From SAR86 cluster bacterium (GTDB lineage: Bacteria > Pseudomonadota > Gammaproteobacteria > Magnimaribacterales > Magnimaribacteraceae), in assembly GCA_023703575.1 (NCBI GenBank), contig CP097969.1:1521517-1585516 (forward strand): a stretch of 64,000 bases of DNA, read 5' to 3'. Both the position numbers and the translations under genes were made by a program. Under the pieces are notes generated by a model. The model was not told the origin of the DNA. It saw only the letters and a list, made by a program, of their open reading frames with translations, and did no database searches. Shown piece by piece: positions 1 to 64,000 of the stretch. Numbering within the stretch: position 1 is the stretch's first letter; every line of letters begins with the position of its first letter.

Positions 1-162
1 GTGGGTTCAGAATGGTCATTTATAGGACTATTAATTGCAATCTTCATCATTTATAGGATTCTAATACCTAAGATTGAAGGGAATTTATTAAAGAAATATC
101 CTGATTATTCTTCTTTCATAATTAAAATGCCTAAATTATTTTCTTTCAAAAAAATTATATGA
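1..162 (+). CDS. C-terminal end of a membrane protein, possibly DUF1295/isoprenylcysteine-methyltransferase-like (partial)
   Basis: The first reading frame is open from base 1 and stops at the TGA at 160-162, giving the last 53 residues of a protein whose start lies outside the window. A hydrophobic helix (about residues 6-20) is followed by a charged stretch ending in KKYPDYSSFIIKMPKLFSF. A final helix followed by a pattern like E-x(n)-Y-x-x-Y-x(n)-P is what I expect at the end of DUF1295/steroid-5-alpha-reductase-like and isoprenylcysteine methyltransferase-like proteins, but 53 residues are too few to be certain. The stop overlaps the psd start (ATGA), so the two genes are probably co-translated. 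Confidence 0.4.
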   Translation: MGSEWSFIGLLIAIFIIYRILIPKIEGNLLKKYPDYSSFIIKMPKLFSFKKII

Positions 163-992
163 TGCAAAAGTTGATCCCTCATATTTTTCTAACATTCATG
201 GCTGGAGCATTAGCTAACTGCAAGATAAAAATCATCAAGAATTTGTTAATAAGAACTTTTATAGCCTTCTATAAACCAAACCTTGAGGAGGCAATGAATA
301 AGAATATAAATAGTTACAGTTCTTATAATGAATTTTTTACTAGGAAATTGGCAAAGGAGTCAAGGAAAATTGAATTATCAAAAAACAGTTTTATCTCTCC
401 TGTAGACGGTGAAATTGTAAGTCATGGTTTTATTGAAGACGGGAAACTTTTGCAGGCAAAGAAACATAACTATGAACTAGATGAACTTGTAGGGATAGAG
501 TATCAAAACAAATATAAAGGGGGCTATTTCATAACTATTTATCTAGCTCCAACAGACTACCACAGAATACATTGTCCGTGGGATGGGGAGATAATTCATT
601 CAAATCATCTGGGGTCTTCACTATATAGTGTCAATAAGAGAGCCCAAGAGTCCATTCCACGCCTTTATATAAAAAATGAGAGATCTGTTTTACACATTGT
701 ATCAAACAGTCTTGAATACGCTCTAGTATCAGTGGGTGCCTCTGTTGTAGGCAGTATTGTGCCCTTTTGGATTGATAGTAAAGAGTGTTCAAGAAAAGAA
801 TTAGTCGAAGAGTGGAAAATAGGTCCACCCAAAGATACTAATGTTAAAAAAGGAGATGAATTGGCTTATTTCCGAATGGGATCAACAGTAATACTAATTT
901 TTAAGGACTCATATAAAATAGATTTAGATTCCTTGAAAGAAAATAAGCTTGTAAAATTTGGAAACAAACTAGTTTCATTGAAAAATATATAG
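159..992 (+). CDS. psd: Phosphatidylserine decarboxylase
   Basis: Converts phosphatidylserine to phosphatidylethanolamine at the inner membrane. The 277-residue length is normal for the proenzyme. The C-terminal FRMGSTVIL contains the G-S-T self-cleavage site (Ser about 242), where the chain splits to make the pyruvoyl cofactor. Other family signatures are SPVDGEI near residue 80 and a YLAPTDYHRIHCP segment with the conserved Asp and His. Start: ATG at 159 overlaps the upstream stop; an adjacent ATG at 162 is equally possible. The gene leads a plus-strand run with efp and argS. Confidence 0.95.
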   Translation: MMQKLIPHIFLTFMAGALANCKIKIIKNLLIRTFIAFYKPNLEEAMNKNINSYSSYNEFFTRKLAKESRKIELSKNSFISPVDGEIVSHGFIEDGKLLQAKKHNYELDELVGIEYQNKYKGGYFITIYLAPTDYHRIHCPWDGEIIHSNHLGSSLYSVNKRAQESIPRLYIKNERSVLHIVSNSLEYALVSVGASVVGSIVPFWIDSKECSRKELVEEWKIGPPKDTNVKKGDELAYFRMGSTVILIFKDSYKIDLDSLKENKLVKFGNKLVSLKNI

Positions 993-1001
993 GAAGAAAT
1001 C

Positions 1002-1565
1002 TTGGTATCGTATTCTACTAGTGACTTCAAAGTCGGTTTAAAAATAATAATCGATAACGACCCTTGCGTGATTATTGAAGAAGAATTCAATAAACCTGGT
1101 AAAGGGCAGGCTTTTAGTAAAATTAAGTTTAGAAACTACCTTACAGGAAGGGTTGGAGAAAAAACTTGTAAAGTTGGTGAATCTCTTGAAGCAGCAGATA
1201 TTGAGGAATTAGACATGCAATTTCTATACAGCGATGGTAGTGCGTGGTTTTTTATGCATCCCGATACTTATGAACAAATTCCAGTAGCTCTAGATATAGT
1301 TTCTGATCTTGAGAAATGGGTTACTGAAGAGGATATTTGTAAAGTACTTCTTTGGAATGAAAAACCAATATCTGTAGTCGCTCCTACTTTCGTTGATCTA
1401 AAGATCACACAAACAGATCCTGGGGTGAAAGGGGATACTGCCACAGGAGGCACAAAGCCGGCAACGCTTTCAACTGGAGCAATAATAAAAGTACCTCTAT
1501 TTGTATCAGAAGGTGAACTCGTCACAATTGATACGAGAAATGGAGAGTATCAAGGTCGAAAATAA
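1002..1565 (+). CDS. efp: Translation elongation factor P
   Basis: Binds the ribosomal E site and relieves stalling at polyproline. The length of 187 residues matches the family, and the end TIDTRNGEYQGRK is the typical domain III terminus. The loop NKPGKGQAF places lysine at residue 34, the position that is beta-lysylated by EpmA/EpmB in Escherichia coli, so this cell probably uses that lysine route rather than arginine rhamnosylation. Neither modification gene is in the window. The start is TTG at 1002, with AGGAAG just upstream and the protein starting MVSYSTSDF, which aligns with known N-termini. It lies 9 nt after psd. Confidence 0.96.
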   Translation: MVSYSTSDFKVGLKIIIDNDPCVIIEEEFNKPGKGQAFSKIKFRNYLTGRVGEKTCKVGESLEAADIEELDMQFLYSDGSAWFFMHPDTYEQIPVALDIVSDLEKWVTEEDICKVLLWNEKPISVVAPTFVDLKITQTDPGVKGDTATGGTKPATLSTGAIIKVPLFVSEGELVTIDTRNGEYQGRK

Positions 1566-1573
1566 ACTGCCCC

Positions 1574-3319
1574 ATGAAAGAAAAAATTAAGGAGAGCTTG
1601 CGTAGCATAATAATAGATTTATATGGGAGTTCAGAATCCATTCATGATGAATTTGAAATAAGCATCCAAGATAATAAAGAGAAGCAATATGGTGATCTCG
1701 CTAGTAATGTAGCTTTAGTGCTAGCCAAACCCCTAAAAAGAAATCCTAAAGAGATTGCAGAAGAAATTAAAGACAAATTTACAACTAACAACGAAATAGT
1801 AAAAGTTGATGTTGCAGGCCCTGGCTTTATAAACTTTTTCTTGTCTAAAGAGTCGCATGGTGCAATTTTGAGAGATATCTCAATTCAAAAAGATAAGTTT
1901 GGAAAATTTGAATCCAATAATAAAAAAGTTCTTATTGAATACGTTTCAAGCAATCCAACAGGTCCTTTACATGTTGGGCACGGAAGAGGTGCAGTTTTTG
2001 GATCTGTATTGTCGAGGCTTTTGAAGGAAGCAGGATTTCAAGTAGATGAAGAATATTATGTAAATGATTTTGGGAGACAAATGAATATTCTTTCTGTGAG
2101 CTTATGGATTAGATATGCACAGATATTCGATAAGAATATAAAAATGTTAAATAATGGTTATCAAGGCGATTATCTTATTGCCATTGCACAAAATTTAAAG
2201 AAATTAAGATCTGATGAGCTGTTTGATGATGATGATGAGATAAAAAGCCTTCTAGAATATGAGAACGAAGAAGCTGAAAAACATACTGACGAGGTTATTG
2301 ATAGGATCAAATCTAAGCTAAATGACGAATTTTCTTACGTGAGAGATTTTGCTCTCAGAGAAATATTAGAATTAATAAAAGAAGATCTATTAGAATTTGG
2401 AGTAGATCACAATAACTGGTTTTCAGAATCTACACTTTATAAAAGTGAACCGCATGATCTTAGCAAGGTTGATCAATCTATTGATGAGCTTTCATCTAAA
2501 GGTTTCGTATACGAAAAAGAAGGTGCTATTTGGTTTAAATCTTCAGAACTTGGAGATGATAAGGACAGAGTTTTAAAAAGAGGCAATGGTGAATTTACTT
2601 ATTTTGCCTCTGATGTTGCCTACCACTTAGACAAATATGATCGCGGATACGATAGGATAATCAATATTTGGGGTTCAGATCATCATGGCTATCTTCCAAG
2701 AGTGAAGGCGGCCATGGAAGCAAGTGAAAAGAATGTAGAAAAGCTTGAAGTGGTCTTTATTCAATTTGCTAATTTAATTAGGTCAGGAAAAAAAGTGACT
2801 ATGTCTACTAGAAGTGGTGAATTTATTTCACTCAAAGAACTCATAGAAGAGGTTACATCAGAAGCAGCAAGATTTTTTTATATTAATAGAAAAGCTGATC
2901 AACATTTAGACTTTGATTTAGACCTCGCGAAAGAGCAGTCTAAAGACAATCCTCTGTACTATATCCAATATGCGCATGCTCGAATATGCAGCGTTTTACG
3001 TAAGTCCAAAGCTCAAGAAGAAGAATTGACTGCATCAGAGCTTGGATTATTGGATTCCAACAAAGAGATAGAAATACAGAAAATTCTTAAACAGTATCCA
3101 CCTTTAATTGAAAGAGCAGCTATAGCAAGCGAGCCTCATTTAATTTGCTATTACTTAAAGGACTTGGCTAGTATTTTTCATAGCTACTACAATACTGAAA
3201 AATTTATAGTTGAAGACCAGAAGCTTATGAACTCTAGATTGTTCTTGCTGAATGGAGTAAAGCAAGTTATTCATAATGGGCTCACTGTTCTGGGAATAAA
3301 TGCTCCTCATGAAATGTAG
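1574..3319 (+). CDS. argS: Arginyl-tRNA synthetase
   Basis: Charges tRNA-Arg. Class I synthetase of 581 residues (E. coli enzyme 577). An N-terminal Arg-specific additional domain (about residues 5-110) is followed by the HIGH-type motif HVGH at residues 133-136 inside SSNPTGPLHVGHGRG, a catalytic core with WGSDHHGY, the degenerate KMSKS-like VTMSTRSG usual for ArgRS, and a C-terminal anticodon-binding domain beginning around YIQYAHARICS. ATG at 1574 lies 8 nt after efp with no clear Shine-Dalgarno site, so translation may depend on coupling. Confidence 0.97.
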   Translation: MKEKIKESLRSIIIDLYGSSESIHDEFEISIQDNKEKQYGDLASNVALVLAKPLKRNPKEIAEEIKDKFTTNNEIVKVDVAGPGFINFFLSKESHGAILRDISIQKDKFGKFESNNKKVLIEYVSSNPTGPLHVGHGRGAVFGSVLSRLLKEAGFQVDEEYYVNDFGRQMNILSVSLWIRYAQIFDKNIKMLNNGYQGDYLIAIAQNLKKLRSDELFDDDDEIKSLLEYENEEAEKHTDEVIDRIKSKLNDEFSYVRDFALREILELIKEDLLEFGVDHNNWFSESTLYKSEPHDLSKVDQSIDELSSKGFVYEKEGAIWFKSSELGDDKDRVLKRGNGEFTYFASDVAYHLDKYDRGYDRIINIWGSDHHGYLPRVKAAMEASEKNVEKLEVVFIQFANLIRSGKKVTMSTRSGEFISLKELIEEVTSEAARFFYINRKADQHLDFDLDLAKEQSKDNPLYYIQYAHARICSVLRKSKAQEEELTASELGLLDSNKEIEIQKILKQYPPLIERAAIASEPHLICYYLKDLASIFHSYYNTEKFIVEDQKLMNSRLFLLNGVKQVIHNGLTVLGINAPHEM

Positions 3320-3322
3320 AAA

Positions 3323-3997
3323 GTGATCTCCAGCAACTTACACAAAATTAATCAGGGTATTGAAGAAAATTGTAAGCTTTCTGGCAGAAAGACCGATGAA
3401 ATAATCTTGATAGGTGCAAGTAAAGCTCAGACAATCGATAGTATAAGAGAAGCTTATGAAAGTGGTTTAGCACATTTTGGTGAAAATTATCTACAAGAGG
3501 CTGAAGAGAAAATTAAAAATTTGCCAAAAGATTTAGTCTGGCATTACATAGGATCTATTCAGTCAAGAAAAGCAAAAAGAATAGCTGAAATTTTTGACTG
3601 GGTGCATACCGTCGACAGTGTAAAAGTAGCTATGAAACTTAATAGCGCAAGACCTAAATCAAGAGGTTTTCTAAATGTGTGCCTCCAACTCAACATAGAT
3701 AATGAAGAAAATAAGTCTGGTTTAGATCTTAAAGAAATTGATTGTTTCATTGAACAAATTAAAGCCTTACAAAATCTGAAAATAAGAGGATTGATGGTAA
3801 TACCCAGACCAAGAGAAGCTCTAGAAGAGCAGAAAGAAATTTTCGGAATCGTGAAAAATATATTTTCAACATTAAATGAAAAAGGAAACAACTTTGATAC
3901 CCTATCAATGGGCATGTCATCAGATTATGCTGCAGCTATTCAGGAAGGGGCTACAATGATAAGAGTGGGCACAGGTATATTTGGTCAAAGAAAATGA
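3323..3997 (+). CDS. yggS: Pyridoxal-phosphate homeostasis protein, YggS/PLPBP family
   Basis: A fold-type III PLP-binding protein without known catalysis that balances free PLP and amino-acid pools. The PLP lysine is residue 34 in LIGASKAQ. HFGENYLQEAEEK and the C-terminal LSMGMSSDYAAAIQEGATM with RVGTGIFG are hallmark segments. 224 residues is typical. It starts with GTG at 3323, directly after argS, and overlaps proC by 4 nt (ATGA). The yggS-proC-yggT order is conserved in many proteobacteria. Confidence 0.93.
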   Translation: MISSNLHKINQGIEENCKLSGRKTDEIILIGASKAQTIDSIREAYESGLAHFGENYLQEAEEKIKNLPKDLVWHYIGSIQSRKAKRIAEIFDWVHTVDSVKVAMKLNSARPKSRGFLNVCLQLNIDNEENKSGLDLKEIDCFIEQIKALQNLKIRGLMVIPRPREALEEQKEIFGIVKNIFSTLNEKGNNFDTLSMGMSSDYAAAIQEGATMIRVGTGIFGQRK

Positions 3998-4812
3998 AAA
4001 ATATTAAAGAAACTATAGGGTTTATAGGTGCCGGTAATATGGCAACTGCACTTATATCTGGCTTAATCAATAGTGATCAAAGTGCCTCTAAGATCATTGC
4101 CTCTTCGCCAGAACAGGAACATTTAGAAAAACTTTCTAAAGACTTCGGGATAAAAACTACAAATAATAATCTCGATATAGTGGATATTGCCGATATAGTC
4201 ATTCTCGCTGTGAAGCCAAATATCGTCCAAGCTGTAATTGATGAAATAAAAGGTGTAGTTACAGATAAAGATATTCTGATAATCTCTATTGCTGCTGGAG
4301 TAAAGATTGAGAAGATAGAATCTCAATTAGGATCTCCCATGAGAGTGATAAGGGCTATGCCAAATACTCCTGCTAGTATAATGGAAGGTGTAACTGCAAT
4401 TTGTGCCAACAGTAATGCACAATCAAGTGATATTGAAAATGCCAAACTTTTATTTGAATGTGTAGGAAAAATTGCTCATATCAATGAAAAAGATATAGAC
4501 ATTTTTACAGCCCTAATTGGATCAGGCCCAGCATATGTATTTTACCTAATTGAATCTTTACTGGACTCCTCAAAAAACTTACATCTTTCGGAACAAGAAA
4601 AGAAAAATTTACTAGCGTCGATGATTTCGGGCGCTGCAAATCTGGTTCTTAATTCAGATGATTCTCCTAATGTTTTAAGAAAGAAAGTTACCTCACCAGG
4701 AGGAGTAACCCAAACAGCAATAGAAGAATTTGAGATAGAGGGGTTAAAGGAAATAATAAGCAAATCTATGATAGCTGCTGAAAAGAAATCAATTGAATTA
4801 GGAGAAGATTAA
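3994..4812 (+). CDS. proC: Pyrroline-5-carboxylate reductase
   Basis: Catalyses the last step of proline synthesis: NAD(P)H-dependent reduction of 1-pyrroline-5-carboxylate. The N-terminal Rossmann motif is IGFIGAGNMATALISG. The dimerisation and active-site region carries ALIGSGPAYVFYLIESL and the signature KKVTSPGGVTQTAIEEFE. 272 residues is normal. ATG at 3994 overlaps the yggS stop, and its own stop shares one base with the yggT start (TAATG), so the three genes form a tightly coupled unit. Confidence 0.96.
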   Translation: MKNIKETIGFIGAGNMATALISGLINSDQSASKIIASSPEQEHLEKLSKDFGIKTTNNNLDIVDIADIVILAVKPNIVQAVIDEIKGVVTDKDILIISIAAGVKIEKIESQLGSPMRVIRAMPNTPASIMEGVTAICANSNAQSSDIENAKLLFECVGKIAHINEKDIDIFTALIGSGPAYVFYLIESLLDSSKNLHLSEQEKKNLLASMISGAANLVLNSDDSPNVLRKKVTSPGGVTQTAIEEFEIEGLKEIISKSMIAAEKKSIELGED

Positions 4813-5387
4813 TGTCGGAAGCAACCTTTTTCCTTTTCAAAGCTTTAATGGATGTTTTTACACTTGGTGTAGTTTTTAACTTTATGTTCCGTCTTCTTAA
4901 AGTTGATTACTATAATCCGTTAGTCCAAGGAATAATTAGGGCAGTAGACTTGCCGAGTCAATTTCTTAGATCGGCTATAAAACCCTTCAGGAACATAGAC
5001 TTCGCCTCATTTCTAGTAGCTGTTTTTATTCAGTCAGGAGCCTTTTATTTAGCTGTCATGGCAGGATCGGTCGATTATGATCCTGTAAAGATTTTTATGT
5101 GGTCTACCTACTCAGTTATTTTATTAATGCTTAAAATGGTTTGGTGGATTTTATTGGGAGGAATAATTTTAAGTTTTGTAGCTGGGAATAATTTTCATCC
5201 AGCCATAGTTTTAATTAGACAAATGTCGGATAAGTTTTTTAGTCCATTTAGAATATTCTTGCCCCCTATGGGAGGGCTAGACTTTTCACCTATATTCGCT
5301 TTCATCTTATTGAACTTCTTGCAATCAATATTTGTTCAGTTTGCTATTGAATCTGGATTACCAGTTTGGTTGTCAGTTGGTTTCTAA
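4812..5387 (+). CDS. yggT: YggT-family integral membrane protein
   Basis: A small multi-spanning membrane protein of 191 residues with two similar halves, each with two hydrophobic helices separated by basic loops; the segment LPSQFLRSAIKPFRNIDFAS and the second-half LPPMGGLDFSPIFAFILL are the characteristic YggT repeats (P-x(n)-P-hydrophobic-DFSP). The family has been linked to osmotic tolerance and membrane or division functions, but its molecular role is unsettled. Position next to proC supports the assignment. It starts on the last base of proC and is followed by the metX promoter region. Confidence 0.9.
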   Translation: MSEATFFLFKALMDVFTLGVVFNFMFRLLKVDYYNPLVQGIIRAVDLPSQFLRSAIKPFRNIDFASFLVAVFIQSGAFYLAVMAGSVDYDPVKIFMWSTYSVILLMLKMVWWILLGGIILSFVAGNNFHPAIVLIRQMSDKFFSPFRIFLPPMGGLDFSPIFAFILLNFLQSIFVQFAIESGLPVWLSVGF

Positions 5388-5405
5388 TGATAGTTTCAAT
5401 ATAAT
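5377..5405 (+). promoter_or_regulatory. Sigma-70-type promoter for metX
   Basis: TTGGTT at 5377-5382 and a perfect TATAAT at 5400-5405 are spaced by 17 nt. The predicted transcription start near 5411-5413 falls exactly at the beginning of the riboswitch candidate, so the leader would contain the aptamer and hairpin and little else. The -35 box overlaps the end of yggT. Confidence 0.65.
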
Positions 5406-5410
5406 AGTGT

Positions 5411-5465
5411 TTTCGCCGATTTGACACAGCTTGCGGGCGTTTAATTGAAATACAGCTAATGCATT
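5411..5465 (+). promoter_or_regulatory. SAM-II/SAM-V-like riboswitch candidate upstream of metX
   Basis: Reading from 5414, CGCC (5414-5417) can pair with GGCG (5436-5439). The enclosed loop GATTTGACACAGCTTGC resembles the conserved GAUUUAACC...UUGC loop of SAM-II aptamers. Downstream, an A/U-rich linker leads to CAGCTAA (5453-5459), matching the conserved GCUAA of the pseudoknot strand. SAM-II and SAM-V riboswitches are known upstream of methionine genes, including metX, in alphaproteobacteria and marine bacteria. I aligned it by eye from memory of the consensus and could not confirm every pseudoknot pair. Confidence 0.65.
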
Positions 5466-5470
5466 AAATT

Positions 5471-5503
5471 AAACCTGTTTTGCTGAGGCAAACAGGTTTT
5501 TTT
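5471..5503 (+). terminator. Attenuator hairpin overlapping the metX ribosome-binding site
   Basis: AAACCTGTTT (5471-5480) and AAACAGGTTT (5490-5499) form a perfect 10-bp stem with a 9-nt loop. A run of seven T (5497-5503) ends immediately before the metX ATG at 5504. It has the form of an intrinsic terminator, and the only Shine-Dalgarno-like AGG (5494-5496) is buried in the 3' arm, so the hairpin could stop transcription, block initiation, or both. It lies 11 nt after the riboswitch candidate. Confidence 0.75.
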
Positions 5504-6613
5504 ATGAGTAATTCGATAGGAAAAGTAAAGGCACAAAAAGTTACTCTTGAGGGTAAATTTGAGCTTGAGTGTGGTCAAAGTTTCAATGATATAGAACTTG
5601 TCTATGAAACTTATGGTGCTCTTAATGCAGATTCGACGAATGCAATACTTATCTGCCATGCGTTGAGTGGCAATCATCATGCCGCTGGAAAATACGAACA
5701 CGAAGAAAAACCAGGCTGGTGGGATTCTCTTATTGGCCCAGGTAAAGCGGTGGATACAAACAAATTTTTTGTAGTTTGCCCAAATAATATAGGTGGTTGT
5801 CACGGTTCTCTTGGACCAAGTTCAATTAACCACGATACTGGAGAGTATTATGGACCTGACTTTCCAATTATTACAGTAAGAGATTGGGTAAATTCACAAG
5901 CCAAACTTTCTGATTTATTGGGCATAGAAAAATGGCATGCTGTCATGGGAGGCAGTCTAGGTGGAATGCAAGCTCTAGAATGGTCCTATCTTTATCCTAA
6001 AAGAATAAAAAAAGCAGGAATTATTGCTGCAGCACCGAAGTTAAGTGCACAAAATATAGCTTTCAATGAAGTTGCAAGACAAGCCATATTAAATGATCCA
6101 GATTTTGAAGGCGGTAGATATCTAGATAAAAGTAAGTACCCAAAACAAGGTCTCAAATTAGCGAGAATGGTAGGACACATTACTTATCTCTCTGAGGAAG
6201 CAATGAGGAGCAAATTTGGAAGAGAGCTGAAAAAGGAAAAATTAAATTTTGGTTATGATGCGGAGTTTGAAATAGAAAGTTATTTAAGGTATCAAGGTGA
6301 TGTTTTTTCAGAGAGTTTTGATGCAAACACTTATCTTCTGATGACAAAGATTCTAGACTACTTCGATCCAGCAAGTAATTTTGAAGGCAAATTGGTAAGT
6401 GCTTTTGAGTCCATTGAGGCGCAGTTATTAGTGGTATCTTTCTCAACTGATTGGAGGTTTGCTCCTGAAAGATCAAAGGAAATTGTAAATGCCCTTATCG
6501 AAGCCAAAAAAAATGTGAGTTACCTTGAAATTGATAGTCCTCACGGACACGACTCATTTTTGTTCGCAAATGAAGATTATGTAAAGGGTTTAGCGGCTTT
6601 TCTAGAAAATTAA
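5504..6613 (+). CDS. metX: Homoserine O-acyltransferase MetX
   Basis: Acylates homoserine in methionine synthesis. Alpha/beta-hydrolase fold of 369 residues: oxyanion region [13 protein letters not shown], nucleophile elbow [13 protein letters not shown], catalytic Asp in FSTDWRF and His in [10 protein letters not shown]. Acetyl versus succinyl specificity cannot be read reliably by eye; proteobacterial MetX paired with MetW is often succinyl-specific. The ATG at 5504 is preferred over an upstream TTG because the frame before it lies in the hairpin. metW starts directly after the stop. Confidence 0.93.
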
Positions 6614-7201
6614 ATGAATACAATTGAAGTTATAAAAAATTGGATAGATAAAGAATCTGAAGTTCTAGATCTAGGTTGTGGAGATGGTGAGATAATGAAT
6701 ATTTTATCGAAAGAATGGGGGTCTACGGTACTAGGAGTAGAAATAAATCAAGATGATATTAATAAATGCATCCAGTCTGGTCTAAATGTTATTCATCAAA
6801 ATATTGATGAAGGTTTAGGGAATTTCAGTGACAAGAGTTTTGACATAGTGATTATGAGCCAAACTATTCAAGTCTTAAGGGAACCCAAGAAAGCTCTTCA
6901 AGAGGTAACAAGAATTGGAAATGAGAGTATTGTTACAATTCCTAATTTTGGTTATTGGACTACAAGAATTAATCTCTTACTATCAGGTAAGATGCCTGTG
7001 ACAGGAACATTGCCAAATACCTGGCATGATACCGATAATATTCATTTATGTACCATTAAGGATTTTGAGAATCTTTGTAGTGAATGCGGAATTAATATAA
7101 GAGAAAAATGCTTCTTTAATAAATTTGGGAAAGAAAGTGTATTGGCTAAAGTTGTGCCAAATTTATTTGCCACAACTGCCATGTATAAGATCTCTAAATG
7201 A
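6614..7201 (+). CDS. metW: Methionine biosynthesis protein MetW
   Basis: A SAM-methyltransferase-fold protein that accompanies MetX. The N-terminal SAM-binding motif is VLDLGCGDGEIMN; IVTIPNFGYWTTRINLLLSG and TGTLPNTWHDTDNIHLCT are the MetW signatures. 195 residues is typical. It follows metX with no spacer and overlaps rdgB by 4 nt, so it should be under the same SAM-responsive control. Confidence 0.95.
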   Translation: MNTIEVIKNWIDKESEVLDLGCGDGEIMNILSKEWGSTVLGVEINQDDINKCIQSGLNVIHQNIDEGLGNFSDKSFDIVIMSQTIQVLREPKKALQEVTRIGNESIVTIPNFGYWTTRINLLLSGKMPVTGTLPNTWHDTDNIHLCTIKDFENLCSECGINIREKCFFNKFGKESVLAKVVPNLFATTAMYKISK

Positions 7202-7794
7202 AAATAGCAATTGCTACGAAAAATAATGGCAAACTTAAAGAGTTCGAGGAATTGGCAAAAGGCAAACCTTACGAATTCATTAAAATCCCTGAGATCATAA
7301 AAGATCTACCACCGGAAACAGGAAATACCTTCTATGAAAATGCTCTCATAAAAGCTGAGTTCATTTCAAAACAACTAGGTATACCTGCTATAGGTGATGA
7401 TTCTGGACTAGAAGTTGATGCATTAAATGGCAGTCCTGGAATATTCTCTGCGAGATATTCTAAAACGGGCTTAGACAATGATAATTGCTTGAAATTAATT
7501 AAAAATTTAGATGGGCTGCAGGAAGACAAAAGAAGTGCAAGATTTCGATGTTGTCTGGTTGGATATTTTGAAGGAAAGATAATTCAAAGTAATGGTACCC
7601 TTGAAGGATCAATTGCCAGAGAATTCAAAGGAACGAATGGCTTTGGATATGATCCAATTTTTATTACAGAGAACGGAAAGCATCTAGCAGAGCTTGAGAA
7701 AGATGAGAAAAATAGTATCTCTCACAGATCTGAAGCTTTTAAATCGCTGCTCAACAAAATCTCTGAATTATTTAACAAGTCTTTTGTAGAATAA
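7198..7794 (+). CDS. rdgB: XTP/dITP diphosphatase (RdgB/HAM1 family)
   Basis: Hydrolyses non-canonical purine triphosphates (XTP, dITP, ITP) to monophosphates, keeping them out of nucleic acids. Signature segments: IATKNNGKLKEFEEL at the N-terminus, TGNTFYENALIKA, IGDDSGLEVDAL followed by PGIFSARYS, and FGYDPIF. 198 residues is normal. ATG at 7198 overlaps metW (ATGA). Its 3' end overlaps the convergent trmB by 23 nt. Confidence 0.96.
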   Translation: MKIAIATKNNGKLKEFEELAKGKPYEFIKIPEIIKDLPPETGNTFYENALIKAEFISKQLGIPAIGDDSGLEVDALNGSPGIFSARYSKTGLDNDNCLKLIKNLDGLQEDKRSARFRCCLVGYFEGKIIQSNGTLEGSIAREFKGTNGFGYDPIFITENGKHLAELEKDEKNSISHRSEAFKSLLNKISELFNKSFVE

Positions 7795-8437
7795 GCTCAT
7801 TTAATTTTCTCTTTGCCTGAAGGGCCTTATTTTCAAAGGATGTCCTAGGTAGGTTCACTAAATACTCCTCGAGATTTTCTTTTTGTAAAACTCTCCAATT
7901 TGGATCATTATTTAAAAGCTTCTTCGTTTCATCGAAGTAATCAATCCAGTCTGTTTTAAAGTAGAAGGTGCCATTTTGTTTGAGTTTTTTATTTATTAAA
8001 TCAATAAAGTCTTTTTGTAATAATCTTCTTTTATGGTGCTTCCTCTTTGGCCAGGGATCAGGGTAAAACAATATGATTAGATCAAAGCAGTTGTCTGATA
8101 CTTTATCTTCTAAAAAAGGAACAATATCTGAGTTTAATATTTTAATATTATTTAGTGACTCTTCATTTGCTTTACTTAAAAGAGATCCTATTCCAGACAG
8201 ATAAACCTCTGCTCCTAAAATTAACATTTCGGGGTTTATCTTAGCTAAATATGCAGTAGTCTCTCCTGACCCAAAACCTATATCTAAAACTGAAGGGTTT
8301 TTTTTCCAGATATTACTAAGTTTTTCTTCATTATCAAGAATGTACTTGTCCCAATGCTCTGAGAGTGCCCTTGACTGATTAGAGGTTAACCTCCCTCTTC
8401 TCAAGACAAAGCTTTTGAGTCTATCTTGTAAAGGCAA
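7772..8437 (-). CDS. trmB: tRNA (guanine-N7-)-methyltransferase
   Basis: Makes 7-methylguanosine at position 46 of tRNA. The SAM site is VLDIGFGSGETTAYLA. The TrmB signature is IILFYPDPWPKRKHHKRRL, with QKDFIDLINKKLKQNG after it. 221 residues is usual. The start is TTG at 8437; an AGGAG lies 6-7 nt upstream within the last codons of rpoH, suggesting translational coupling to rpoH. The last 23 nt overlap rdgB on the opposite strand. Confidence 0.95.
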   Translation of the reverse strand: MPLQDRLKSFVLRRGRLTSNQSRALSEHWDKYILDNEEKLSNIWKKNPSVLDIGFGSGETTAYLAKINPEMLILGAEVYLSGIGSLLSKANEESLNNIKILNSDIVPFLEDKVSDNCFDLIILFYPDPWPKRKHHKRRLLQKDFIDLINKKLKQNGTFYFKTDWIDYFDETKKLLNNDPNWRVLQKENLEEYLVNLPRTSFENKALQAKRKLNELILQKTC

Positions 8438-8438
8438 G

Positions 8439-9332
8439 TTATTCTCCTGCAGAGAAAGACTGCTTCACTTTTTTCATTGCGTTTTTTTCTATTTGGCGAA
8501 CACGCTCAGCAGAAATATCATATTTTTCAGCCAACTCGTGAAGCGTAAGTTTTTCGTCCGCTAACCATCGATCTTGAAGTATATCTCTGCTTCTATCATC
8601 AAGCTGATTTATTGCCTCGTATAATTTACTAGTATTCGTTTCATCCAAACTATCTTTTGCAAATATGTCTGCAGGGTTAGCATCTTCATCTTCCAAATAT
8701 TGAGATGGGGAGTAAGAAGCTTCATCATCGTCTGAATCTGCAAGAGGATCAAAAGGCATGTCAGTACCACTTAATCTTTTCTCCATCTCTCTTACTTCTG
8801 AAGGCTTTACCCCTAAATCTTTTGCCATGGACTCTACTTCTTCTTCTGTCAACCACCCAAGACCCTTCTTTTTACTTCTCAAATTAAAGAATAACTTTCT
8901 CTGCGGTTTAGTAGTGGCTATTTTGACTATTTTCCAATTCTTCAAAACATATTCATGGATTTCGGCTTTAACCCAATGCACCGCAAAAGATATCAATCTG
9001 ACACCCATTTCAGGATTAAATTTTCTTATTGCTTTCATGAGACCTACATTTCCTTCTTGAATAAGGTCTGCTTCGGGTAAGCCATATCCTGAATATGTCT
9101 TTGCAACGTATATTACAAACCTTAAGTGGGCTAAAACTAGCTTTCTAGCAGCATCGAGGTCATTTCTATAATATAAATCTTCTGCAAGTTTTTTTTCTTC
9201 TTCAGAGGTTAAAACACCAATGCTATGCACTGAGTTTATATAAGCTTGAAGGTCACCACCGGGTGCTAGAGCCTCCATTTCCTGAAGAGCTGTACCTGCA
9301 GAATTTTCACTCTTAAGCTCTTTTTTAGGCAT
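8439..9332 (-). CDS. rpoH: RNA polymerase heat-shock sigma factor RpoH (sigma-32)
   Basis: Directs transcription of heat-shock genes. Region 2 has [20 protein letters not shown] and [20 protein letters not shown]. The RpoH box QRKLFFNLR lies between regions 2.4 and 3 and separates this protein from RpoD and RpoS. Region 4 with the helix-turn-helix [20 protein letters not shown] closes the protein. 297 residues is slightly longer than E. coli (284), with an acidic insertion [20 protein letters not shown] before region 4. It is followed one base later by trmB. Confidence 0.96.
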
Positions 9333-9426
9333 AATCTAAGCAAATTTTACAATTTAAGTGATTAAAGGTGCAAATTTAGATTTTTAAACTAAGTTGAGAC
9401 GTCTAGATGATGATGTTTATAAAATT

Positions 9427-10389
9427 ATGAAAGCTATAGAAGTCATAGAAAAGAAACTAGAAATTAAAGATATTGAATTACCAGTATTAAAAGATAATGA
9501 AGTACTTATCAAGGTGAAAGCAGCTGGTTTGAACCGTGCTGACATTGCACAAAAGAATGGCTTATACCCTCCTCCTCCTGGTGAAAGTGAAATTTTAGGA
9601 CTGGAATGTAGCGGAATAATTGAGAGTATTGGTAAAAATGTAAATTCTAAGAAACCTGGAGATGAAGTTATTGCACTTTTGGCAGGTGGGGGGTACGCAG
9701 AATATGTAACTTGCCCTGAGAACCACACAATTCTAAAGCCACCTAAACTAAGTTGGGCTGAAGGTGCATCAATTCCAGAAGTTTATGCCACTTGTTGGTT
9801 GAATCTTTTCACAGAGGCTCATATGAAAGAAGGAGATAAAATTGTCTTTCACGCAGGAGCAAGTGGTATTGGAACAGCCGGGATACAGTTAGCCCGGGCT
9901 TTTGGTTGCGATAGTTTTGTGAGTGCAGGAACCCAAGAGAAAATTGATTTCTGTCTTAACTTAGGAGCTTCAGCAGGAGAAATTAGATCAAAAGATATAT
10001 TTTCAAAGATTAAAGAATGGTCTCCAAACGGAGTAGATATCATCTTAGATCCAGTAGGTGCAGAGTATTTTGAGAAAAACTTAAGTGTCCTCGGATTAGA
10101 AGGAAAGTTAATTATTATTGGTTTAATGAGTGGTGCCAAAGCAAATATAAATCTTGGGCATTTAATGATAAAAAGGCATAGGGTAATAGGATCAACCATC
10201 AGGGCAAGAAGCTTGGAGACGAAGACTAGAGTTATGGAAGATCTCTCAAGCAAAGTTATGCCACTATTTGATTCAGGCGCTCTTAAGCCGATTATCTATC
10301 AGATTCTGTCCTTCGAAGATTGTGAAAAAGCTCATTCAATAATGGAATCAGACGAAAATATCGGAAAGATTATTCTTAATTTAGATTAA
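9427..10389 (+). CDS. Zinc-free quinone oxidoreductase, PIG3-type medium-chain reductase
   Basis: NADPH-dependent reductase of the MDR superfamily, probably acting on quinones or activated alkenes. It begins MKAIEVIEKK and has AAGLNRADIAQKNGLYPPPP followed by ILGLECSGII, typical of the TP53I3/PIG3 group. The nucleotide-binding segment is HAGASGIGTAGIQLARAFG. No structural or catalytic zinc cysteines are present. The frame is open from a TTG at 9394, but the ATG at 9427 fits the family N-terminus. About 95 nt separate it from divergent rpoH, and its 3' end overlaps cysQ by 9 nt. Confidence 0.85.
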   Translation: MKAIEVIEKKLEIKDIELPVLKDNEVLIKVKAAGLNRADIAQKNGLYPPPPGESEILGLECSGIIESIGKNVNSKKPGDEVIALLAGGGYAEYVTCPENHTILKPPKLSWAEGASIPEVYATCWLNLFTEAHMKEGDKIVFHAGASGIGTAGIQLARAFGCDSFVSAGTQEKIDFCLNLGASAGEIRSKDIFSKIKEWSPNGVDIILDPVGAEYFEKNLSVLGLEGKLIIIGLMSGAKANINLGHLMIKRHRVIGSTIRARSLETKTRVMEDLSSKVMPLFDSGALKPIIYQILSFEDCEKAHSIMESDENIGKIILNLD

Positions 10390-11190
10390 CTTTGCGAAAA
10401 TATCTTGCCAGGGATATGAGGGATCACCTGAGCAATAAAATAAAGGATTTTTTTTCTCTGAAATAAAATCATAAGTCAAAGCTTGACCATTTAAACTGGA
10501 TATAAGCCCACCGGACGCTTCAACAACTGCTTGTCCGGCAGCGATATCCCATTGATAAGTTGGACCTAACCTACTATAAATATTTGCCTTGCCTTCCGCG
10601 ACTCGACACAACTTTAAAGAACTCCCAGTTGGAAGTTCTTTAACCTCAGAAAATTTTTTTTCACAGAGATTAATAAATGCCTGATCTTTTTCACTTTTAT
10701 GGCTTTTGCTCACCGTCACGAGACAGAATTCTTTGCTCTGTTTTTGAGAAGTTATTTCAATCTTCTCTTTTCCTTGTATCTTGAAAGCTCTTCCCGCGAA
10801 ACCTATAAAGGTTTCATTAACTGCTGGTGCCGATACTACACCGAGAATCGGCATACCGTCTTCAATAAGTGCAACATTTACTGTAAATTCTCCATTTTTA
10901 TTAATGAATTCCTTCGTCCCGTCTAAGGGATCAATTAACCAAAACAAATCCTCTTTATTTTCTTCAGTGTCACCCTCTTCGGACAATATAGGTATATTGG
11001 CATCAATAGATTTAAGGTACTTGAAGAGGATTTCGTGACATTTCTTATCGGCTATCGTTACCGGAGACCCGTCATGTTTGTCCTCTACTTTAAGATCACC
11101 AGAATTATATATTTCCATAACAATATCCGAAGCCAGTTCTACAGCCTCAAGAACTAAATTTGACATTTCTGTTAATTTTGAAACTTCCAT
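10381..11190 (-). CDS. cysQ: 3'(2'),5'-bisphosphate nucleotidase CysQ
   Basis: Removes the 3'-phosphate from 3'-phosphoadenosine 5'-phosphate left by sulfate assimilation or carrier-protein transfer. An inositol-monophosphatase-like enzyme: metal-binding LSEEGDTEENKEDLFWLIDP, the signature DPLDGTKEFINKNGEFTVN, and C-terminal WDIAAGQAVVEASGG. 269 residues. The annotated start gives MEVSKLTEMSN; a second Met at residue 9 is an alternative. Convergent with the quinone reductase. Confidence 0.92.
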   Translation of the reverse strand: MEVSKLTEMSNLVLEAVELASDIVMEIYNSGDLKVEDKHDGSPVTIADKKCHEILFKYLKSIDANIPILSEEGDTEENKEDLFWLIDPLDGTKEFINKNGEFTVNVALIEDGMPILGVVSAPAVNETFIGFAGRAFKIQGKEKIEITSQKQSKEFCLVTVSKSHKSEKDQAFINLCEKKFSEVKELPTGSSLKLCRVAEGKANIYSRLGPTYQWDIAAGQAVVEASGGLISSLNGQALTYDFISEKKNPLFYCSGDPSYPWQDIFAKLI

Positions 11191-11250
11191 TTCTTGAATC
11201 TCTCTTTTCTTCTACAATATATCATCAGAAGGAAATATAAAAAAATTCAT

Positions 11251-11418
11251 ATGGAAAACAAAACTAAGTTGATAGAGAGTGCCCAAGAACTAAAAAAAGG
11301 TTTAGACCTACTTAGCAGGGAAAGAAAAGTTGTGATGCCTCACAACAAAGCGTTTGATCATGTTGATCAACTAAAAGTAAAAGTTGATGAAATCATTAAT
11401 TTAGCTGAAACTGTCTAG
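11251..11418 (+). CDS. Small hypothetical protein (55 aa)
   Basis: I do not recognise a family. The frame is open from a TTG at 11194, but ATG at 11251 is the first good start; AGAAGG lies upstream at 11227-11232, rather far away. The product begins MENKTKLIESAQELKKG, is charged, has no membrane segment or signal peptide, and is predicted mostly helical with a possible short heptad pattern (LKVKVDEIINLAE) at the C-terminus. It sits 16 nt before the crotonase gene and could be co-transcribed with it. Confidence 0.55.
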   Translation: MENKTKLIESAQELKKGLDLLSRERKVVMPHNKAFDHVDQLKVKVDEIINLAETV

Positions 11419-11434
11419 CAATACGGAGATAAAA

Positions 11435-12286
11435 ATGGAATACACTTGCTTTGATTTAGAAATTACAAACAAAATAGCTCATATCAAAATGTCTAGACCA
11501 GACGAATTCAATACCATGAATAAAGCTTTTTGGTCCGAGCTTCCTCACTTAGTTGAGAGTATCTCAGATGATGCATCTGCGAGAGTTATAGTATTGTCAG
11601 GAGAAGGTAAACACTTTTGTGCAGGAATGGACTTAGCTAACTTCTCTCCATCAGATAAACAACCCAATGCTCATATGGGTATGAGGAAAGAATCTGGATA
11701 TCGAGTGACACTAGATCTACAACACACAATTACTTGCTTGGAAAAGGCCAGAATGCCTGTAATTGCAGCTGTACAAGGTGCTTGTGTAGGTGGTGGTGTA
11801 GACCTCGCTACAGCTACAGATATGAGATACTGCACATCGGATGCCTTCTTCTGTATTCAAGAAATAAATATCGGTATGGCTGCGGATGTAGGTACCTTAC
11901 AAAGAATTCCCAGACTAATACCTGAAGGTGTGGTCAGAGAATTGGCTTATACAGGTAGAAGATTCCTTCCAGAAGAAGCAATGAAACATGGTCTTGTAAA
12001 TGAAGTATTTGAAACTAAAGAAGAAATGATGAAAAGGGTTATGGAGGTGGCTGCTGAAATTGCGTCAAAAGGCCCTCTTGCTATCGCGGGAACAAAAGAA
12101 TCACTCAATTATGGAAGAGATCATACTGTGGAAGAATCATTGAATCATATAGCATTGTGGAATACTGCAGTTGGAATTAGCGACGAAATGTCAGTTGCTT
12201 TTAAAGCAAAGGCAGAGAATACTGAACCAGAATTCGAGGATATGCTTCCAAGAAGAAAATACTTGGACGGAGAGGTAGGCGTTTAA
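11435..12286 (+). CDS. Enoyl-CoA hydratase/isomerase family protein, dienoyl-CoA-isomerase-like
   Basis: A crotonase-fold protein of 283 residues. The first oxyanion-hole segment is GEGKHFCAGMDLANF and the second is AAVQGACVGGGVDLATATD. CIQEINIGMAADVGTLQRIP closely follows the ECH1-type delta(3,5)-delta(2,4)-dienoyl-CoA isomerase pattern (E/D...ADVGTLQRLP), where acidic residues do the double-bond shift, suggesting a role in unsaturated fatty-acid oxidation. The AATACGGAGAT sequence upstream contains a Shine-Dalgarno site (GGAG). Its last 4 nt overlap convergent yaaA. Confidence 0.85.
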   Translation: MEYTCFDLEITNKIAHIKMSRPDEFNTMNKAFWSELPHLVESISDDASARVIVLSGEGKHFCAGMDLANFSPSDKQPNAHMGMRKESGYRVTLDLQHTITCLEKARMPVIAAVQGACVGGGVDLATATDMRYCTSDAFFCIQEINIGMAADVGTLQRIPRLIPEGVVRELAYTGRRFLPEEAMKHGLVNEVFETKEEMMKRVMEVAAEIASKGPLAIAGTKESLNYGRDHTVEESLNHIALWNTAVGISDEMSVAFKAKAENTEPEFEDMLPRRKYLDGEVGV

Positions 12287-13056
12287 ACTTTTCTTAAGAA
12301 GACGGGCGAATATTCTTTAGAATCCTTTTTGCTGAAGCGATAACCATCAATATTAAATTCTTGAAGCTCATCAGCTTTTTTTATCTTATTTTGAATAATA
12401 AATCTAGCCATCGTTCCCCTAGCCTTCTTGGCGAAGAAACTTATAATTTTATATTCGCCATTTTTAAAATCCTTAAAAACAGGATTGATAACTGGTAAAT
12501 CTATTTCTTTATTTTTGAGAACTGAAAAATATTCTACAGATGCTAAATTTACAATTGCTTTTGATTTATTATCTTTAGCAATCCGATTAATAGAGGTACT
12601 AATCTTCGTTCCCCAAAAATCATATAGATTATTACCCCGTTCAGTTTTAAATTTAGTCCCCATTTCCAATCTGTAAGGGTACATAAGATCCAACGGCTTA
12701 AGTAAGCCATAGAGTCCCGATAATATGCATAGATTTTCTTGAGCATAATTAATTTCTGACTTGGAAAGAGAAAGCGCGTCTAAGCCTTGATAAACATCTC
12801 CTTTGAAAGCGAAGATTGATTGCCTAGCAGTACCATTTGGTTTGATAGGCTTAGTCCAATTCATATTTCTTTCAAAATTAAGAGCAGATAATTTTTCGCT
12901 TAACCCCATTAAGGAGGATAGGTCTTCCGGACTCTTTTTCTGTAATTCTTTTATGAGAATCTCACTATCAGAAAGATGTGAGGCTACTGAGAAGTCATCA
13001 AAATTTATATTAGACTCGTAATCTAGAGTCTTTGCAGGAGAAACTAATATCAGCAT
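12283..13056 (-). CDS. yaaA: Peroxide stress protein YaaA (UPF0246/DUF328)
   Basis: In E. coli YaaA limits free iron and DNA damage during peroxide stress. The family start MLILVSPAKTLDYES is present, with FKGDVYQGLDA, LSGLYGLLKPLDLMYPYRLEMG, NLASVEYF and ISFFAKKARGTMARFII as further signatures. 257 residues is normal. It begins on the last base of the upstream acyl-CoA dehydrogenase gene. Confidence 0.95.
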   Translation of the reverse strand: MLILVSPAKTLDYESNINFDDFSVASHLSDSEILIKELQKKSPEDLSSLMGLSEKLSALNFERNMNWTKPIKPNGTARQSIFAFKGDVYQGLDALSLSKSEINYAQENLCILSGLYGLLKPLDLMYPYRLEMGTKFKTERGNNLYDFWGTKISTSINRIAKDNKSKAIVNLASVEYFSVLKNKEIDLPVINPVFKDFKNGEYKIISFFAKKARGTMARFIIQNKIKKADELQEFNIDGYRFSKKDSKEYSPVFLRKV

Positions 13057-14270
13057 TAACTTAAACCTAAAACTAGTTTTGCCATTATATTTCTTTGTAT
13101 TTCATTAGACCCAGCATAAATACTAGCCTTTCTATAATTGAAATATCTTGGTGCTGCAGTATTAGCAAATCTGCTGCCTATGGCGGGTTCATTATTTCCG
13201 ATCTCAGGACCAGGATTATGAAATGGCAATCCGTAGTAACCGACCAGTTCTACCGCCAGTTCTGTTATAGCCTGACCTATCTCAGTCCCTCTAGTCTTTA
13301 AGAGAGATGACTCAGGACCGACATTCTGTCCGGCTGATAGACTTCCTAAAATCCTTAACTCAGTTGCTTCCATTGCATTAATTTGCACTTCTAATTTAGC
13401 AATTTCTTCCATAAAACTTTGGTCATCCGATAACTTGTTACCATTAACATCTTCTAAGTCCGCCTTTGCTTTCAGCTGTTGAAGTTGTTGGTAAAGCTCT
13501 GAGGAATAGCCGTTACCTCTCTCAAACTCCAATAAATACTTTGCATAAGTCCAGCCCTTGCCCTCTTCACCAATTAAGTTTTCTTTTGGTACTTTGACAT
13601 CCTCAAAAAACACAGTATTGACTTCATGATGTCCTATTGGAGTATTGTCTAAGGTATTAATCGGTTGGACTTCGATTCCTTCAGAATGCATATCAATGAG
13701 TAAAAAAGAAATTCCTTTCTGCCTTATATCTTCCTGACTTGTTCTAACAAGACAGAAAATCATATCGGCATGTTGCGCCATTGTTGTCCAGGTTTTGGCT
13801 CCATTCACAAGGTAGTGATCCCCTTTATCTTCAGCTTTTGTTTTAAGTGAGGCAAGATCCGAACCAGATCCTGGTTCAGAATAACCCTGACACCACCACA
13901 CTTTTGAAGAAAGAATATCGGGAAGATATTTTGCTTTCTGTTCATCAGTACCAAAAGCCATGATAACGGGGGCAACCATTGAAATGCCAAAAGCAGTAAA
14001 GCCAGGGGCTCTTGCTGCCGCCATCTCTTTACTAAACAAATATTTTTGTGAAGCAGTAAAAGAAGCACCACCATATTCTTTAGGCCAATTTACACCAGCC
14101 CAACCTTTAGAATAAAGCGCTTGTTGCCATTTAACATGTTCTTCTTTAGTAACATGGCCATTAGGAGAGTTCATGAGTCTATCTTTCATATCTTCAGGAT
14201 AATTTTCCGTTATCCAGTCTCTTACTTCCTTTTGAAAATCTAATTCTTCTTGTGTAAATTGTAAGTTCAT
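13056..14270 (-). CDS. Acyl-CoA dehydrogenase family protein
   Basis: FAD-dependent alpha-beta dehydrogenation of an acyl-CoA; the substrate is not evident. The helical N-terminal domain starts MNLQFTQEELDFQKEVRDW, the flavin-binding middle region contains WCQGYSEPGSGSDLASLKT, and the C-terminal four-helix region ends with YRKASIYAGSNEIQRNIMAKLVLG. A 404-residue protein with a long central insert (LQQLKAKADLEDVNGNKL) resembles the FadE17-like ACADs of steroid or branched-acid catabolism. The start is preceded by a strong GGGAGG. Divergent from dctQ. Confidence 0.9.
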   Translation of the reverse strand: MNLQFTQEELDFQKEVRDWITENYPEDMKDRLMNSPNGHVTKEEHVKWQQALYSKGWAGVNWPKEYGGASFTASQKYLFSKEMAAARAPGFTAFGISMVAPVIMAFGTDEQKAKYLPDILSSKVWWCQGYSEPGSGSDLASLKTKAEDKGDHYLVNGAKTWTTMAQHADMIFCLVRTSQEDIRQKGISFLLIDMHSEGIEVQPINTLDNTPIGHHEVNTVFFEDVKVPKENLIGEEGKGWTYAKYLLEFERGNGYSSELYQQLQQLKAKADLEDVNGNKLSDDQSFMEEIAKLEVQINAMEATELRILGSLSAGQNVGPESSLLKTRGTEIGQAITELAVELVGYYGLPFHNPGPEIGNNEPAIGSRFANTAAPRYFNYRKASIYAGSNEIQRNIMAKLVLGLS

Positions 14271-14282
14271 AAATACCTCCCC

Positions 14283-14296
14283 TCAATTATAATTGA
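14283..14296. promoter_or_regulatory. Perfect 14-bp palindrome between divergent acyl-CoA dehydrogenase and TRAP genes
   Basis: TCAATTATAATTGA is a perfect dyad in the 54-nt space between the divergent starts at 14270 and 14325. Its position would suit a dimeric repressor controlling both directions, but AT-rich dyads arise easily by chance and I know no regulator for it. Confidence 0.3.
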
Positions 14297-14324
14297 ATTT
14301 CTCGTTAACAAAAATAGATTTACC

Positions 14325-14825
14325 TTGGAAGGCGTTAGTAGATACTTAGATAGATTTTCAGAATTAACTGGAAAGATTTGCTCATGGTTCGTTGCAATAA
14401 TGGTTCTTATAACTTGTCTCGTGGTTATTATGAGATATGGCATGGATATGGGTTCTGTTTTCTTGCAAGATGTAGTTCTGTATCTTCATGGTAGTTTATT
14501 CCTACTGGGTGCTGCGTTTGCCCTAAAAAGAGGAGCTCATGTCAGAGTAGACATCTTCTATAGAAATTTTAATGAGTCTAAAAAAGCTCTTGTAGATTTA
14601 CTTGGTAATGTCATTTTTCTCCAACCGGTATGTTGGACAATACTTTTTTATTCATGGGGTTACGTGGAATTCTCATGGAGAATTATGGAGGTTTCACCCG
14701 AGCCAGACGGTCTACCCTTTGTTTACATACAAAAATCTTTGCTAATAGCAGTTGCTGTTCTACTCTCGCTTCAAAGTCTTTCCGAAATCTTAAAATCATA
14801 TCTAGTTATTAAGCACCATGGTTGA
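14325..14825 (+). CDS. TRAP transporter small permease (DctQ-type)
   Basis: The four-helix small membrane subunit of a tripartite ATP-independent periplasmic transporter. Hydrophobic segments lie at about residues 17-36, 45-63, 88-108 and 127-147, and FALKRGAHVRVDIFY is the typical DctQ loop after helix 2. 166 residues. The start is TTG at 14325; no ATG or GTG is available before helix 1. Overlaps the large permease by 8 nt. The binding protein is encoded at 17756-18853 on the opposite strand. Confidence 0.88.
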   Translation: MEGVSRYLDRFSELTGKICSWFVAIMVLITCLVVIMRYGMDMGSVFLQDVVLYLHGSLFLLGAAFALKRGAHVRVDIFYRNFNESKKALVDLLGNVIFLQPVCWTILFYSWGYVEFSWRIMEVSPEPDGLPFVYIQKSLLIAVAVLLSLQSLSEILKSYLVIKHHG

Positions 14826-16191
14826 ATTCATACCACTGTTAATGTTTGGTGTAATTTGCTTAGTCTTACTAGCAGGCTTTCCTGTAGCCTTTTCATTAGC
14901 AGGAACTGCACTTATTTTTGCTGGATTAGGTGTAATCACAGGAACCTTTGAAAGCGCTTTCTTAGGAGCAATTCCAAATAGGCTTTATGGAGATATGACA
15001 AATATGACTCTTGTCGCGGTTCCTTTATTTGTTTTCATGGGTGTTCTGCTAGAAAAATCAAATCTAGCTCAAGACTTACTGAGTAATATGGCGGAGGTTA
15101 TTGGTGGTTTTAGGGGTAGCCTAGCTATATCTGTCATATTCGTTGGAGCCTTAATTGCAGCAAGTACAGGAATAGTTGGTGCCACAGTCATAGCAATGGG
15201 ATTGATTTCTTTGCCTATCATGTTGTCTAGAAACTATGACCCTAGTCTTTCTGCAGGAACTATCTGCGCGACTGGGACTTTAGGTCAAATTATTCCGCCT
15301 TCAATAGCATTGGTGATATTAGGAGATGTTCTTTCTGCTGCTTATCAACAATCTCAGCTGAGTATTGGTAATTTCTCCGCAAGAACTGTTTCAGTGGGTG
15401 ATCTGTTTATGGGGGCAATTATTCCCGGCCTTATTTTGGTTTTTTGCTACGCATTTTATGTAATCATTAGAGCTTATCTTTCGCCTAAAATGGCTCCGTC
15501 TCAAGTAGTAACTATAGTCTCTGGAAAGTGGAAAATATTACTGACATCTTTACTTCCTCCATTTATCCTAATAACTTCTGTATTAGGATCTATTCTTTTG
15601 GGTATTGCTACCCCAACAGAAGCGGCTGGTGTTGGAGCTCTCGGAGCTATTTTACTAGCTGTAAGCAAAAGCAGTCTAACTAGGGCAAACCTCACTGAAG
15701 CTGTTGAAACAACAACAGAAATTACTGCTATGGTTTTTATGATACTTTTAGGGTCATCAATTTTCTCATTGGTGTTTAGAGGATTTGGAGGAGATGACCT
15801 CATAACCGGTATCTTTACAGAATTACCGGGAGGAGCGTTTGGAGCCGTCTTGGTAGTTATGGTGATAATTTTCTTACTAGGTTTCATATTAGATTTTATT
15901 CAAATTACACTAGTCGTGGTTCCTATTGTTGGACCGGCATTATTAATGCTGGGAGTCGATCCCATTTGGTTGGGTATAATGATTGCCATAAATCTTCAAA
16001 CATCTTTTTTGACTCCTCCATTCGGTTTTGCTTTATTTTATTTAAGAGGTGTAGCACCAGATACCCTCGCAACGAAGGCTATATATAGAGGGGTTATCCC
16101 TTTTATTCTTATTCAGCTGGGAGTTTTGATAGCTCTAGCTATTTTTCCAGAGTTGGTGACTGCACTACCACAAGCAGTTTACGGAAATTAG
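14818..16191 (+). CDS. TRAP transporter large permease (DctM-type)
   Basis: The 457-residue membrane channel subunit, using an ion gradient to import an organic acid. About a dozen hydrophobic helices. Family signatures include VPLFVFMGVLLEKSNLAQDL, GTLGQIIPPSIALVILGDVL, ATPTEAAGVGALGAILLA, and C-terminal QTSFLTPPFGFALFYLRGVAP, including the TPPFG motif. It overlaps the DctQ gene by 8 nt. Ends 3 nt from the convergent lipA stop, so transcription from both sides collides here. Confidence 0.93.
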   Translation: MVEFIPLLMFGVICLVLLAGFPVAFSLAGTALIFAGLGVITGTFESAFLGAIPNRLYGDMTNMTLVAVPLFVFMGVLLEKSNLAQDLLSNMAEVIGGFRGSLAISVIFVGALIAASTGIVGATVIAMGLISLPIMLSRNYDPSLSAGTICATGTLGQIIPPSIALVILGDVLSAAYQQSQLSIGNFSARTVSVGDLFMGAIIPGLILVFCYAFYVIIRAYLSPKMAPSQVVTIVSGKWKILLTSLLPPFILITSVLGSILLGIATPTEAAGVGALGAILLAVSKSSLTRANLTEAVETTTEITAMVFMILLGSSIFSLVFRGFGGDDLITGIFTELPGGAFGAVLVVMVIIFLLGFILDFIQITLVVVPIVGPALLMLGVDPIWLGIMIAINLQTSFLTPPFGFALFYLRGVAPDTLATKAIYRGVIPFILIQLGVLIALAIFPELVTALPQAVYGN

Positions 16192-16194
16192 TTT

Positions 16195-17145
16195 TCAAAT
16201 AAGATGGGCTATTCTATCGGCCCTATAGGATGAACGTACCATTGGTCCAGAAGCAACTTCTAAAAAGCCAATTTCTATTGCAAGTTTTTTAAAATATTCA
16301 AATTCATCCGGTGTATACCACTTTTCAACTGGTAAGTGATTTATAGTAGGTCGCATATATTGACCGAGAGTGAGCACATCTACTCCTACTCTTTTGATAT
16401 CTTCAAAAGCTACCAAGATATCTTCTTCAGTCTCACCGAGTCCAAACATTAAACTTGTTTTTGTAATAATTTTTGGAGAGTTCTGCTTTGCATGATTCAA
16501 AACTTTTAAGGTTTGATCATATCCAGCTCTCGGATCTCTTACGCGTCTAGTCAATCTTCTTACTGTTTCAAGGTTTTGAGCAAATACTTCTAAATTTGAA
16601 TCTAAAAGTATTTCTAAAGATTTCGTATCTCCAAGGAAATCAGGAACTAATGCTTCGATAATTACTTTTGGAGCTTTTTCTTTAATGGCTCGAATGGTAT
16701 CAGAAAAATGTCCTGCACCTCCATCGCTCAAATCGTCTCTGTTGACAGAAGTTAAAACGGCATACTTTAAACCCATATTAGCAATTGAGTTAGCAACTTT
16801 CATTGGCTCGTCTTCATCTAACTTACCCTTAGGGTTTCCAGTATCAACTGAACAAAATTTGCAGGCACGAGTACAAACAGAACCCAGCAACATAAAGGTT
16901 GCTGTGCCATGACTCCAACATTCCTGAATGTTTGGGCACATCGCCTCTTCACAGACAGTATGAAGCTTCTTATCGGTGACAATACTCTTTATCTCTCTGA
17001 ACTTTCTTGAGTTTTGTGATTTTACTCTTAGCCATGTAGGCTTTCTTTCAATCGGAATAAGCTTATTTGAATTGGGTTTTATGCCATTCTTTACAGCAAC
17101 TACGCCATTTTCTTTAATAGTTTTAGTAGGTATTAAGTTTTCCAT
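16195..17145 (-). CDS. lipA: Lipoyl synthase
   Basis: A radical SAM enzyme inserting two sulfurs into octanoyl-lipoyl domains. The auxiliary cluster cysteines are in TVCEEAMCPNIQECW and the radical SAM CxxxCxxC is in GSVCTRACKFCSVD; the C-terminal SSYRAD carries the conserved Arg-Ser-Ser-Tyr segment. 316 residues. Its start shares one base with the lipB stop. Downstream in the same direction there is nothing: it runs into dctM. Confidence 0.97.
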   Translation of the reverse strand: MENLIPTKTIKENGVVAVKNGIKPNSNKLIPIERKPTWLRVKSQNSRKFREIKSIVTDKKLHTVCEEAMCPNIQECWSHGTATFMLLGSVCTRACKFCSVDTGNPKGKLDEDEPMKVANSIANMGLKYAVLTSVNRDDLSDGGAGHFSDTIRAIKEKAPKVIIEALVPDFLGDTKSLEILLDSNLEVFAQNLETVRRLTRRVRDPRAGYDQTLKVLNHAKQNSPKIITKTSLMFGLGETEEDILVAFEDIKRVGVDVLTLGQYMRPTINHLPVEKWYTPDEFEYFKKLAIEIGFLEVASGPMVRSSYRADRIAHLI

Positions 17146-17759
17146 TATGCAGCCTCAGAATCATACTCTCTTAGTATGTTCACCAAGTCTTGTTTAATTG
17201 TTTTAATTGATACGGGCGATAGATCTTTAAGTTGAGTTACTTCTAGGGAGTCAAATCCACATGTAGCTATTCCTTCAAAAGGCTTTAGGTCCATATCTAC
17301 ATTAAAACTTATACCATGGTAACAATGACCTTTTTTTATTTTGAGACCTATTGAAGCTATTTTTTTTTCTTGAACATAGATACCTGGTGCACCAATTTTT
17401 CTTTTTGCATCTACTCCGTATTTACTTAAGAGATCAATCATTATATTTTCGAGCTCACAAATTAATTTTTTTGGACCCCAACCCAACCTTCTTAAATTCA
17501 AGAGGAAGTAGATCATCAGCTGTCCTGGTCCGTGATAAGTTACCTGACCACCTCTATCTGTTCTCACTACTGGAATATTATTATTTTGAATTATATTTTT
17601 CTCTTCAGCAGCATGTCCTAGAGTGTAAACAGGATAATGCTCCGCAAACCATAACTCATCTGGTTCATTTCCCAACTTTTGATTTACTGTGTCCTGCATT
17701 CGCTTCCAAGTATCTTGATACTTTTCCAAACCTAAATCTCTAAATTCTAAATTCTTCAA
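17145..17759 (-). CDS. lipB: Octanoyl-[acyl-carrier-protein]:protein N-octanoyltransferase
   Basis: Transfers octanoate from ACP to lipoyl domains, feeding LipA. The signature TDRGGQVTYHGPGQLMIYFLL is present, together with the catalytic lysine in IASIGLKIKKG and the cysteine in ATCGFDSLE. 204 residues is typical. It overlaps the TRAP binding-protein gene upstream by 4 nt and lipA downstream by 1 nt, so all three are likely one transcript. Confidence 0.96.
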   Translation of the reverse strand: MKNLEFRDLGLEKYQDTWKRMQDTVNQKLGNEPDELWFAEHYPVYTLGHAAEEKNIIQNNNIPVVRTDRGGQVTYHGPGQLMIYFLLNLRRLGWGPKKLICELENIMIDLLSKYGVDAKRKIGAPGIYVQEKKIASIGLKIKKGHCYHGISFNVDMDLKPFEGIATCGFDSLEVTQLKDLSPVSIKTIKQDLVNILREYDSEAA

Positions 17760-18853
17760 TCCAATTCTCTTGTATCTATGTATGCCTTCTCAGAAATCCT
17801 ATGATAGTTGATTACTTGTTCTTTGAACTCGGTATAAGATTTATAAACTCTCTGTGCCATTGGATCATCTTTTATGAAATCTTCCATAACTTCCTCAGTT
17901 ATTTTCTTCAATTCTATGAGGACGTTGTCTGGTAACTTCCTAAGATCAACATCATGCTTTTCAACAAGCTCTGTAAGAGCTTTGTTATTTCTAGCAGTAT
18001 ATTCATCAAGCATTTCTTGATTAGCCGATTTAGCAGCATATTTAATTATTGCCTTTAAATCGTCTGGTAGAGCTTCATAAGCTTGTTTATTTATTATAAT
18101 TTCCATAGTTGAGCCAGGTTCATGCCATCCAGGGTAGTAGTAATAATCAGCGACTTGATGAAAGCCGAAGGTCAAATCATTATATGGTCCAACCCACTCT
18201 GCAGCATCAACCACGCCTTGTTGCAAAGAAAGAAAAATTTCATTACCCGGCAGGGTTACCGTTTCTGCACCTGCTCTAGTGAATACTTCACCAGCTAAAC
18301 CTGGTATCCTCATTTTAAGTCCCTTTAGATCGCTCAAAGAATTAATTTCTTTTTTGAACCAACCAGCCATCTGGACTCCGGAATTACCTCCAGCTAATGG
18401 GATTATATTAAAAGGCTCATAAGCTTCTTCCCAAAGCTGCATACCCCCTCCATAGTGAAGCCAACCATTCATTTCTTGAGCAGTGAGTCCAAAGGGTACT
18501 GCGGTAAAAAATTGAGAAGATTTTACTTTTCCTGTCCAATAGTAAGATGCTCCATGTCCAAGCTGGACATTTCCTTGTGAAACGGCATCAAAAACTCCTA
18601 AAGCAGGGACGAATTCTCCAGCTCCGTAAACTTTTATTTGCATCCTTCCACAAGTCATTTCATTTACGTATTTAGAAAAATTTTCTGGCCCCATGCCAAG
18701 CCCAGGAAAATTTTTAGGCCAAGTAGTCACCATAGTCCATTTATAATTCTTTGCTCCATTTGAAAAACATCCTTGATCTTCACTGGTGAATTCTTCTGTG
18801 CTCGAGCAAGAAACCAAAACAAAGAAAGTCCCTATAGCTAATATTCTTTTCAT
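17756..18853 (-). CDS. TRAP transporter substrate-binding lipoprotein (DctP family, TakP-like)
   Basis: Periplasmic binding component. The N-terminus MKRILAIGTFFVLVSCSS has a lipobox ending at Cys16, so it is a lipoprotein rather than a free periplasmic protein. The region from WTMVTTWPKNFPGLG through GLKMRIPGLAGEVFTRAG and LSLQQGVVDAAEWVGPYND is that of the alpha-keto-acid/monocarboxylate (TakP) group, with the conserved Arg before PG likely clamping the carboxylate. 365 residues. AAGG precedes the ATG. It is separated from its likely partners dctQM by lipBA and is encoded on the other strand. Confidence 0.9.
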   Translation of the reverse strand: MKRILAIGTFFVLVSCSSTEEFTSEDQGCFSNGAKNYKWTMVTTWPKNFPGLGMGPENFSKYVNEMTCGRMQIKVYGAGEFVPALGVFDAVSQGNVQLGHGASYYWTGKVKSSQFFTAVPFGLTAQEMNGWLHYGGGMQLWEEAYEPFNIIPLAGGNSGVQMAGWFKKEINSLSDLKGLKMRIPGLAGEVFTRAGAETVTLPGNEIFLSLQQGVVDAAEWVGPYNDLTFGFHQVADYYYYPGWHEPGSTMEIIINKQAYEALPDDLKAIIKYAAKSANQEMLDEYTARNNKALTELVEKHDVDLRKLPDNVLIELKKITEEVMEDFIKDDPMAQRVYKSYTEFKEQVINYHRISEKAYIDTRELD

Positions 18854-18868
18854 ATTAAGTACCTTATT

Positions 18869-21034
18869 TTATATATTTTGCAGTTTAGCGTAAGCAACCA
18901 TGAGCCATTTAGTTTTACTTGTATCAAAATTAACCTCTACTCTCGCATTGGCCCCTTCGCCTTCGTAATTGAGAATCACACCTTCTCCGAAAGCCTCATG
19001 CAGAACCCTTTGTCCTAATTTAAAATTTGTATCCGGAACTTCTCCAGAAACTCTACTTGAACTAGTTTTTGCAGTTCTAGAGACATTGCCACCTGTGCGA
19101 ACCTCAACGGTTAGCTCATCGGGTATCTCTCTTAAAAACCTTGAAGCAGGATTAAAATTCTCCGAGCCGTATAAATTTCTCATTTCTGCATGAGTCACAA
19201 ATAATTTTTCCATAGATCTGGTCATACCTACATAGCAGAGTCTCCTCTCTTCCTGTAACTGATTTGGGTCTTCTATAGATAATTTATGTGGAAAGAGTCC
19301 TTCTTCAAATCCGGTTATGAAAACCATAGGAAATTCTAGTCCTTTGGCAGAATGCAGTGTCATAAGTTGTATCGCTGACTCGTGCTCTGAAGCTTGAGTC
19401 TCACCTGCATCAAGGGCAGCATGATCTATGAACATCTTTAAGGCACTCTCCTCCAGTTCATCAAAAGAATCAGGTTCAAAATCTCGGGCAGCACCAACTA
19501 ACTCCGATAAATTTTCAACTCTTGTCCTGCCTTTTTCACCAGCTTCTTTCTTGTGGTATTCGATAAGCCCACTTCTTTCAATAGCCATATCAACTATATC
19601 TCTGAGTGGTAAATCTCTCGTATCTGACTCAAGAGTATTAAAACTAGACATAAACCCTTGAATGGACTGAGATGCTCTAGCTGTAAACTCTTCGACATCT
19701 ATCAATTCTTCACAAGCTTTCCATAGAGATATATTTTTTTCGGCGGCTTTAGCTCTAATTATATCTATGGTCTTAGCACCTATACCCCTTGGTGGAATAT
19801 TGATAACCCTTTCAAATGCTGCGTCATCTTCTCTACCGTATAAGAGTCTTAAGTAACTCATAGCATTCTTGATTTCCGCTCTTTCATAGAATCTCAAACC
19901 ACCATAAATCTTATAGGGTAAAGATTCTCTTAGAATTGCCTCTTCAAGTACCCTTGATTGTGCGTTGGACCTATAAAGGATAGCAACTTCATCAAGACTT
20001 CTTCCTTGGTTTACCCAATTCTGTATGCTGCCGACAACATACCTAGCTTCATCATCTTCGTTGTAAGCTGAATATATAGAAATTGGTTCTCCTTCTTTCT
20101 GATCAGTCCAAAGTTCCTTTCCCATTCTTCCTTGATTATTTTTAATGACTGCATTTGCAGCATTTAAAATAACTGAGGTTGATCTATAGTTTTGCTCTAG
20201 TCTAATTATTTCAGTATTTTTATAATCAGTTGTAAATCTATTTATGTTTTCACTTTTTGCACCTCTCCAACCATAAATTGATTGGTCATCATCTCCTACA
20301 GACATAAAGCATGCGCCACCATCAGCTAGAAGTCTCAAAAACTGATATTGGACTTCATTAGTATCTTGAAATTCATCTACCAATATATGGCTAAACCTTC
20401 TTTGATAGTGCTTCAAGACCTCTTCGTTGCTTTTGAGTAATATATAAACTCTAAGAAGTAATTCTCCAAAATCTACTAAACTTTCTCTCTCGCAAAGCTC
20501 TTCATAAACCTTATATACTTCGGCCATCTTTTCAGCGAAATAGTCATCTGCTACTTCTACATCTTTTGATCTTCTGCATTCATCTTTTTGCTTATTTATA
20601 AACCATTGTATCTGTCGTGGAGGCCACTTGGTATCATCCAAACCCATTGACTTAATGACTCTCTTAATTACCCTGTATTGATCCTCTGAGTCCAGAATCG
20701 CGAATTCCTTTCTCAGCCCAGCTTCTTCCCAATGTGTCCTTAATAATCGATGCGAGATTCCATGAAAAGTTCCACACCAAAAATTTCCCATCTCTTCTTG
20801 AACAATGTCTTCAATTCTCCCTCGCATCTCTCTAGAAGCTTTATTGGTAAAAGTAACAGTTAAAATTGAATGTGGATTTATATTTTCAGCTTTGATAAGC
20901 CATGCCACTCGATGGGCAATAACTCTTGTTTTTCCTGAGCCTGCGCCCGCAAGAACGAGTAAATTCTTAGATTCGGAGGTTACTGCATTCCTTTGGGGTT
21001 CATTTAAACTTTCGAAGATTTCTGATACATCCAC
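18869..21034 (-). CDS. uvrD: DNA helicase II UvrD
   Basis: Superfamily 1A 3'-5' helicase of nucleotide-excision and mismatch repair. Q motif LNEPQRNAVTS, Walker A AGAGSGKTRVI (about residue 30), Walker B VDEFQDTNEVQ, motif III SVGDDDQSIYGWRGA, QNYRSTSVILNAANAV, and motif V/VI MTLHSAKGLEFPMVF and EERRLCYVGMTRS. The C-terminal Tudor-like tail (GQRVLHEAFGEGVILNYEG) is retained. 721 residues, nearly the E. coli length. Start is GTG at 21034. A gap of 15 nt precedes the dctP gene. Confidence 0.96.
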   Translation of the reverse strand: MDVSEIFESLNEPQRNAVTSESKNLLVLAGAGSGKTRVIAHRVAWLIKAENINPHSILTVTFTNKASREMRGRIEDIVQEEMGNFWCGTFHGISHRLLRTHWEEAGLRKEFAILDSEDQYRVIKRVIKSMGLDDTKWPPRQIQWFINKQKDECRRSKDVEVADDYFAEKMAEVYKVYEELCERESLVDFGELLLRVYILLKSNEEVLKHYQRRFSHILVDEFQDTNEVQYQFLRLLADGGACFMSVGDDDQSIYGWRGAKSENINRFTTDYKNTEIIRLEQNYRSTSVILNAANAVIKNNQGRMGKELWTDQKEGEPISIYSAYNEDDEARYVVGSIQNWVNQGRSLDEVAILYRSNAQSRVLEEAILRESLPYKIYGGLRFYERAEIKNAMSYLRLLYGREDDAAFERVINIPPRGIGAKTIDIIRAKAAEKNISLWKACEELIDVEEFTARASQSIQGFMSSFNTLESDTRDLPLRDIVDMAIERSGLIEYHKKEAGEKGRTRVENLSELVGAARDFEPDSFDELEESALKMFIDHAALDAGETQASEHESAIQLMTLHSAKGLEFPMVFITGFEEGLFPHKLSIEDPNQLQEERRLCYVGMTRSMEKLFVTHAEMRNLYGSENFNPASRFLREIPDELTVEVRTGGNVSRTAKTSSSRVSGEVPDTNFKLGQRVLHEAFGEGVILNYEGEGANARVEVNFDTSKTKWLMVAYAKLQNI

Positions 21035-21159
21035 ACGTATATTCTAACTAAGAATCGTTTTCCAATCTTGAGTTATTCGGTCTAAATCAGAAAAAAATTG
21101 GTTCATTAAAATTTTTTAAAGCACCTATGAATATCATATTCTTTAGGTATCATTGAGCT

Positions 21160-21573
21160 ATGAAAAATACAGAAAAATTCTTTGAAACTTATTGTGATTT
21201 TGTAACAAAAGTAACTAGTGATCCGAGCTTAAAAATAGAGGACTTAAAAAAGTCTTTAGATGAAATTCAAGATAATTCACCTATCGATACCCCTCGTTTA
21301 CTTACTGCTGCTCTTGGTCTGGGAAGTGAGACAGGAGAATTTGTAGAAATAGTAAAAAAAATGATTCTACAAGGTAAGCCGGCCGATCAGGACAATATCT
21401 TTCATATGAAAAGAGAATTAGGAGATGTGATGTGGTACTGGGTTACAGCTTGTATGGCTTTAGACCTTAATCCAGTCGAAGTGATTTCAGAAAATCAAAA
21501 GAAACTTGAGGCGCGATATGGTGAACAGTTCACAATAGACCAAAGTGAAGTTAGAGCGAAAGGAGATCTGTAG
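21160..21573 (+). CDS. MazG-like nucleotide pyrophosphohydrolase
   Basis: A 137-residue all-helical protein of the MazG/phosphoribosyl-ATP pyrophosphohydrolase-like superfamily. The metal-binding motif ExxE(n)ExxD appears as GLGSETGEFVEIVKK followed by MKRELGDVMWYW. Such proteins hydrolyse nucleoside triphosphates; the substrate cannot be told from sequence. The ATG at 21160 has no clear Shine-Dalgarno site. Divergent from uvrD across 125 nt; its stop abuts the stop of the ALA synthase gene. Confidence 0.82.
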   Translation: MKNTEKFFETYCDFVTKVTSDPSLKIEDLKKSLDEIQDNSPIDTPRLLTAALGLGSETGEFVEIVKKMILQGKPADQDNIFHMKRELGDVMWYWVTACMALDLNPVEVISENQKKLEARYGEQFTIDQSEVRAKGDL

Positions 21574-22824
21574 CTAGTAGATTCTTGAAACTGCCTTTTT
21601 TTCTGCTTCTGTAGGCTCTGCCCTTTTTAAATCCATAGATTTCCAAACATCATCTAAAGCATTCAAAAAATGATCTATATCACTTGCTTCATGTCGGGGC
21701 GTGATAGTAACTCTAAACCTTTCATCACCTTTTGGAACAGTAGGATGGAAAACAGGTTGAATATATATTCCATGTTTTTCAATCAAAAGATTAGCCGCAC
21801 CTTTACATAACCTAGGATCATATAAATGTATTGGGATGATATGACTATCATTTTCGAGAAAAGGAATTTCAAGATCCCTTAAGCCCGATCTAATTCTGTC
21901 TGAATTATGTCTAATATTATCCCTAAGATGCTCAGATTGCATTGCAATTTTTATACTAGTAATTGAGGCGGCTGCTATAGATGGGTTCATAGAAGAGGTA
22001 AAAATAAATCCAGGTGCAAAGCTTCTTATATAGTCAATGATGTCAGAATTAGCTGCAACATAACCGCCCATTTGACCGAAGGACTTAGACAAAGTGCCGT
22101 TGATAATATCTATATCTTCCTCGAGCCCTTTTTCAGCGGTAATACCTCTACCCTCTGGCCCATATAGTCCAACTGAGTGGACTTCGTCTAAATACGTTAA
22201 AGCATCATACCTTTTAGCAAGTTCAATAATCTTTTGAAGAGGAGATCGGAGACCTTCCATTGAATACAATGATTCAAACACAATTATTTTTGGTGTGTTT
22301 GCATTAGCTGTCTTTAAAAGCTCTTCCAAATGCTCGGTGTCATTGTGCCTAAAGACATGGCATTCAACATTCGCATTCTTTATACCTTGAATTAAAGAGG
22401 CATGATTCAACTCATCAGAGAAAACTTCAACACCCTCTAAATTTTTACAAAGTGTCCAAAGAGTGGACTGATTGGCAGTGTAAGCTGAAGGGAAGAGTAA
22501 TGCCGCTTCTTTCCTGTGCAAATCTGCTAAGAGTTGTTCGAGATCAACATGGTAAGTAGATGTTCCGGATATGTTTCTTGTTCCACCTGACCCTGTGCCA
22601 AGTTCATTTATCACTTGGACGGAAGTTTTGGTAACCTCTGGATGCTGACTAAGATTCAGGTAGTCATTACTGCACCAAACTTCAACTTCTCTTTCATTCC
22701 CCTCGAAACGTTCAGTAGCTTTTGGGAAGCTCGTTTTATTTCTATTTATAGCTCTGAATTTACGGTAAAGCCCTTGAGATTTCAATGATATGAGTTCGTC
22801 CGAAAAGAATTTTTTATAGTTCAT
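21574..22824 (-). CDS. hemA: 5-aminolevulinate synthase
   Basis: PLP enzyme condensing glycine and succinyl-CoA to 5-aminolevulinate (Shemin route). WCSNDYLNLSQHPEV, GTGSGGTRNISGTSTYH, LADLHRKEAALLFPSAY and the PLP-lysine segment IINGTLSKSFGQMGGY are diagnostic for ALAS rather than for 2-amino-3-ketobutyrate ligase or BioF, as is PTVPKGDERFRVTITPRH near the end. 416 residues. Divergent from hemC across 108 nt, suggesting shared control of the heme genes. Most gammaproteobacteria instead make ALA from glutamyl-tRNA. Confidence 0.92.
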   Translation of the reverse strand: MNYKKFFSDELISLKSQGLYRKFRAINRNKTSFPKATERFEGNEREVEVWCSNDYLNLSQHPEVTKTSVQVINELGTGSGGTRNISGTSTYHVDLEQLLADLHRKEAALLFPSAYTANQSTLWTLCKNLEGVEVFSDELNHASLIQGIKNANVECHVFRHNDTEHLEELLKTANANTPKIIVFESLYSMEGLRSPLQKIIELAKRYDALTYLDEVHSVGLYGPEGRGITAEKGLEEDIDIINGTLSKSFGQMGGYVAANSDIIDYIRSFAPGFIFTSSMNPSIAAASITSIKIAMQSEHLRDNIRHNSDRIRSGLRDLEIPFLENDSHIIPIHLYDPRLCKGAANLLIEKHGIYIQPVFHPTVPKGDERFRVTITPRHEASDIDHFLNALDDVWKSMDLKRAEPTEAEKKAVSRIY

Positions 22825-22932
22825 GAATTAATTACTAATAAAAGTTAATATAATTATGGTTGACGCGGACTGCATTGTAATTGAAATCTACTGCGCCAAA
22901 GTAATTAAGAATTATTCTCATTTAACCCTATT

Positions 22933-24429
22933 TTGAAAGTCTTAAAAATTTTATCTAGAAAAAGTCCTCTTGCAAAGATTCAAGCTATGCTTGTAGCTGA
23001 ACGAATATTAACAGCTTTTCCTAACATTGAAATATTGCATCTGCACAAGAAGACTCTCGGTGATGAAGATTTGACTACTCCCTTAAATAAAATGCCTGAT
23101 ATTGGAGTGTTTACAAACGATATAAGGAATGATCTTCTCAACAATGTTGCGGATATCGCTGTGCATTCATGGAAAGATTTGCCAGTAGACCTTGAAGAAG
23201 GCACAGAGATAATTGGTACACTTGAACGAGCAGATATGAGAGATATGATCTTTTTGAAGAAAGATAGTATCGATAAAAATAACCTCTCAATCCTGAGCTC
23301 TTCGCCAAGGAGAGCAAAGAACCTATCCACCTTCTTGCCATCAGCATTACCTTTTAAGTCAAAGGTAAAATTTACAGATGTCAGGGGTAATATTCATACT
23401 AGACTAACAAAGTTGATTGAAGGAGATGATGATGGTTTGATAGTAGCGAAAGCAGCCATTGATAGATTCATGCAAGATAAGAGTGGCAAATTCGAAGATG
23501 AAAGAAACTCTCTGCTTGATATGCAAAAAAACCTTAGATGGATGGTATTGCCCTTATCGCAAAATCCCTGTGCTGCTGCCCAAGGAGCACTGGCTATCGA
23601 AGCTAGACAAGAGGATGAAAGGGTAAAAGAAATTATTTCTACTATCTCAAATAAGGAAATTTTTGATTCAGTAGAGAAAGAAAGAACTTTATTGAAATCT
23701 TATGGTGGTGGATGTCATCAAAAGATAGGTGTCAGTCATGAAATCCTTGAAACTACAGAGTTATTGACCGTAAAAGGTGAGACTGAAGATGGAGAAGAGT
23801 TATCCAAAAGGTCACTTCAGAATAACGACATTAACTATTTTAGTTCTATAAATAATTCTAATTATTTTCCAAGCAACAAAGAAGAGCAAAAGTTCTTTGA
23901 AAGAAAACCAATTGTCGATTCTAAGAAGGCCTTGAAGAATGTCAAAAATAAGGGTATTTATATCAGTAGATCGAATGCAATCGAAGACTCTGGCCTCATA
24001 GATGACTCGAATATCATCTGGACAAGTGGTATCGATACTTGGAAGTCGCTAGCAAAAAAAGGGTATTGGGTTAATGGAACCTCGGATAGTCTTGGTGAAA
24101 ATAATTCTCCTGAAGAAAGTTTGTTTGAAGACATCACCTGGCTGAAAGTAACACATAAGGACAATGAAGATCGGGAGAAACAAATTTTAGCAACTTACGA
24201 ATTGAAGGCTCTAGATATATCCGAAAGACTTTTGGAGTGTGATTACTTTTATTGGATGAGTACAAGTTCATTTGAAATTGCCATAAATAAATATCCTGAG
24301 CTTAAAAATAGAAAACATGCTTGCGGACTAGGAAAGACTTTCAAATCTATACAGAAGACCATTCCAGGAGTTACACCCTTTCTAGACTTCGATAGCTGGC
24401 TCGAAGCCGTAAACAAAAAGATAAGATAA
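22933..24429 (+). CDS. hemC: Hydroxymethylbilane synthase with C-terminal uroporphyrinogen-III-synthase-like domain
   Basis: 498 residues against about 310 for ordinary HemC. Residues 1-310 are HemC: ILSRKSPLAKIQA, ADIAVHSWKDLPVD with the catalytic Asp region, VRGNIHTRL, and the dipyrromethane cofactor cysteine at residue 261 in SYGGGCHQKIG. The remaining 190 or so residues have short motifs reminiscent of HemD (YISRSNAIED; FYWMSTSSFEIAI; ACGLGKTFKSIQ, like the iGxtT motif). No separate hemD is in the window, so this may be a bifunctional HemC/HemD as reported in Leptospira, whose HemC shares the HSWKDLP variant. Start is TTG at 22933. Confidence 0.85.
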   Translation: MKVLKILSRKSPLAKIQAMLVAERILTAFPNIEILHLHKKTLGDEDLTTPLNKMPDIGVFTNDIRNDLLNNVADIAVHSWKDLPVDLEEGTEIIGTLERADMRDMIFLKKDSIDKNNLSILSSSPRRAKNLSTFLPSALPFKSKVKFTDVRGNIHTRLTKLIEGDDDGLIVAKAAIDRFMQDKSGKFEDERNSLLDMQKNLRWMVLPLSQNPCAAAQGALAIEARQEDERVKEIISTISNKEIFDSVEKERTLLKSYGGGCHQKIGVSHEILETTELLTVKGETEDGEELSKRSLQNNDINYFSSINNSNYFPSNKEEQKFFERKPIVDSKKALKNVKNKGIYISRSNAIEDSGLIDDSNIIWTSGIDTWKSLAKKGYWVNGTSDSLGENNSPEESLFEDITWLKVTHKDNEDREKQILATYELKALDISERLLECDYFYWMSTSSFEIAINKYPELKNRKHACGLGKTFKSIQKTIPGVTPFLDFDSWLEAVNKKIR

Positions 24430-24478
24430 AATACCGGATTCGCCTGAGGTATAATGGTGAATTCTTAATTCAATTAGT

Positions 24479-25474
24479 ATGAACGTATCAAGAAAATTCC
24501 CTCAATCAAGATTAAGACGAAATAGGTTTACTTCGTCCATAAGGAGTTTAGTGGCAGAGAATAGCCTGTCAGTAAATGACTTAATACAACCTATATTTGT
24601 AAAGGAAGATTTAGATGGAGTAGAAAATATAGATTCTTTGCCGGGAATTAGTAGATACGGACTTAATGCTTTAGATGAAGAAATAGAAAAGATTCAAAAC
24701 AATAAAATAAAGGCAGTTGCTATATTTCCCGTCATCAATCCCAATAAAAAAGATGAGACAGGAAGCGACTCATTAAATGAAGATAATTTAGTATGCACTG
24801 CCATCAAGCAAATCAAGAAAAACTCTGGACTGGCCGTTATAGCAGATGTTGCTTTAGATCCTTACACTTCACATGGGCATGATGGTGTACTGGATAAGAA
24901 TGGATATGTTGAAAACGATAAGAGTCTTTCTCTGCTCATAGAACAAGCCCTCACTCTTGCCAAAGCTGGAGCAGATATGGTTGCTCCTTCAGATATGATG
25001 GATGGAAGGATATCCGGTATCAGAGATTCTTTAGAATCTAATAACTTTTCTAATACAATCATTCTCTCTTATTCAGCAAAATACAGTTCGAAATTTTATG
25101 GTCCATTTAGAGACGCCGTAGGATCCTCCGCAAATCTTGGTGTGGGCAGTAAAGATACCTATCAGATGTCAGTTGCAAATATCGATGAAGCATTGCACGA
25201 AGTGAAAATGGATATAGAAGAAGGTGCAGATATAGTGATGGTTAAACCAGGGATGCCTTATCTTGATGTCATTAAGGCAGTTAAAGATACTTTTAAAGTT
25301 CCAACATTTGCTTATCAGGTAAGTGGTGAATACGCCATGCTCAAAGCTGCGATAGAAAATGATTGGTTATCCGATGAAGTAATACTTGAATCCTTATTAA
25401 GTTTTAAAAGAGCTGGGGCAGATTGCGTTCTAACCTATGCTGCCAATGAAATAGCAATAAAGTTAAATCAATAG
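24479..25474 (+). CDS. hemB: Delta-aminolevulinic acid dehydratase (porphobilinogen synthase), zinc-independent type
   Basis: Joins two ALA to porphobilinogen. RLRRNRFTSSIRSLVAEN and the Schiff-base lysine regions YSAKYSSKFYGPFRDA and MVKPGMPYLDVI are clear. The metal segment reads ADVALDPYTSHGHDGVL: the cysteines of zinc enzymes (CLCxYTSHGHCG) are replaced by Ala, Asp and Asp, the pattern of magnesium/potassium-dependent HemB. 331 residues. It sits 49 nt after hemC and 4 nt before hemE. Confidence 0.96.
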   Translation: MNVSRKFPQSRLRRNRFTSSIRSLVAENSLSVNDLIQPIFVKEDLDGVENIDSLPGISRYGLNALDEEIEKIQNNKIKAVAIFPVINPNKKDETGSDSLNEDNLVCTAIKQIKKNSGLAVIADVALDPYTSHGHDGVLDKNGYVENDKSLSLLIEQALTLAKAGADMVAPSDMMDGRISGIRDSLESNNFSNTIILSYSAKYSSKFYGPFRDAVGSSANLGVGSKDTYQMSVANIDEALHEVKMDIEEGADIVMVKPGMPYLDVIKAVKDTFKVPTFAYQVSGEYAMLKAAIENDWLSDEVILESLLSFKRAGADCVLTYAANEIAIKLNQ

Positions 25475-25478
25475 AGAC

Positions 25479-26498
25479 TTGCCTAATAAAAAATTCATAA
25501 ATGCTATAGAGAGAAAGCCACAGGCCTGTCCTCCAATATGGCTAATGCGTCAAGCAGGCAGATATCATGCTCACTACCAAAACTTAAAAAAGGATCACAC
25601 TTTCGAGGAACTCTGCAAAAAACCAAAACTTGCTGCTGAAACTGCTATGGGTCCTATTAACGAATTTGATTTTGACGTTGCAATTCTATTTAGCGATATA
25701 TTATTTCCCCTTGAAGCGCTCGGTATGGACTTATCTTATAACCCAGGGCCTCAATTTGGCCTTCACCTAAACGAGGATAATGCTGAAAGCTTAATCATTA
25801 ATCACAATCCTATAAACTTTATGGAATTTCAGGGTGAGGCAATAGAAAGAACTATCGAGAGACTGCCCAATGAAAAATCATTAATAGGCTTTGTTGGCGG
25901 ACCTTGGACTTTGATAGCTTATGCATGCAATATCAGTAAAGATTCTAGTGATATTCATTTGAATAATTTTCAAATAGGACTTTTAGATAACGTGATTCTT
26001 CCACTTCTAAAACAGAATGTGGAATTGCAATTGAATGCTGGAGCCGAAGTCGTGATGATCTTTGATTCCGCTGCACATCAGCTCGCAGAAGAAGACTTAA
26101 ATATCTACCTAGACAAGACCTTCAATATGTTAGTCAAAGAATTTCCCAATAAGGTTGGCTACTATGCAAAAGATGGGGTTGACTACGAAACTATAATTGC
26201 GAAACAAGATAACCCTCAAATAAACCTAGCAGGAATCGGTATAGACTCTAATGTCGATCTAAGAGATTACTTTAAAAAAACTTCAAATGGCTTCGTACAA
26301 GGTAATTTTAGTGAGTATTTCTTAACCCTCCCCCATGAAAAGTTCTTACCAAAATTGGATAATTTCATAGCACAAATGTCAGTGCTATCACCAGAAGAAA
26401 GATCGGGTTGGGTTTGTGGACTAGGTCATGGAGTTCTGAAAACAACTCCTCAGGAAAACGTCAAAGAATTTGTACAAAGAATTAGAGCATCCTTTTAA
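25479..26498 (+). CDS. hemE: Uroporphyrinogen decarboxylase
   Basis: Decarboxylates uroporphyrinogen III to coproporphyrinogen III. The N-terminal signature appears as PPIWLMRQAGRYHAHYQNL (usual form MRQAGRYLPEY), with FSDILFPLEALGMDL carrying the conserved Asp, then GFVGGPWTLIAY and C-terminal GLGHGVLKTTPQENV. 339 residues. The start is TTG at 25479, giving MPNKKFINAIERK as in homologues. It is 4 nt from hemB and 3 nt from hemF. Confidence 0.96.
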   Translation: MPNKKFINAIERKPQACPPIWLMRQAGRYHAHYQNLKKDHTFEELCKKPKLAAETAMGPINEFDFDVAILFSDILFPLEALGMDLSYNPGPQFGLHLNEDNAESLIINHNPINFMEFQGEAIERTIERLPNEKSLIGFVGGPWTLIAYACNISKDSSDIHLNNFQIGLLDNVILPLLKQNVELQLNAGAEVVMIFDSAAHQLAEEDLNIYLDKTFNMLVKEFPNKVGYYAKDGVDYETIIAKQDNPQINLAGIGIDSNVDLRDYFKKTSNGFVQGNFSEYFLTLPHEKFLPKLDNFIAQMSVLSPEERSGWVCGLGHGVLKTTPQENVKEFVQRIRASF

Positions 26499-26501
26499 AG
26501 A

Positions 26502-27314
26502 ATGGATATTGAAGAAAAAAAATCCTTAACTTCGTCTTGGTTTAGAGAACTGAGAGATATGTTCTGTGAAGAATTTGCAGATATAGATGGTGGGAGTTTT
26601 GAAAGAAAAAACTGGAATCATAAATTTGAAGGGGGCGGAGAGATGAGCCTCATGAAAGGTGAAGTCTTTGAAAAGGTTGGTGTAAACATATCTACGGTAT
26701 CTGGAAAATTTGATAATGATTTTAAATCTGAAGTTAAGGGTACAGAGGAAGCGCCTAACTACTGGGCAAGTGGCATTAGTCTTGTGGCACACATGCAATC
26801 ACCCAAAGTACCGGCATTTCACTTTAATACGAGATATATAGTTACTGGAGATTCCTGGTTTGGAGGTGGAGGAGATCTAACTCCAACAATTAAAAAAGAA
26901 GATGAAATTAAGTTCTTTCACAAATGCATGAAGGAAGCCTGTGATTCGGCTGATCCAGATTATTACGAGAGATATAAAAAGGCTTGTGATGAATATTTTT
27001 ATCTACCGCACAGGTCAGAAGCCAGAGGTGAAGGTGGGATATTTATTGATCATTTAAAAACAGAAGATTGGAATAAAGATTTTAGCTTTATAAAAGAAGT
27101 AGGTTTATCCACCTTAAAAGCAATTACAACAATTATCAGAAACCTTAAGGATGAGGAATGGACGGAACAGGAAAAAGAGCAGCAACTTATCAAAAGAGGT
27201 CGTTATGTTGAGTTTAATTTGCTTTGGGATAGAGGAACTGCATTTGGCATAAAAACTGGGGGCAATTCGGATGCTATATTGATGTCTATGCCGCCTACTG
27301 CCAAATGGGATTAG
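26502..27314 (+). CDS. hemF: Oxygen-dependent coproporphyrinogen III oxidase
   Basis: Converts coproporphyrinogen III to protoporphyrinogen IX with O2, implying aerobic heme synthesis. Signatures: SVVAHMQSPKVPAFHFNTRY-like stretch (here SLVAHMQSPKVPAFHFNTRY), GDSWFGGGGDLTPT, PHRSEARGEGGIFIDHL, and RGRYVEFNLLWDRGTAFGI near the end. 270 residues, slightly shorter than E. coli (299). ATG at 26502; hemJ begins right after its stop. Confidence 0.96.
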   Translation: MDIEEKKSLTSSWFRELRDMFCEEFADIDGGSFERKNWNHKFEGGGEMSLMKGEVFEKVGVNISTVSGKFDNDFKSEVKGTEEAPNYWASGISLVAHMQSPKVPAFHFNTRYIVTGDSWFGGGGDLTPTIKKEDEIKFFHKCMKEACDSADPDYYERYKKACDEYFYLPHRSEARGEGGIFIDHLKTEDWNKDFSFIKEVGLSTLKAITTIIRNLKDEEWTEQEKEQQLIKRGRYVEFNLLWDRGTAFGIKTGGNSDAILMSMPPTAKWD

Positions 27315-27740
27315 ATGAATACCTACTTAATTTTTAAAACCATTCATATAATCTCGGTAATTACCTGGATGGCTGCCCTATTCTATCTTCCAAGACTATT
27401 TGTATATCACTCCACCAAAGAAATAGGCTCAGATGCTTCTGAGACATTTAAAGTAATGGAGTCTAAGTTACTAAAAATCATTGCTAATCCATCTCTCATT
27501 CTGGTTTGGATCTCAGGTCTAGCCCTTCTGAGCTACAAAGGTTTAGAAATTTGGCTGGTTCTAAAAATGTTTCTTGTCATGGGCATGACTCTTTTTCACT
27601 TTTATCTTCATTTTCTCAGGGTAAGTTTTGAAGCCGATTACAACACAAAATCAGAAAAGTTTTTTAGGGTTATAAATGAAATACCGACGATACTGTTACT
27701 GATAATAGTAATACTGGTTGTCTTTCAACCCAGATTTTAA
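27315..27740 (+). CDS. hemJ: Protoporphyrinogen oxidase HemJ (UPF0093)
   Basis: A four-helix membrane protein that oxidises protoporphyrinogen IX to protoporphyrin IX. The HemJ signatures are present: the N-terminal KTIHIISVITWMAALFYLPRLFVYH with the conserved His and LPRLFVYH, and LVLKMFLVMGMTLFHFYLH. 141 residues is typical. It directly abuts hemF, closing a set that runs from ALA to protoporphyrin; only ferrochelatase is missing from the window. Confidence 0.92.
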   Translation: MNTYLIFKTIHIISVITWMAALFYLPRLFVYHSTKEIGSDASETFKVMESKLLKIIANPSLILVWISGLALLSYKGLEIWLVLKMFLVMGMTLFHFYLHFLRVSFEADYNTKSEKFFRVINEIPTILLLIIVILVVFQPRF

Positions 27741-27848
27741 AACTCTACAACCTCTCAAGGCGTTAAAACTCGAAAGAATTCTTCAGATAAACCTAGTTCT
27801 TTAAGGGATTGCTTCTAGTGATTGTGGATTATTAGCCGAAAGAAGTTT

Positions 27849-27866
27849 GCTTTATCTCGATAAAGC
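27849..27866. terminator. Weak hairpin between convergent hemJ and aldo/keto reductase genes
   Basis: GCTTTAT (27849-27855) and ATAAAGC (27860-27866) make a 7-bp stem with a CTCG loop, at the stop of the aldo/keto reductase gene and 109 nt after hemJ. No good T-run follows on either strand, so termination function is uncertain. The rest of 27741-27848 shows nothing I recognise. Confidence 0.3.
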
Positions 27867-28835
27867 TTTATCTATTGCACTAATATGATCCTGGTCAAGT
27901 TCTCCGAGTGATTCTGCTTGTATGCATTCTAAAAGCTCCTCCCTATTTTTTACACCTAATATTACAGACGACACTTTTTCGGCGCTAAGAGCATATCGGT
28001 GTGCAAGAATGGATGGATTTATATTCCATTCGGAAGCTAACTTTCTGAAAGGTTCAGCTTTATCATAATCCTCAAAATCTTTTATATCAAAGCCCGATGG
28101 GTGAGGTTCTCTATCCATTTCTAAAGTTAATGCCCCAGCCTGAACCGCTCTAATTCCAAGTATCGGTACTCCAACTTTCTGACTTTCAGTGAGAATTTTT
28201 TGAGGATCAAAATCTTGATCAACATATCCTATGGCACCTGCTGAATTCAAGGGATTAACAACACACTGAACAGCTTCAGGTTGAATATCATGATTTAAGA
28301 CCTCGAGTATTGCTTGAGTTTGACCTAATCCGCCTATACCCCAGCTACCGATCTTTCCTTCATCTTTTAATCTTTCAAAGGCTGGTATAACTGCATTGTA
28401 ATAACAAGAAAGTGATGTTGTATTAGTCTCTCTATATTCATTAAGTGTGTATAGCTGGAAATCATCTTGTCGTAACTGTGAATGCAGTAAGAAAAGATCA
28501 ACCCTTTCCATATTGAGATTATCAAGGCTCTTATTGAGAGATGAAATTAAGCGCTCATAAACTTCATCATCTGGCAATGTTCCCAATCTACATTTTGTAG
28601 TAATTTTTACATCTCCTAAATCTTTCCCTTTAAAAACTTCACCAACAACTCTCTCGGCCTCTCCTTTTCCATACATTGGTGCAACATCGAGGTGAGTTAT
28701 ACCCTTTTCAATGGCAAGATTTACTGTCGCAACTGCTTCCTCTCTAGATGTTTCACCCCAGACCTGTCCAAGGCCTCCACCACCTAGGGTTAAAGCGCTT
28801 ATATTTCCAAATGGCTTAAAACTTCTTTTTTTCAT
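27852..28835 (-). CDS. Aldo/keto reductase family oxidoreductase
   Basis: NADPH-dependent (beta/alpha)8-barrel reductase of 327 residues. The active-site Asp and Tyr are in GITHLDVAPMYGKGEAERVVGE, a lysine follows in VKITTKCRLGT, and the catalytic His lies in RVDLFLLHSQL. The C-terminal cofactor region VSSVILGVKNREELLECI is typical. It is nearest to the D-threo-aldose/L-fucose dehydrogenase-like AKRs by general pattern; the substrate is unknown. Divergent from the dioxygenase pair. Confidence 0.85.
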   Translation of the reverse strand: MKKRSFKPFGNISALTLGGGGLGQVWGETSREEAVATVNLAIEKGITHLDVAPMYGKGEAERVVGEVFKGKDLGDVKITTKCRLGTLPDDEVYERLISSLNKSLDNLNMERVDLFLLHSQLRQDDFQLYTLNEYRETNTTSLSCYYNAVIPAFERLKDEGKIGSWGIGGLGQTQAILEVLNHDIQPEAVQCVVNPLNSAGAIGYVDQDFDPQKILTESQKVGVPILGIRAVQAGALTLEMDREPHPSGFDIKDFEDYDKAEPFRKLASEWNINPSILAHRYALSAEKVSSVILGVKNREELLECIQAESLGELDQDHISAIDKALSR

Positions 28836-28923
28836 TTAACAATTTAAATTCAAAAATATTATAACGGAACGCTCATTCTGAATATTGAAGAAAACAATTT
28901 TTTCATGCTACCATCATGTTTCT

Positions 28924-29907
28924 ATGATTTTAGAAGATGGTCCAAAACACACAAAAGATTTAAATCAAGCTAAGCTAGACTTAGATAAATTTGGTTATTG
29001 TTTAATACCAGATGTTCTAAATGAGAATGAAATAAGAATTGCTAAAAAACGACTTCTTGAGCAAGCTGAAGCCGAGGAAGAACTAGGTCTTTCTTTTCGA
29101 GATGGAGGGGCAGATCAAGAGGTACAGTTCAAAGAGGGGCGTGTAGACAAAACTTCATTCACTAAGAGCAACGGAGGGGTGAACCAAAGGCTTTGGATGT
29201 TAGCGAATAAAGGTGAATGTTTCAGAGAGATGGTTACTCACCATCTAGTAGATGAACTTGTCGGTCATATTTTGGGTAATGATTTTATTTTATCCACTCA
29301 CTCAGCAAATATTGCCAAACCCGGTGGAGTAAGAATGGGTTTGCATACAGACCAATGGTGGATGCCTCAACCGGTAAGGGCTGGAGAAAGTTATATAAGG
29401 CCCTCAGAAATAACAAGAAAGGCTGATGTAAATTTTGTTGAGCCTGATGTGTCACTTGGCATATCACCCCCGGTTGTAGCTAATTGCATGTGGATGCTCT
29501 CAGATTTCTCTCCAACGAACGGGGCTACTGAGGTAGTTGCAGGATCTCATCTAACCGGGGCGCACCCCAACCAAGAGGACCAAAGTATGTATCCCATAAA
29601 TCAACCTGAGGCAAAGGCAGGCTCTTTAATGGTTTTTGATGGAAGACTTTGGCATGGTACTGGAGCTAATACTGGCAATACTGACAGACTCGGAGTGTTG
29701 ACAACTTTCTGCTCGCCTCAGTTTAGACAACAAGAAAACCAAACACTTGGGCTCGATAGAGATCTTTGGGATTCTTGTTCGGAAAAACTAAAGTCCAGAC
29801 TTGGATTCAAAGTTTGGAATGCATATGGAAGAATTGAAAGCTCTATGGACTATCTTATTGATATTGAACCTGAAAGAATAAAAGAATTAAAACCGACCAA
29901 GCAATGA
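28924..29907 (+). CDS. Phytanoyl-CoA dioxygenase (PhyH) family protein, copy 1
   Basis: Fe(II)/2-oxoglutarate-dependent oxygenase of 327 residues. The iron ligands are HTDQWW (H-x-D) and the later His in DGRLWHGTGANTG; the following Arg in TDRLGVL likely binds 2-oxoglutarate. The N-terminal LDKFGYCLIPDVLNENEI is typical of PhyH proteins. The frame is open from a TTG at 28885, but ATG at 28924 is more likely. It overlaps the second copy by 4 nt. The natural substrate cannot be inferred. Confidence 0.85.
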   Translation: MILEDGPKHTKDLNQAKLDLDKFGYCLIPDVLNENEIRIAKKRLLEQAEAEEELGLSFRDGGADQEVQFKEGRVDKTSFTKSNGGVNQRLWMLANKGECFREMVTHHLVDELVGHILGNDFILSTHSANIAKPGGVRMGLHTDQWWMPQPVRAGESYIRPSEITRKADVNFVEPDVSLGISPPVVANCMWMLSDFSPTNGATEVVAGSHLTGAHPNQEDQSMYPINQPEAKAGSLMVFDGRLWHGTGANTGNTDRLGVLTTFCSPQFRQQENQTLGLDRDLWDSCSEKLKSRLGFKVWNAYGRIESSMDYLIDIEPERIKELKPTKQ

Positions 29908-30785
29908 ATCTTGAAAAGCTAGAGTATCCACCCTTAACCGAAGATGTTGAAGAAGCCAAAAATCACTTAGATAAATATGGTATGGCTTTGATCGCCAACG
30001 TATTGAGCTTTGATGAAATTGATGAGATGGATAAAAGACTCAACGAACAGTTCTTAGGCGAGGAAAAATATAAGGTAGGTTCAAAAATTAGAGGTGATGA
30101 GGGATTGGGAGTAGAGTCATCTGATGAAGAAAAAGTAAGTAGATTAGTTTGGAATTTAATAAATAAAGGTGATTGTTTTTTAAAGCTTATAGATCATCCA
30201 AAAATACTGCCGCTCATTCAGCATATAATCGGAGACAAAGTGTGTCTTTGTTCAATGGGAGCACATATGAATGGAAGTGGCAACGAGAGAATGGCGCTTC
30301 ACCAAGATCAATGGCCTTTGGTACCTCATCCTATGGACTTTCCTTTCATGGCGAATGTAATGTACTTAATCTCAGATAACTCTCCTGAAAATGGTGGTAC
30401 AAGGCTTATACCTGGATCACATAAATGGCCACTTATAGATTATCGCACGGCAAATGGTGAAGAGATTCAAAAAATGGCTAATTCTCTAACCGCACCGAAA
30501 GGTACAGCAATAGTTTGGGAAGGAAGGCTTTGGCATGGTAATGGTTTAAATAGATCAGGATCCATGAGAAGCAATATCTCGACAGCTTTCTTGCAACCCT
30601 GGGTGAAACCGCAAGAAAATCATCAATATAGTATCCGAGATGAAGTGCTCGGTAAGATAACCGAAAAACAAAAACACATATTAGGTTTCAGTTCTTTTGG
30701 GACACTCGGCGGGCATGACGGATCTAGCGTTTCACCTGCAGAATTTGATCCCAAAAAGGAGTCCATAGGGATACTTAAGCCTTGA
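29904..30785 (+). CDS. Phytanoyl-CoA dioxygenase (PhyH) family protein, copy 2
   Basis: Paralogue of the preceding gene, 293 residues. HQDQWPL gives the H-x-D pair and GRLWHGNGLNRSGSMRSN the distal His and the Arg. The shared framework LDKYGMALIANVLSFDEI, NGGTRLIPGSHKWP and the same WEGRLWHG motif mark it as a tandem duplicate that has diverged. ATGA overlap with copy 1 makes co-translation likely. The two may form a heteromeric or sequential oxidation step. Confidence 0.85.
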   Translation: MNLEKLEYPPLTEDVEEAKNHLDKYGMALIANVLSFDEIDEMDKRLNEQFLGEEKYKVGSKIRGDEGLGVESSDEEKVSRLVWNLINKGDCFLKLIDHPKILPLIQHIIGDKVCLCSMGAHMNGSGNERMALHQDQWPLVPHPMDFPFMANVMYLISDNSPENGGTRLIPGSHKWPLIDYRTANGEEIQKMANSLTAPKGTAIVWEGRLWHGNGLNRSGSMRSNISTAFLQPWVKPQENHQYSIRDEVLGKITEKQKHILGFSSFGTLGGHDGSSVSPAEFDPKKESIGILKP

Positions 30786-30786
30786 T

Positions 30787-31419
30787 CTAGTTGCTTAATT
30801 TCCTATATAAAAAATAGAGTAAGGCAGGTAACAAGGACGCTCCAAAAAAAGCTAAAGTTGATGAACCGCTTGATAGTGCTGCAGCTCCTAGTCCAGAAAA
30901 TACTATAGCTACACCTATATTAGATAAAATCATTACATAGACAAATTTCATAAAGGGCATATTAGTAATTCCGGCAGCAAGTGTACTGAGTTCAGCAAAT
31001 GCTGGAACAGGTCTAGCAAGAATTAAGCCCATGACATCAATATCTCTAGCCGAATCTTCAGCTTTTTTTAAATCTTCGACACCAACTATCTTTTGAGCGA
31101 GCGGCCTTGCTGCAAATCTCCCTACTATGTAGCCAAAAACAGCTCCTAAATTTAGACCTATCCATACAACAACAGAAGCAATTGCCCAGCCCAAACTAGC
31201 TCCTGCTAAAGTATTTGTTAATCCATTTGGAACAGGGAGAAACACATCAGCAGCTAGAGCAATCATAACTACAATCGAAGTATAGACAGTATTTTCACCT
31301 GCCCAAGCTAGTGCTGTTTCTCCATATCTAGAAAATGGTGTTTCCAAAAGGATTGCTGGAATAACAATGGTCGTAAATAAAACTATAATAAATGTAAGCC
31401 ATTTAAATAATCTGGTCAT
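30787..31419 (-). CDS. VTT-domain (TVP38/TMEM64/DedA-like) membrane protein
   Basis: A 210-residue integral membrane protein with helices at about residues 7-24, 44-60, 74-100 and 150-205. LPVPNGLTNTLAGASLGW, then GYIVGRFAAR and ARPVPAFAELSTLAAGITNM, follow the VTT (DedA-related) pattern of a re-entrant G-rich segment and R-x-V-P-loop. Related proteins act as lipid scramblases or flippases; a specific function is not assigned. Starts on the last base of the GPH permease gene. Confidence 0.75.
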   Translation of the reverse strand: MTRLFKWLTFIIVLFTTIVIPAILLETPFSRYGETALAWAGENTVYTSIVVMIALAADVFLPVPNGLTNTLAGASLGWAIASVVVWIGLNLGAVFGYIVGRFAARPLAQKIVGVEDLKKAEDSARDIDVMGLILARPVPAFAELSTLAAGITNMPFMKFVYVMILSNIGVAIVFSGLGAAALSSGSSTLAFFGASLLPALLYFLYRKLSN

Positions 31420-32777
31420 TAAGCTCTTTCTTGAATCTGTTGTTTTATTGCTGCGTGTTCTTTTTCACCAAACTTAAATTTTTTATATAAAAGATAAGCT
31501 CCTAAACTGTAAAAAACTAAAGGCACAAGGCCATAGAGACTAATCAGTGCAATTTTTACTTCCATCGTCTGAGGTTGATTGGGGATAAAACCAGAAAACT
31601 GCAGAACAAAGCCAGTTACAAGAAGCATAATCCCTGTTGCGCTTTTAAAGACAAAATTAAGAGCTGCAAAATAAGAACCTTCTTTCCTCTCTCCTGTTAG
31701 GTACTCATCATAATCTATTACATCACCTTTCACAGAAGGCCCAATTGCTCCTCCACAGCCTGCAGCCATACCACCTAAAGCTGCCCCAATAAACATAACA
31801 ATCAACCTATCAGTTATAGAGTCCAAAAAAGGAATAATAAAAATTCCGCCGAATGAAATACCAGTAAAGGCAAGACTAAAAACCCATAATCTTATTTTCC
31901 CAAATCTCCTTGATAATGGTATCCAAAGAGGAACAGATAAAGCTGACGGAAGCATATAAGCAAATATAATTAAAGGCGCCCAAGCAGGAGCTTCAACTAT
32001 ATATTGAGTCACATAAAGGGTGAGCACTCCTATAACTGCCCCACCTAAATTTTCAATAAACAGAACTATTATTAATATTTTCGCATGTGGGTTTATCCAT
32101 ACATCTCTAAATGCCTTAAATGGATTTTTATTTACTCGGTTTTGAAATTCAGGATTTTCTTTAAGTTTTGAGACTGCAAAAAATATCATTAGAGACATTG
32201 CACCGATGGCATAAAAAGCGAGACTACCAGCCAATTGTCTAACATCTCCATCAGGGTTATTTTCTTCGCTAATCAGCAAACTCATTGAGACTAATGCAAG
32301 AATTGATCCCAACGTAAAACCTATATGTCTTATCCCAAAAAGCCGAGTCCTCTCATGATAATCTTCTGAAAGTTCAGCTCCTAAAGCCATATGCGGTACG
32401 TTAAGTAGAGTTATTGCGGAATAGAAACTGAGTATTGCTATCATCATCCACAAATCAAGAGATTGACCTTGCATAGATTCGGGTGGCGAAAAGACTGCCA
32501 AAAATCCAAACGAAATGGGAATAAAGCTTATTAGCATCCATGTCCTTCTTCTGCCAAATTTAAAGGTGGTCCTGTCGCTTAAATATCCTGCAATGGGGTC
32601 TGATACGGCATCCCATATCCTAGATATACTAAAAATGACTCCCATTACAGCTGGAGCAATAAGTAGTACGTCGGTGGAAAATTTCATTACGTAGAGGCTC
32701 ATTAAAAGATACATATAGCCTGCACCCAATCCCGGCATGCCGTAAGCTATAGTTGTTCCTAATGTTACTTTTCTCAT
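31419..32777 (-). CDS. MFS transporter of the glycoside-pentoside-hexuronide (GPH) cation symporter type
   Basis: A 452-residue, 12-helix permease. The cytoplasmic loop motif RIWDAVSDPIAGYLSDRTTFKFGRR-type (central part AVSDPIAGYLSDRT) is characteristic of MelB-like GPH symporters, as is VIDYDEYLTGERKEG in the second half. The substrate could be a glycoside, but GPH members in marine bacteria also occur beside lipid-like catabolic genes. It follows the FAD monooxygenase gene by 6 nt and overlaps the VTT gene by 1 nt. Confidence 0.85.
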   Translation of the reverse strand: MRKVTLGTTIAYGMPGLGAGYMYLLMSLYVMKFSTDVLLIAPAVMGVIFSISRIWDAVSDPIAGYLSDRTTFKFGRRRTWMLISFIPISFGFLAVFSPPESMQGQSLDLWMMIAILSFYSAITLLNVPHMALGAELSEDYHERTRLFGIRHIGFTLGSILALVSMSLLISEENNPDGDVRQLAGSLAFYAIGAMSLMIFFAVSKLKENPEFQNRVNKNPFKAFRDVWINPHAKILIIVLFIENLGGAVIGVLTLYVTQYIVEAPAWAPLIIFAYMLPSALSVPLWIPLSRRFGKIRLWVFSLAFTGISFGGIFIIPFLDSITDRLIVMFIGAALGGMAAGCGGAIGPSVKGDVIDYDEYLTGERKEGSYFAALNFVFKSATGIMLLVTGFVLQFSGFIPNQPQTMEVKIALISLYGLVPLVFYSLGAYLLYKKFKFGEKEHAAIKQQIQERA

Positions 32778-32783
32778 TTAAAT

Positions 32784-33935
32784 CTACTTTAATTCAGAGA
32801 GTTCTTTAATAAGATTATATGAATGCAGTTTATTAACACTATTATTCATAATTATTTTTGTAAGTAAGTTTCTTATCTTTGCCAGTATGGGGTTGGAAAT
32901 ATGATTAAATATCCCCTGAAGTTTTGATCTTTTTTGTATCCATCTACTTCTACTATTTCTCAACCTATCATATTTACGAACTATACTGCTCAGATCTTCT
33001 TTGTCCTTTATTAAAGACGCTAAACAGTAAGCATCTTCAATCGCAAGACACCCACCTTGTCCTAGAAAGGGAGCCATAGGATGAGCGGCATCTCCTAGAA
33101 GCAAGCACTTATCTCGATACAGTTTTTTTGGGAGAGATCTCTCAAAAATACCCCATTTATATATTTCTTGAGACGAATCAAACATAGAAAGTAATTCTTC
33201 GTTCCATCCAGCAAAGCAATTAAGAAATTCAGATTTATTACCCTTTATTTTCCAAGACTCTTCAGACCAAATTACATTATGCTCAATAGCAATGAAATTA
33301 ATAAGATCTCCTCTGCCAGTTGGATAATGTACACAATGACCTCCAGGGCCGTAGTAGACATTGACCTTGTCATTACCTTCGAATTTAGGAAGGTTCTCTA
33401 TCGAGGTCATACCTCTCCATGCTACATATTTTGTAAATTGAGGTTTTTGGTCATCAAAATAATGCTCTCTTAAAGAAGACTTAATACCGTCGCAAATTAG
33501 GATTAGATCATAGGTCTTTTTTTCATGATTAGGTATTATGATTTCTCCTATAGCAGGATCAATTGACTCAATCTCACTATCGAGGATTATATTTCCACCA
33601 AGCTCTTCAAATTTATTTGAGAGTGTTAAAACAAGATCTCTTCTATCTAAAGTTATAAAATTTTTATCAAGTGTCTGGAACTTTATTACCTTAGCTTTCT
33701 TATAATCCCGTATGAAGGAACCCAAAGGATAGTGACCCTTAGAAGATAAACCTTCCATAAGATCCAGATCTTGCAACAACAGAGTAGCGTTCTTGGAAAG
33801 TGTTATACCGGCTCCAAATGAATCTATAGATTGCGATCTTTCAAAAATTTCAACTTCTAAGCCTATTTTTTTTAATGCATACCCAGCAGTTAGACCAGAT
33901 ACTCCTGCTCCTATTACTGCAATATTTCTTAACAC
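32784..33935 (-). CDS. FAD-dependent aromatic-type monooxygenase
   Basis: Class A flavoprotein monooxygenase of 383 residues. N-terminal GxGxxG VIGAGVSGLTAGYALKKIG, the second FAD motif LLLGDAAHPMAPFLGQGGCLAIEDA, and an R-x-D-L segment LDRRDLVLTL. The pattern matches salicylate-hydroxylase/zeaxanthin-epoxidase-like proteins; the substrate is unknown. Start is GTG at 33935, sharing one base with the rlmN stop (TAGTG). Confidence 0.85.
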   Translation of the reverse strand: MLRNIAVIGAGVSGLTAGYALKKIGLEVEIFERSQSIDSFGAGITLSKNATLLLQDLDLMEGLSSKGHYPLGSFIRDYKKAKVIKFQTLDKNFITLDRRDLVLTLSNKFEELGGNIILDSEIESIDPAIGEIIIPNHEKKTYDLILICDGIKSSLREHYFDDQKPQFTKYVAWRGMTSIENLPKFEGNDKVNVYYGPGGHCVHYPTGRGDLINFIAIEHNVIWSEESWKIKGNKSEFLNCFAGWNEELLSMFDSSQEIYKWGIFERSLPKKLYRDKCLLLGDAAHPMAPFLGQGGCLAIEDAYCLASLIKDKEDLSSIVRKYDRLRNSRSRWIQKRSKLQGIFNHISNPILAKIRNLLTKIIMNNSVNKLHSYNLIKELSELK

Positions 33936-35056
33936 TAGATTGCCTTAGTCTTAATTTGATTTTTTTGTGCTCGTTCTTTTCTGCGCGTCTTATCATTAAC
34001 TTGTCCAACTAATTGTCCACAAGCAGCCATGATGTCGTCACCTCTTGTTGATCTAATGGTCGTAACATAACCCTCATCTTGGAGATATTTTTGAAACCTT
34101 TTCACTCTATTTCCCGAGGGTTTTAGATAACCTGATCCTTCAAAGGCATTAAAAGGAATTAGATTTATTTTGCAGGGTAATTGTCGCAATAACTTTGCCA
34201 ACTCTTCTGCATGTGTCATTTCATCATTAATACCATCAATCAGAATATACTCGATTGTTGTTATTCTCTTATCATCGCATGAATCGACATAACGCTTCAC
34301 TGAATCCAGCAGCTCTTGAATGGGATATTTTTTATTTATAGGAACCAGCTCATTTCTAAGTTCATCATTAGGAGCATGTAAGGATATTGTAAGAGCAACA
34401 TCACTTACCTTACTTAAGTCATCAATTTTAGGAACAATACCTGAGGTGCTCAAAGTAACTTTTCTTTTAGATAGACCATAAGCGTGATCATCTGTCATTA
34501 AATCCATGGCATTTACAACAGGTTCAAAGTTTAACAATGGTTCTCCCATTCCCATCATTACCACATTTGTAATATGTCTTGAGTTAGGCTCTCTAGGTAA
34601 GCCAAAGGAATTAGCAGCAACCCAAACTTGTCCTATTATTTCATCTAAGTCTAAATTTCTTGAAAAGCCCTGCTTTCCAGTAGCACAAAAACTGCAATCT
34701 ACCGCACACCCAACTTGTGATGAAACGCATAAAGTGGCTCTATTCTTTTCAGGTATGAGAACCATTTCAATTAAATCTTTTTCTCCAACTTTAATGACCC
34801 ATTTTTTGGTTCCATCTTTTGATGATTTTTCATATAAAATTTCAGGAACCTTTATTTCACAAGTTTCTTCTAGTCTTTGGCGCAATTCTTTTGACAGATC
34901 GGTCATCTGAGAGATATCTGAAACTCCTCTTTGATGTATCCATTTAATTATTTGGGTCGCCCTAAACGGCTTTTCCTCAATGGAGACAAAAAAATCCTCT
35001 AACTCTCTCCTACTTAAGCCCATAAGGTTAATTTTCTTAGAATGATTTTGTTTCAT
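33935..35056 (-). CDS. rlmN: Dual-specificity 23S rRNA/tRNA adenine-C2 methyltransferase RlmN
   Basis: Radical SAM enzyme methylating 23S rRNA A2503 and tRNA A37. The radical SAM cluster is CAVDCSFCATGKQGFSRNL, the methylated catalytic cysteine is in MAACGQLVGQ near the C-terminus, and its partner cysteine is in the same family arrangement. MGLSRRELEDFF at the N-terminus and NVVMMGMGEPLLNFE are RlmN signatures. 373 residues. Confidence 0.96.
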   Translation of the reverse strand: MKQNHSKKINLMGLSRRELEDFFVSIEEKPFRATQIIKWIHQRGVSDISQMTDLSKELRQRLEETCEIKVPEILYEKSSKDGTKKWVIKVGEKDLIEMVLIPEKNRATLCVSSQVGCAVDCSFCATGKQGFSRNLDLDEIIGQVWVAANSFGLPREPNSRHITNVVMMGMGEPLLNFEPVVNAMDLMTDDHAYGLSKRKVTLSTSGIVPKIDDLSKVSDVALTISLHAPNDELRNELVPINKKYPIQELLDSVKRYVDSCDDKRITTIEYILIDGINDEMTHAEELAKLLRQLPCKINLIPFNAFEGSGYLKPSGNRVKRFQKYLQDEGYVTTIRSTRGDDIMAACGQLVGQVNDKTRRKERAQKNQIKTKAI

Positions 35057-35082
35057 ATGTCTTTTATAAAGTTAAGTGAGCT

Positions 35083-35811
35083 TTAGTCTTCCTTACTTAT
35101 TTCATCAGCTACCCAGCTAATAGACCAATTATGTCCTAATTTATTTCCTTTGTATGTTTTGGGCAGTCTCGTAACATTGCTATTTTTTATATCCACTACT
35201 TGAGGGTCATAGTCTAGGTCTTTAAAAGCACCATCTAGTTCTTGAATAGTTCTCCATTGATGTAGGCTAATCCCAGTACCTAAAAAGCTTGGAGGCTGGT
35301 AATTACATAGTGAAGATAGCATACCCATTCCTTTAAGAGGGCCTGCTACAGAGTGAATATGCAATGGAACATCAATATCCCATATTTTAGAGAGTGTGGT
35401 TACCAGAAGGCCTCCGTAACTATGACCAATAAGTATTACCTTATTTAAGTTAGGACTTTGATCAAGCCTGGTCTTGATAGAGTTAAGTAAAATATCAATA
35501 CTAGAGTCTGGGCAGGAGCCATCATCCCAGCGAAAGAAAGAAACTATAGTAGTATCGTTATTTAGGGTCTTTAACGGATATACCCACTCATAACCCTCGC
35601 TATTGCTGCCATGAATACCTATTAAAAGGGTACTTTCGGCTGAGCTGCTTATCTCTATATCGTGTAAACCAAAATTTAAGTCGGCCAAGTACTCTCCAAG
35701 CAAGAAGACATCTCCTTCCAAGCTAAAGAAATCTTTGATGTCTATTTCCTTTGATTCATTACAAGAAGATAATAGGCATAGAGCCAAAATAAAAGACCTA
35801 TTGATTTTCAT
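35083..35811 (-). CDS. Predicted lipoprotein with alpha/beta-hydrolase fold
   Basis: MKINRSFILALCLLSSCNES carries a lipobox with Cys at about residue 17. A central HGSNSEGYEWVYPL and the nucleophile elbow LIGHSYGGLLVTTL indicate an alpha/beta hydrolase with Ser in G-H-S-Y-G. A plausible His is in GHNWSISW near the end. 242 residues; membrane-anchored in the envelope. Substrate unknown. It overlaps the glycosyltransferase gene by 4 nt and precedes rlmN by 26 nt. Confidence 0.7.
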   Translation of the reverse strand: MKINRSFILALCLLSSCNESKEIDIKDFFSLEGDVFLLGEYLADLNFGLHDIEISSSAESTLLIGIHGSNSEGYEWVYPLKTLNNDTTIVSFFRWDDGSCPDSSIDILLNSIKTRLDQSPNLNKVILIGHSYGGLLVTTLSKIWDIDVPLHIHSVAGPLKGMGMLSSLCNYQPPSFLGTGISLHQWRTIQELDGAFKDLDYDPQVVDIKNSNVTRLPKTYKGNKLGHNWSISWVADEISKED

Positions 35812-36947
35812 TTATTATCTTTCCATGTCCAATTAGAGTTAATTAAATAGTTAACTACAGCTGCAAAAGCTATGCCAATAAGGTTTGCGAAAATATCATG
35901 AACTTCAAGAACAAAGAATAATAATAAAAATACTACATAATTTATTAGAGCACCTAATCCGCTCACTAAATGAAACTTAAGGAATTTCACTCTGACTCTG
36001 CTTTGATTTGATCTGCTTCCAAATGTCCAAAAATTATTTAGTAGAAAGTTGGAAATTAATGCCGCTTCAATTGAGAGTAAAGGAGCTATTGCTTCAGAAA
36101 AATTGTAGTATCTCGTGAGAAGGGCATAAGTTCCAAGATTGATTACAACGCCCGAGAAACCTACAAGAGAGTATTTAACGAAGTCTTCAATATTTCTAAA
36201 ACCAAGTCTGGGTATATTTAGTAGGAATTCAATTTGATCTCTCAAAGAAAGCTTTGAATCACCCGCCTTTCTAGATTTAAAAATAATTGGTATTTCTGAA
36301 ATAACTGCACCTCGCCAAGCTAAACCACAAATCAGTGAGGACTGAAAACTATAGCCTCTTATAGATAAGTATGAGAAATCTAGATCTCTAAGAAATGAAC
36401 TTTTGATAGCCCTATACCCAGATGTGCAGTCTTTAATATTAACTACACCTCCTACGTACCTAACTAATAAATTACCAACTCTGCTTATTATTAATCTAAA
36501 AAGTGAGAAATCAGGTGTAGAGCCACCTGCGATGAATCTTGAACCTATAACTACATCCTTTCCAGCTTTAATCTCTTTTAAAAACTCGGGTATTAAATAA
36601 GCATCGTGTTGTCCATCTGAATCCATTTGAAATATTACAACAGCTTCCAAAGTATCAAGGGCAAACAAAAAGCCCCTCTTATAAGCATCTCCTAGACCTT
36701 TCTTTTGTCCAGTAATTAGATATATATTTTCACTCGAATCTATGACTTTCCTGACTACAGCCTGAGTTTGATCAGTGGAATTATCATCTACAACCAAGAT
36801 CGAAAACTTATAAGTATTTTGCTTTTTTTCTTCTGCCTTGATTTGTTCAATTATACTTTCAATAGTTCCTTCCTCGTTGTAGGTAGGTAAAACAAAACAA
36901 ATATTTTGTTGCTTTTCCAATTTATTTAAATCCATGTTTCGAACCAC
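35808..36947 (-). CDS. Polyprenol-phosphate-mannose-synthase-like GT2 with C-terminal GtrA domain
   Basis: 379 residues in two parts. The N-terminal GT-A glycosyltransferase (about 1-240) has CFVLPTYNEEGTIESIIEQI, the DDNSTDQT acidic motif, VIFQMDSDGQHD and IGSRFIAGGSTPDF, close to Dpm1. The C-terminal GtrA domain (about 255-378) has four helices, including NFWTFGSRS and NYLINSNWTWKD. This fusion makes a lipid-linked sugar, probably mannose, and may help flip it. It overlaps the PMT-like gene by 22 nt, a likely consumer of that donor. Confidence 0.88.
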   Translation of the reverse strand: MVRNMDLNKLEKQQNICFVLPTYNEEGTIESIIEQIKAEEKKQNTYKFSILVVDDNSTDQTQAVVRKVIDSSENIYLITGQKKGLGDAYKRGFLFALDTLEAVVIFQMDSDGQHDAYLIPEFLKEIKAGKDVVIGSRFIAGGSTPDFSLFRLIISRVGNLLVRYVGGVVNIKDCTSGYRAIKSSFLRDLDFSYLSIRGYSFQSSLICGLAWRGAVISEIPIIFKSRKAGDSKLSLRDQIEFLLNIPRLGFRNIEDFVKYSLVGFSGVVINLGTYALLTRYYNFSEAIAPLLSIEAALISNFLLNNFWTFGSRSNQSRVRVKFLKFHLVSGLGALINYVVFLLLFFVLEVHDIFANLIGIAFAAVVNYLINSNWTWKDNK

Positions 36948-38269
36948 ATTCTTAAATAAAAGCTTTTACTGGAGATTTCAAGACCGAGCTGAAGTGGGAG
37001 CCAATACAGACCAGAAACCAGTATCAGACTCAAAGAAGCATAATAGAGAGACATATTTGCAATCTTACCTTTATTAATTAACCTACAAAGCATGAAAGCT
37101 AAAGCCATAAAAGCAAAACAAGCTGCAGGTTGATAATGATAAAGAAATGTAGATCTGGAAGCTAATGCCCAAGGCAAAAAGTTGGCATAAAACCCTATCA
37201 AAATTAGACTAGCCGGGTATACATCTTCTTGAGCCTTTCTATTGTTTATTGATTGACTCAATATATCTATCCATTTAAATGTTAGTAAAATTACAGAAAT
37301 TAAAGAAAGAAAGTTGAGGGCCGGATTAGGGAAAAGATGGATGGCCTTAAATAGTTCTGAACTTATCCCTTGGGCATTAATTATTGTTTCAGAATCAAAG
37401 AAATAACCTATTGGTCTTATCATAAATGGCCATGTGTACCATGAAGAGCTGTAAGGATGAGCCTTTTGATCCGTCTTATCAAAGTGATAAGAAATCATCT
37501 GTGAGTGCTTATCAAAAAATGTCATTTCGTTATGCAAAATATCTGGGAACCACAAGATGAAATACACTATAAAAGGTGTAAGGAAGACTAATAAGATTTG
37601 TCTAATATCTGGATTATCATATTTTCCATTTGAATCTAACATTGATCTTTTGATAAGAAATATCACAAATGAGAAAAACATAAGAGTTAGCCAGAATCCT
37701 AAACCATTCCATTTTATTGAGATTACCGCTCCGAGCATAAGACCAGACAAAAGCAACTTACCTATACTTTGAGCTTTAATGCCTGTTATAAAAAATAGTA
37801 AAGACATAAATCCAAATAAGGTGAGATAAATATTTATGAGTCCAAATCTTGAATCCACCAATAAAGACCCATCTAAAGTAAAAAAAAGGGCGACTAATAG
37901 AGCAAATAATTTTTTATGATAAATCTCTAGGGCAAGCCTGTAGCCAACATAAATGAGACCTATGCCCGAGACAGCCCCTATCCATCTATATGATAATGGA
38001 TTTAAGTCTCCTAGTTCAGCGAGAGAGAAATCAATAGAACCTGTCCAAGGTAAAAAGTCATAAAGAAGAATACCAAATGTCAGGATATATGATCCCAGAG
38101 GGGGGTGTACCGAGAAAAAGATATCTCCACCTAAGTAATTTAAAGCGAAGACTGGGTAAAAGACTTCATCAAAAACTGGTCCTGGAATAAGCCCTAAATT
38201 ATAAAACCTTAAAACACATCCTAGCAAAAGGATAGATAAAATTTGCCAATGCGTACTTATGTAATTCAA
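36926..38269 (-). CDS. PMT-type (GT39) dolichyl/polyprenyl-phosphate-mannose protein mannosyltransferase
   Basis: A 447-residue membrane enzyme with around ten helices. The N-terminal luminal loop PGPVFDEVFYPVFALNYLGG holds the D-E pair, FSVHPPLGSYILTFGI has the HPPLG motif, and YRWIGAVSGIGLIYVGYRL follows: the PMT signature. WYTWPFMIRPIGYFFD is the PMT_4TMC-like region. It should transfer a sugar from a polyprenyl phosphate to periplasmic protein Ser/Thr. Its upstream border is the terminator at 38282. Confidence 0.88.
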   Translation of the reverse strand: MNYISTHWQILSILLLGCVLRFYNLGLIPGPVFDEVFYPVFALNYLGGDIFFSVHPPLGSYILTFGILLYDFLPWTGSIDFSLAELGDLNPLSYRWIGAVSGIGLIYVGYRLALEIYHKKLFALLVALFFTLDGSLLVDSRFGLINIYLTLFGFMSLLFFITGIKAQSIGKLLLSGLMLGAVISIKWNGLGFWLTLMFFSFVIFLIKRSMLDSNGKYDNPDIRQILLVFLTPFIVYFILWFPDILHNEMTFFDKHSQMISYHFDKTDQKAHPYSSSWYTWPFMIRPIGYFFDSETIINAQGISSELFKAIHLFPNPALNFLSLISVILLTFKWIDILSQSINNRKAQEDVYPASLILIGFYANFLPWALASRSTFLYHYQPAACFAFMALAFMLCRLINKGKIANMSLYYASLSLILVSGLYWLPLQLGLEISSKSFYLRMWFETWI

Positions 38270-38281
38270 TTTATGTTGTAC

Positions 38282-38310
38282 AAAAAACCCTCCAAGAGGA
38301 GGGTTTTTTT
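38282..38310. terminator. Bidirectional intrinsic terminator
   Basis: AAAAAACCCTCC, loop AAGA, GGAGGGTTTTTTT: a 6-bp GC-rich stem extended by A/T pairs, with T-runs on both strands. It lies downstream of the minus-strand gene ending at 38318 and just upstream of the PMT gene, so it mainly ends transcription of the former and insulates the latter. Confidence 0.85.
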
Positions 38311-38317
38311 AAAGTAA

Positions 38318-38740
38318 TTAAAATGGATAGAAGGTCATCTCTACTGTTTCAGTTTCTAAATTCATAACAGTTTCGCAATAGTTCATATTGCCATCTGTTA
38401 CATCATCTAAAGACCAAAACTTCATAATGGCCCCTTCTCGTCTAAAGACACCTTGTCTAGATCCGGCTTGTCTTACTCCATCGTTAAACCCCACCCCTCT
38501 TCCAGAGAAATAACCCTGATCAGGCAAAGCTGAATTTAAAGTTACATTGTAAGTTAAGAAAACTTTTCCATATCTACCAGCTTCAGAAGAAACAGTTATA
38601 GTTCCGCCGCCATCAGTAAGTTCAACTGATGTTATAGTTCCTGACAGTGTAAATGATTCACCTTTTGGATCGTGTGCCAATACAGACAAAGAAAAAATTC
38701 CTGACATGATTACTGCAATGCCGTATTTAATAAATTTCAT
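38318..38740 (-). CDS. Small secreted protein, paralogue of 39438-39881
   Basis: 140 residues, with a signal peptide MKFIKYGIAVIMSGIFSLSVLAH. No family recognised. The body is beta-rich: GKVFLTYNVTLN, GVFRREGAIMKFWSLDDVTDG. These segments align with GKVYLTHNFRSR and GIWKREGKIVNMYTLDTFSDG in the protein encoded at 39438-39881, so the two are paralogues. GGAG precedes the ATG. Divergent from the lipoprotein gene at 38804. Confidence 0.75.
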   Translation of the reverse strand: MKFIKYGIAVIMSGIFSLSVLAHDPKGESFTLSGTITSVELTDGGGTITVSSEAGRYGKVFLTYNVTLNSALPDQGYFSGRGVGFNDGVRQAGSRQGVFRREGAIMKFWSLDDVTDGNMNYCETVMNLETETVEMTFYPF

Positions 38741-38803
38741 AATATTCTCCTTTTTTTTATGAAAAGATATACTGACAATAACAAAATAATCATTGGAGGA
38801 AAA

Positions 38804-39427
38804 ATGATAAAAAAAATCAGTTTAATAACTGCCTTTTTCAGTCTCATATCATGTGGAACAGATATGAGTGTTTCAGAAAAAAATGGTGAGCCTCAAGTCT
38901 CACATGATTCTTCTGAGTGGCAAATTTGGGCTTATACTTCAGCAGCTCCCGACTTTATTGGTGATCTTGCTACAGTAATAGGGGCTGATGGAACAGTTTT
39001 AAGAGAGGGTTCCAATGGTTGGAGGTGTGAAGCCTTTATGCCTATGCCTGAGGGAGGATTCAAAGATGCTCATTCTGCTGCCCCAGCATGTTCCGATGCA
39101 AACGCAGTTGCATGGGCTAATGCCTATAAAGCGGGAACCGTTCCAGATATGGAAGGTGATGGATGGATGTGGATGATTCACGGAGATTTAGGTGTTGATA
39201 ATTTTACAGTTGGTACGGACGGCCAAAAAGATGCAGGTCATATGCACTTTATAGAATCAGGCCCTCATATGATGCTAATGCCAAAAGATCCTTCTTCTTT
39301 ACAGGGTCAATCAACAGACTATACGACTGGTGCGCCTTATGTGATGTTTGAAGGCTCGCCTTATGCTCACCTAATGATTCCATTAGTTGATTATTATTCT
39401 TACCAACCTGAATCATCGCCTAAATAA
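38804..39427 (+). CDS. Predicted lipoprotein of unknown function
   Basis: 207 residues from ATG 38804, chosen because GGAGGA lies at 38795-38800 and the peptide then begins MIKKISLITAFFSLISCG with a lipobox Cys at 17 (an upstream ATG at 38759 would break this). Mature part: WQIWAYTSAAPDFIGDLATV, GWRCEAFMPMP, ESGPHMMLMPKDPSSLQG and GSPYAHLMIPL. The double His/Met-rich pattern could bind a metal, but I do not recognise a family. Flanked by two paralogous secreted-protein genes. Confidence 0.75.
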   Translation: MIKKISLITAFFSLISCGTDMSVSEKNGEPQVSHDSSEWQIWAYTSAAPDFIGDLATVIGADGTVLREGSNGWRCEAFMPMPEGGFKDAHSAAPACSDANAVAWANAYKAGTVPDMEGDGWMWMIHGDLGVDNFTVGTDGQKDAGHMHFIESGPHMMLMPKDPSSLQGQSTDYTTGAPYVMFEGSPYAHLMIPLVDYYSYQPESSPK

Positions 39428-39437
39428 TTAAATATAT

Positions 39438-39881
39438 ATGAAAATTAAATTAATAAAACGAATTGGCCTTTTGGCCATAACAACATTTTTATTTACAAAT
39501 GTTAGTGCATTATTTGCCTTGGATGTCCAAGGAGATTCATTTGATGCTGAATTTAAAATAACTTCATGGAGTGCAACTAATACGGATAGCACTATTACAT
39601 CTGAAGGAATAGTCGGAGAAGGTTTTGGAAAGGTGTACCTTACCCATAACTTTAGATCTAGATCTGGTGATAACACCCAGGGAGATTTTGATGGTCAAGT
39701 TAGATCCATTAATAATGATGGAGTCATGGTTACGGCTACCCTCCAAGGAATATGGAAAAGAGAAGGTAAAATTGTGAACATGTATACACTTGATACTTTC
39801 TCTGATGGAGGAATGATTTATGCTGAAGGAAAAGTAGATCTTGTTGAAGGGACCTTAAAATTTAAGGCGTTCGAATTTTGA
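39438..39881 (+). CDS. Small secreted protein, paralogue of 38318-38740
   Basis: 147 residues. Hydrophobic N-terminus IGLLAITTFLFTNVSALFAL is a probable signal peptide. The mature domain starts with LDVQGDSFDAEFKITSW and shares GKVYLTHN, GIWKREGKIV, YTLDTFSDGGMIY and a Phe-rich end with its paralogue on the other side of the lipoprotein gene. It is 10 nt after that lipoprotein and is closed by the terminator at 39896. Confidence 0.75.
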   Translation: MKIKLIKRIGLLAITTFLFTNVSALFALDVQGDSFDAEFKITSWSATNTDSTITSEGIVGEGFGKVYLTHNFRSRSGDNTQGDFDGQVRSINNDGVMVTATLQGIWKREGKIVNMYTLDTFSDGGMIYAEGKVDLVEGTLKFKAFEF

Positions 39882-39895
39882 TACTTCATTCAAAC

Positions 39896-39926
39896 AAAAA
39901 AATAGGCCGTGAGGCCTATTTTTTTT
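39896..39926. terminator. Bidirectional intrinsic terminator
   Basis: Stem TAGGCC (39903-39908) with GGCCTA (39913-39918), GTGA loop, seven A before and eight T after. It sits between the convergent secreted-protein gene (+) and the VOC gene (-) and can serve both. Confidence 0.9.
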
Positions 39927-39943
39927 GCTCTTACCTGGAAGAA

Positions 39944-40336
39944 CTATGTCATATTAAGAATTCCACAAAGTTTATTTCCAGAAGGATCTCTTAAGTAAGC
40001 AAGATACATCTTCATTCCCATACCTTCACGTATACCTGGAGGGTCCTCACACGTAGAACCTCCATTATTAATTCCCACTTCATGCCATTCATCTCCCTGC
40101 TCTGCACTCTTTACAGAGAAACCTATGGTGCTTCCATTGCCATGAGTTGCAATCTGATCATCAATTGGTTCAGAAATGAGAAAAACATTTCCATCCAAAA
40201 AATACATATATCTTTTATGACCAGTTGGATTTACGGAAAGAACTCCTGGCTCTCCGCCTAGGACAGCAAAAGTGCTGTCATAAAATTTTTTAGACTCTTC
40301 AATGTCATTAGCTCCTACCATTATGTGACTGTACAT
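39944..40336 (-). CDS. VOC (glyoxalase/bleomycin-resistance-like) family protein
   Basis: 130 residues. It begins MYSHIMVGANDIEESKKFYDSTFAVLGG, with the typical first metal-ligand His and the helix that follows. The remaining metal positions appear as FLISEPIDD and AYLRDPSGNKLC. Similar small single VOC proteins have many functions, so none is assigned. A strong AAGGGGGAAAG precedes the ATG. It follows the ABM-SnoaL gene by 9 nt. Confidence 0.85.
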   Translation of the reverse strand: MYSHIMVGANDIEESKKFYDSTFAVLGGEPGVLSVNPTGHKRYMYFLDGNVFLISEPIDDQIATHGNGSTIGFSVKSAEQGDEWHEVGINNGGSTCEDPPGIREGMGMKMYLAYLRDPSGNKLCGILNMT

Positions 40337-40345
40337 CTTTCCCCC

Positions 40346-41221
40346 TTAATTAGTTGGTATAACTTGTTTTTTATATAGCCTGGTTTCTGCCAGAAGATCA
40401 CTGTGGTACTCATTCAAACTAATAATTTTTCCATCAGCAAACTTATAAACCATAGCATAATTATTATTATAAGTTCCGTTAATTCCTTGCGCTTTTCCAG
40501 AAACCCTTAAAACAACACTATCACTATCTCCAATGGTGTCGACTACCTCAAGAGCTATTCCTTCTGGTATTAGACGTCCTACTTCAGGAAGAAACTCATT
40601 AAAAAAACTATCTGTATCTGCTTTTGTACATAAAGAGCATATTCCCATAAACTCGAAAGAAAAATTCTCATGGAGAAGTGATCTTGCTTTATCTGGGTTA
40701 GAAAATGCCGTATCTAAAAATTCTTGGGCTTTACCAATATTATCTTTTCTCTTGTTGGTAAGAATATTATCTCTGGTATAGCCAACTCTAGTTGTTTTAA
40801 AGTGTTTGAATGGAAACCCGAGAGCTGTTACAGCTTCAAAGGCCTCTTTGGAAATATTACCGTAAATTTCTATTTCAAAACTATCTGCCAATCTGTCATG
40901 CGCACCTACATATTCTGGAATATAAGGAGCATTAAGATGAAATAATAAAGCTTCACTATTTTCATAAACTTCACTCCAGGTAAATTTCAATGGATTCAAA
41001 GGGTCTGAATCAAAGTTATGAAACAACATGCCAGGCTCAGCTTCCTGTACCGCATTATCTACGGTATCTGCTATCTCTAAATATTCATTTACCTTTCCAG
41101 GTTTAACCTGAATTCTTGCAATGAGAAGAAAAGGATTGTCTCCTTTTACCCCTTCATGATGCATTGGGAAAATCATTGTCAGTGGGGCAATCATACTTAT
41201 TACCAATAAAAACTTTTTCAT
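40346..41221 (-). CDS. Secreted fusion of an antibiotic-biosynthesis-monooxygenase-like and a SnoaL/NTF2-like domain
   Basis: 291 residues with signal peptide MKKFLLVISMIAPLTMIFPMH. Residues about 30-120 form a dimeric alpha-beta-barrel ABM domain (LLIARIQVKPGKVNEYLEIA; FTWSEVYENSEALLFHL). Residues about 155-285 resemble a SnoaL/ketosteroid-isomerase fold (KAQEFLDTAFSNPDKARSLL; YAMVYKFADGKIISLNEYHS). This pairing in one exported protein is unusual. No catalytic assignment. GGAG precedes the ATG. Confidence 0.7.
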   Translation of the reverse strand: MKKFLLVISMIAPLTMIFPMHHEGVKGDNPFLLIARIQVKPGKVNEYLEIADTVDNAVQEAEPGMLFHNFDSDPLNPLKFTWSEVYENSEALLFHLNAPYIPEYVGAHDRLADSFEIEIYGNISKEAFEAVTALGFPFKHFKTTRVGYTRDNILTNKRKDNIGKAQEFLDTAFSNPDKARSLLHENFSFEFMGICSLCTKADTDSFFNEFLPEVGRLIPEGIALEVVDTIGDSDSVVLRVSGKAQGINGTYNNNYAMVYKFADGKIISLNEYHSDLLAETRLYKKQVIPTN

Positions 41222-41261
41222 TTATTTCTCCTATATAAACGGATGATTGATTCAAACATAA

Positions 41262-41891
41262 TTATTTTTTAAACAAAACAATATTCTTGTCTGGAAATTC
41301 TAAGGTCCAAGACATGTTAGATGCAATATTCGTGAGAGTTTCTTTAGAGTAAAAGGCTACATGAGTTGGGTCTTTGCGATAATACCAAGAGGCAAAATCT
41401 ATATTTTCATCATAAAAATTAGTCATGATTCCTAACCATCCATCTTTTTTTAGTATTTTATTTAAATCAAAGATTACTTTTGCGGGATTAAAGACATGCT
41501 CTAAAACTTCTGTGCAGGATATAAAGTCATAGGGTTTTGAAAAAATAGTTTCATTCGGGAAAAAATAAGGGTCATATACATCCATAATATAACCCGCGTC
41601 ATTAAACATTTTTGCCAGTGCTGGCCCGGGCCCGCATCCAAAATCCAACCCCTCTTTATGATTAGTTAATCTTTCTTTCAGTGGAATGAAGAGCTTTGAA
41701 AGGAATTGTATATATTTCTCATCATCAACAAAGTTTTGATGCTGCTCATATCTAATTCGCTCATCTTTGTTTGATAAGTAATTTTTGCTATCCAGGAAAA
41801 TAAGAGAGCATTTAGGACACTTATGATATTTTTTTTTATTCTCTCTATAAAATAATTGAGTATCAGGATGATCGCAGAGTATGCATTTCAT
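41262..41891 (-). CDS. SAM-dependent methyltransferase with N-terminal zinc ribbon
   Basis: 209 residues. The first 30 residues carry CxxC pairs MKCILCDH and HKCPKCSLIFL, a zinc ribbon found in Methyltransf_23-type proteins. The SAM site is GLDFGCGPGPALAKMFNDAGY, with SCTEVLEHVFNP and ILKKDGWLGIMTNF further on. Such enzymes often modify sugars or lipids, but the substrate here is unknown. It follows the YRGV gene's terminator by some 50 nt. Confidence 0.8.
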   Translation of the reverse strand: MKCILCDHPDTQLFYRENKKKYHKCPKCSLIFLDSKNYLSNKDERIRYEQHQNFVDDEKYIQFLSKLFIPLKERLTNHKEGLDFGCGPGPALAKMFNDAGYIMDVYDPYFFPNETIFSKPYDFISCTEVLEHVFNPAKVIFDLNKILKKDGWLGIMTNFYDENIDFASWYYRKDPTHVAFYSKETLTNIASNMSWTLEFPDKNIVLFKK

Positions 41892-41940
41892 CAGCTAATT
41901 ATCTTTGTTGAATATGATCGCATTTAGACTAATAATACTA

Positions 41941-41969
41941 AAAAAAAGGGAGGCAATAGCCTCCCTTTT
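41941..41969 (-). terminator. Intrinsic terminator of the YRGV-repeat gene
   Basis: Stem GGGAGGC (41948-41954) with GCCTCCC (41959-41965) and AATA loop; on the minus strand, the stem is followed by at least seven T. It lies 15 nt downstream of the stop of the small gene at 41984-42148. Confidence 0.9.
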
Positions 41970-41983
41970 AATATTAATAAAAA

Positions 41984-42148
41984 TTAAGCAACTCTTTCGA
42001 CGCCGCGGTAAATTCCTTTACCTGGCTGAGTTGACTTACTTTCTACGATTTTTTGCTGAACGCCTCTGTAAACAGTTTTAGCAGGTATTTCGCTTCCTGC
42101 GGCATTGTTTAAAGGAGCAACTTCAACACCTCTGTATTTAGTAGTCAT
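41984..42148 (-). CDS. Small protein with three YRGV repeats (DUF4278-like)
   Basis: 54 residues from the ATG at 42148, chosen because GGAGGG lies 6 nt upstream; the upstream in-frame ATG has no ribosome site. The product is basic and contains KYRGVEV, VYRGVQQK and IYRGVERV at roughly 21-residue spacing. The Y-R-G repeat resembles DUF4278, best known from cyanobacteria, function unknown. It has its own promoter, a long structured leader and a strong terminator, so it is a well-expressed single-gene unit. Confidence 0.75.
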   Translation of the reverse strand: MTTKYRGVEVAPLNNAAGSEIPAKTVYRGVQQKIVESKSTQPGKGIYRGVERVA

Positions 42149-42334
42149 ATCGTGCCCTCCAGTTTTCGTATCGATTTCGTACATATATCTTTAGATATAC
42201 ACCCTTCTCAACGCGTTCCTTCGGTAGATATTCGGTCTCGTTCCCTTTCGGTACTTGCTTGCCTTTCTTTGATCAAAGAAAGAGGTTTTCCTATCTCCCT
42301 ACTTCCGTCTTAACCTGCAGATTAAGATGAACGT
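42149..42334 (-). promoter_or_regulatory. Structured 5' leader RNA candidate of the YRGV gene
   Basis: About 186 nt separate the predicted transcription start (near 42334) from the ATG. On the minus strand the leader contains a 20-nt perfect palindrome (42263-42282, stem CTTTCTTT around GATC), a hairpin TATATCT-AA-AGATATA near 42185-42202, a CTTAA/TTAAG stem near 42308-42326, and three ACCGAA repeats between 42210 and 42255. No ORF explains it. Could be a riboswitch-like or thermosensing leader, or a trans-acting RNA. Unrecognised. Confidence 0.45.
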
Positions 42335-42340
42335 GCCTGC

Positions 42341-42369
42341 ATTATAGTATAAATATGATCAATGTACAA
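42341..42369 (-). promoter_or_regulatory. Sigma-70 promoter of the YRGV gene
   Basis: On the minus strand TTGTAC, 17 nt, then a perfect TATAAT (forward ATTATA at 42341-42346, GTACAA at 42364-42369). The sequence between it and the next gene end at 42434 is A/T-rich with nothing else recognisable. Confidence 0.75.
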
Positions 42370-42433
42370 ACTTTTTTGGCATCATTTAAATCTATATAAC
42401 TAAGTTTTATTTCTGTATAAACTCCTTCAGGAC

Positions 42434-42829
42434 CTACTTTATAGAACTAAAGAATCTCGCATTTGAGTGAATATATGCATCTGGATTTGGGTGTTTGGAC
42501 CAAACTTCTTCCCATTCTGGATCAACATCTAAATTAGCAAAAAATGTATCTCTGTCTTCTCGGCTGTCGTACTTTGCAACCCATGTTACATTTGGTTGAC
42601 CGTTAGGAGATACTATAGGATTAGTGCCTTCCACAATAGGCTCATCTCCCCTACTTACCCAAAAATCTACTATTTCGATTCTTTCCATTCCATACGGCAT
42701 GAAGTAATTCTCGGCCCAATATACGTATGCTTCAAAAAACTCTTCTTCAATTGTGTAATCTCTGATCTCGTAGACAGCAGACTTTAAATTGAATGACAAA
42801 ATTAGCACTGCAATTGCTGATATTTTCAT
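42434..42829 (-). CDS. Secreted NIPSNAP-like protein
   Basis: 131 residues from the ATG at 42829, chosen because GGAG lies just upstream and the signal peptide MKISAIAVLILSFNLKSA then starts at residue 1. The mature part begins VYEIRDYTIEEEFFEAYVYW, the NIPSNAP hallmark (small dimeric alpha-beta barrel), with GQPNVTWVAKYDSREDRDTFFA after it. Exported members are common in marine bacteria, and no activity is established. Confidence 0.75.
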   Translation of the reverse strand: MKISAIAVLILSFNLKSAVYEIRDYTIEEEFFEAYVYWAENYFMPYGMERIEIVDFWVSRGDEPIVEGTNPIVSPNGQPNVTWVAKYDSREDRDTFFANLDVDPEWEEVWSKHPNPDAYIHSNARFFSSIK

Positions 42830-42981
42830 TATTTTCTCCAGTAATATAAACAAAGGCTAGATTTTATTCTAACAATAGTCATCGGGTTTCTTCATAAAAT
42901 GAAAAATATTTTATAATCGTTATTAAAATAATAGATTAGTGCTTATAGAGGCATATTGGTTAAAAATCATTTGGTAAATTT

Positions 42982-44811
42982 ATGAAAAAAATACTCCTAA
43001 GTTCGGGAATTTTATTAACAGCCATTTTTATAAGTTCTTGTTTGTACCTGATGAACCTATATTCGCAGAAACCTGTTTCGATAGATCACTATTTAGCAAA
43101 AGATCTAGTCAAGAAAATAACTGACTCACCCGAATATATGACTAATCTTGGTGTGTTTGATAATTTTGGTTTTATCTTTAGACATAACGAAAGGCTATCA
43201 GTGCAAACCTCTGATAAAAGAAGTGAGGATTACAAGCACAATCTAAACCGCTTAAAGATTTTGCAAAGTTTTGACAAAAGCAAACTAAGCAAAAGTCAAA
43301 AGATTACTCAAAAGATAGCTATATTTGACACTCAAAATGATATTGAAGCTTATGAGCGCTTTAAATATCACTCGTATCCATTCAATCAAATAAGCGGCAA
43401 TCATCTTAACTTGGTAGAGTTTATGACTGATACACATCCTATGAAAACTTTAAAAGATGCACGCAACTATATAGATAGGGTTGAAATGTTTGATGAAGTT
43501 CTAATTGAAAACCTAAGCTGGTTAAAAGCACAAAAAGAGCAAGAAATTTTTCTTCCAAAATTTGTTATGGATCATGTCATTGGACAGCTTGAGGAGCTGA
43601 TTAGCTACGAAGACTCCAACAACCCCTTAATGCAAATATTTATAAAAAAAATTGACAATATTGGAATAAATGAAGGCGAAAGAACTAAGCTAATAAATGA
43701 ATTAAGTGAAGCTATCAAAGTTAATGTTAAGCCGGGCTATCAATCAATTCTCAGTTTTATGATTGAGAACTATAAATATGCTAATCCATATCATGGTGTC
43801 TGGTCCTTGCCTGATGGTGATGATTTCTATGCTCTCAGACTCAGAACTTATACAACAACCGACTACTCGGCAGCAGAAATTCATGAAATTGGCTTGCAAG
43901 AAGTAGAAAGAATTGGAAACAGGATGAAAGAAATTTTCATAGAGCTTGGTTATGAAGTTAATAAGCCAATCGGAGAGATGATGAGTGATCTTAATGAAAA
44001 TCCAGAATTTTTATATGAGGATACGCCTGATAGAAAAGAGATAGTTATTAAAGACTATAATCAAATGGTTAAAGAGGCAGAACAAGACGTAAAGCCTTAC
44101 TTTTTCAATTTTCCAGAAAGCCCAGTAGAAGTAAGGGCGGTGCCTGAGTACTCAGAAAAGACCGCTGCAGGGGGTTATTATCAGTCACCCAGTTTGGATG
44201 GTTCGCGACCTGGAGTCTTCTATGCAAATCTCTATGACATAAAGCAAACACCAAAGTTTGGAATGAGAACATTAACATTTCATGAGGCCGTACCCGGACA
44301 TCACTTCCAAATAGCATTGAATTTGGAAAATGATGAACTAACTTTGTATAGACGTCTTGGATACAGAACTTCAGCTTATACTGAGGGCTGGGCTCTTTAT
44401 GCTGAACAATTAGGAGTTGAAGTAGGGATGACTAAAAGTCTCTATGATGAGTTGGGAGTGCTTCAAAGTGAAATGTTCAGGGCTAACAGATTGGTTGTAG
44501 ATACTGGCTTACATTACAAAAAATGGACTAGGGAAAAAGCTATGAAGTATATGAAAAAAGTAACCGGTATGTCTGATACTGAGGTGAGGGTTGAGATTGA
44601 AAGATATATTGTTTGGCCTGGACAAGCAACCAGTTACAAGATGGGTATGATAAAAATCTTAGATTTAAGGGATAAGGCCATGAAAGAACTGGGTGCAAAA
44701 TTTGATCTCAGAAAATTTCATTCAATAGTTTTAGATCAAGGCATAGTCCCTTTATTTATCCTAGATGATTTAATAGATGAATGGATAAATGAAGAGAAAA
44801 CTGTCAATTAG
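42982..44811 (+). CDS. DUF885-family metallopeptidase lipoprotein
   Basis: 609 residues. The N-terminus has a hydrophobic helix and lipobox IFISSC (Cys20), so it is probably a lipoprotein. The zinc site is TFHEAVPGHHFQIA at about residue 433 (HExxPGHH, diagnostic of DUF885), with RTSAYTEGWALYAEQLG supplying the distal glutamate. The C-terminal VWPGQATSYKMGMIKIL is also conserved. DUF885 proteins are predicted peptidases related to the gluzincins. Independently transcribed; no partner gene nearby. Confidence 0.88.
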   Translation: MKKILLSSGILLTAIFISSCLYLMNLYSQKPVSIDHYLAKDLVKKITDSPEYMTNLGVFDNFGFIFRHNERLSVQTSDKRSEDYKHNLNRLKILQSFDKSKLSKSQKITQKIAIFDTQNDIEAYERFKYHSYPFNQISGNHLNLVEFMTDTHPMKTLKDARNYIDRVEMFDEVLIENLSWLKAQKEQEIFLPKFVMDHVIGQLEELISYEDSNNPLMQIFIKKIDNIGINEGERTKLINELSEAIKVNVKPGYQSILSFMIENYKYANPYHGVWSLPDGDDFYALRLRTYTTTDYSAAEIHEIGLQEVERIGNRMKEIFIELGYEVNKPIGEMMSDLNENPEFLYEDTPDRKEIVIKDYNQMVKEAEQDVKPYFFNFPESPVEVRAVPEYSEKTAAGGYYQSPSLDGSRPGVFYANLYDIKQTPKFGMRTLTFHEAVPGHHFQIALNLENDELTLYRRLGYRTSAYTEGWALYAEQLGVEVGMTKSLYDELGVLQSEMFRANRLVVDTGLHYKKWTREKAMKYMKKVTGMSDTEVRVEIERYIVWPGQATSYKMGMIKILDLRDKAMKELGAKFDLRKFHSIVLDQGIVPLFILDDLIDEWINEEKTVN

Positions 44812-44879
44812 CTTTTAATTCAAAAAAACTGAGCCACTAGGCATATTTAGTATTTATGAGAAATTATTTAGATAACTGA

Positions 44880-45284
44880 TTAGGCTGAGTGACAAGAGTC
44901 ACATTCAAGTTTTCGGCAAAGTTTATAATTTTTATAATGCGCAAAAACAATAAGTGATGCTCCGATAGTAGTAAATAATTTCTCTCCGAACTCACCCCAA
45001 ATAGCTGTGCCAATAGTTACAGCAAAAATTAAAGCAATGATCCCGAGCAGTCCAGTGACAAAAAAGCTTAATTTTGAATGATTTTTCATTCCTCTAAAGA
45101 GAGCATAAAGGCTTACTGGTATTGCAAGTAACAATAGCAGGTAATGTATCAATTCATTATTATATGAAAGCGTTACGTAACCTGAAAACAAAACTAACAA
45201 TATAGGTACCAACAGACAATGAGCCAAACAAATAAGCGATAGGCTAATAGCTGTTTTATCCGAATATTCTTGTGTAACTTTCAT
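44880..45284 (-). CDS. MerC-family membrane protein
   Basis: 134 residues and four predicted helices. The first helix carries LSLICLAHCLLVPILLVLF, the Cys-x-x-x-Cys/His pattern of MerC-domain proteins; the C-terminus NYKLCRKLECDSCHSA has three cysteines and a histidine. MerC imports mercuric ion in mer operons, but chromosomal MerC-domain proteins without merA/merT, as here, may handle other metals. It is last in the run from the dioxygenase. Confidence 0.75.
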   Translation of the reverse strand: MKVTQEYSDKTAISLSLICLAHCLLVPILLVLFSGYVTLSYNNELIHYLLLLLAIPVSLYALFRGMKNHSKLSFFVTGLLGIIALIFAVTIGTAIWGEFGEKLFTTIGASLIVFAHYKNYKLCRKLECDSCHSA

Positions 45285-45354
45285 TATGTTTTGAGGACGT
45301 TGAACTTTAAATTATTAAATCTAATAATACAAATTTTAATTTTTTAAATTTTTA

Positions 45355-45876
45355 CTAAACAATGTTGCTATCAATGAGAACAGCGATTAATAATGCTGGT
45401 TCAGTACCATTATTTACCCAAGCGTGATTTGTGCCTCTTTGAACAACAACATCATGCGGTTGGAGAGCCACCTCTTCTTCATCCAAAATCAGAGTGACAT
45501 CCCCTTTGAGGAGAATAATATAATCAATCGTATGTGTCTCGTGCATTGCTGCATTTCGAGAGGTATCAACCCTATGATGAGCTGCTCCCATTTTCTCAAA
45601 AGCCTCTGCGGTAGCCGCCTCTATAACATCCTGAGGAACTCCTTCTGGAATTGGATTAATCTGAAAATATCTGAATTTTGTTCCACCTTTAACGGGCGAT
45701 AACATAATATCTATGTCTGCTCTGTCATTATCTGACTTGGTTTCGAACCCAGATCCGTCAGTATTCCAGATTTCAAATAATCCTCCAGCATCCTCTCCCA
45801 GGGATCGGGCAGGAGGTCCGTCTATTGAAATGATGGATTTACCATTTTCATTGTGGCCAGTAATTATTCGTCTCAT
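45355..45876 (-). CDS. Cupin-domain protein
   Basis: 173 residues. The C-terminal half is a single cupin barrel: THTIDYIILLKGDVTLILDEEE and LQPHDVVVQRGTNHAWVNNG. The N-terminal half (RRIITGHNENGKSIISID; GGTKFRYFQINP) is a conserved extension seen in stand-alone cupins of this type. Metal-binding His and Glu candidates are present. GGGAG precedes the ATG. It follows the dienelactone-hydrolase-like gene by 19 nt. Confidence 0.85.
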   Translation of the reverse strand: MRRIITGHNENGKSIISIDGPPARSLGEDAGGLFEIWNTDGSGFETKSDNDRADIDIMLSPVKGGTKFRYFQINPIPEGVPQDVIEAATAEAFEKMGAAHHRVDTSRNAAMHETHTIDYIILLKGDVTLILDEEEVALQPHDVVVQRGTNHAWVNNGTEPALLIAVLIDSNIV

Positions 45877-45895
45877 TTTATTCTCCCTTTTATAT

Positions 45896-46822
45896 TTATT
45901 GACTATGTTCTAAAAGAAACTGAATGGAGTCTTTCATAGATGATCTCCTTGCTTGCCAGTTACAGCCCAAATGAGCCCCTATCTTTGCCTTATCTTTAAA
46001 TAATTTTGTTCTCTCATGCGGCTCATTCATCATAGTTTTTTTTCCTTTAGCATCTTGATGATAGTGTGTGCCATCTTTTCCGACTATTGTATGTCTTCTC
46101 CCAACTGCTATTGCATTAGGCACGAATACTACTGGATCTACAGAATCAAAAGAGTGATGACTATCTTCATAAACAATTGTCTTACTATTCCCTCCATTCT
46201 CATTAATGGCTGGAGATAATTCTTCTATCAGAATAGATGGAGTGTAATCATCATCTTTACCAATCAGAGTTAAAATAGGTGCATTGCTCCAACGCATTTC
46301 CTCAGGCCACATAAAGGCACCGGGATAAAATGCCAAGTGCCCAGCAAATCTTTCTCCTGACGCTGCTAATTTTTCAGCCAAAGGCTCCCAGGCTGAATAA
46401 ATAGCTGCACTCCCACCAAGACTCCATCCAGCAATGTAGATTTGATTAGAATCTATATCAGGATGATCGGATAAAAGTTTCAGCGCATTAAAACAATCAG
46501 CCAGAACTGTAGCTAAAGTTACTTGTATTTGATCCTCCACAATAGAGATAACACCTCTAGCGTCAAAACTATTTACTCGAAATACTGCAAAGCCATTATT
46601 AAGAAAGTTTACTGAGTGCTCATGGTGATGTCCTCTCCAACCCATACTGCCATGCATACATATAACAAGAGGATACTTTTCTTTCTTTTGCTCGGGAAAG
46701 ATAAGAGATCCGTACATCTGTTGCTCTTCAGAAGGCTTGCTATTCAAAATATGAAAGAATTCAAATGGATTAGATGACTTGTAAGCGATTACACCCTCAT
46801 CACCTGATTGAAATCTATGCAT
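45896..46822 (-). CDS. Dienelactone-hydrolase-like alpha/beta hydrolase
   Basis: 308 residues. PLVICMHGSMGWRGHHHEHS gives the oxyanion region, YIAGWSLGGSAAIYSAWEPL the nucleophile Ser in G-W-S-L-G, LTLIGKDDDYTPS the Asp and DSHHSFDSVDP the His. This arrangement is typical of the dienelactone hydrolase/PET-hydrolase-like superfamily. No signal peptide, so cytoplasmic. It lies 5 nt after the dioxygenase gene, suggesting consecutive steps. Confidence 0.82.
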   Translation of the reverse strand: MHRFQSGDEGVIAYKSSNPFEFFHILNSKPSEEQQMYGSLIFPEQKKEKYPLVICMHGSMGWRGHHHEHSVNFLNNGFAVFRVNSFDARGVISIVEDQIQVTLATVLADCFNALKLLSDHPDIDSNQIYIAGWSLGGSAAIYSAWEPLAEKLAASGERFAGHLAFYPGAFMWPEEMRWSNAPILTLIGKDDDYTPSILIEELSPAINENGGNSKTIVYEDSHHSFDSVDPVVFVPNAIAVGRRHTIVGKDGTHYHQDAKGKKTMMNEPHERTKLFKDKAKIGAHLGCNWQARRSSMKDSIQFLLEHSQ

Positions 46823-46827
46823 CTTTT

Positions 46828-48036
46828 CTAGTCTAATCGTTTCTTAAAACGTTCTCCGCGTTCTTTTGCAAATTTAAAGGCAGCTTGTGTTTCGGCCTTA
46901 ACCTCATCATTTTGTTTTTGACGTAATTCAGCATATTCGTCCGCCCACCAACGCCTAGTTACCTGCGGAAAGGTCCCCATACGATTTACGCTAGCATTTG
47001 CACCTCTGTCTCGTCCAGACTCGTAGCCTGCCGCGCCTAAAGAATCAGCCTCAGATTTACCAAAAGGAATCAGATCTCCTTCCATTTTGGGCAATAAAAA
47101 ATAAGGCATAGAAACTCTAGTTTCTCCTTCGGGTATCAAGGTTGTATTAACACGGTGCAAGGTAGCTGAATATCTTCCTTCGCTGAGGTGCATTAAAGTT
47201 CCACCGGTATTTACGATAACTGACCCCGGAATAACAGGTACGTGATATTCACCAGGTGCTGTTTGACAAGTAACAGGAGCATCGATCCATTGCCCTTCTC
47301 CTGCTACAACTTGTAATCCAGGACGATCATTGATCAGCAGAGCTATAAACGGGGGCCCATCTATATGAGCACCTACTTTATCACTTGTGAATTTTTGATA
47401 CTCTTTTCTTACATTTTCCCGATCCTTTTCGGCAAAAGCGTGAAGACTAAAATTATGATTAAGACTCGCAGCCAGATCCGGATCGTCAAAGTCAAAATAT
47501 TCATGGAATGAGTCAACACTTTCTCCTAAAGACTCAACAATGGCCTCCCCTAGCTCATGAGTGAGGCGGTGATAGCAATCATTGAGCTCATCTATTAAAG
47601 GTTTAAAGCCAGGTAATGACTCGTCTTCAGGCCACGTATTTGGTCCACGAAACAGTCGGCGGTGAATTGGTTGAGATTTATCATCGTAGTCACATAATGA
47701 TTCTTGTTCGAATCCATACTGAAAAGCTTCTATAACTTGACCGAAACCACTATCAGCAGGAGTAGGCAAGCTATAGCCTCGAAAATAAGGCGTATTGGAA
47801 ATATGAGCAGTTTTCTTTAATTCCATTGGTGAATCGAAAAAACTACGCACTTCTCGAAATGCACGTTTTTGAAATTCATCCGTCAATCCAGGTGCATTAG
47901 TAAGAACCATAAATCCAAATTCAGATAACGCGTAAGACAAGTCCTTAAAAAACTTTTCTGGGTTTGTCCCACGATCAAGCCAATCAACTTTAGGTAGCTC
48001 AAGACTTGTGGCTTTACCATCTATGTTTTCTTTCAT
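46828..48036 (-). CDS. Isopenicillin-N-synthase-like 2OG-Fe(II) oxygenase
   Basis: 402 residues from the ATG at 48036 (GGGGAG 8 nt upstream; the in-frame GTG at 48039 is less likely). DIOX_N domain FGFMVLTNAPG at the N-terminus, then the iron triad H-x-D in VGAHIDGPPFIALLIND and the distal His/Arg in SATLHRVNTT, with RVSMPYFLLPKM after. The protein resembles plant-type and bacterial IPNS-family dioxygenases; the substrate is unknown. It starts the run dioxygenase-hydrolase-cupin-MerC. Confidence 0.85.
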   Translation of the reverse strand: MKENIDGKATSLELPKVDWLDRGTNPEKFFKDLSYALSEFGFMVLTNAPGLTDEFQKRAFREVRSFFDSPMELKKTAHISNTPYFRGYSLPTPADSGFGQVIEAFQYGFEQESLCDYDDKSQPIHRRLFRGPNTWPEDESLPGFKPLIDELNDCYHRLTHELGEAIVESLGESVDSFHEYFDFDDPDLAASLNHNFSLHAFAEKDRENVRKEYQKFTSDKVGAHIDGPPFIALLINDRPGLQVVAGEGQWIDAPVTCQTAPGEYHVPVIPGSVIVNTGGTLMHLSEGRYSATLHRVNTTLIPEGETRVSMPYFLLPKMEGDLIPFGKSEADSLGAAGYESGRDRGANASVNRMGTFPQVTRRWWADEYAELRQKQNDEVKAETQAAFKFAKERGERFKKRLD

Positions 48037-48071
48037 CACCTCATCTCCCCCAGACTCAAATATGGTCTATT

Positions 48072-48908
48072 TCATCCATATTTCTTTATTAAGTTTATAG
48101 CCCATTTCCTTACATTTGGATTTTTTTCAATATCCAGAATGAATTCTTGGCCAAATCCTCTGTAAAATACTGTTGATTCTTGTTCATTCTCCCACTTCAT
48201 TCTATTTAAAAAAAGGTCTTTTGAATCTTTAAAATATTTTGAGGGTAACTTCCATCTAGATCTTGTTTTATTTTTTTCTGTCAGAATTAAATCTGTATGA
48301 GTATGTTTAAATAATCCATGGCCTCGGTCAAAAATTTTTCTTTTATTAAGTTCCAAGTTTTTCTTGGCTATGTAAATTGTATTATTAGAAAATCTAGAGG
48401 TGTCTCCATATCCATGAGGGTGTTGAACATTATTCTCACGAAGATAACTTTTAATTTCTTTTGACCCTTCTATGATTTTATCTATTTGCAACCAACCAAA
48501 TAAATGGTGCAAATCTCTGCCATCTGCTGAGAAATTTTTAAACCATCCAAAAAATAAAAACACATCTCCAGGGCCTACATGATTATTTTTTAATTCAGTC
48601 TGAGATGAGCTGGCTTGTCCAAAAATACCGATTCTTTCGTTGAGCAATGGATCATAATGGCAATAATCCGTATCCTTTACTTTAGCCGAGACCTCTTTCA
48701 ATAAATCAGAACCTGATATGCCATTAAAATCCAGGTCTTTATATTTTTTTGGTGAACAATGATTTTGGGGGATAGGTATTGAAAAAAAGCTTCCGTCATT
48801 AAATATAGGTGAAGCACTACCACCCGCTTTTGAGTCAAAACCCTTTCTACTTAATATTAATCTCCTCAAGTAACCTTTGTTTATAGTTAACCAAAGCCAA
48901 TAGAACAA
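48072..48908 (-). CDS. Nmad3-like (nucleotide modification associated domain 3) protein
   Basis: 278 residues. RLILSRKGFDSKAGGSASPI followed by FFSIPIP at the N-terminus, HVGPGDVFLFFGWFK in the middle and YRGFGQEFILDIEKNPNVRKW at the end match my memory of Nmad3, a domain predicted from phage and restriction-like neighbourhoods to be linked to DNA base modification. The first 13 residues (MFYWLWLTINKGY) look foreign to the family; a TTG at 48869 may be the true start. As given, it overlaps the upstream gene by 22 nt. Confidence 0.7.
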   Translation of the reverse strand: MFYWLWLTINKGYLRRLILSRKGFDSKAGGSASPIFNDGSFFSIPIPQNHCSPKKYKDLDFNGISGSDLLKEVSAKVKDTDYCHYDPLLNERIGIFGQASSSQTELKNNHVGPGDVFLFFGWFKNFSADGRDLHHLFGWLQIDKIIEGSKEIKSYLRENNVQHPHGYGDTSRFSNNTIYIAKKNLELNKRKIFDRGHGLFKHTHTDLILTEKNKTRSRWKLPSKYFKDSKDLFLNRMKWENEQESTVFYRGFGQEFILDIEKNPNVRKWAINLIKKYG

Positions 48909-49246
48909 AAACCAGAATATATAATCAACATTCCATCATCAATTGTACTTAGTCTCCCTTCTACGCCCATATCTCCTCCAACGAGATAAACTGTTCCTTT
49001 GTCGGTTTCACCTGCTCTAAAAATTTCCTGTGTATCCAGATTGGCCAAAAGTGAGTTTTCCATAGGTAGTGACAAAGCATCACCAAATATGTCCCATATA
49101 TCTTCATAGCCAGCAGTACCAATCCAGGCACCAGAAGAGGTAGAGTAAGCCTCACCTGACATAAAATTACAACTTACGGTTGCTGCCTTGATGTTGGGCG
49201 ATAAAAATAAAGCTAAGAAGATTAATTTTATTAAATAATTTTTCAT
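48887..49246 (-). CDS. Secreted hypothetical protein (119 aa)
   Basis: Signal peptide MKNYLIKLIFLALFLSPNIKA, preceded by TAGGAG. The mature part starts ATVSCNFMSGEAYSTSSGAW and ends IIYSGFCSIGFG; the two cysteines could form a disulfide. It is Gly/Ser-rich and probably beta-structured. No family recognised. Its tail overlaps the Nmad3 gene. Confidence 0.65.
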   Translation of the reverse strand: MKNYLIKLIFLALFLSPNIKAATVSCNFMSGEAYSTSSGAWIGTAGYEDIWDIFGDALSLPMENSLLANLDTQEIFRAGETDKGTVYLVGGDMGVEGRLSTIDDGMLIIYSGFCSIGFG

Positions 49247-49387
49247 ACAAGTCTCCTAGCGTGATGCAATTTTAAGGATAGAGATTAGCACTAATAATGA
49301 ACTGCGTCATTTTATGAAAAAATTAATTCTTCAGTTAATGACAAATTATCATTATTTCATCGAAATAACTTTATTACTTGGGGTGAA

Positions 49388-49403
49388 CTAATCCACAGTG
49401 ACT
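49388..49403 (-). repeat. Possible sixth, degenerate glmS-tail-like boundary (B5)
   Basis: CTAATCCACAGTGACT keeps the spaced C-C-A-C-x-G-T-x-A-C of the boundary cores and lies between the NTF2-like gene and the 119-residue secreted protein gene. It is weaker than the other copies and might be chance. The rest of 49247-49430 shows nothing I can name. Confidence 0.3.
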
Positions 49404-49430
49404 GATTAGTTTTAGAAGTGATTTAATTCT

Positions 49431-49865
49431 TTATTTTCCAGTTGAAATATTTATTGGAATTATAGCCATCTTTAATTTCCAATAATCTCCTCTTTTTATT
49501 AAAGTTAAATTTGTATCCGTTGATATAAGTTCAATATCTTGATTGTTAAATCTAGTGAAATTAGTTTTATATATTGCAAAATCTTTTTGTGAAACTAATG
49601 GATCTGTGGAATTGATTTTTGAATATGACCACCCTTCTTTTTTTAAGTTTTCATAATTAACAATTTCACTGTAACTTTTTGCAACTATTATTTCATCGCC
49701 AACAAAATAAGTAATTGGTAAATCCCATAGCTCATTAATTTTATTTATATCCATCTCATTGAAATGATAGAAAAAATCTTCGATCACTTTCTCTGGGTTG
49801 TTGTTTGCGTCTTTTGCAAATAACAAAGAAGAAAATAAAAATAAAGTTGCTAAAATGTTTCTCAT
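49431..49865 (-). CDS. Secreted NTF2-like protein
   Basis: 144 residues from the ATG at 49865 (an in-frame GTG lies 9 nt upstream). Signal peptide MRNILATLFLFSSLLFA. The mature part NPEKVIEDFFYHFNEMDINKI, then LISTDTNLTLIKRGDYWKL, has the NTF2/SnoaL helix-then-sheet arrangement. Function unknown. It directly follows the boundary sequence B4 in the array downstream of glmS. Confidence 0.65.
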   Translation of the reverse strand: MRNILATLFLFSSLLFAKDANNNPEKVIEDFFYHFNEMDINKINELWDLPITYFVGDEIIVAKSYSEIVNYENLKKEGWSYSKINSTDPLVSQKDFAIYKTNFTRFNNQDIELISTDTNLTLIKRGDYWKLKMAIIPINISTGK

Positions 49866-49883
49866 AAAAATCACTTTTTAAAA

Positions 49884-49920
49884 TTACTCCACTGTAACGG
49901 GGTGTCTGTAGCAAGGTTTC
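49884..49920 (-). repeat. glmS-tail-like boundary B4
   Basis: Forward TTACTCCACTGTAACG (49884-49899) matches the glmS stop region TTACTCCACCGTTACA closely. Farther on, GCAAGGTTTCTC corresponds to GCGAGGTTTCTC of the glmS codons for Arg-Asn-Leu-Ala. On the minus strand it thus reads like a damaged copy of the final glmS codons including the TAA stop. Confidence 0.7.
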
Positions 49921-50091
49921 TCATGGATTTAATAGGTCTATGAGAGAATTATTTTCATCCACGATCCTGTGTCGTATGCCTTTTTGTTTTACCATCTGCT
50001 TCATTACACGGAAAGCATCTGCTTCATTTGTTTTGGTTTGATAGTGTTGCCAGTTACCCCACCTATCTTGCCACTGTATTTTATATTTCAT
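49921..50091 (-). CDS. Conserved-looking small protein (56 aa), cassette gene
   Basis: ATG at 50091, TGA at 49921-49923. The product starts MKYKIQWQDRWGNWQHYQTK and ends RHRIVDENNSLIDLLNP: two Trp-rich strands, a helix (NEADAFRVMKQMVKQKG) and a final strand, a compact fold with no signal peptide. Similar 55-60-residue proteins with a W-x(n)-YQT...KRHRIVD pattern are, to my memory, common in marine bacteria. Function unknown. It lies between boundaries B3 and B4. Confidence 0.7.
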   Translation of the reverse strand: MKYKIQWQDRWGNWQHYQTKTNEADAFRVMKQMVKQKGIRHRIVDENNSLIDLLNP

Positions 50092-50191
50092 TCGACAGTA
50101 ACGATTTAGATTTGAGTGCAGAATTAAGAGTGTAGTATTTTCTGAACCCTTTGTGAAACTTCAAATAAAACTCAATTTCTTTTTTATTCAT
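50081..50191 (-). CDS. Micro-ORF (36 aa), divergent third paralogue
   Basis: ATG at 50191, TAA at 50081-50083. The peptide begins MNKKEIEFYLKFHKGFRKYY and continues TLNSALKSKS. FY-x(2)-F-x-K-x-F and LNS-x-L match the micro-ORFs at 50561-50650 and 52023-52139 with the same spacing. Its 3' end runs through boundary B3 and overlaps the start of the 56-residue gene by 11 nt. Confidence 0.5.
   Translation of the reverse strand: MNKKEIEFYLKFHKGFRKYYTLNSALKSKSLLSNEI
50088..50127 (-). repeat. glmS-tail-like boundary B3
   Basis: Forward TCATTCGACAGTAACG (50088-50103) followed by an A/T stretch and GAGTGCAGAATT. On the minus strand it aligns with the B1 sequence from ATTCT to GAATGA with about two thirds identity over 37 nt, and the core keeps the GTxACxGTxGA pattern. 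It immediately precedes the 56-residue gene, whose ATG lies within it. Confidence 0.55.
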
Positions 50192-50197
50192 AAAAAA

Positions 50198-50554
50198 TCA
50201 ACATATCATGCAATGATCGATAAGAATTTTGCCTTCTACTTCCTTAAAAATTGCTTGATTAATCAATTCGTCATTACTTGAAGAAGTTTTTTGTTTCCAA
50301 ACAATTCCAACTGAGTCGTTTCTTCTAAATAAGCACACAAACTCTCTTTTAGTCCAATAAACTTTTGGTTCAATTGATAATTGTCTTTTGAGTTCTTCAG
50401 GTGTAACTATGGACTTCATTCTATTTGTGAAATACTTTGTATGCTTTTTATGATCACCCTCATTGGAACCCTCCAAACAACTATCCATAATTGGTTCTAC
50501 TATACTAAGAATTTCATCTTCACTAAGATTGGGGAGTTTCAATTCTGCACTCAA
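50198..50554 (-). CDS. Hypothetical protein (118 aa), cassette gene
   Basis: Start TTG at 50554, the only usable start, right beside boundary B2. The product has DEILSIVEPIMDSCLEGSNE, HTKYFTNRMKSIVTPEEL, a WTKREFVCLFRRNDSVGIVW core and IDHCMIC at the end. The arrangement (helices, then strands with paired aromatic residues) suggests an NTF2-like fold. No signal peptide. No known family recognised. Confidence 0.6.
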   Translation of the reverse strand: MSAELKLPNLSEDEILSIVEPIMDSCLEGSNEGDHKKHTKYFTNRMKSIVTPEELKRQLSIEPKVYWTKREFVCLFRRNDSVGIVWKQKTSSSNDELINQAIFKEVEGKILIDHCMIC

Positions 50555-50556
50555 GA

Positions 50557-50650
50557 CTATTCAACCGTCACAGTTTAAGTTTGAACAGAGAATTAGATTC
50601 TTGAACCTTTTATCAAACATCACATAAAACTTTTTGTATTTTTTAACCAT
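50557..50650 (-). repeat. 94-nt repeat unit with boundary B2
   Basis: Aligns without gaps to 52046-52139 (my count 79 of 94 identical). It contains micro-ORF 50561-50650 and the core CTATTCAACCGTCACA (50557-50572). It separates the nuclease gene from the 118-residue gene. Confidence 0.85.
50561..50650 (-). CDS. Micro-ORF (29 aa) conserved with 52023-52139
   Basis: ATG at 50650, TGA at 50561-50563. The peptide reads MVKKYKKFYVMFDKRFKNLI then LCSNLNCDG. From codon 4 to the Gly codon it differs from the 52139 copy by seven bases, of which six are silent third-position changes and one swaps Val for Met. That pattern argues that the peptide itself is under selection. It overlaps the nuclease stop by 8 nt, so coupled translation is possible. 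Function unknown. Confidence 0.6.
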   Translation of the reverse strand: MVKKYKKFYVMFDKRFKNLILCSNLNCDG

Positions 50651-51659
50651 TTCTTGTCATGTGGTAAAAATTTTTATCTTTTTCATAGATAATTTCAATA
50701 TTTTGAGAATAGATTAGATCGACTAAATCTTCTCTCGGTTGTGACGGCAACAAAATGGCAAGTTTTTCAGGTTTAGGAATATGATGCCTTTTATAGTCAT
50801 GTAATTGTCCTATTGCCATCCTAATATCAGATCTTGTTGATGATGCTTTTGCCTCTATAAGAGTTTTAGTTTCATGAACCCAACCATCTGTTTCGAGAGT
50901 CACTGATTCATCTGATGCATTAATTTTAATTTTATTTTTTTCAAGTTCTCCAATATTATTTTTAATTAAATGTTTTTTATATCGTTTCACTAATTCCCTT
51001 TCCTTTTGTTCGATTATTACTTCTCTCTTAGACCTGGTTGTTGAAGACACAGAAACTTCTCCGTCATTATGTTCTATAAGTGTTGAGGAAGTTTCTTTCT
51101 GGATTGGAATATCTTTTAATTCGACGTTTGTTTTATTAATGTCTATTAAATTAAAAGCATCTAAAAGACTTTCTGAATCGAACTCATCAAGACATCTATA
51201 TCCCTGAAGAAGGTTTTCTTCTGAATAACCAAAAAGTTTGTTATATGTATCTATGGATATGTTCAAATCCTTATAGTCTTTAATTATGAACATGTTTTCC
51301 CAAGTTTCATTAATTCCTAATTTTTTGTTAAATTTCTCTCCCCACAACTTAAGAGCAAAATCTTTGCTATGGAATTTTTCATGAACAAGACAAAAACTAT
51401 AGAACTTTCTATCTTTATAAAATAATCCGATATCATTTGGTTCCATTTTTAACCACTTGTTTTTATTTAAAAGACCGTCTTTTCCTCCATTAGTAACACC
51501 CCAAAGAGCATAGGATTTATCTACTAGGGATTCAGATATCTGATTATTAACATATTTTTTAATTTCTTCAGTCTTACAATTAACTGAGTGATTTAAAATA
51601 GTATCTATGTAGTGTTTTCTAGAATCAGGATTTGATGCTGGAAGGAGATGTACTTTCAT
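50643..51659 (-). CDS. EVE-like/PD-(D/E)xK nuclease, possible modification-dependent endonuclease
   Basis: 338 residues. N-terminal part (about 40-165): YALWGVTNGGKDGLL, MEPNDIGLFYKDRKFYSFC, ALKLWGEKF and TWENMFIIKDYKDLNI resemble the EVE/PUA-like fold that reads modified bases. A linker with SVSSTTRSKREVIIEQ follows. C-terminal part (about 235-338): TDGWVHETKTLIEAKASSTR holds D...ExK, and AIGQLHDYKRHH is the QxxxY helix typical of restriction-type PD-(D/E)xK nucleases. Overlaps the MazG-like gene by 4 nt. The EVE assignment is by pattern only. Confidence 0.65.
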   Translation of the reverse strand: MKVHLLPASNPDSRKHYIDTILNHSVNCKTEEIKKYVNNQISESLVDKSYALWGVTNGGKDGLLNKNKWLKMEPNDIGLFYKDRKFYSFCLVHEKFHSKDFALKLWGEKFNKKLGINETWENMFIIKDYKDLNISIDTYNKLFGYSEENLLQGYRCLDEFDSESLLDAFNLIDINKTNVELKDIPIQKETSSTLIEHNDGEVSVSSTTRSKREVIIEQKERELVKRYKKHLIKNNIGELEKNKIKINASDESVTLETDGWVHETKTLIEAKASSTRSDIRMAIGQLHDYKRHHIPKPEKLAILLPSQPREDLVDLIYSQNIEIIYEKDKNFYHMTRNG

Positions 51660-52018
51660 AATTTATCGTATTTTTCAGACTTTCCTTTAGATTTTTCAAT
51701 AGGATACTTTTCATCATTTTTTTGAATCTTTTCTATAGAAATCTTTTCTAAATCTATGTCCATTAAATCTACGAACTTAACTAAATAATTAAATATATCG
51801 GCAATTTCTTCTTCGATTTGTTTTCTCGTGTCAGGATCATTTATTTCTTTTGTGCCACCATCATTTGACCACTGAAAGATTTCTACAAGTTCTGCAACTT
51901 CGACTGAAAGTGCCATAGCAAGATTTTTAGGAGAGTGATATTGTTCCCAATTTCTGTCTTTAGAAAATTTCTTTAGTCTCTCATTAATTTTTTCTAAATT
52001 TAATTCTTTTTTATTCAT
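51656..52018 (-). CDS. MazG-like dNTP pyrophosphatase, DCTPP1/RS21-C6 type
   Basis: 120 residues. KDRNWEQYHSPKNLAMALSV with EVAELVEIFQWSND is the RS21-C6 signature (RdWxqyHsPkNLalAlsvEvaEL-EiFQW), and EEEIADIFNYLVKF supplies the E-x-x-D metal ligands. Mammalian DCTPP1 hydrolyses dCTP and prefers 5-modified dCTP. ATG at 52018; its stop overlaps the nuclease start (ATGA), so the two are translated together. This is a different subtype from the MazG-like protein at 21160. Confidence 0.85.
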   Translation of the reverse strand: MNKKELNLEKINERLKKFSKDRNWEQYHSPKNLAMALSVEVAELVEIFQWSNDGGTKEINDPDTRKQIEEEIADIFNYLVKFVDLMDIDLEKISIEKIQKNDEKYPIEKSKGKSEKYDKL

Positions 52019-52022
52019 AAAA

Positions 52023-52139
52023 TTAGAATAATTCTCTGTTCAAACTCATTCCACCGTCACAGTTTAAGTTTGAACAGAGAATAAGATTTTTGAATCTCTT
52101 ATCAAACATCATATAAAACTTCTTGTACTTATCTTTCAT
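52023..52139 (-). CDS. Micro-ORF (38 aa) conserved with 50561-50650
   Basis: ATG at 52139, TAA at 52023-52025. The peptide starts MKDKYKKFYMMFDKRFKNLI and continues LCSNLNCDGG, then reads on through the boundary core as MSLNRELF. Charged and aromatic, two Cys, no membrane segment. The paired copy shows mostly silent differences. It lies between the DUF2306 stop and the MazG-like start. Function unknown. Confidence 0.6.
   Translation of the reverse strand: MKDKYKKFYMMFDKRFKNLILCSNLNCDGGMSLNRELF
52030..52139 (-). repeat. 94-nt repeat unit with boundary B1 and a 15-bp inverted repeat
   Basis: Core TCATTCCACCGTCACA at 52046-52061. The stretch 52030-52062 matches 52541-52573 (glmS stop and trailer) at 30 of 33 positions. 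ATTCTCTGTTCAAAC (52031-52045) and GTTTGAACAGAGAAT (52068-52082) form a perfect 15-bp inverted repeat around a 22-nt loop. 52046-52139 is the gap-free duplicate of 50557-50650. Confidence 0.85.
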
Positions 52140-52141
52140 TA

Positions 52142-52528
52142 TTATCCAAAAAATATCTCATGAAAAAATCTTCCTGGCATCAAAGTAAATGCACCAGCAA
52201 TCAAAAGTGCCCCAACGTAGACACCAATCATAGAGTACATATGTGCGAACTTATATCTTTCTATTTTTGTATTTTTAAATTTCTTTATATTCCAAATTGA
52301 GTAAATCAATGACCCAATAGTCCATGGTATTAAAAGATGAATTAATGAATATTGACCGGGATTAATTGCTTGAATAAATATTGCTGTCAAAGAAACTATT
52401 ATTAAAAAAGTTACCCAGATTCGTCCGAGTATTCTATGTTGCTTTGTGCCCTTTTTGGTTAGGAGGATGTAAAGACCAAGTGGAACTGCGAGTAATGCTA
52501 ACGTTGCATGAGCATAAATTATCTGCAT
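52142..52528 (-). CDS. DUF2306-type membrane protein
   Basis: 128 residues with four helices. MQIIYAHATLALLAVPLGLY, THRxxGR-type loop KKGTKQHRILGRIWV, HLLIPWTIGSLIYSIW and KFAHMYSMIGVYVGALLIAG place conserved His residues at the membrane face as in DUF2306. Function unknown. First gene after glmS on the transcript; B0 is the glmS tail, and the coding region starts 29 nt beyond the glmS stop. Confidence 0.75.
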   Translation of the reverse strand: MQIIYAHATLALLAVPLGLYILLTKKGTKQHRILGRIWVTFLIIVSLTAIFIQAINPGQYSLIHLLIPWTIGSLIYSIWNIKKFKNTKIERYKFAHMYSMIGVYVGALLIAGAFTLMPGRFFHEIFFG

Positions 52529-52540
52529 TTTTTATACCGC

Positions 52541-52573
52541 AATTCTCTGTTCAAACTTACTCCACCGTTACAG
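52541..52573 (-). repeat. glmS stop-codon region and trailer: reference copy B0 of the boundary repeat
   Basis: Forward TTACTCCACCGTTACA (52557-52572) is the glmS end including its TAA stop, and AATTCTCTGTTCAAAC (52541-52556) is the trailer. Versions of it recur at 52046, 50557, 50088 and 49884 between unrelated genes. The 3' end of glmS is the well-known target of Tn7-type transposons and other integrating elements. Confidence 0.8.
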
Positions 52574-54392
52574 ACTTAGCGAGGTTTCTCGGCTGATCAA
52601 TGTCAGTGCCTTTAAGGATGGCAACATGATAAGCAAGTAACTGTAATGGTATCGAGTAAATTAGAGGAGCAATCAGCTCAGGGACTTCAGGCAGTTCAAT
52701 AAACTTAGTTATGGATTCATCTTCCTGATGAGCTGCTGAGTGTCCAAATACATATAGCTTTCCTCCTCGCGCTCTAACTTCTTCTAGGTTTGATTGAAGT
52801 TTTGCAAGCAGATCATCATTAGGAGCAACTGCAACAACAGGCATTTCTGAATCGACAAGAGCCAATGGTCCATGTTTCAGTTCTCCGGCTGGATAGGCTT
52901 CCGCATGTATGTAGGAAATTTCTTTAAGTTTTAAGGCACCTTCCATAGCTACTGGATAATGAATACCCCTGCCTAAAAAGAGTGCATGTTCCTTTTGATC
53001 AAAATCCTCAGCCATCTCAATAATTTGATCTTCAAGCAACATGACTGAATCCAAAGAATCAGGAAGCGCTCTAAGTGCATTATTTATGGTATTTTCTGCA
53101 GCTGAGGATAGGCCATGGTGCCTCCCAAGGATAAGAGTTAACATTAACAAACCGACAAGCTGTGTTGTGAAAGCTTTTGTTGAAGCAACACCAATTTCAG
53201 GGCCTGCTTTTGTTAAAAATACTAAATCAGATTCTCTCGCTAAAGAGCTTGAAGGAACATTGCATATACCGAGGCGAGCTAAGTAGCCTGAATCTTTAGC
53301 GGCACTTAAACAAGCAAGCGTATCTGCTGTTTCCCCAGACTGAGAAATGGTTATAAACAGAGTATTGGGTGCCACTACTTTATTTCTATATCTAAATTCA
53401 CTTGCCACTTCTACGCTGCAGGGCAGCCCGGCAAGACCTTCCAGCCAATATTTAGCTACTGTTCCAGCATGAAAGCTGGTTCCACAAGCCACTATCTGAA
53501 CGGCCTCAACATTTTTAAAAATATCAGGTGCACTAGGCCCAAATATTTCTTCCTGAACACCTGAATCAGTCAATTGTCCTTCTAATAAGCCTTTAATTTT
53601 TGACGGCTGCTCATTAATCTCTTTAAGCATGAAGTGCCTATATTCGCCTTTATCAACCGTCTCTCCTAAAGACTTAGCAACTACAACCGGCCTTTCAACC
53701 TCTATATCATCTAGATCCCAGTAGCGAATTCCTTCAGAGGTGATTTCCGCAAGATCCCCCTCTTCAAGAAATACAAAATTCTCAGCAAAATCTGCCAAGG
53801 CAAGCTGATCTGAGGCTATGAAATTTTCACCATGGCCCATACCGATAACCAAAGGACTTCCTTTTCTGGCTGAAGCCAAAATACCTGGTTCACTCTCACA
53901 AACTGCTCCTATAGCGTAAGCCCCTCTTAGATCTTTCACAGCGGCCCTCAATGCCTCGATCAGAGATATTTTATTCTTGTTCATTTTTGCATGAATCAAA
54001 TGCGCTATAACTTCTGTATCTGTCTCTGACTCAAAAACATAACCTAAAGCTTTTAGTGTGGTTCTAATTTCTTGATGATTCTCAATAATACCGTTGTGAA
54101 TAACAAAAATATTATTATTTGAATGATGAGGGTGAGCATTTGTCTCTGTTGGCAGGCCATGGGTTGCCCATCTGGTGTGAGCAATACCTGTATTACCATT
54201 CACGGGATTTTCAGCAATAGAATTTTGCAACTCTGCCACCTTACCAGTGCTTTTAAATACCTTTATTTGTTCTGTTTCATCAAAGATAGCAAGGCCAGCT
54301 GAGTCATATCCTCTATATTCCTGTCGTAAAAGTCCTATCAGAAGCTTATCTACTGACGGTTTGCTAGAAGCTACTCCGATTATTCCACACAT
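52557..54392 (-). CDS. glmS: Glutamine-fructose-6-phosphate aminotransferase
   Basis: Makes glucosamine-6-phosphate, the entry to UDP-GlcNAc. The N-terminal glutaminase has MCGIIGVASS with Cys2, RTRWATHG-type HTRWATHGLPTETNAHPH and IIENHQEIR. Two SIS domains follow: ACGTSFHAGTVAKYW with VEVASEFRYR, and FLGRGIHYPVAMEGALKLKE with HAEAYPAGELKHGPLALV. The C-terminus is QPRNLAKSVTVE. 611 residues (E. coli 609). 3 nt after glmU. Confidence 0.98.
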   Translation of the reverse strand: MCGIIGVASSKPSVDKLLIGLLRQEYRGYDSAGLAIFDETEQIKVFKSTGKVAELQNSIAENPVNGNTGIAHTRWATHGLPTETNAHPHHSNNNIFVIHNGIIENHQEIRTTLKALGYVFESETDTEVIAHLIHAKMNKNKISLIEALRAAVKDLRGAYAIGAVCESEPGILASARKGSPLVIGMGHGENFIASDQLALADFAENFVFLEEGDLAEITSEGIRYWDLDDIEVERPVVVAKSLGETVDKGEYRHFMLKEINEQPSKIKGLLEGQLTDSGVQEEIFGPSAPDIFKNVEAVQIVACGTSFHAGTVAKYWLEGLAGLPCSVEVASEFRYRNKVVAPNTLFITISQSGETADTLACLSAAKDSGYLARLGICNVPSSSLARESDLVFLTKAGPEIGVASTKAFTTQLVGLLMLTLILGRHHGLSSAAENTINNALRALPDSLDSVMLLEDQIIEMAEDFDQKEHALFLGRGIHYPVAMEGALKLKEISYIHAEAYPAGELKHGPLALVDSEMPVVAVAPNDDLLAKLQSNLEEVRARGGKLYVFGHSAAHQEDESITKFIELPEVPELIAPLIYSIPLQLLAYHVAILKGTDIDQPRNLAKSVTVE

Positions 54393-54395
54393 AAT

Positions 54396-55742
54396 TTATT
54401 TCTTCCTATTCAAATTAACTTGTTTGCCTCTTGCAACAGCAAGTTTACCCTTAGGAACGTCCTTAGTTATAACTGATCCAGCTCCAGTGTAAGAGTTTTC
54501 TCCAAGAACTAAAGGCGCAACGAGTGAACTATTAGAGCCTATAAATGTTCCATCTGCAATTATGGTTTTATGTTTATTTTTTCCATCATAGTTACAGGTT
54601 ATTGTCCCAGCACCTACGTTTACTTCAGTACCGAGTCTTGCGTCACCTAAATAAGTAAGGTGTTTGGCCTTAGAGTTTTTGCCAATATTACTCCTATTAG
54701 CCTCCACAAAATTACCAAGTTCAGCCCCTTCAGTTAGCTCACTACCTCCTCTGATTCTTGCAAAAGGACCAATCTTACAGTTTTTTCCAACTAAACTATC
54801 TTCTAATACGGTATTGGCATAAATGATGGTGTTATCTTTAATGCTAGAATTAGAAATGTAGCAATTAGGTCCTATATGAACATTTTTTCCAAAGACATTG
54901 TTGCCCACAAAAACATTATTGACATCCACAAAAGAGTTTTGTCCTATCTTGATATCCCCCCTTATGTCTATCCTTGAAGTGTCGGCAATAGTGACGCCGC
55001 TTTTAAGCAAATCTTCTGCTAATTTTTTCTGACAGGCTCTTTCAAGCTCGTGCAACTCCTTTTTGTCATTAGCGCCACCAACCTCATAGGGGTCGCATAA
55101 AGTAGCCACAACATCTACCGAATGATTGTTGGCAATTTCAACCAAATCAGTTAGATAATATTCTTTCGCTGCATTATTATTTTTGATTTTAGAAATAAAT
55201 TGTTGAAGCAGCCTGGCTTTGATCGCTAAAATTCCAGAATTAACTTCTCTTATTTCTTTTTCCGCTGATGACGCATCCTTATGCTCTATAATCTTTTCGA
55301 CATTTTTCTTAGAACTACGGATAATTCTGCCGTAACCTGTTGGGTCTTCCTTTGTAAAGGTCAATAACGAAAGTTTTCCTGTTGATGCTGATTTTATAAG
55401 CCTGTTTAGTGTATTCTTTTTTACTAAGGGAACGTCGCCGTAAAGAACTACAGCCACAGAATTCTTTCTAATATTAGGCAATGCTTTCTTAACGGCATGA
55501 GCTGTTCCCAGCTGATTGTTTTGTTTTACAAAGCAAAGCTTTTTTTTAGATACTAGATCTCTTTCAACCTCATTAGATTTGTAACCCACCACAATTGAAG
55601 TCTTAGAACTTGGAAATGAATCGACTGTATCGATTAGGTGCTGGATCATCGGTTTGCCTGCCAAACTTGCAAGCACCTTAGGAGAATCTCCTCCCATCCT
55701 TGTGCCTTTACCGGCAGCTAAAATTATAAAATCTATATTCAT
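54396..55742 (-). CDS. glmU: Bifunctional UDP-N-acetylglucosamine pyrophosphorylase/glucosamine-1-phosphate acetyltransferase
   Basis: Two last steps to UDP-GlcNAc. N-terminal uridylyltransferase with ILAAGKGTRMGGDSPKVLAS and LYGDVPLVKKNTL; C-terminal left-handed beta helix with hexapeptide repeats (NNVFVGNNVFGKNVHIGPN) and the acetyl-CoA site SLVAPLVLGENSYTGAGSVI. 448 residues. Follows atpC by 43 nt. Confidence 0.97.
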   Translation of the reverse strand: MNIDFIILAAGKGTRMGGDSPKVLASLAGKPMIQHLIDTVDSFPSSKTSIVVGYKSNEVERDLVSKKKLCFVKQNNQLGTAHAVKKALPNIRKNSVAVVLYGDVPLVKKNTLNRLIKSASTGKLSLLTFTKEDPTGYGRIIRSSKKNVEKIIEHKDASSAEKEIREVNSGILAIKARLLQQFISKIKNNNAAKEYYLTDLVEIANNHSVDVVATLCDPYEVGGANDKKELHELERACQKKLAEDLLKSGVTIADTSRIDIRGDIKIGQNSFVDVNNVFVGNNVFGKNVHIGPNCYISNSSIKDNTIIYANTVLEDSLVGKNCKIGPFARIRGGSELTEGAELGNFVEANRSNIGKNSKAKHLTYLGDARLGTEVNVGAGTITCNYDGKNKHKTIIADGTFIGSNSSLVAPLVLGENSYTGAGSVITKDVPKGKLAVARGKQVNLNRKK

Positions 55743-55785
55743 TGGAACAATGGCGCATTCGCCCCAAGTGGTTTATCTTATTTAA

Positions 55786-56199
55786 CTACTTCTTACGCAG
55801 TTTCTGCAAGGCCTTTAACCTGGCAGCTGCCTCAGCTAGTTGAGCTGATGCCATGGAATAATCCATCTCTGATTTTTGATCTTCTAGTTCTCTTTCTGCT
55901 AATTCTTTTGCTCTTTCGGCAGCTGCTGAGTCAATATCATCAGCCCTCTCTGCAACATCTGTTAGAAGAGTTATCTCTCCAGGCTGGACTTCTAGGAATC
56001 CGCCTGAAGCAAAAAATATCTCTTCTTCACCACCTTCCAATACGAGCTTAACCGGACCGGGCTTAAGATTTGTAAGAAGCGGAGCATGTCTAGGAGTAAT
56101 AGCAATTTCTCCAGCACCGCCTTCTGCACTCAATAGCTCAACCGGTCCAGAAAAAAGCTCTCCCTCTGGACTAACTATATTGCACTGGATAGTTGACAT
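55786..56199 (-). CDS. atpC: ATP synthase F1 epsilon subunit
   Basis: 137 residues. N-terminal beta sandwich with MSTIQCNIVSPEGELFSGPV and GEIAITPRHAPLLTNLKPGPV; FFASGGFLEVQPGEITLLTD is the conserved core; the C-terminal helical hairpin (DSAAAERAKELAERELEDQ on) is full length, so an inhibitory role is possible. Last gene of the atp operon. Confidence 0.96.
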   Translation of the reverse strand: MSTIQCNIVSPEGELFSGPVELLSAEGGAGEIAITPRHAPLLTNLKPGPVKLVLEGGEEEIFFASGGFLEVQPGEITLLTDVAERADDIDSAAAERAKELAERELEDQKSEMDYSMASAQLAEAAARLKALQKLRKK

Positions 56200-56202
56200 A
56201 GA

Positions 56203-58481
<2,279 letters not shown>

Positions 58482-58487
58482 TTATGC

Positions 58488-60032
58488 CTACCAAGTTTGT
58501 GTTTCCATGAAATTGTCTAAGGCTTCTTTGAAGGCATTTTGGATATCGTCTCCGTATTCTCCGGTCTCTGACACCTTATCCATCAGATCTTTATGCTCGG
58601 AATTCATATAGGCTATCAAGCTCTTTTCAAAGTCTTTGATTTTTTCAACCTCAACCTGCCTTAGATACCCTTCATTAGCCGTGTAAAGCATAAGGCCCAT
58701 TTCAGCTACAGACATTGGCGAAAACTGATCTTGTTTCGTCAGTTCTGTAACCCTCACACCATGCTCTAATTGCTCTTTGGATGCCTCGTCAAGATCTGAA
58801 GCAAATTGGGCAAAAGCCTCTAACTCTCTATATTGAGCGAGGGCTGTTTTAATTCCTCCACCGAGCTTTTTAATTATTGGAACCTGCGCAGCACCACCTA
58901 CCCTTGAAACTGAAATACCAGGGTCCATGGCTGGCTTTAATCCTGAACTAAATAAAGACGACTCGAGGAAAATTTGTCCATCGGTTATAGAAATTACGTT
59001 TGTAGGAACAAACGCTGAAACGTCTCCAGCCTGAGTTTCGATAATTGGAAGAGCAGTCAACGAACCTGTTTTTCCCTTCACCTCACCATTTGTGTAGTTT
59101 TCGACATATTCTTCATTCACCCTTGCAGCCCTTTCTAGTAATCTTGAGTGAAGGTAGAAAACGTCACCAGGATAAGCTTCCCTTCCGGGCGGTCTTCTTA
59201 ACAGAAGAGACATCTGTCTATATGCAACGGCTTGTTTAGAAAGGTCATCGTAGATAATTAGAGCATCCTCCCCCCTGTCTCTGAAATACTCGCCCATGGA
59301 GCAAGCTGCAAAAGGGGCAATATATTGCATTGGTGCTGGGTCAGCCGCCGCAGCCACTACAACAATTGTGTTTTCCATTGCACCATACTGCTCAAGAGTT
59401 CTAACAACTTGAGCAATTGAAGATTGCTTTTGACCTATTGCTACATATATACACTTAACGCCAGTGTCTTTTTGATTGATTATTGCATCTATGGCGATAG
59501 CAGTTTTACCGGTCTGTCTGTCTCCAATGATCAATTCACGCTGACCCCTTCCAATAGGAACCATGCTGTCAACGGCCTTTATGCCTAGTTGCACCGGTTG
59601 ATCTACAGACTTTCTTGAAATAACTCCGGGAGCGACTTTCTCTACTGGGGCGGTTTGATCTGTTTGCACTTCGCCTTTACCGTCAATTGGGTTGCCTAAT
59701 GCGTCAACAACCCTGCCCATAAGAGCCTCTCCAACGGGGACCTCTAAAATTCTTCCAGTACACTTAGCAGAGCCGCCTTCTGCCAATAACTTGTAATCTC
59801 CTAAGATAACAGCCCCAACAGAGTCAACTTCTAAATTAAGCGCCATTCCCATGACCCCATGTTCAAACTCTATAAGCTCACCATTCATGACTTCGCCAAG
59901 GCCGTGTATTCTCGCAATGCCGTCTGCAAGGAAAACGATTGTGCCTTCATTGCTAGGAGTGGAGGCGGTATCAAGGGCATCAATTTTCTGTTTGATGACC
60001 TGACTAATTTCTGATGGGTTTAATTCTTCCAT
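58488..60032 (-). CDS. atpA: ATP synthase F1 alpha subunit
   Basis: 514 residues. P-loop [40 protein letters not shown] with [20 protein letters not shown], and the C-terminal [20 protein letters not shown] region are canonical. It lies 5 nt from atpH and 6 nt from atpG. Confidence 0.98.
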
Positions 60033-60037
60033 TTTTT

Positions 60038-60550
60038 TTATTTGATTTGATTTCTTAATTTTTCAAGCTTTCCTTTAACGCTGTAATCTGTAACTTCGTC
60101 ACCGCATTTGATAGAAAAACCACCTATTAAACTTTTGTCTATTACTTGTTCCACTGTTAATGAATCTCCATATTTTCCTTTTAGAGAGTCTGTAACTTTT
60201 TTTAATTGCTCGTCTGTTAACTCAAAAGCAGACGTAATGAAAACCTCGCTAGAGCCTTTTGTTCCCGATAACAACTTTCTGTATTCTTTGGAGATGTGCG
60301 GAAGAAGTGAAATTCTTTTTGACTCACCTAACACTTTAATGAAGTTGCTGGTTTTGCTTTCAATTTGGCCTTCAAATAAAGAGAGGAACATTTCAGCCTT
60401 TTCCTTATAAGCAAGCTTGGGAGAATCTATCAACTGTTGTACTTCAGGTGTCTCTAAAGCAAGCTCAAGCTGACCAAGATCCTTTTCCCATCCTTCAGAA
60501 TGGTCATAGATCGCTTGGGCGTATGGTCTTGCTAAGGTCTCGAAATTCAA
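60038..60550 (-). CDS. atpH: ATP synthase F1 delta subunit
   Basis: Peripheral stalk subunit of 170 residues with six N-terminal helices ([15 protein letters not shown]) and the C-terminal [20 protein letters not shown]. It lies 2 nt after atpF and 5 nt before atpA. Confidence 0.95.
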
Positions 60551-60552
60551 AG

Positions 60553-61023
60553 TTATAACTCCTGAGCTATTTGATCGATAATTTGTGAGTTTTTATCTTT
60601 ATCAATCTCTGAGCCTAGTATTTTTTCAGCCCCTGCAATTGAAAGAGCCGCTACTTCAGACCTTAATTCTTCCTTGGTTCTTTTTGCGGCTTGATCTAGG
60701 TCGCTTTGAGCAGAGACTTTTATCCTTTCAGCTTCTTCCTGTGCAGTAGATTTTGCATCCTCCACCAGCTGATTTGCTCGAGCATTAGCCTGATTGACTA
60801 AATCAGCAGCCTCTTTCTTGGCCTCTTCTAAAATTTCAGCTTTTTTTTGATGAGCTTCATCAAGCTCTCTCTTTCCTCGGCTTGCAGCTTCTAAACCATC
60901 AGATATTTCTTTTTCTCTCTCTTCAAGAGCTTCAAGAATATAAGGCCAGACATATTGCATGGTAAACCACACAAAAAATACAAAGGCTAAAAGCTGTCCG
61001 AATAATGTGGCGTTAAAATTCAT
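60553..61023 (-). CDS. atpF: ATP synthase Fo b subunit
   Basis: 156 residues. One N-terminal membrane helix ([20 protein letters not shown]) and a long charged coiled coil of Ala/Glu/Lys heptads that makes the stator. It starts 22 nt after atpE, in the standard operon position. Confidence 0.96.
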
Positions 61024-61045
61024 TTACAAAACTCCGGGCTTATTT

Positions 61046-61276
61046 TTAAGTGAATAAGAATAAAAGACCGATCGCAAGCGAGACGATGGGTATCGCATCT
61101 ACTAGACCCATACCAATTAACAGCTGTGTAAAAAGGTAGGGTTGAAGTTCAGGCTGTCTTGCGATTCCTTCCAAATATTTTGCAGTAATTAGACCAACAC
61201 CGATTCCGACACCGATAGCGCCCCCTCCTGTTAGTAGGGCTCCTGCGACCCTTCTTATAGCTTCTGCTTCTTCCAT
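61046..61276 (-). CDS. atpE: ATP synthase Fo c subunit
   Basis: 76-residue hairpin of two helices with the polar loop GIARQPELQ. The ion-carrying carboxylate is the Asp in GLVDAIPIVSL, as in E. coli. The Gln/Ser ligands of sodium-type rings are absent, so a proton-driven enzyme is expected. GGAG precedes the ATG. Confidence 0.96.
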   Translation of the reverse strand: MEEAEAIRRVAGALLTGGGAIGVGIGVGLITAKYLEGIARQPELQPYLFTQLLIGMGLVDAIPIVSLAIGLLFLFT

Positions 61277-61299
61277 TTTATTCTCCTTAGATAAAAAAA

Positions 61300-62268
<969 letters not shown>

Positions 62269-62286
62269 GAAGAATTTGTTACTTTT

Positions 62287-63138
62287 TTAAGATTTAAATT
62301 TATCTAACACACCTTCTAGAGTATCAAGATTTTTGTAGCTTACTATTATTTTACCAGAGCCCTTCTTGCTGTGTTTTATTTCTACAGGCGAGCCAAGTGT
62401 TTCAGATAGCTCTTTTTCAAGCGACACAATATTGGGGTCTCGTTGGGGTTTTGATTTGGCGCTCTTTTTTTTATTGCCAGACAGGCCTCCAACAATGGCT
62501 TCACACTCTCTTACTGAAAGTGATTCTGATACTACTCTCTTTGCACATTGAAGTTGAGCGTCTTCAGTTAGTGTTAAAAGTGCTCTAGCATGGCCCATTT
62601 CAATTTTTCCCTCTTCTAATAAAGATTGGACTTCGGGACTAAGCGATAAAAGCCTCAAGAGGTTGGTTACAGTTGAACGAGATTTTCCTACTGCGACCCC
62701 AAGCTCTTCTTGTGAGAGATTAAACTCTCCTTGAAGCCTCAAAAGGCCCTTAGCCTGATCAAGGGCGTTAAGATCCTCCCTTTGAAGATTTTCTATTAGA
62801 GCAATTTTGGCAGTTTCATCGTTATTAAGATCTCTTATGATGGCTGGAACGGAACTAATACCAGCGAGTTGAGCTGCCCTCCACCTTCTCTCACCGACAA
62901 CTATCTCAAACCTTCCCGAGGCCAACCTCCTTACAACCAGCGGCTGAAGAATGCCTTGTTCTTTTATGCTCCGAGACAGCTCCTCAAGAGTAGATTTATG
63001 CATTTTTGTTCTGGGTTGATACTGCCCAGGGGCAAGATTGTCTAAGGGAATCTGGGTAACCGAAACCCCGTCTGACTTGGGTCTCTCTCCCAAAAGAGAG
63101 TCTAGTCCAGTGCCTAAACTAGATTTGTCTTTGTTCAT
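62287..63138 (-). CDS. parB: Chromosome-partitioning protein ParB
   Basis: 283 residues from the ATG at 63138, chosen because MNKDKSSLGTGLDSLLGE is the usual ParB start; a longer frame from 63174 lies within parA. CTP/parS-domain motifs: QYQPRTKMH, EQGILQPLVVRRL, VVGERRWRAAQLAG, then ENLQREDLNAL and the helix-turn-helix LSQEELGVAVGKSRSTVTNL. Overlaps parA by 20 nt. I found no parS consensus in the window. Confidence 0.96.
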   Translation of the reverse strand: MNKDKSSLGTGLDSLLGERPKSDGVSVTQIPLDNLAPGQYQPRTKMHKSTLEELSRSIKEQGILQPLVVRRLASGRFEIVVGERRWRAAQLAGISSVPAIIRDLNNDETAKIALIENLQREDLNALDQAKGLLRLQGEFNLSQEELGVAVGKSRSTVTNLLRLLSLSPEVQSLLEEGKIEMGHARALLTLTEDAQLQCAKRVVSESLSVRECEAIVGGLSGNKKKSAKSKPQRDPNIVSLEKELSETLGSPVEIKHSKKGSGKIIVSYKNLDTLEGVLDKFKS

Positions 63139-63913
63139 AGGCGTTATCGCTATACTGTTCTTCCGTCTTACCAATCAATTCTCCGGCCAATGCAAGATAA
63201 GCTAAAGAGCCTTTAGCGTTAGGCTCATAAGACAGAACGGACTTACCAAAACTAGGGGCTTCTGCTAATTTTATATTTCTAGGAATGACTGTTGAGTAAA
63301 GTTGGCTAGAAAAATGTTTTTGTAGCTCTCCTGTTACCTGTTGACCGAGCTTGTTACGAGGGTCAAACATGGTCCTTACAACAGCTTTTAATTGAAGATC
63401 ATGGCCTGTGCTATCATTGAGTTGTCCTACAGTCTCTAAAAGTCCGGCCAGGCCTTCAAGGGCAAAATATTCACACTGCATCGGAACCAATAAATCTTTG
63501 GCAGCTCTTAACCCGTTAAGTGTTAATAAATTTAAAGAAGGCGGGCAGTCGATTATTATGTAGTCATACTTATCATTAATGTCGGCTAGGTAATTTAATA
63601 GAGCTCTTTCTTGGTCTCCACCCCCTCTTAAGAATGATTCCGCAGCAATTAGTTCTGGGCCAGATGGCATAATATCGTAACCTAACTCTGTTCCAAAAAT
63701 CACCTCACCTTGTGTTCCCATTAAAGCTACCGCAGAACCTTTGGTTTGATCACACTTTTTTATACCAGATCCGGTAGTGGCATTTGCCTGTGGATCAAGA
63801 TCAACTAAGAGGACGGCTCTTTTCATTGCGCTCAGAGAGGCCGATAAATTTACGGCAGTGGTTGTCTTGCCAACGCCTCCTTTCTGGTTTGCTATAACTA
63901 ATGTATTAACCAT
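63119..63913 (-). CDS. parA: Chromosome-partitioning ATPase ParA (Soj)
   Basis: 264 residues. Deviant Walker A ANQKGGVGKTTTAVNLSA, Walker A' LVDLDPQANATTGSG, Walker B YIIIDCPPSLNLLTLN, and VRTMFDPRNKLGQQV with VIPRNIKLAEAPSFGKSVL near the end. Overlaps rsmG upstream by 8 nt and parB downstream by 20 nt. The rsmG-parA-parB order is the usual origin-proximal arrangement. Confidence 0.97.
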   Translation of the reverse strand: MVNTLVIANQKGGVGKTTTAVNLSASLSAMKRAVLLVDLDPQANATTGSGIKKCDQTKGSAVALMGTQGEVIFGTELGYDIMPSGPELIAAESFLRGGGDQERALLNYLADINDKYDYIIIDCPPSLNLLTLNGLRAAKDLLVPMQCEYFALEGLAGLLETVGQLNDSTGHDLQLKAVVRTMFDPRNKLGQQVTGELQKHFSSQLYSTVIPRNIKLAEAPSFGKSVLSYEPNAKGSLAYLALAGELIGKTEEQYSDNAYEQRQI

Positions 63914-64000
63914 TGTTTTGTTCTGCTTCTATTGTAACCAAGATACGCGTCTTGTCTTTCGCTTTTGAAGGAAATTTATCAATTTTTTTTAAAAGGTAAC
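63906..64000 (-). CDS. rsmG: Probable C-terminal end of 16S rRNA m7G527 methyltransferase RsmG (partial)
   Basis: On the minus strand a frame is open from the window edge to the TAA at 63906-63908: YLLKKIDKFPSKAKDKTRIL then VTIEAEQNNG. The length and the P-x(n)-R-x-L-V-x-I tail fit the end of RsmG, and rsmG (gidB) normally precedes parA. The identification rests largely on this conserved order, because only 31 residues are visible. Confidence 0.5.
   Translation of the reverse strand, partial: YLLKKIDKFPSKAKDKTRILVTIEAEQNNG

What the first reader, a model, noticed from the sequence alone, without database searches (positions are those of the whole stretch)
50643..52018. Two-gene unit: dCTPase-like MazG protein plus EVE-like/PD-(D/E)xK nuclease, a candidate anti-phage system
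A DCTPP1/RS21-C6-type pyrophosphatase (family known to cleave 5-modified dCTP) overlaps by 4 nt a protein that joins an EVE/PUA-like N-terminus (fold that reads modified bases in type IV restriction proteins) to a nuclease domain with D...ExK and QxxxY. Together they could strip modified dNTPs from the pool and cut modified phage DNA. The pair sits in an insertion hotspot between repeat boundaries and so behaves like a mobile defence cassette. The combination is inferred; I know no described system with exactly this composition.
Basis: partly seen in the sequence, partly recalled or inferred. Interest (0 to 1): 0.82.

Follow-up and report, generated by a model that had tools for sequence, protein, structure and literature searches.

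The report
Mobile modified-DNA cutter with nucleotide cleaner
A small mobile gene pair in a bacterium with a small genome joins a predicted reader-and-cutter of chemically modified DNA to an enzyme resembling ones that destroy modified DNA building blocks, and the same pairing recurs in distantly related bacteria with other cutting domains, so it is probably an anti-phage system.

Summary
A 120-aa dCTPP1-type MazG overlaps by 4 nt a 338-aa protein whose predicted N-terminal fold is a YTH/EVE-type modified-base reader; its best solved match is the reader domain of Thermococcus gammatolerans McrB. The C-terminus carries D…ExK and QLxDY motifs, but its nuclease fold was not separately confirmed. 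The two genes alone fill a 1,489-bp cassette in an array at the 3' end of glmS. In 203 genomes of the order, 5 of 5 readers have MazG directly upstream (one seen only as 13 codons), and 5 of 5 MazGs adjoin a putative modification-dependent nuclease. Over all loci opened, MazG is beside 17 of 36 distinct readers, plus 2 broken remnants: 17 of 27 bacterial, 0 of 9 archaeal. Effectors behind it are PD-(D/E)xK-like, GIY-YIG-like, NOV_C or HNH. Reader–nuclease fusions are in print; I found no MazG pairing in the library searched. The modified-cytosine target is weakened: all five order hosts encode a C5-cytosine methyltransferase, and the closest fold relative is reported to read 6mA. Most likely a type IV-like restriction cassette whose MazG removes the modified precursor; that coupling is inferred. 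New variant of a known kind.

The parts
51656..52018 (-). MazG-like nucleotide pyrophosphohydrolase, dCTPP1/RS21-C6 type, 120 aa, first gene of the pair
   Evidence: Pfam PF12643 3.7e-12, 46.8 bits vs cut-off 27; PDB dCTPP1 8.8e-21 with ExxE, ExxD and the W..H..W positions aligned
50643..51659 (-). 338-aa reader-nuclease protein, second gene, overlaps MazG by 4 nt
   Evidence: homologue at 55% identity in G007
51126..51659 (-). N-terminal reader domain (residues 1-178), YTH/EVE PUA-superfamily fold
   Evidence: AlphaFold2 block pLDDT 73-95 for residues 1-170, 54 for 171-180; VIA top hits 6p0g/6p0f Z 12.7, 2hd9 Z 11.1, 6yex Z 10.8; PHROG 14240 at 2.7e-21 over residues 3-213
50643..50927 (-). 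C-terminal putative PD-(D/E)xK nuclease (about residues 245-338): TDGW, LIEAK, AIGQLxDYK
   Evidence: motif conserved in the three aligned homologues; predicted strand-helix order; no significant profile hit
52028..52045 (-). left terminal inverted repeat of the cassette
   Evidence: 17 of 18 positions match the right end
50579..50596 (-). right terminal inverted repeat of the cassette, ending 7 nt before the next glmS-like core
52046..52060 (-). copy of the glmS 3' end bounding the cassette upstream
   Evidence: 0 mismatches
50557..50571 (-). copy of the glmS 3' end bounding the cassette downstream
   Evidence: 1 mismatch
52557..54392 (-). glmS, chromosomal anchor of the array (native core at 52557-52571)
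   Evidence: gene name from its SIS and GATase domains and C-terminus, recalled
52142..52528 (-). neighbouring cassette 1: DUF2306 membrane protein
   Evidence: PF10067 4.3e-9; same gene elsewhere in the array of G010
50198..50554 (-). neighbouring cassette 3: 118-aa protein of unknown function
   Evidence: found in a different order in G010
49884..50102 (-). cassette 4 region (56-aa ORF) between the last two glmS-like cores; its ends do not match each other (2 of 18)

Best explanation
A mobile two-gene, type IV-like (modification-dependent) restriction cassette. The 338-aa protein flips out and binds a modified base in DNA with its YTH/EVE-type domain and cuts the DNA with its C-terminal nuclease. 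MazG hydrolyses the matching modified dNTP to the monophosphate, so that the mark is kept out of the host's own DNA (self-protection) and the phage's supply of modified precursor is reduced. Shown by computation: gene pair, MazG family, predicted reader fold, recurrent pairing in bacteria, differing effectors, cassette borders. Inferred: nuclease activity, the base read, the MazG substrate, and the coupling of the two.
For: Predicted reader fold closest to a modified-DNA reader of a restriction enzyme, and the HNH homologue likewise (Z 15.0). Over 36 distinct loci 17 have MazG and 2 broken remnants. Effectors differ while MazG and reader stay: PD-(D/E)xK-like (window, G007), GIY-YIG-like (G011, G118, G166), NOV_C (G486, 7.9e-21), HNH (Actinomycetota, Terribacillus). 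The two genes are the sole content of a cassette. Precedent: MutT homologues beside SauUSI homologues (PMC7641849, legend passage).
Against: The C-terminal nuclease fold has no significant profile or structure hit. No PADLOC model matches either window gene. No infection data.
Confidence: 0.55

Rival explanations
1. Type IV-like restriction enzyme plus a MazG that depletes ordinary dCTP/dNTPs during infection to starve phage replication; no matching of substrate and mark.
For: dCTPP1 acts on plain dCTP as well as modified dCTP (PMC7162842, abstract start); MazG is listed among predicted but unvalidated defence domains (PMC13092281, section 8).
Against: The unit shows no separate sensor for MazG, and constitutive depletion would harm the host (inference). 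In the order MazG is found only beside reader or HNH genes.
Confidence: 0.17
2. MazG is a dedicated regulator or immunity partner (antitoxin-like) that binds or restrains the nuclease, its pyrophosphatase activity being secondary.
For: VcaM4I without its EVE domain and linker becomes a toxic nuclease (PMC7897488 abstract).
Against: 17 of 36 readers have no MazG; ExxE and ExxD residues are kept in MazG; partners have four effector types; in G090 MazG comes second.
Confidence: 0.15
3. The reader binds N6-methyladenine like TgMcrB, so the pair targets 6mA-marked DNA, and MazG hydrolyses a matching modified purine or has another task. This concerns the base read and overlaps with the other readings.
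For: Top fold match is TgMcrB-N for both models; 5 of 5 order hosts have a C5-cytosine methyltransferase, 0 of 5 have PF02086 and 0 of 5 PF01555.
Against: A fold match does not set specificity. G487, a same-class genome with a reader-HNH protein without MazG, does carry a PF02086 methyltransferase. Other N6 methyltransferase families and the background rate in the order were not tested; MazG resembles a dCTP enzyme.
Confidence: 0.27
4. The pairing is hitch-hiking: two unrelated genes frozen together in a mobile cassette.
For: The window copy is in a cassette array.
Against: The same gene order occurs in G011, G118, G166 and G486 with no glmS core in the stretches searched and in Actinomycetota and Terribacillus with other effectors.
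Confidence: 0.05

Closest known systems
EVE/YTH-PD(D/E)XK, EVE-HNH and EVE-GIY-YIG putative type IV restriction enzymes (Bell et al. 2020, PMC7641849)
   Same: Reader domain of the PUA superfamily fused to different nucleases; McrB-type variants exist there and one related locus here is McrB-like (L012).
   Different: No MazG partner is mentioned: the word MazG occurs 0 times in that text.
VcaM4I, EVE-HNH endonuclease (PMC7897488)
   Same: Overall plan of reader plus nuclease; the HNH homologue model aligns to VcaM4I with Z 13.9, rmsd 11.0 over 235 residues.
   Different: Window protein has a PD-(D/E)xK-like C-terminus, 6% identity over the aligned reader, and a MazG partner.
[quoted passage not shown]
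   Same: Best fold match of the reader domain (Z 12.7 and 15.0).
   Different: Fused to an AAA+ GTPase working with McrC; reported specific for 6mA (PMC7680126 passage).
dCTP pyrophosphatase 1 (DCTPP1/RS21-C6)
   Same: MazG-type family, E 8.8e-21 with catalytic and W/H/W positions aligned.
   Different: Bacterial, linked to a nuclease gene; substrate untested.
MutT homologues beside SauUSI homologues in Streptococcus (PMC7641849, Fig. 9 legend)
   Same: A nucleotide hydrolase next to a type IV restriction enzyme homologue.
   Different: MutT (NUDIX, recalled) rather than MazG; SauUSI is a different enzyme.

Membership tests
Type IV (modification-dependent) restriction enzyme, PUA-reader-nuclease fusion | N-terminal modified-base reader of the PUA superfamily | tested here: met
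   Predicted fold with TgMcrB-N, EVE and YTH domains as top matches; fold only, binding untested
Type IV (modification-dependent) restriction enzyme, PUA-reader-nuclease fusion | Nuclease catalytic domain | tested here: inconclusive
   D...ExK and QLxDY motifs conserved, predicted order of strands and helices; Pfam hits sub-threshold (Tox-REase-9 0.053 for the window protein, best 0.0076 among six C-terminal sequences); no meaningful PDB sequence hit
Type IV (modification-dependent) restriction enzyme, PUA-reader-nuclease fusion | No cognate methyltransferase in the unit | tested here: met
   Window cassette holds only the two genes; C5 methyltransferase genes do lie near the unit in G118 and G166, beside other nuclease-like genes
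Type IV (modification-dependent) restriction enzyme, PUA-reader-nuclease fusion | Cleaves modified but not unmodified DNA | not testable with these tools
   needs biochemistry
EVE family (Pfam PF01878) | Significant match to the EVE model | tested here: inconclusive
   No hit for the window protein; homologue L011 19.1 bits, E 0.0013, below the cut-off of 23; fold match Z 11.1 to PH1033 (PH1033 as an EVE protein is recalled)
dCTPP1/RS21-C6-type MazG | Family profile and ExxE...ExxD motif | tested here: met
   PF12643 46.8 bits vs 27; dCTPP1 structures 8.8e-21 with motif aligned
dCTPP1/RS21-C6-type MazG | Hydrolyses modified dCTP | not testable with these tools
   needs enzyme assay
Known anti-phage defence system (PADLOC 2.0.0) | Match to a system component model | tested here: not met
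   No model for either window gene up to E 1; effector parts of some relatives do match PADLOC models
Tn7-type insertion at glmS | Insertion some distance downstream of the stop codon with a 5-bp duplication (recalled) | tested here: not met
   Cassette left ends abut the stop codon and a core of 15 nt or more is repeated; transposition genes were looked for only by eye

The most novel reading that the evidence does not exclude
A two-level restriction strategy: one module forbids a given modified base both as polymer (reader-nuclease) and as precursor (matched MazG). The nuclease head is exchanged between lineages, and the MazG substrate predicts the base read by its partner, so paired genomes could be used to decode reader specificity.
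Probability: 0.35. Interest if true: 0.8.

Novelty: new variant of a known kind. Interest (0 to 1): 0.62.

Why it matters
Nucleotide-pool enzymes are predicted in defence loci, but PMC13092281 says of several such domains, in a list that includes MazG, that none had been validated. A recurring MazG-plus-reader pair with different nucleases links pool hygiene to modification-dependent restriction and gives a direct test: does the MazG substrate match the base its partner reads? If so, one could infer unknown phage DNA modifications from gene pairs. The unit also travels in very small cassettes at glmS, a carrier worth study on its own.

Tried and rejected
Searches of viral contigs with the whole protein, the C-terminal alignment and a three-row reader alignment found no relatives; the actinobacterial reader alignment found two loci.

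Profile comparison of the C-terminus with a NucS-type domain was not significant; PDB hits of the C-terminal profile looked like chance. Foldseek gave no match at E 0.001 or better for the window model (best 1.5e-3, VcaM4I); the Z-scores come from a second look at its candidates.

I considered that the cassette borders are chance repeats: rejected (18 of 35 cassettes reach 14 of 18 at offset 7 and 0 at any other offset from 0 to 20; shuffled pairing mean 1.4, maximum 7). But 14 of the 35 match at fewer than 12 positions, including the window's fourth. I looked for a recombinase: three PF00589 matches in the genome, none at glmS, and I noticed none among the cassette ORFs listed (read by eye, not searched by profile); the mobiliser is unknown. 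Two paper searches on glmS cassettes matched 118 and 2,748 papers, of which 10 and 12 were listed; none of the listed titles or abstract starts described them.

The methyltransferase argument has limits. Only PF00145, PF02086 and PF01555 were searched, in 7 genomes. The two class genomes behave otherwise: G486 and G487 have no PF00145 match, G487 has PF02086, and G486 a PF01555 match below the cut-off.

Plasmid and phage searches matched 26 and 3 records; 20 and 3 were listed. I opened all 13 listed plasmid records and the 1 phage record with reader matches, and 3 of 7 plasmid and 1 of 2 phage records with C-terminal matches only; the 6 unlisted records were not seen. In counting I dropped L022 (same record as L007), L036 (same proteins as L024) and L095 (reader identical to L008). 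The genome-contig scan used a query built from actinobacterial sequences, so it leans to them.

Full report
OBSERVATION. The pair is as described: MazG-like ORF 51656-52018 and 338-aa ORF 50643-51659, both minus strand, sharing ATGA. MazG scores 46.8 bits against PF12643 (cut-off 27) and aligns to dCTP pyrophosphatase 1 at 8.8e-21 with the ExxE and ExxD residues and the W, H, W positions kept (their roles in RS21-C6 are recalled). The 338-aa protein has no significant hit in Pfam, PADLOC or NCBIfam and matches PHROG 14240, function unknown, at 2.7e-21 over residues 3-213. The genome is one contig of 1.59 Mb, unnamed by the tools, with one copy of the gene.

STRUCTURE. An AlphaFold2 model from 16 sequences has mean pLDDT 73.9; ten-residue blocks of residues 1-170 lie at 73-95, and weak stretches at 177-188 and 226-267. 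Foldseek's best match is VcaM4I at 1.5e-3. A second alignment of Foldseek's candidates ranks the N-terminal domain of T. gammatolerans McrB first (Z 12.7, 154 residues, 3.0 A), then PH1033 (Z 11.1), VcaM4I (Z 10.8) and YTH domains near Z 10. A homologue with an HNH C-terminus (L024) gives TgMcrB-N at Z 15.0 and VcaM4I at Z 13.9 (235 residues, rmsd 11.0, so domain placement differs), and its HNH part matches the modification-dependent enzyme TagI at Z 9.0. The C-terminus is less certain: the motif TDGW…LIEAK…AIGQLxDYK is conserved in the three aligned homologues and the predicted strands and helices fit a PD-(D/E)xK core, but profile hits are sub-threshold.

THE PAIRING. MazG lies directly upstream in all five; in G007 the contig ends there and only 13 codons are visible, NKFKGKSDKYNKL against EKSKGKSEKYDKL in the window. 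Of 14 opened plasmid and phage records with reader matches, MazG is intact in 2, broken in 3 (two of them with an identical reader) and not found in 9. In 14 genome-contig loci it is directly upstream in 8, broken in 1 (a record already counted as a plasmid) and absent in 5; both viral loci have it, one identical to L024. Removing the three duplicates leaves 36 loci: 17 with MazG, 2 remnants, 17 without. All 9 archaeal loci lack it; among the 27 bacterial loci it is 17, 2 and 8. These loci were found by related queries and are not independent, but the 17 include the window's own lineage, Actinomycetota and Terribacillus (Bacillota).

DIFFERENT EFFECTORS. Behind MazG and reader come a PD-(D/E)xK-like domain (window, G007), a GIY-YIG-like domain (G011, G118, G166; motif read by eye, homing-endonuclease PHROG 3.6e-4 for G166), a NOV_C domain (G486, 7.9e-21) or HNH (Nocardiopsis by annotation; Streptomyces and Terribacillus by sub-threshold HNH_2 hits, 0.017 and 0.003, and Streptomyces also by the TagI fold match). 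A constant reader on changing nucleases is what a specificity module would show.

MOBILITY. Copies of the glmS 3' end bound the unit. In a 10.6-kb stretch of the window and 16 stretches downstream of glmS from relatives, 52 such cores, 17 of them the native glmS ends, lie on the glmS strand and none on the other over 209 kb. Of 35 cassettes, 18 have 18-nt ends matching at 14 or more positions when the left end starts right after the core and the right end stops exactly 7 nt before the next; at every other offset from 0 to 20 the count is 0, and with shuffled partners the mean is 1.4, maximum 7. Fourteen of the 35 match at fewer than 12 positions. The MazG-nuclease cassette is 1,489 bp with ends matching at 17 of 18 and holds nothing else. 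The distance from glmS to the conserved 2OG oxygenase varies from about 1.2 kb (G021) to about 11.8 kb (G008) and 12.3 kb (G012), and the 118-aa, DUF2306 and 56-aa genes recur in another order in G010 without the pair. The G007 nuclease lies in the same array, near Nmad3 and the oxygenase. This fits movement of single cassettes. No recombinase was noticed.

WHICH BASE? Two results speak against generic 5mC. TgMcrB-N is reported to read 6mA (PMC7680126 and PMC7897488, passages; the PDB title of 6p0g names m5C DNA). And 5 of 5 reader genomes of the order encode a C5-cytosine methyltransferase, while PF02086 and PF01555 are found in 0 of 5. In the window's genome that enzyme's gene overlaps a TdeIII-type endonuclease gene (5.4e-51), so its DNA is probably 5mC-marked at some sites. 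Against a simple 6mA rule, the class genome G487 has a reader-HNH protein and a PF02086 methyltransferase, and neither G486 nor G487 has PF00145. 5hmC, other hypermodified bases, a particular sequence context, or 6mA remain open.

MECHANISM. The best-supported reading is modification-dependent restriction with MazG as guard of the precursor pool. The recurrent pairing and lone cassette argue for a shared job; the precursor role is inferred from the dCTPP1 family and from the MutT–SauUSI neighbourhood in PMC7641849 (legend passage). Starvation of the phage, or MazG as a restraint on the nuclease, are the main rivals.

NOVELTY. Bell et al. 2020 report EVE–PD(D/E)XK, EVE–HNH, EVE–GIY-YIG and YTH–PD(D/E)XK fusions (section 9 and passages). 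DefensePredictor lists MazG among predicted, unvalidated defence domains (section 8); its figure was not seen, so I cannot tell which genes accompany that MazG. My searches for the pairing matched 0, 45, 2, 1, 11 and 2 papers, of which 0, 20, 2, 1, 10 and 2 were listed; no listed title or abstract start describes it. The library lacks most subscription papers. I therefore call it a new variant of a known kind.

Noticed in passing
window 49884-52571 and loci L062-L077: Family-wide array of small cassettes (186 to 5,303 bp) at the 3' end of glmS, about half of them with matching 18-nt terminal inverted repeats of their own, each followed by a glmS-end core; carrier enzyme unknown.
   Followed up: partly
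L069, L070, L075, L076, L062 (glmS arrays of relatives): Other cassettes seem to carry restriction or nuclease genes: type I-like pair, NucS-like, C5 methyltransferase with HNH, HIT plus HNH; named by eye, so the hotspot looks like a defence reservoir.
   Followed up: partly
L065 and L069 cassettes: Small proteins with a GYRKI..LN helix-turn-helix-like stretch resembling the DNA-binding part of serine recombinases (recalled motif); possible cassette-mobility factors.
   Followed up: no
window 48072-48908: Nmad3 protein (nucleotide modification associated domain 3, 1.6e-55) at the far end of the same array, found in six relatives' stretches.
   Followed up: partly
L092 (G000 contig 1, 465000-476000): C5-cytosine methyltransferase overlapping a TdeIII-type endonuclease gene, with a Fic-like protein beside it (Fic by eye).
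   Followed up: partly
L003/L093 (G013): Same C-terminal nuclease-like domain joined to a different N-terminus with a weak type IV restriction match (PADLOC mREase_IV 0.0046), next to an integrase-like gene (by eye).
   Followed up: partly
L091:2968-4477 (G090): A related MazG at the end of a different HNH_2 gene, suggesting MazG also pairs with other reader types.
   Followed up: partly
window 49884-49920 and matching ends in L062, L075: Some array ends keep a longer decayed copy of the glmS tail (AACCTTGCTAC), as if an older gene end had been pushed outward.
   Followed up: no
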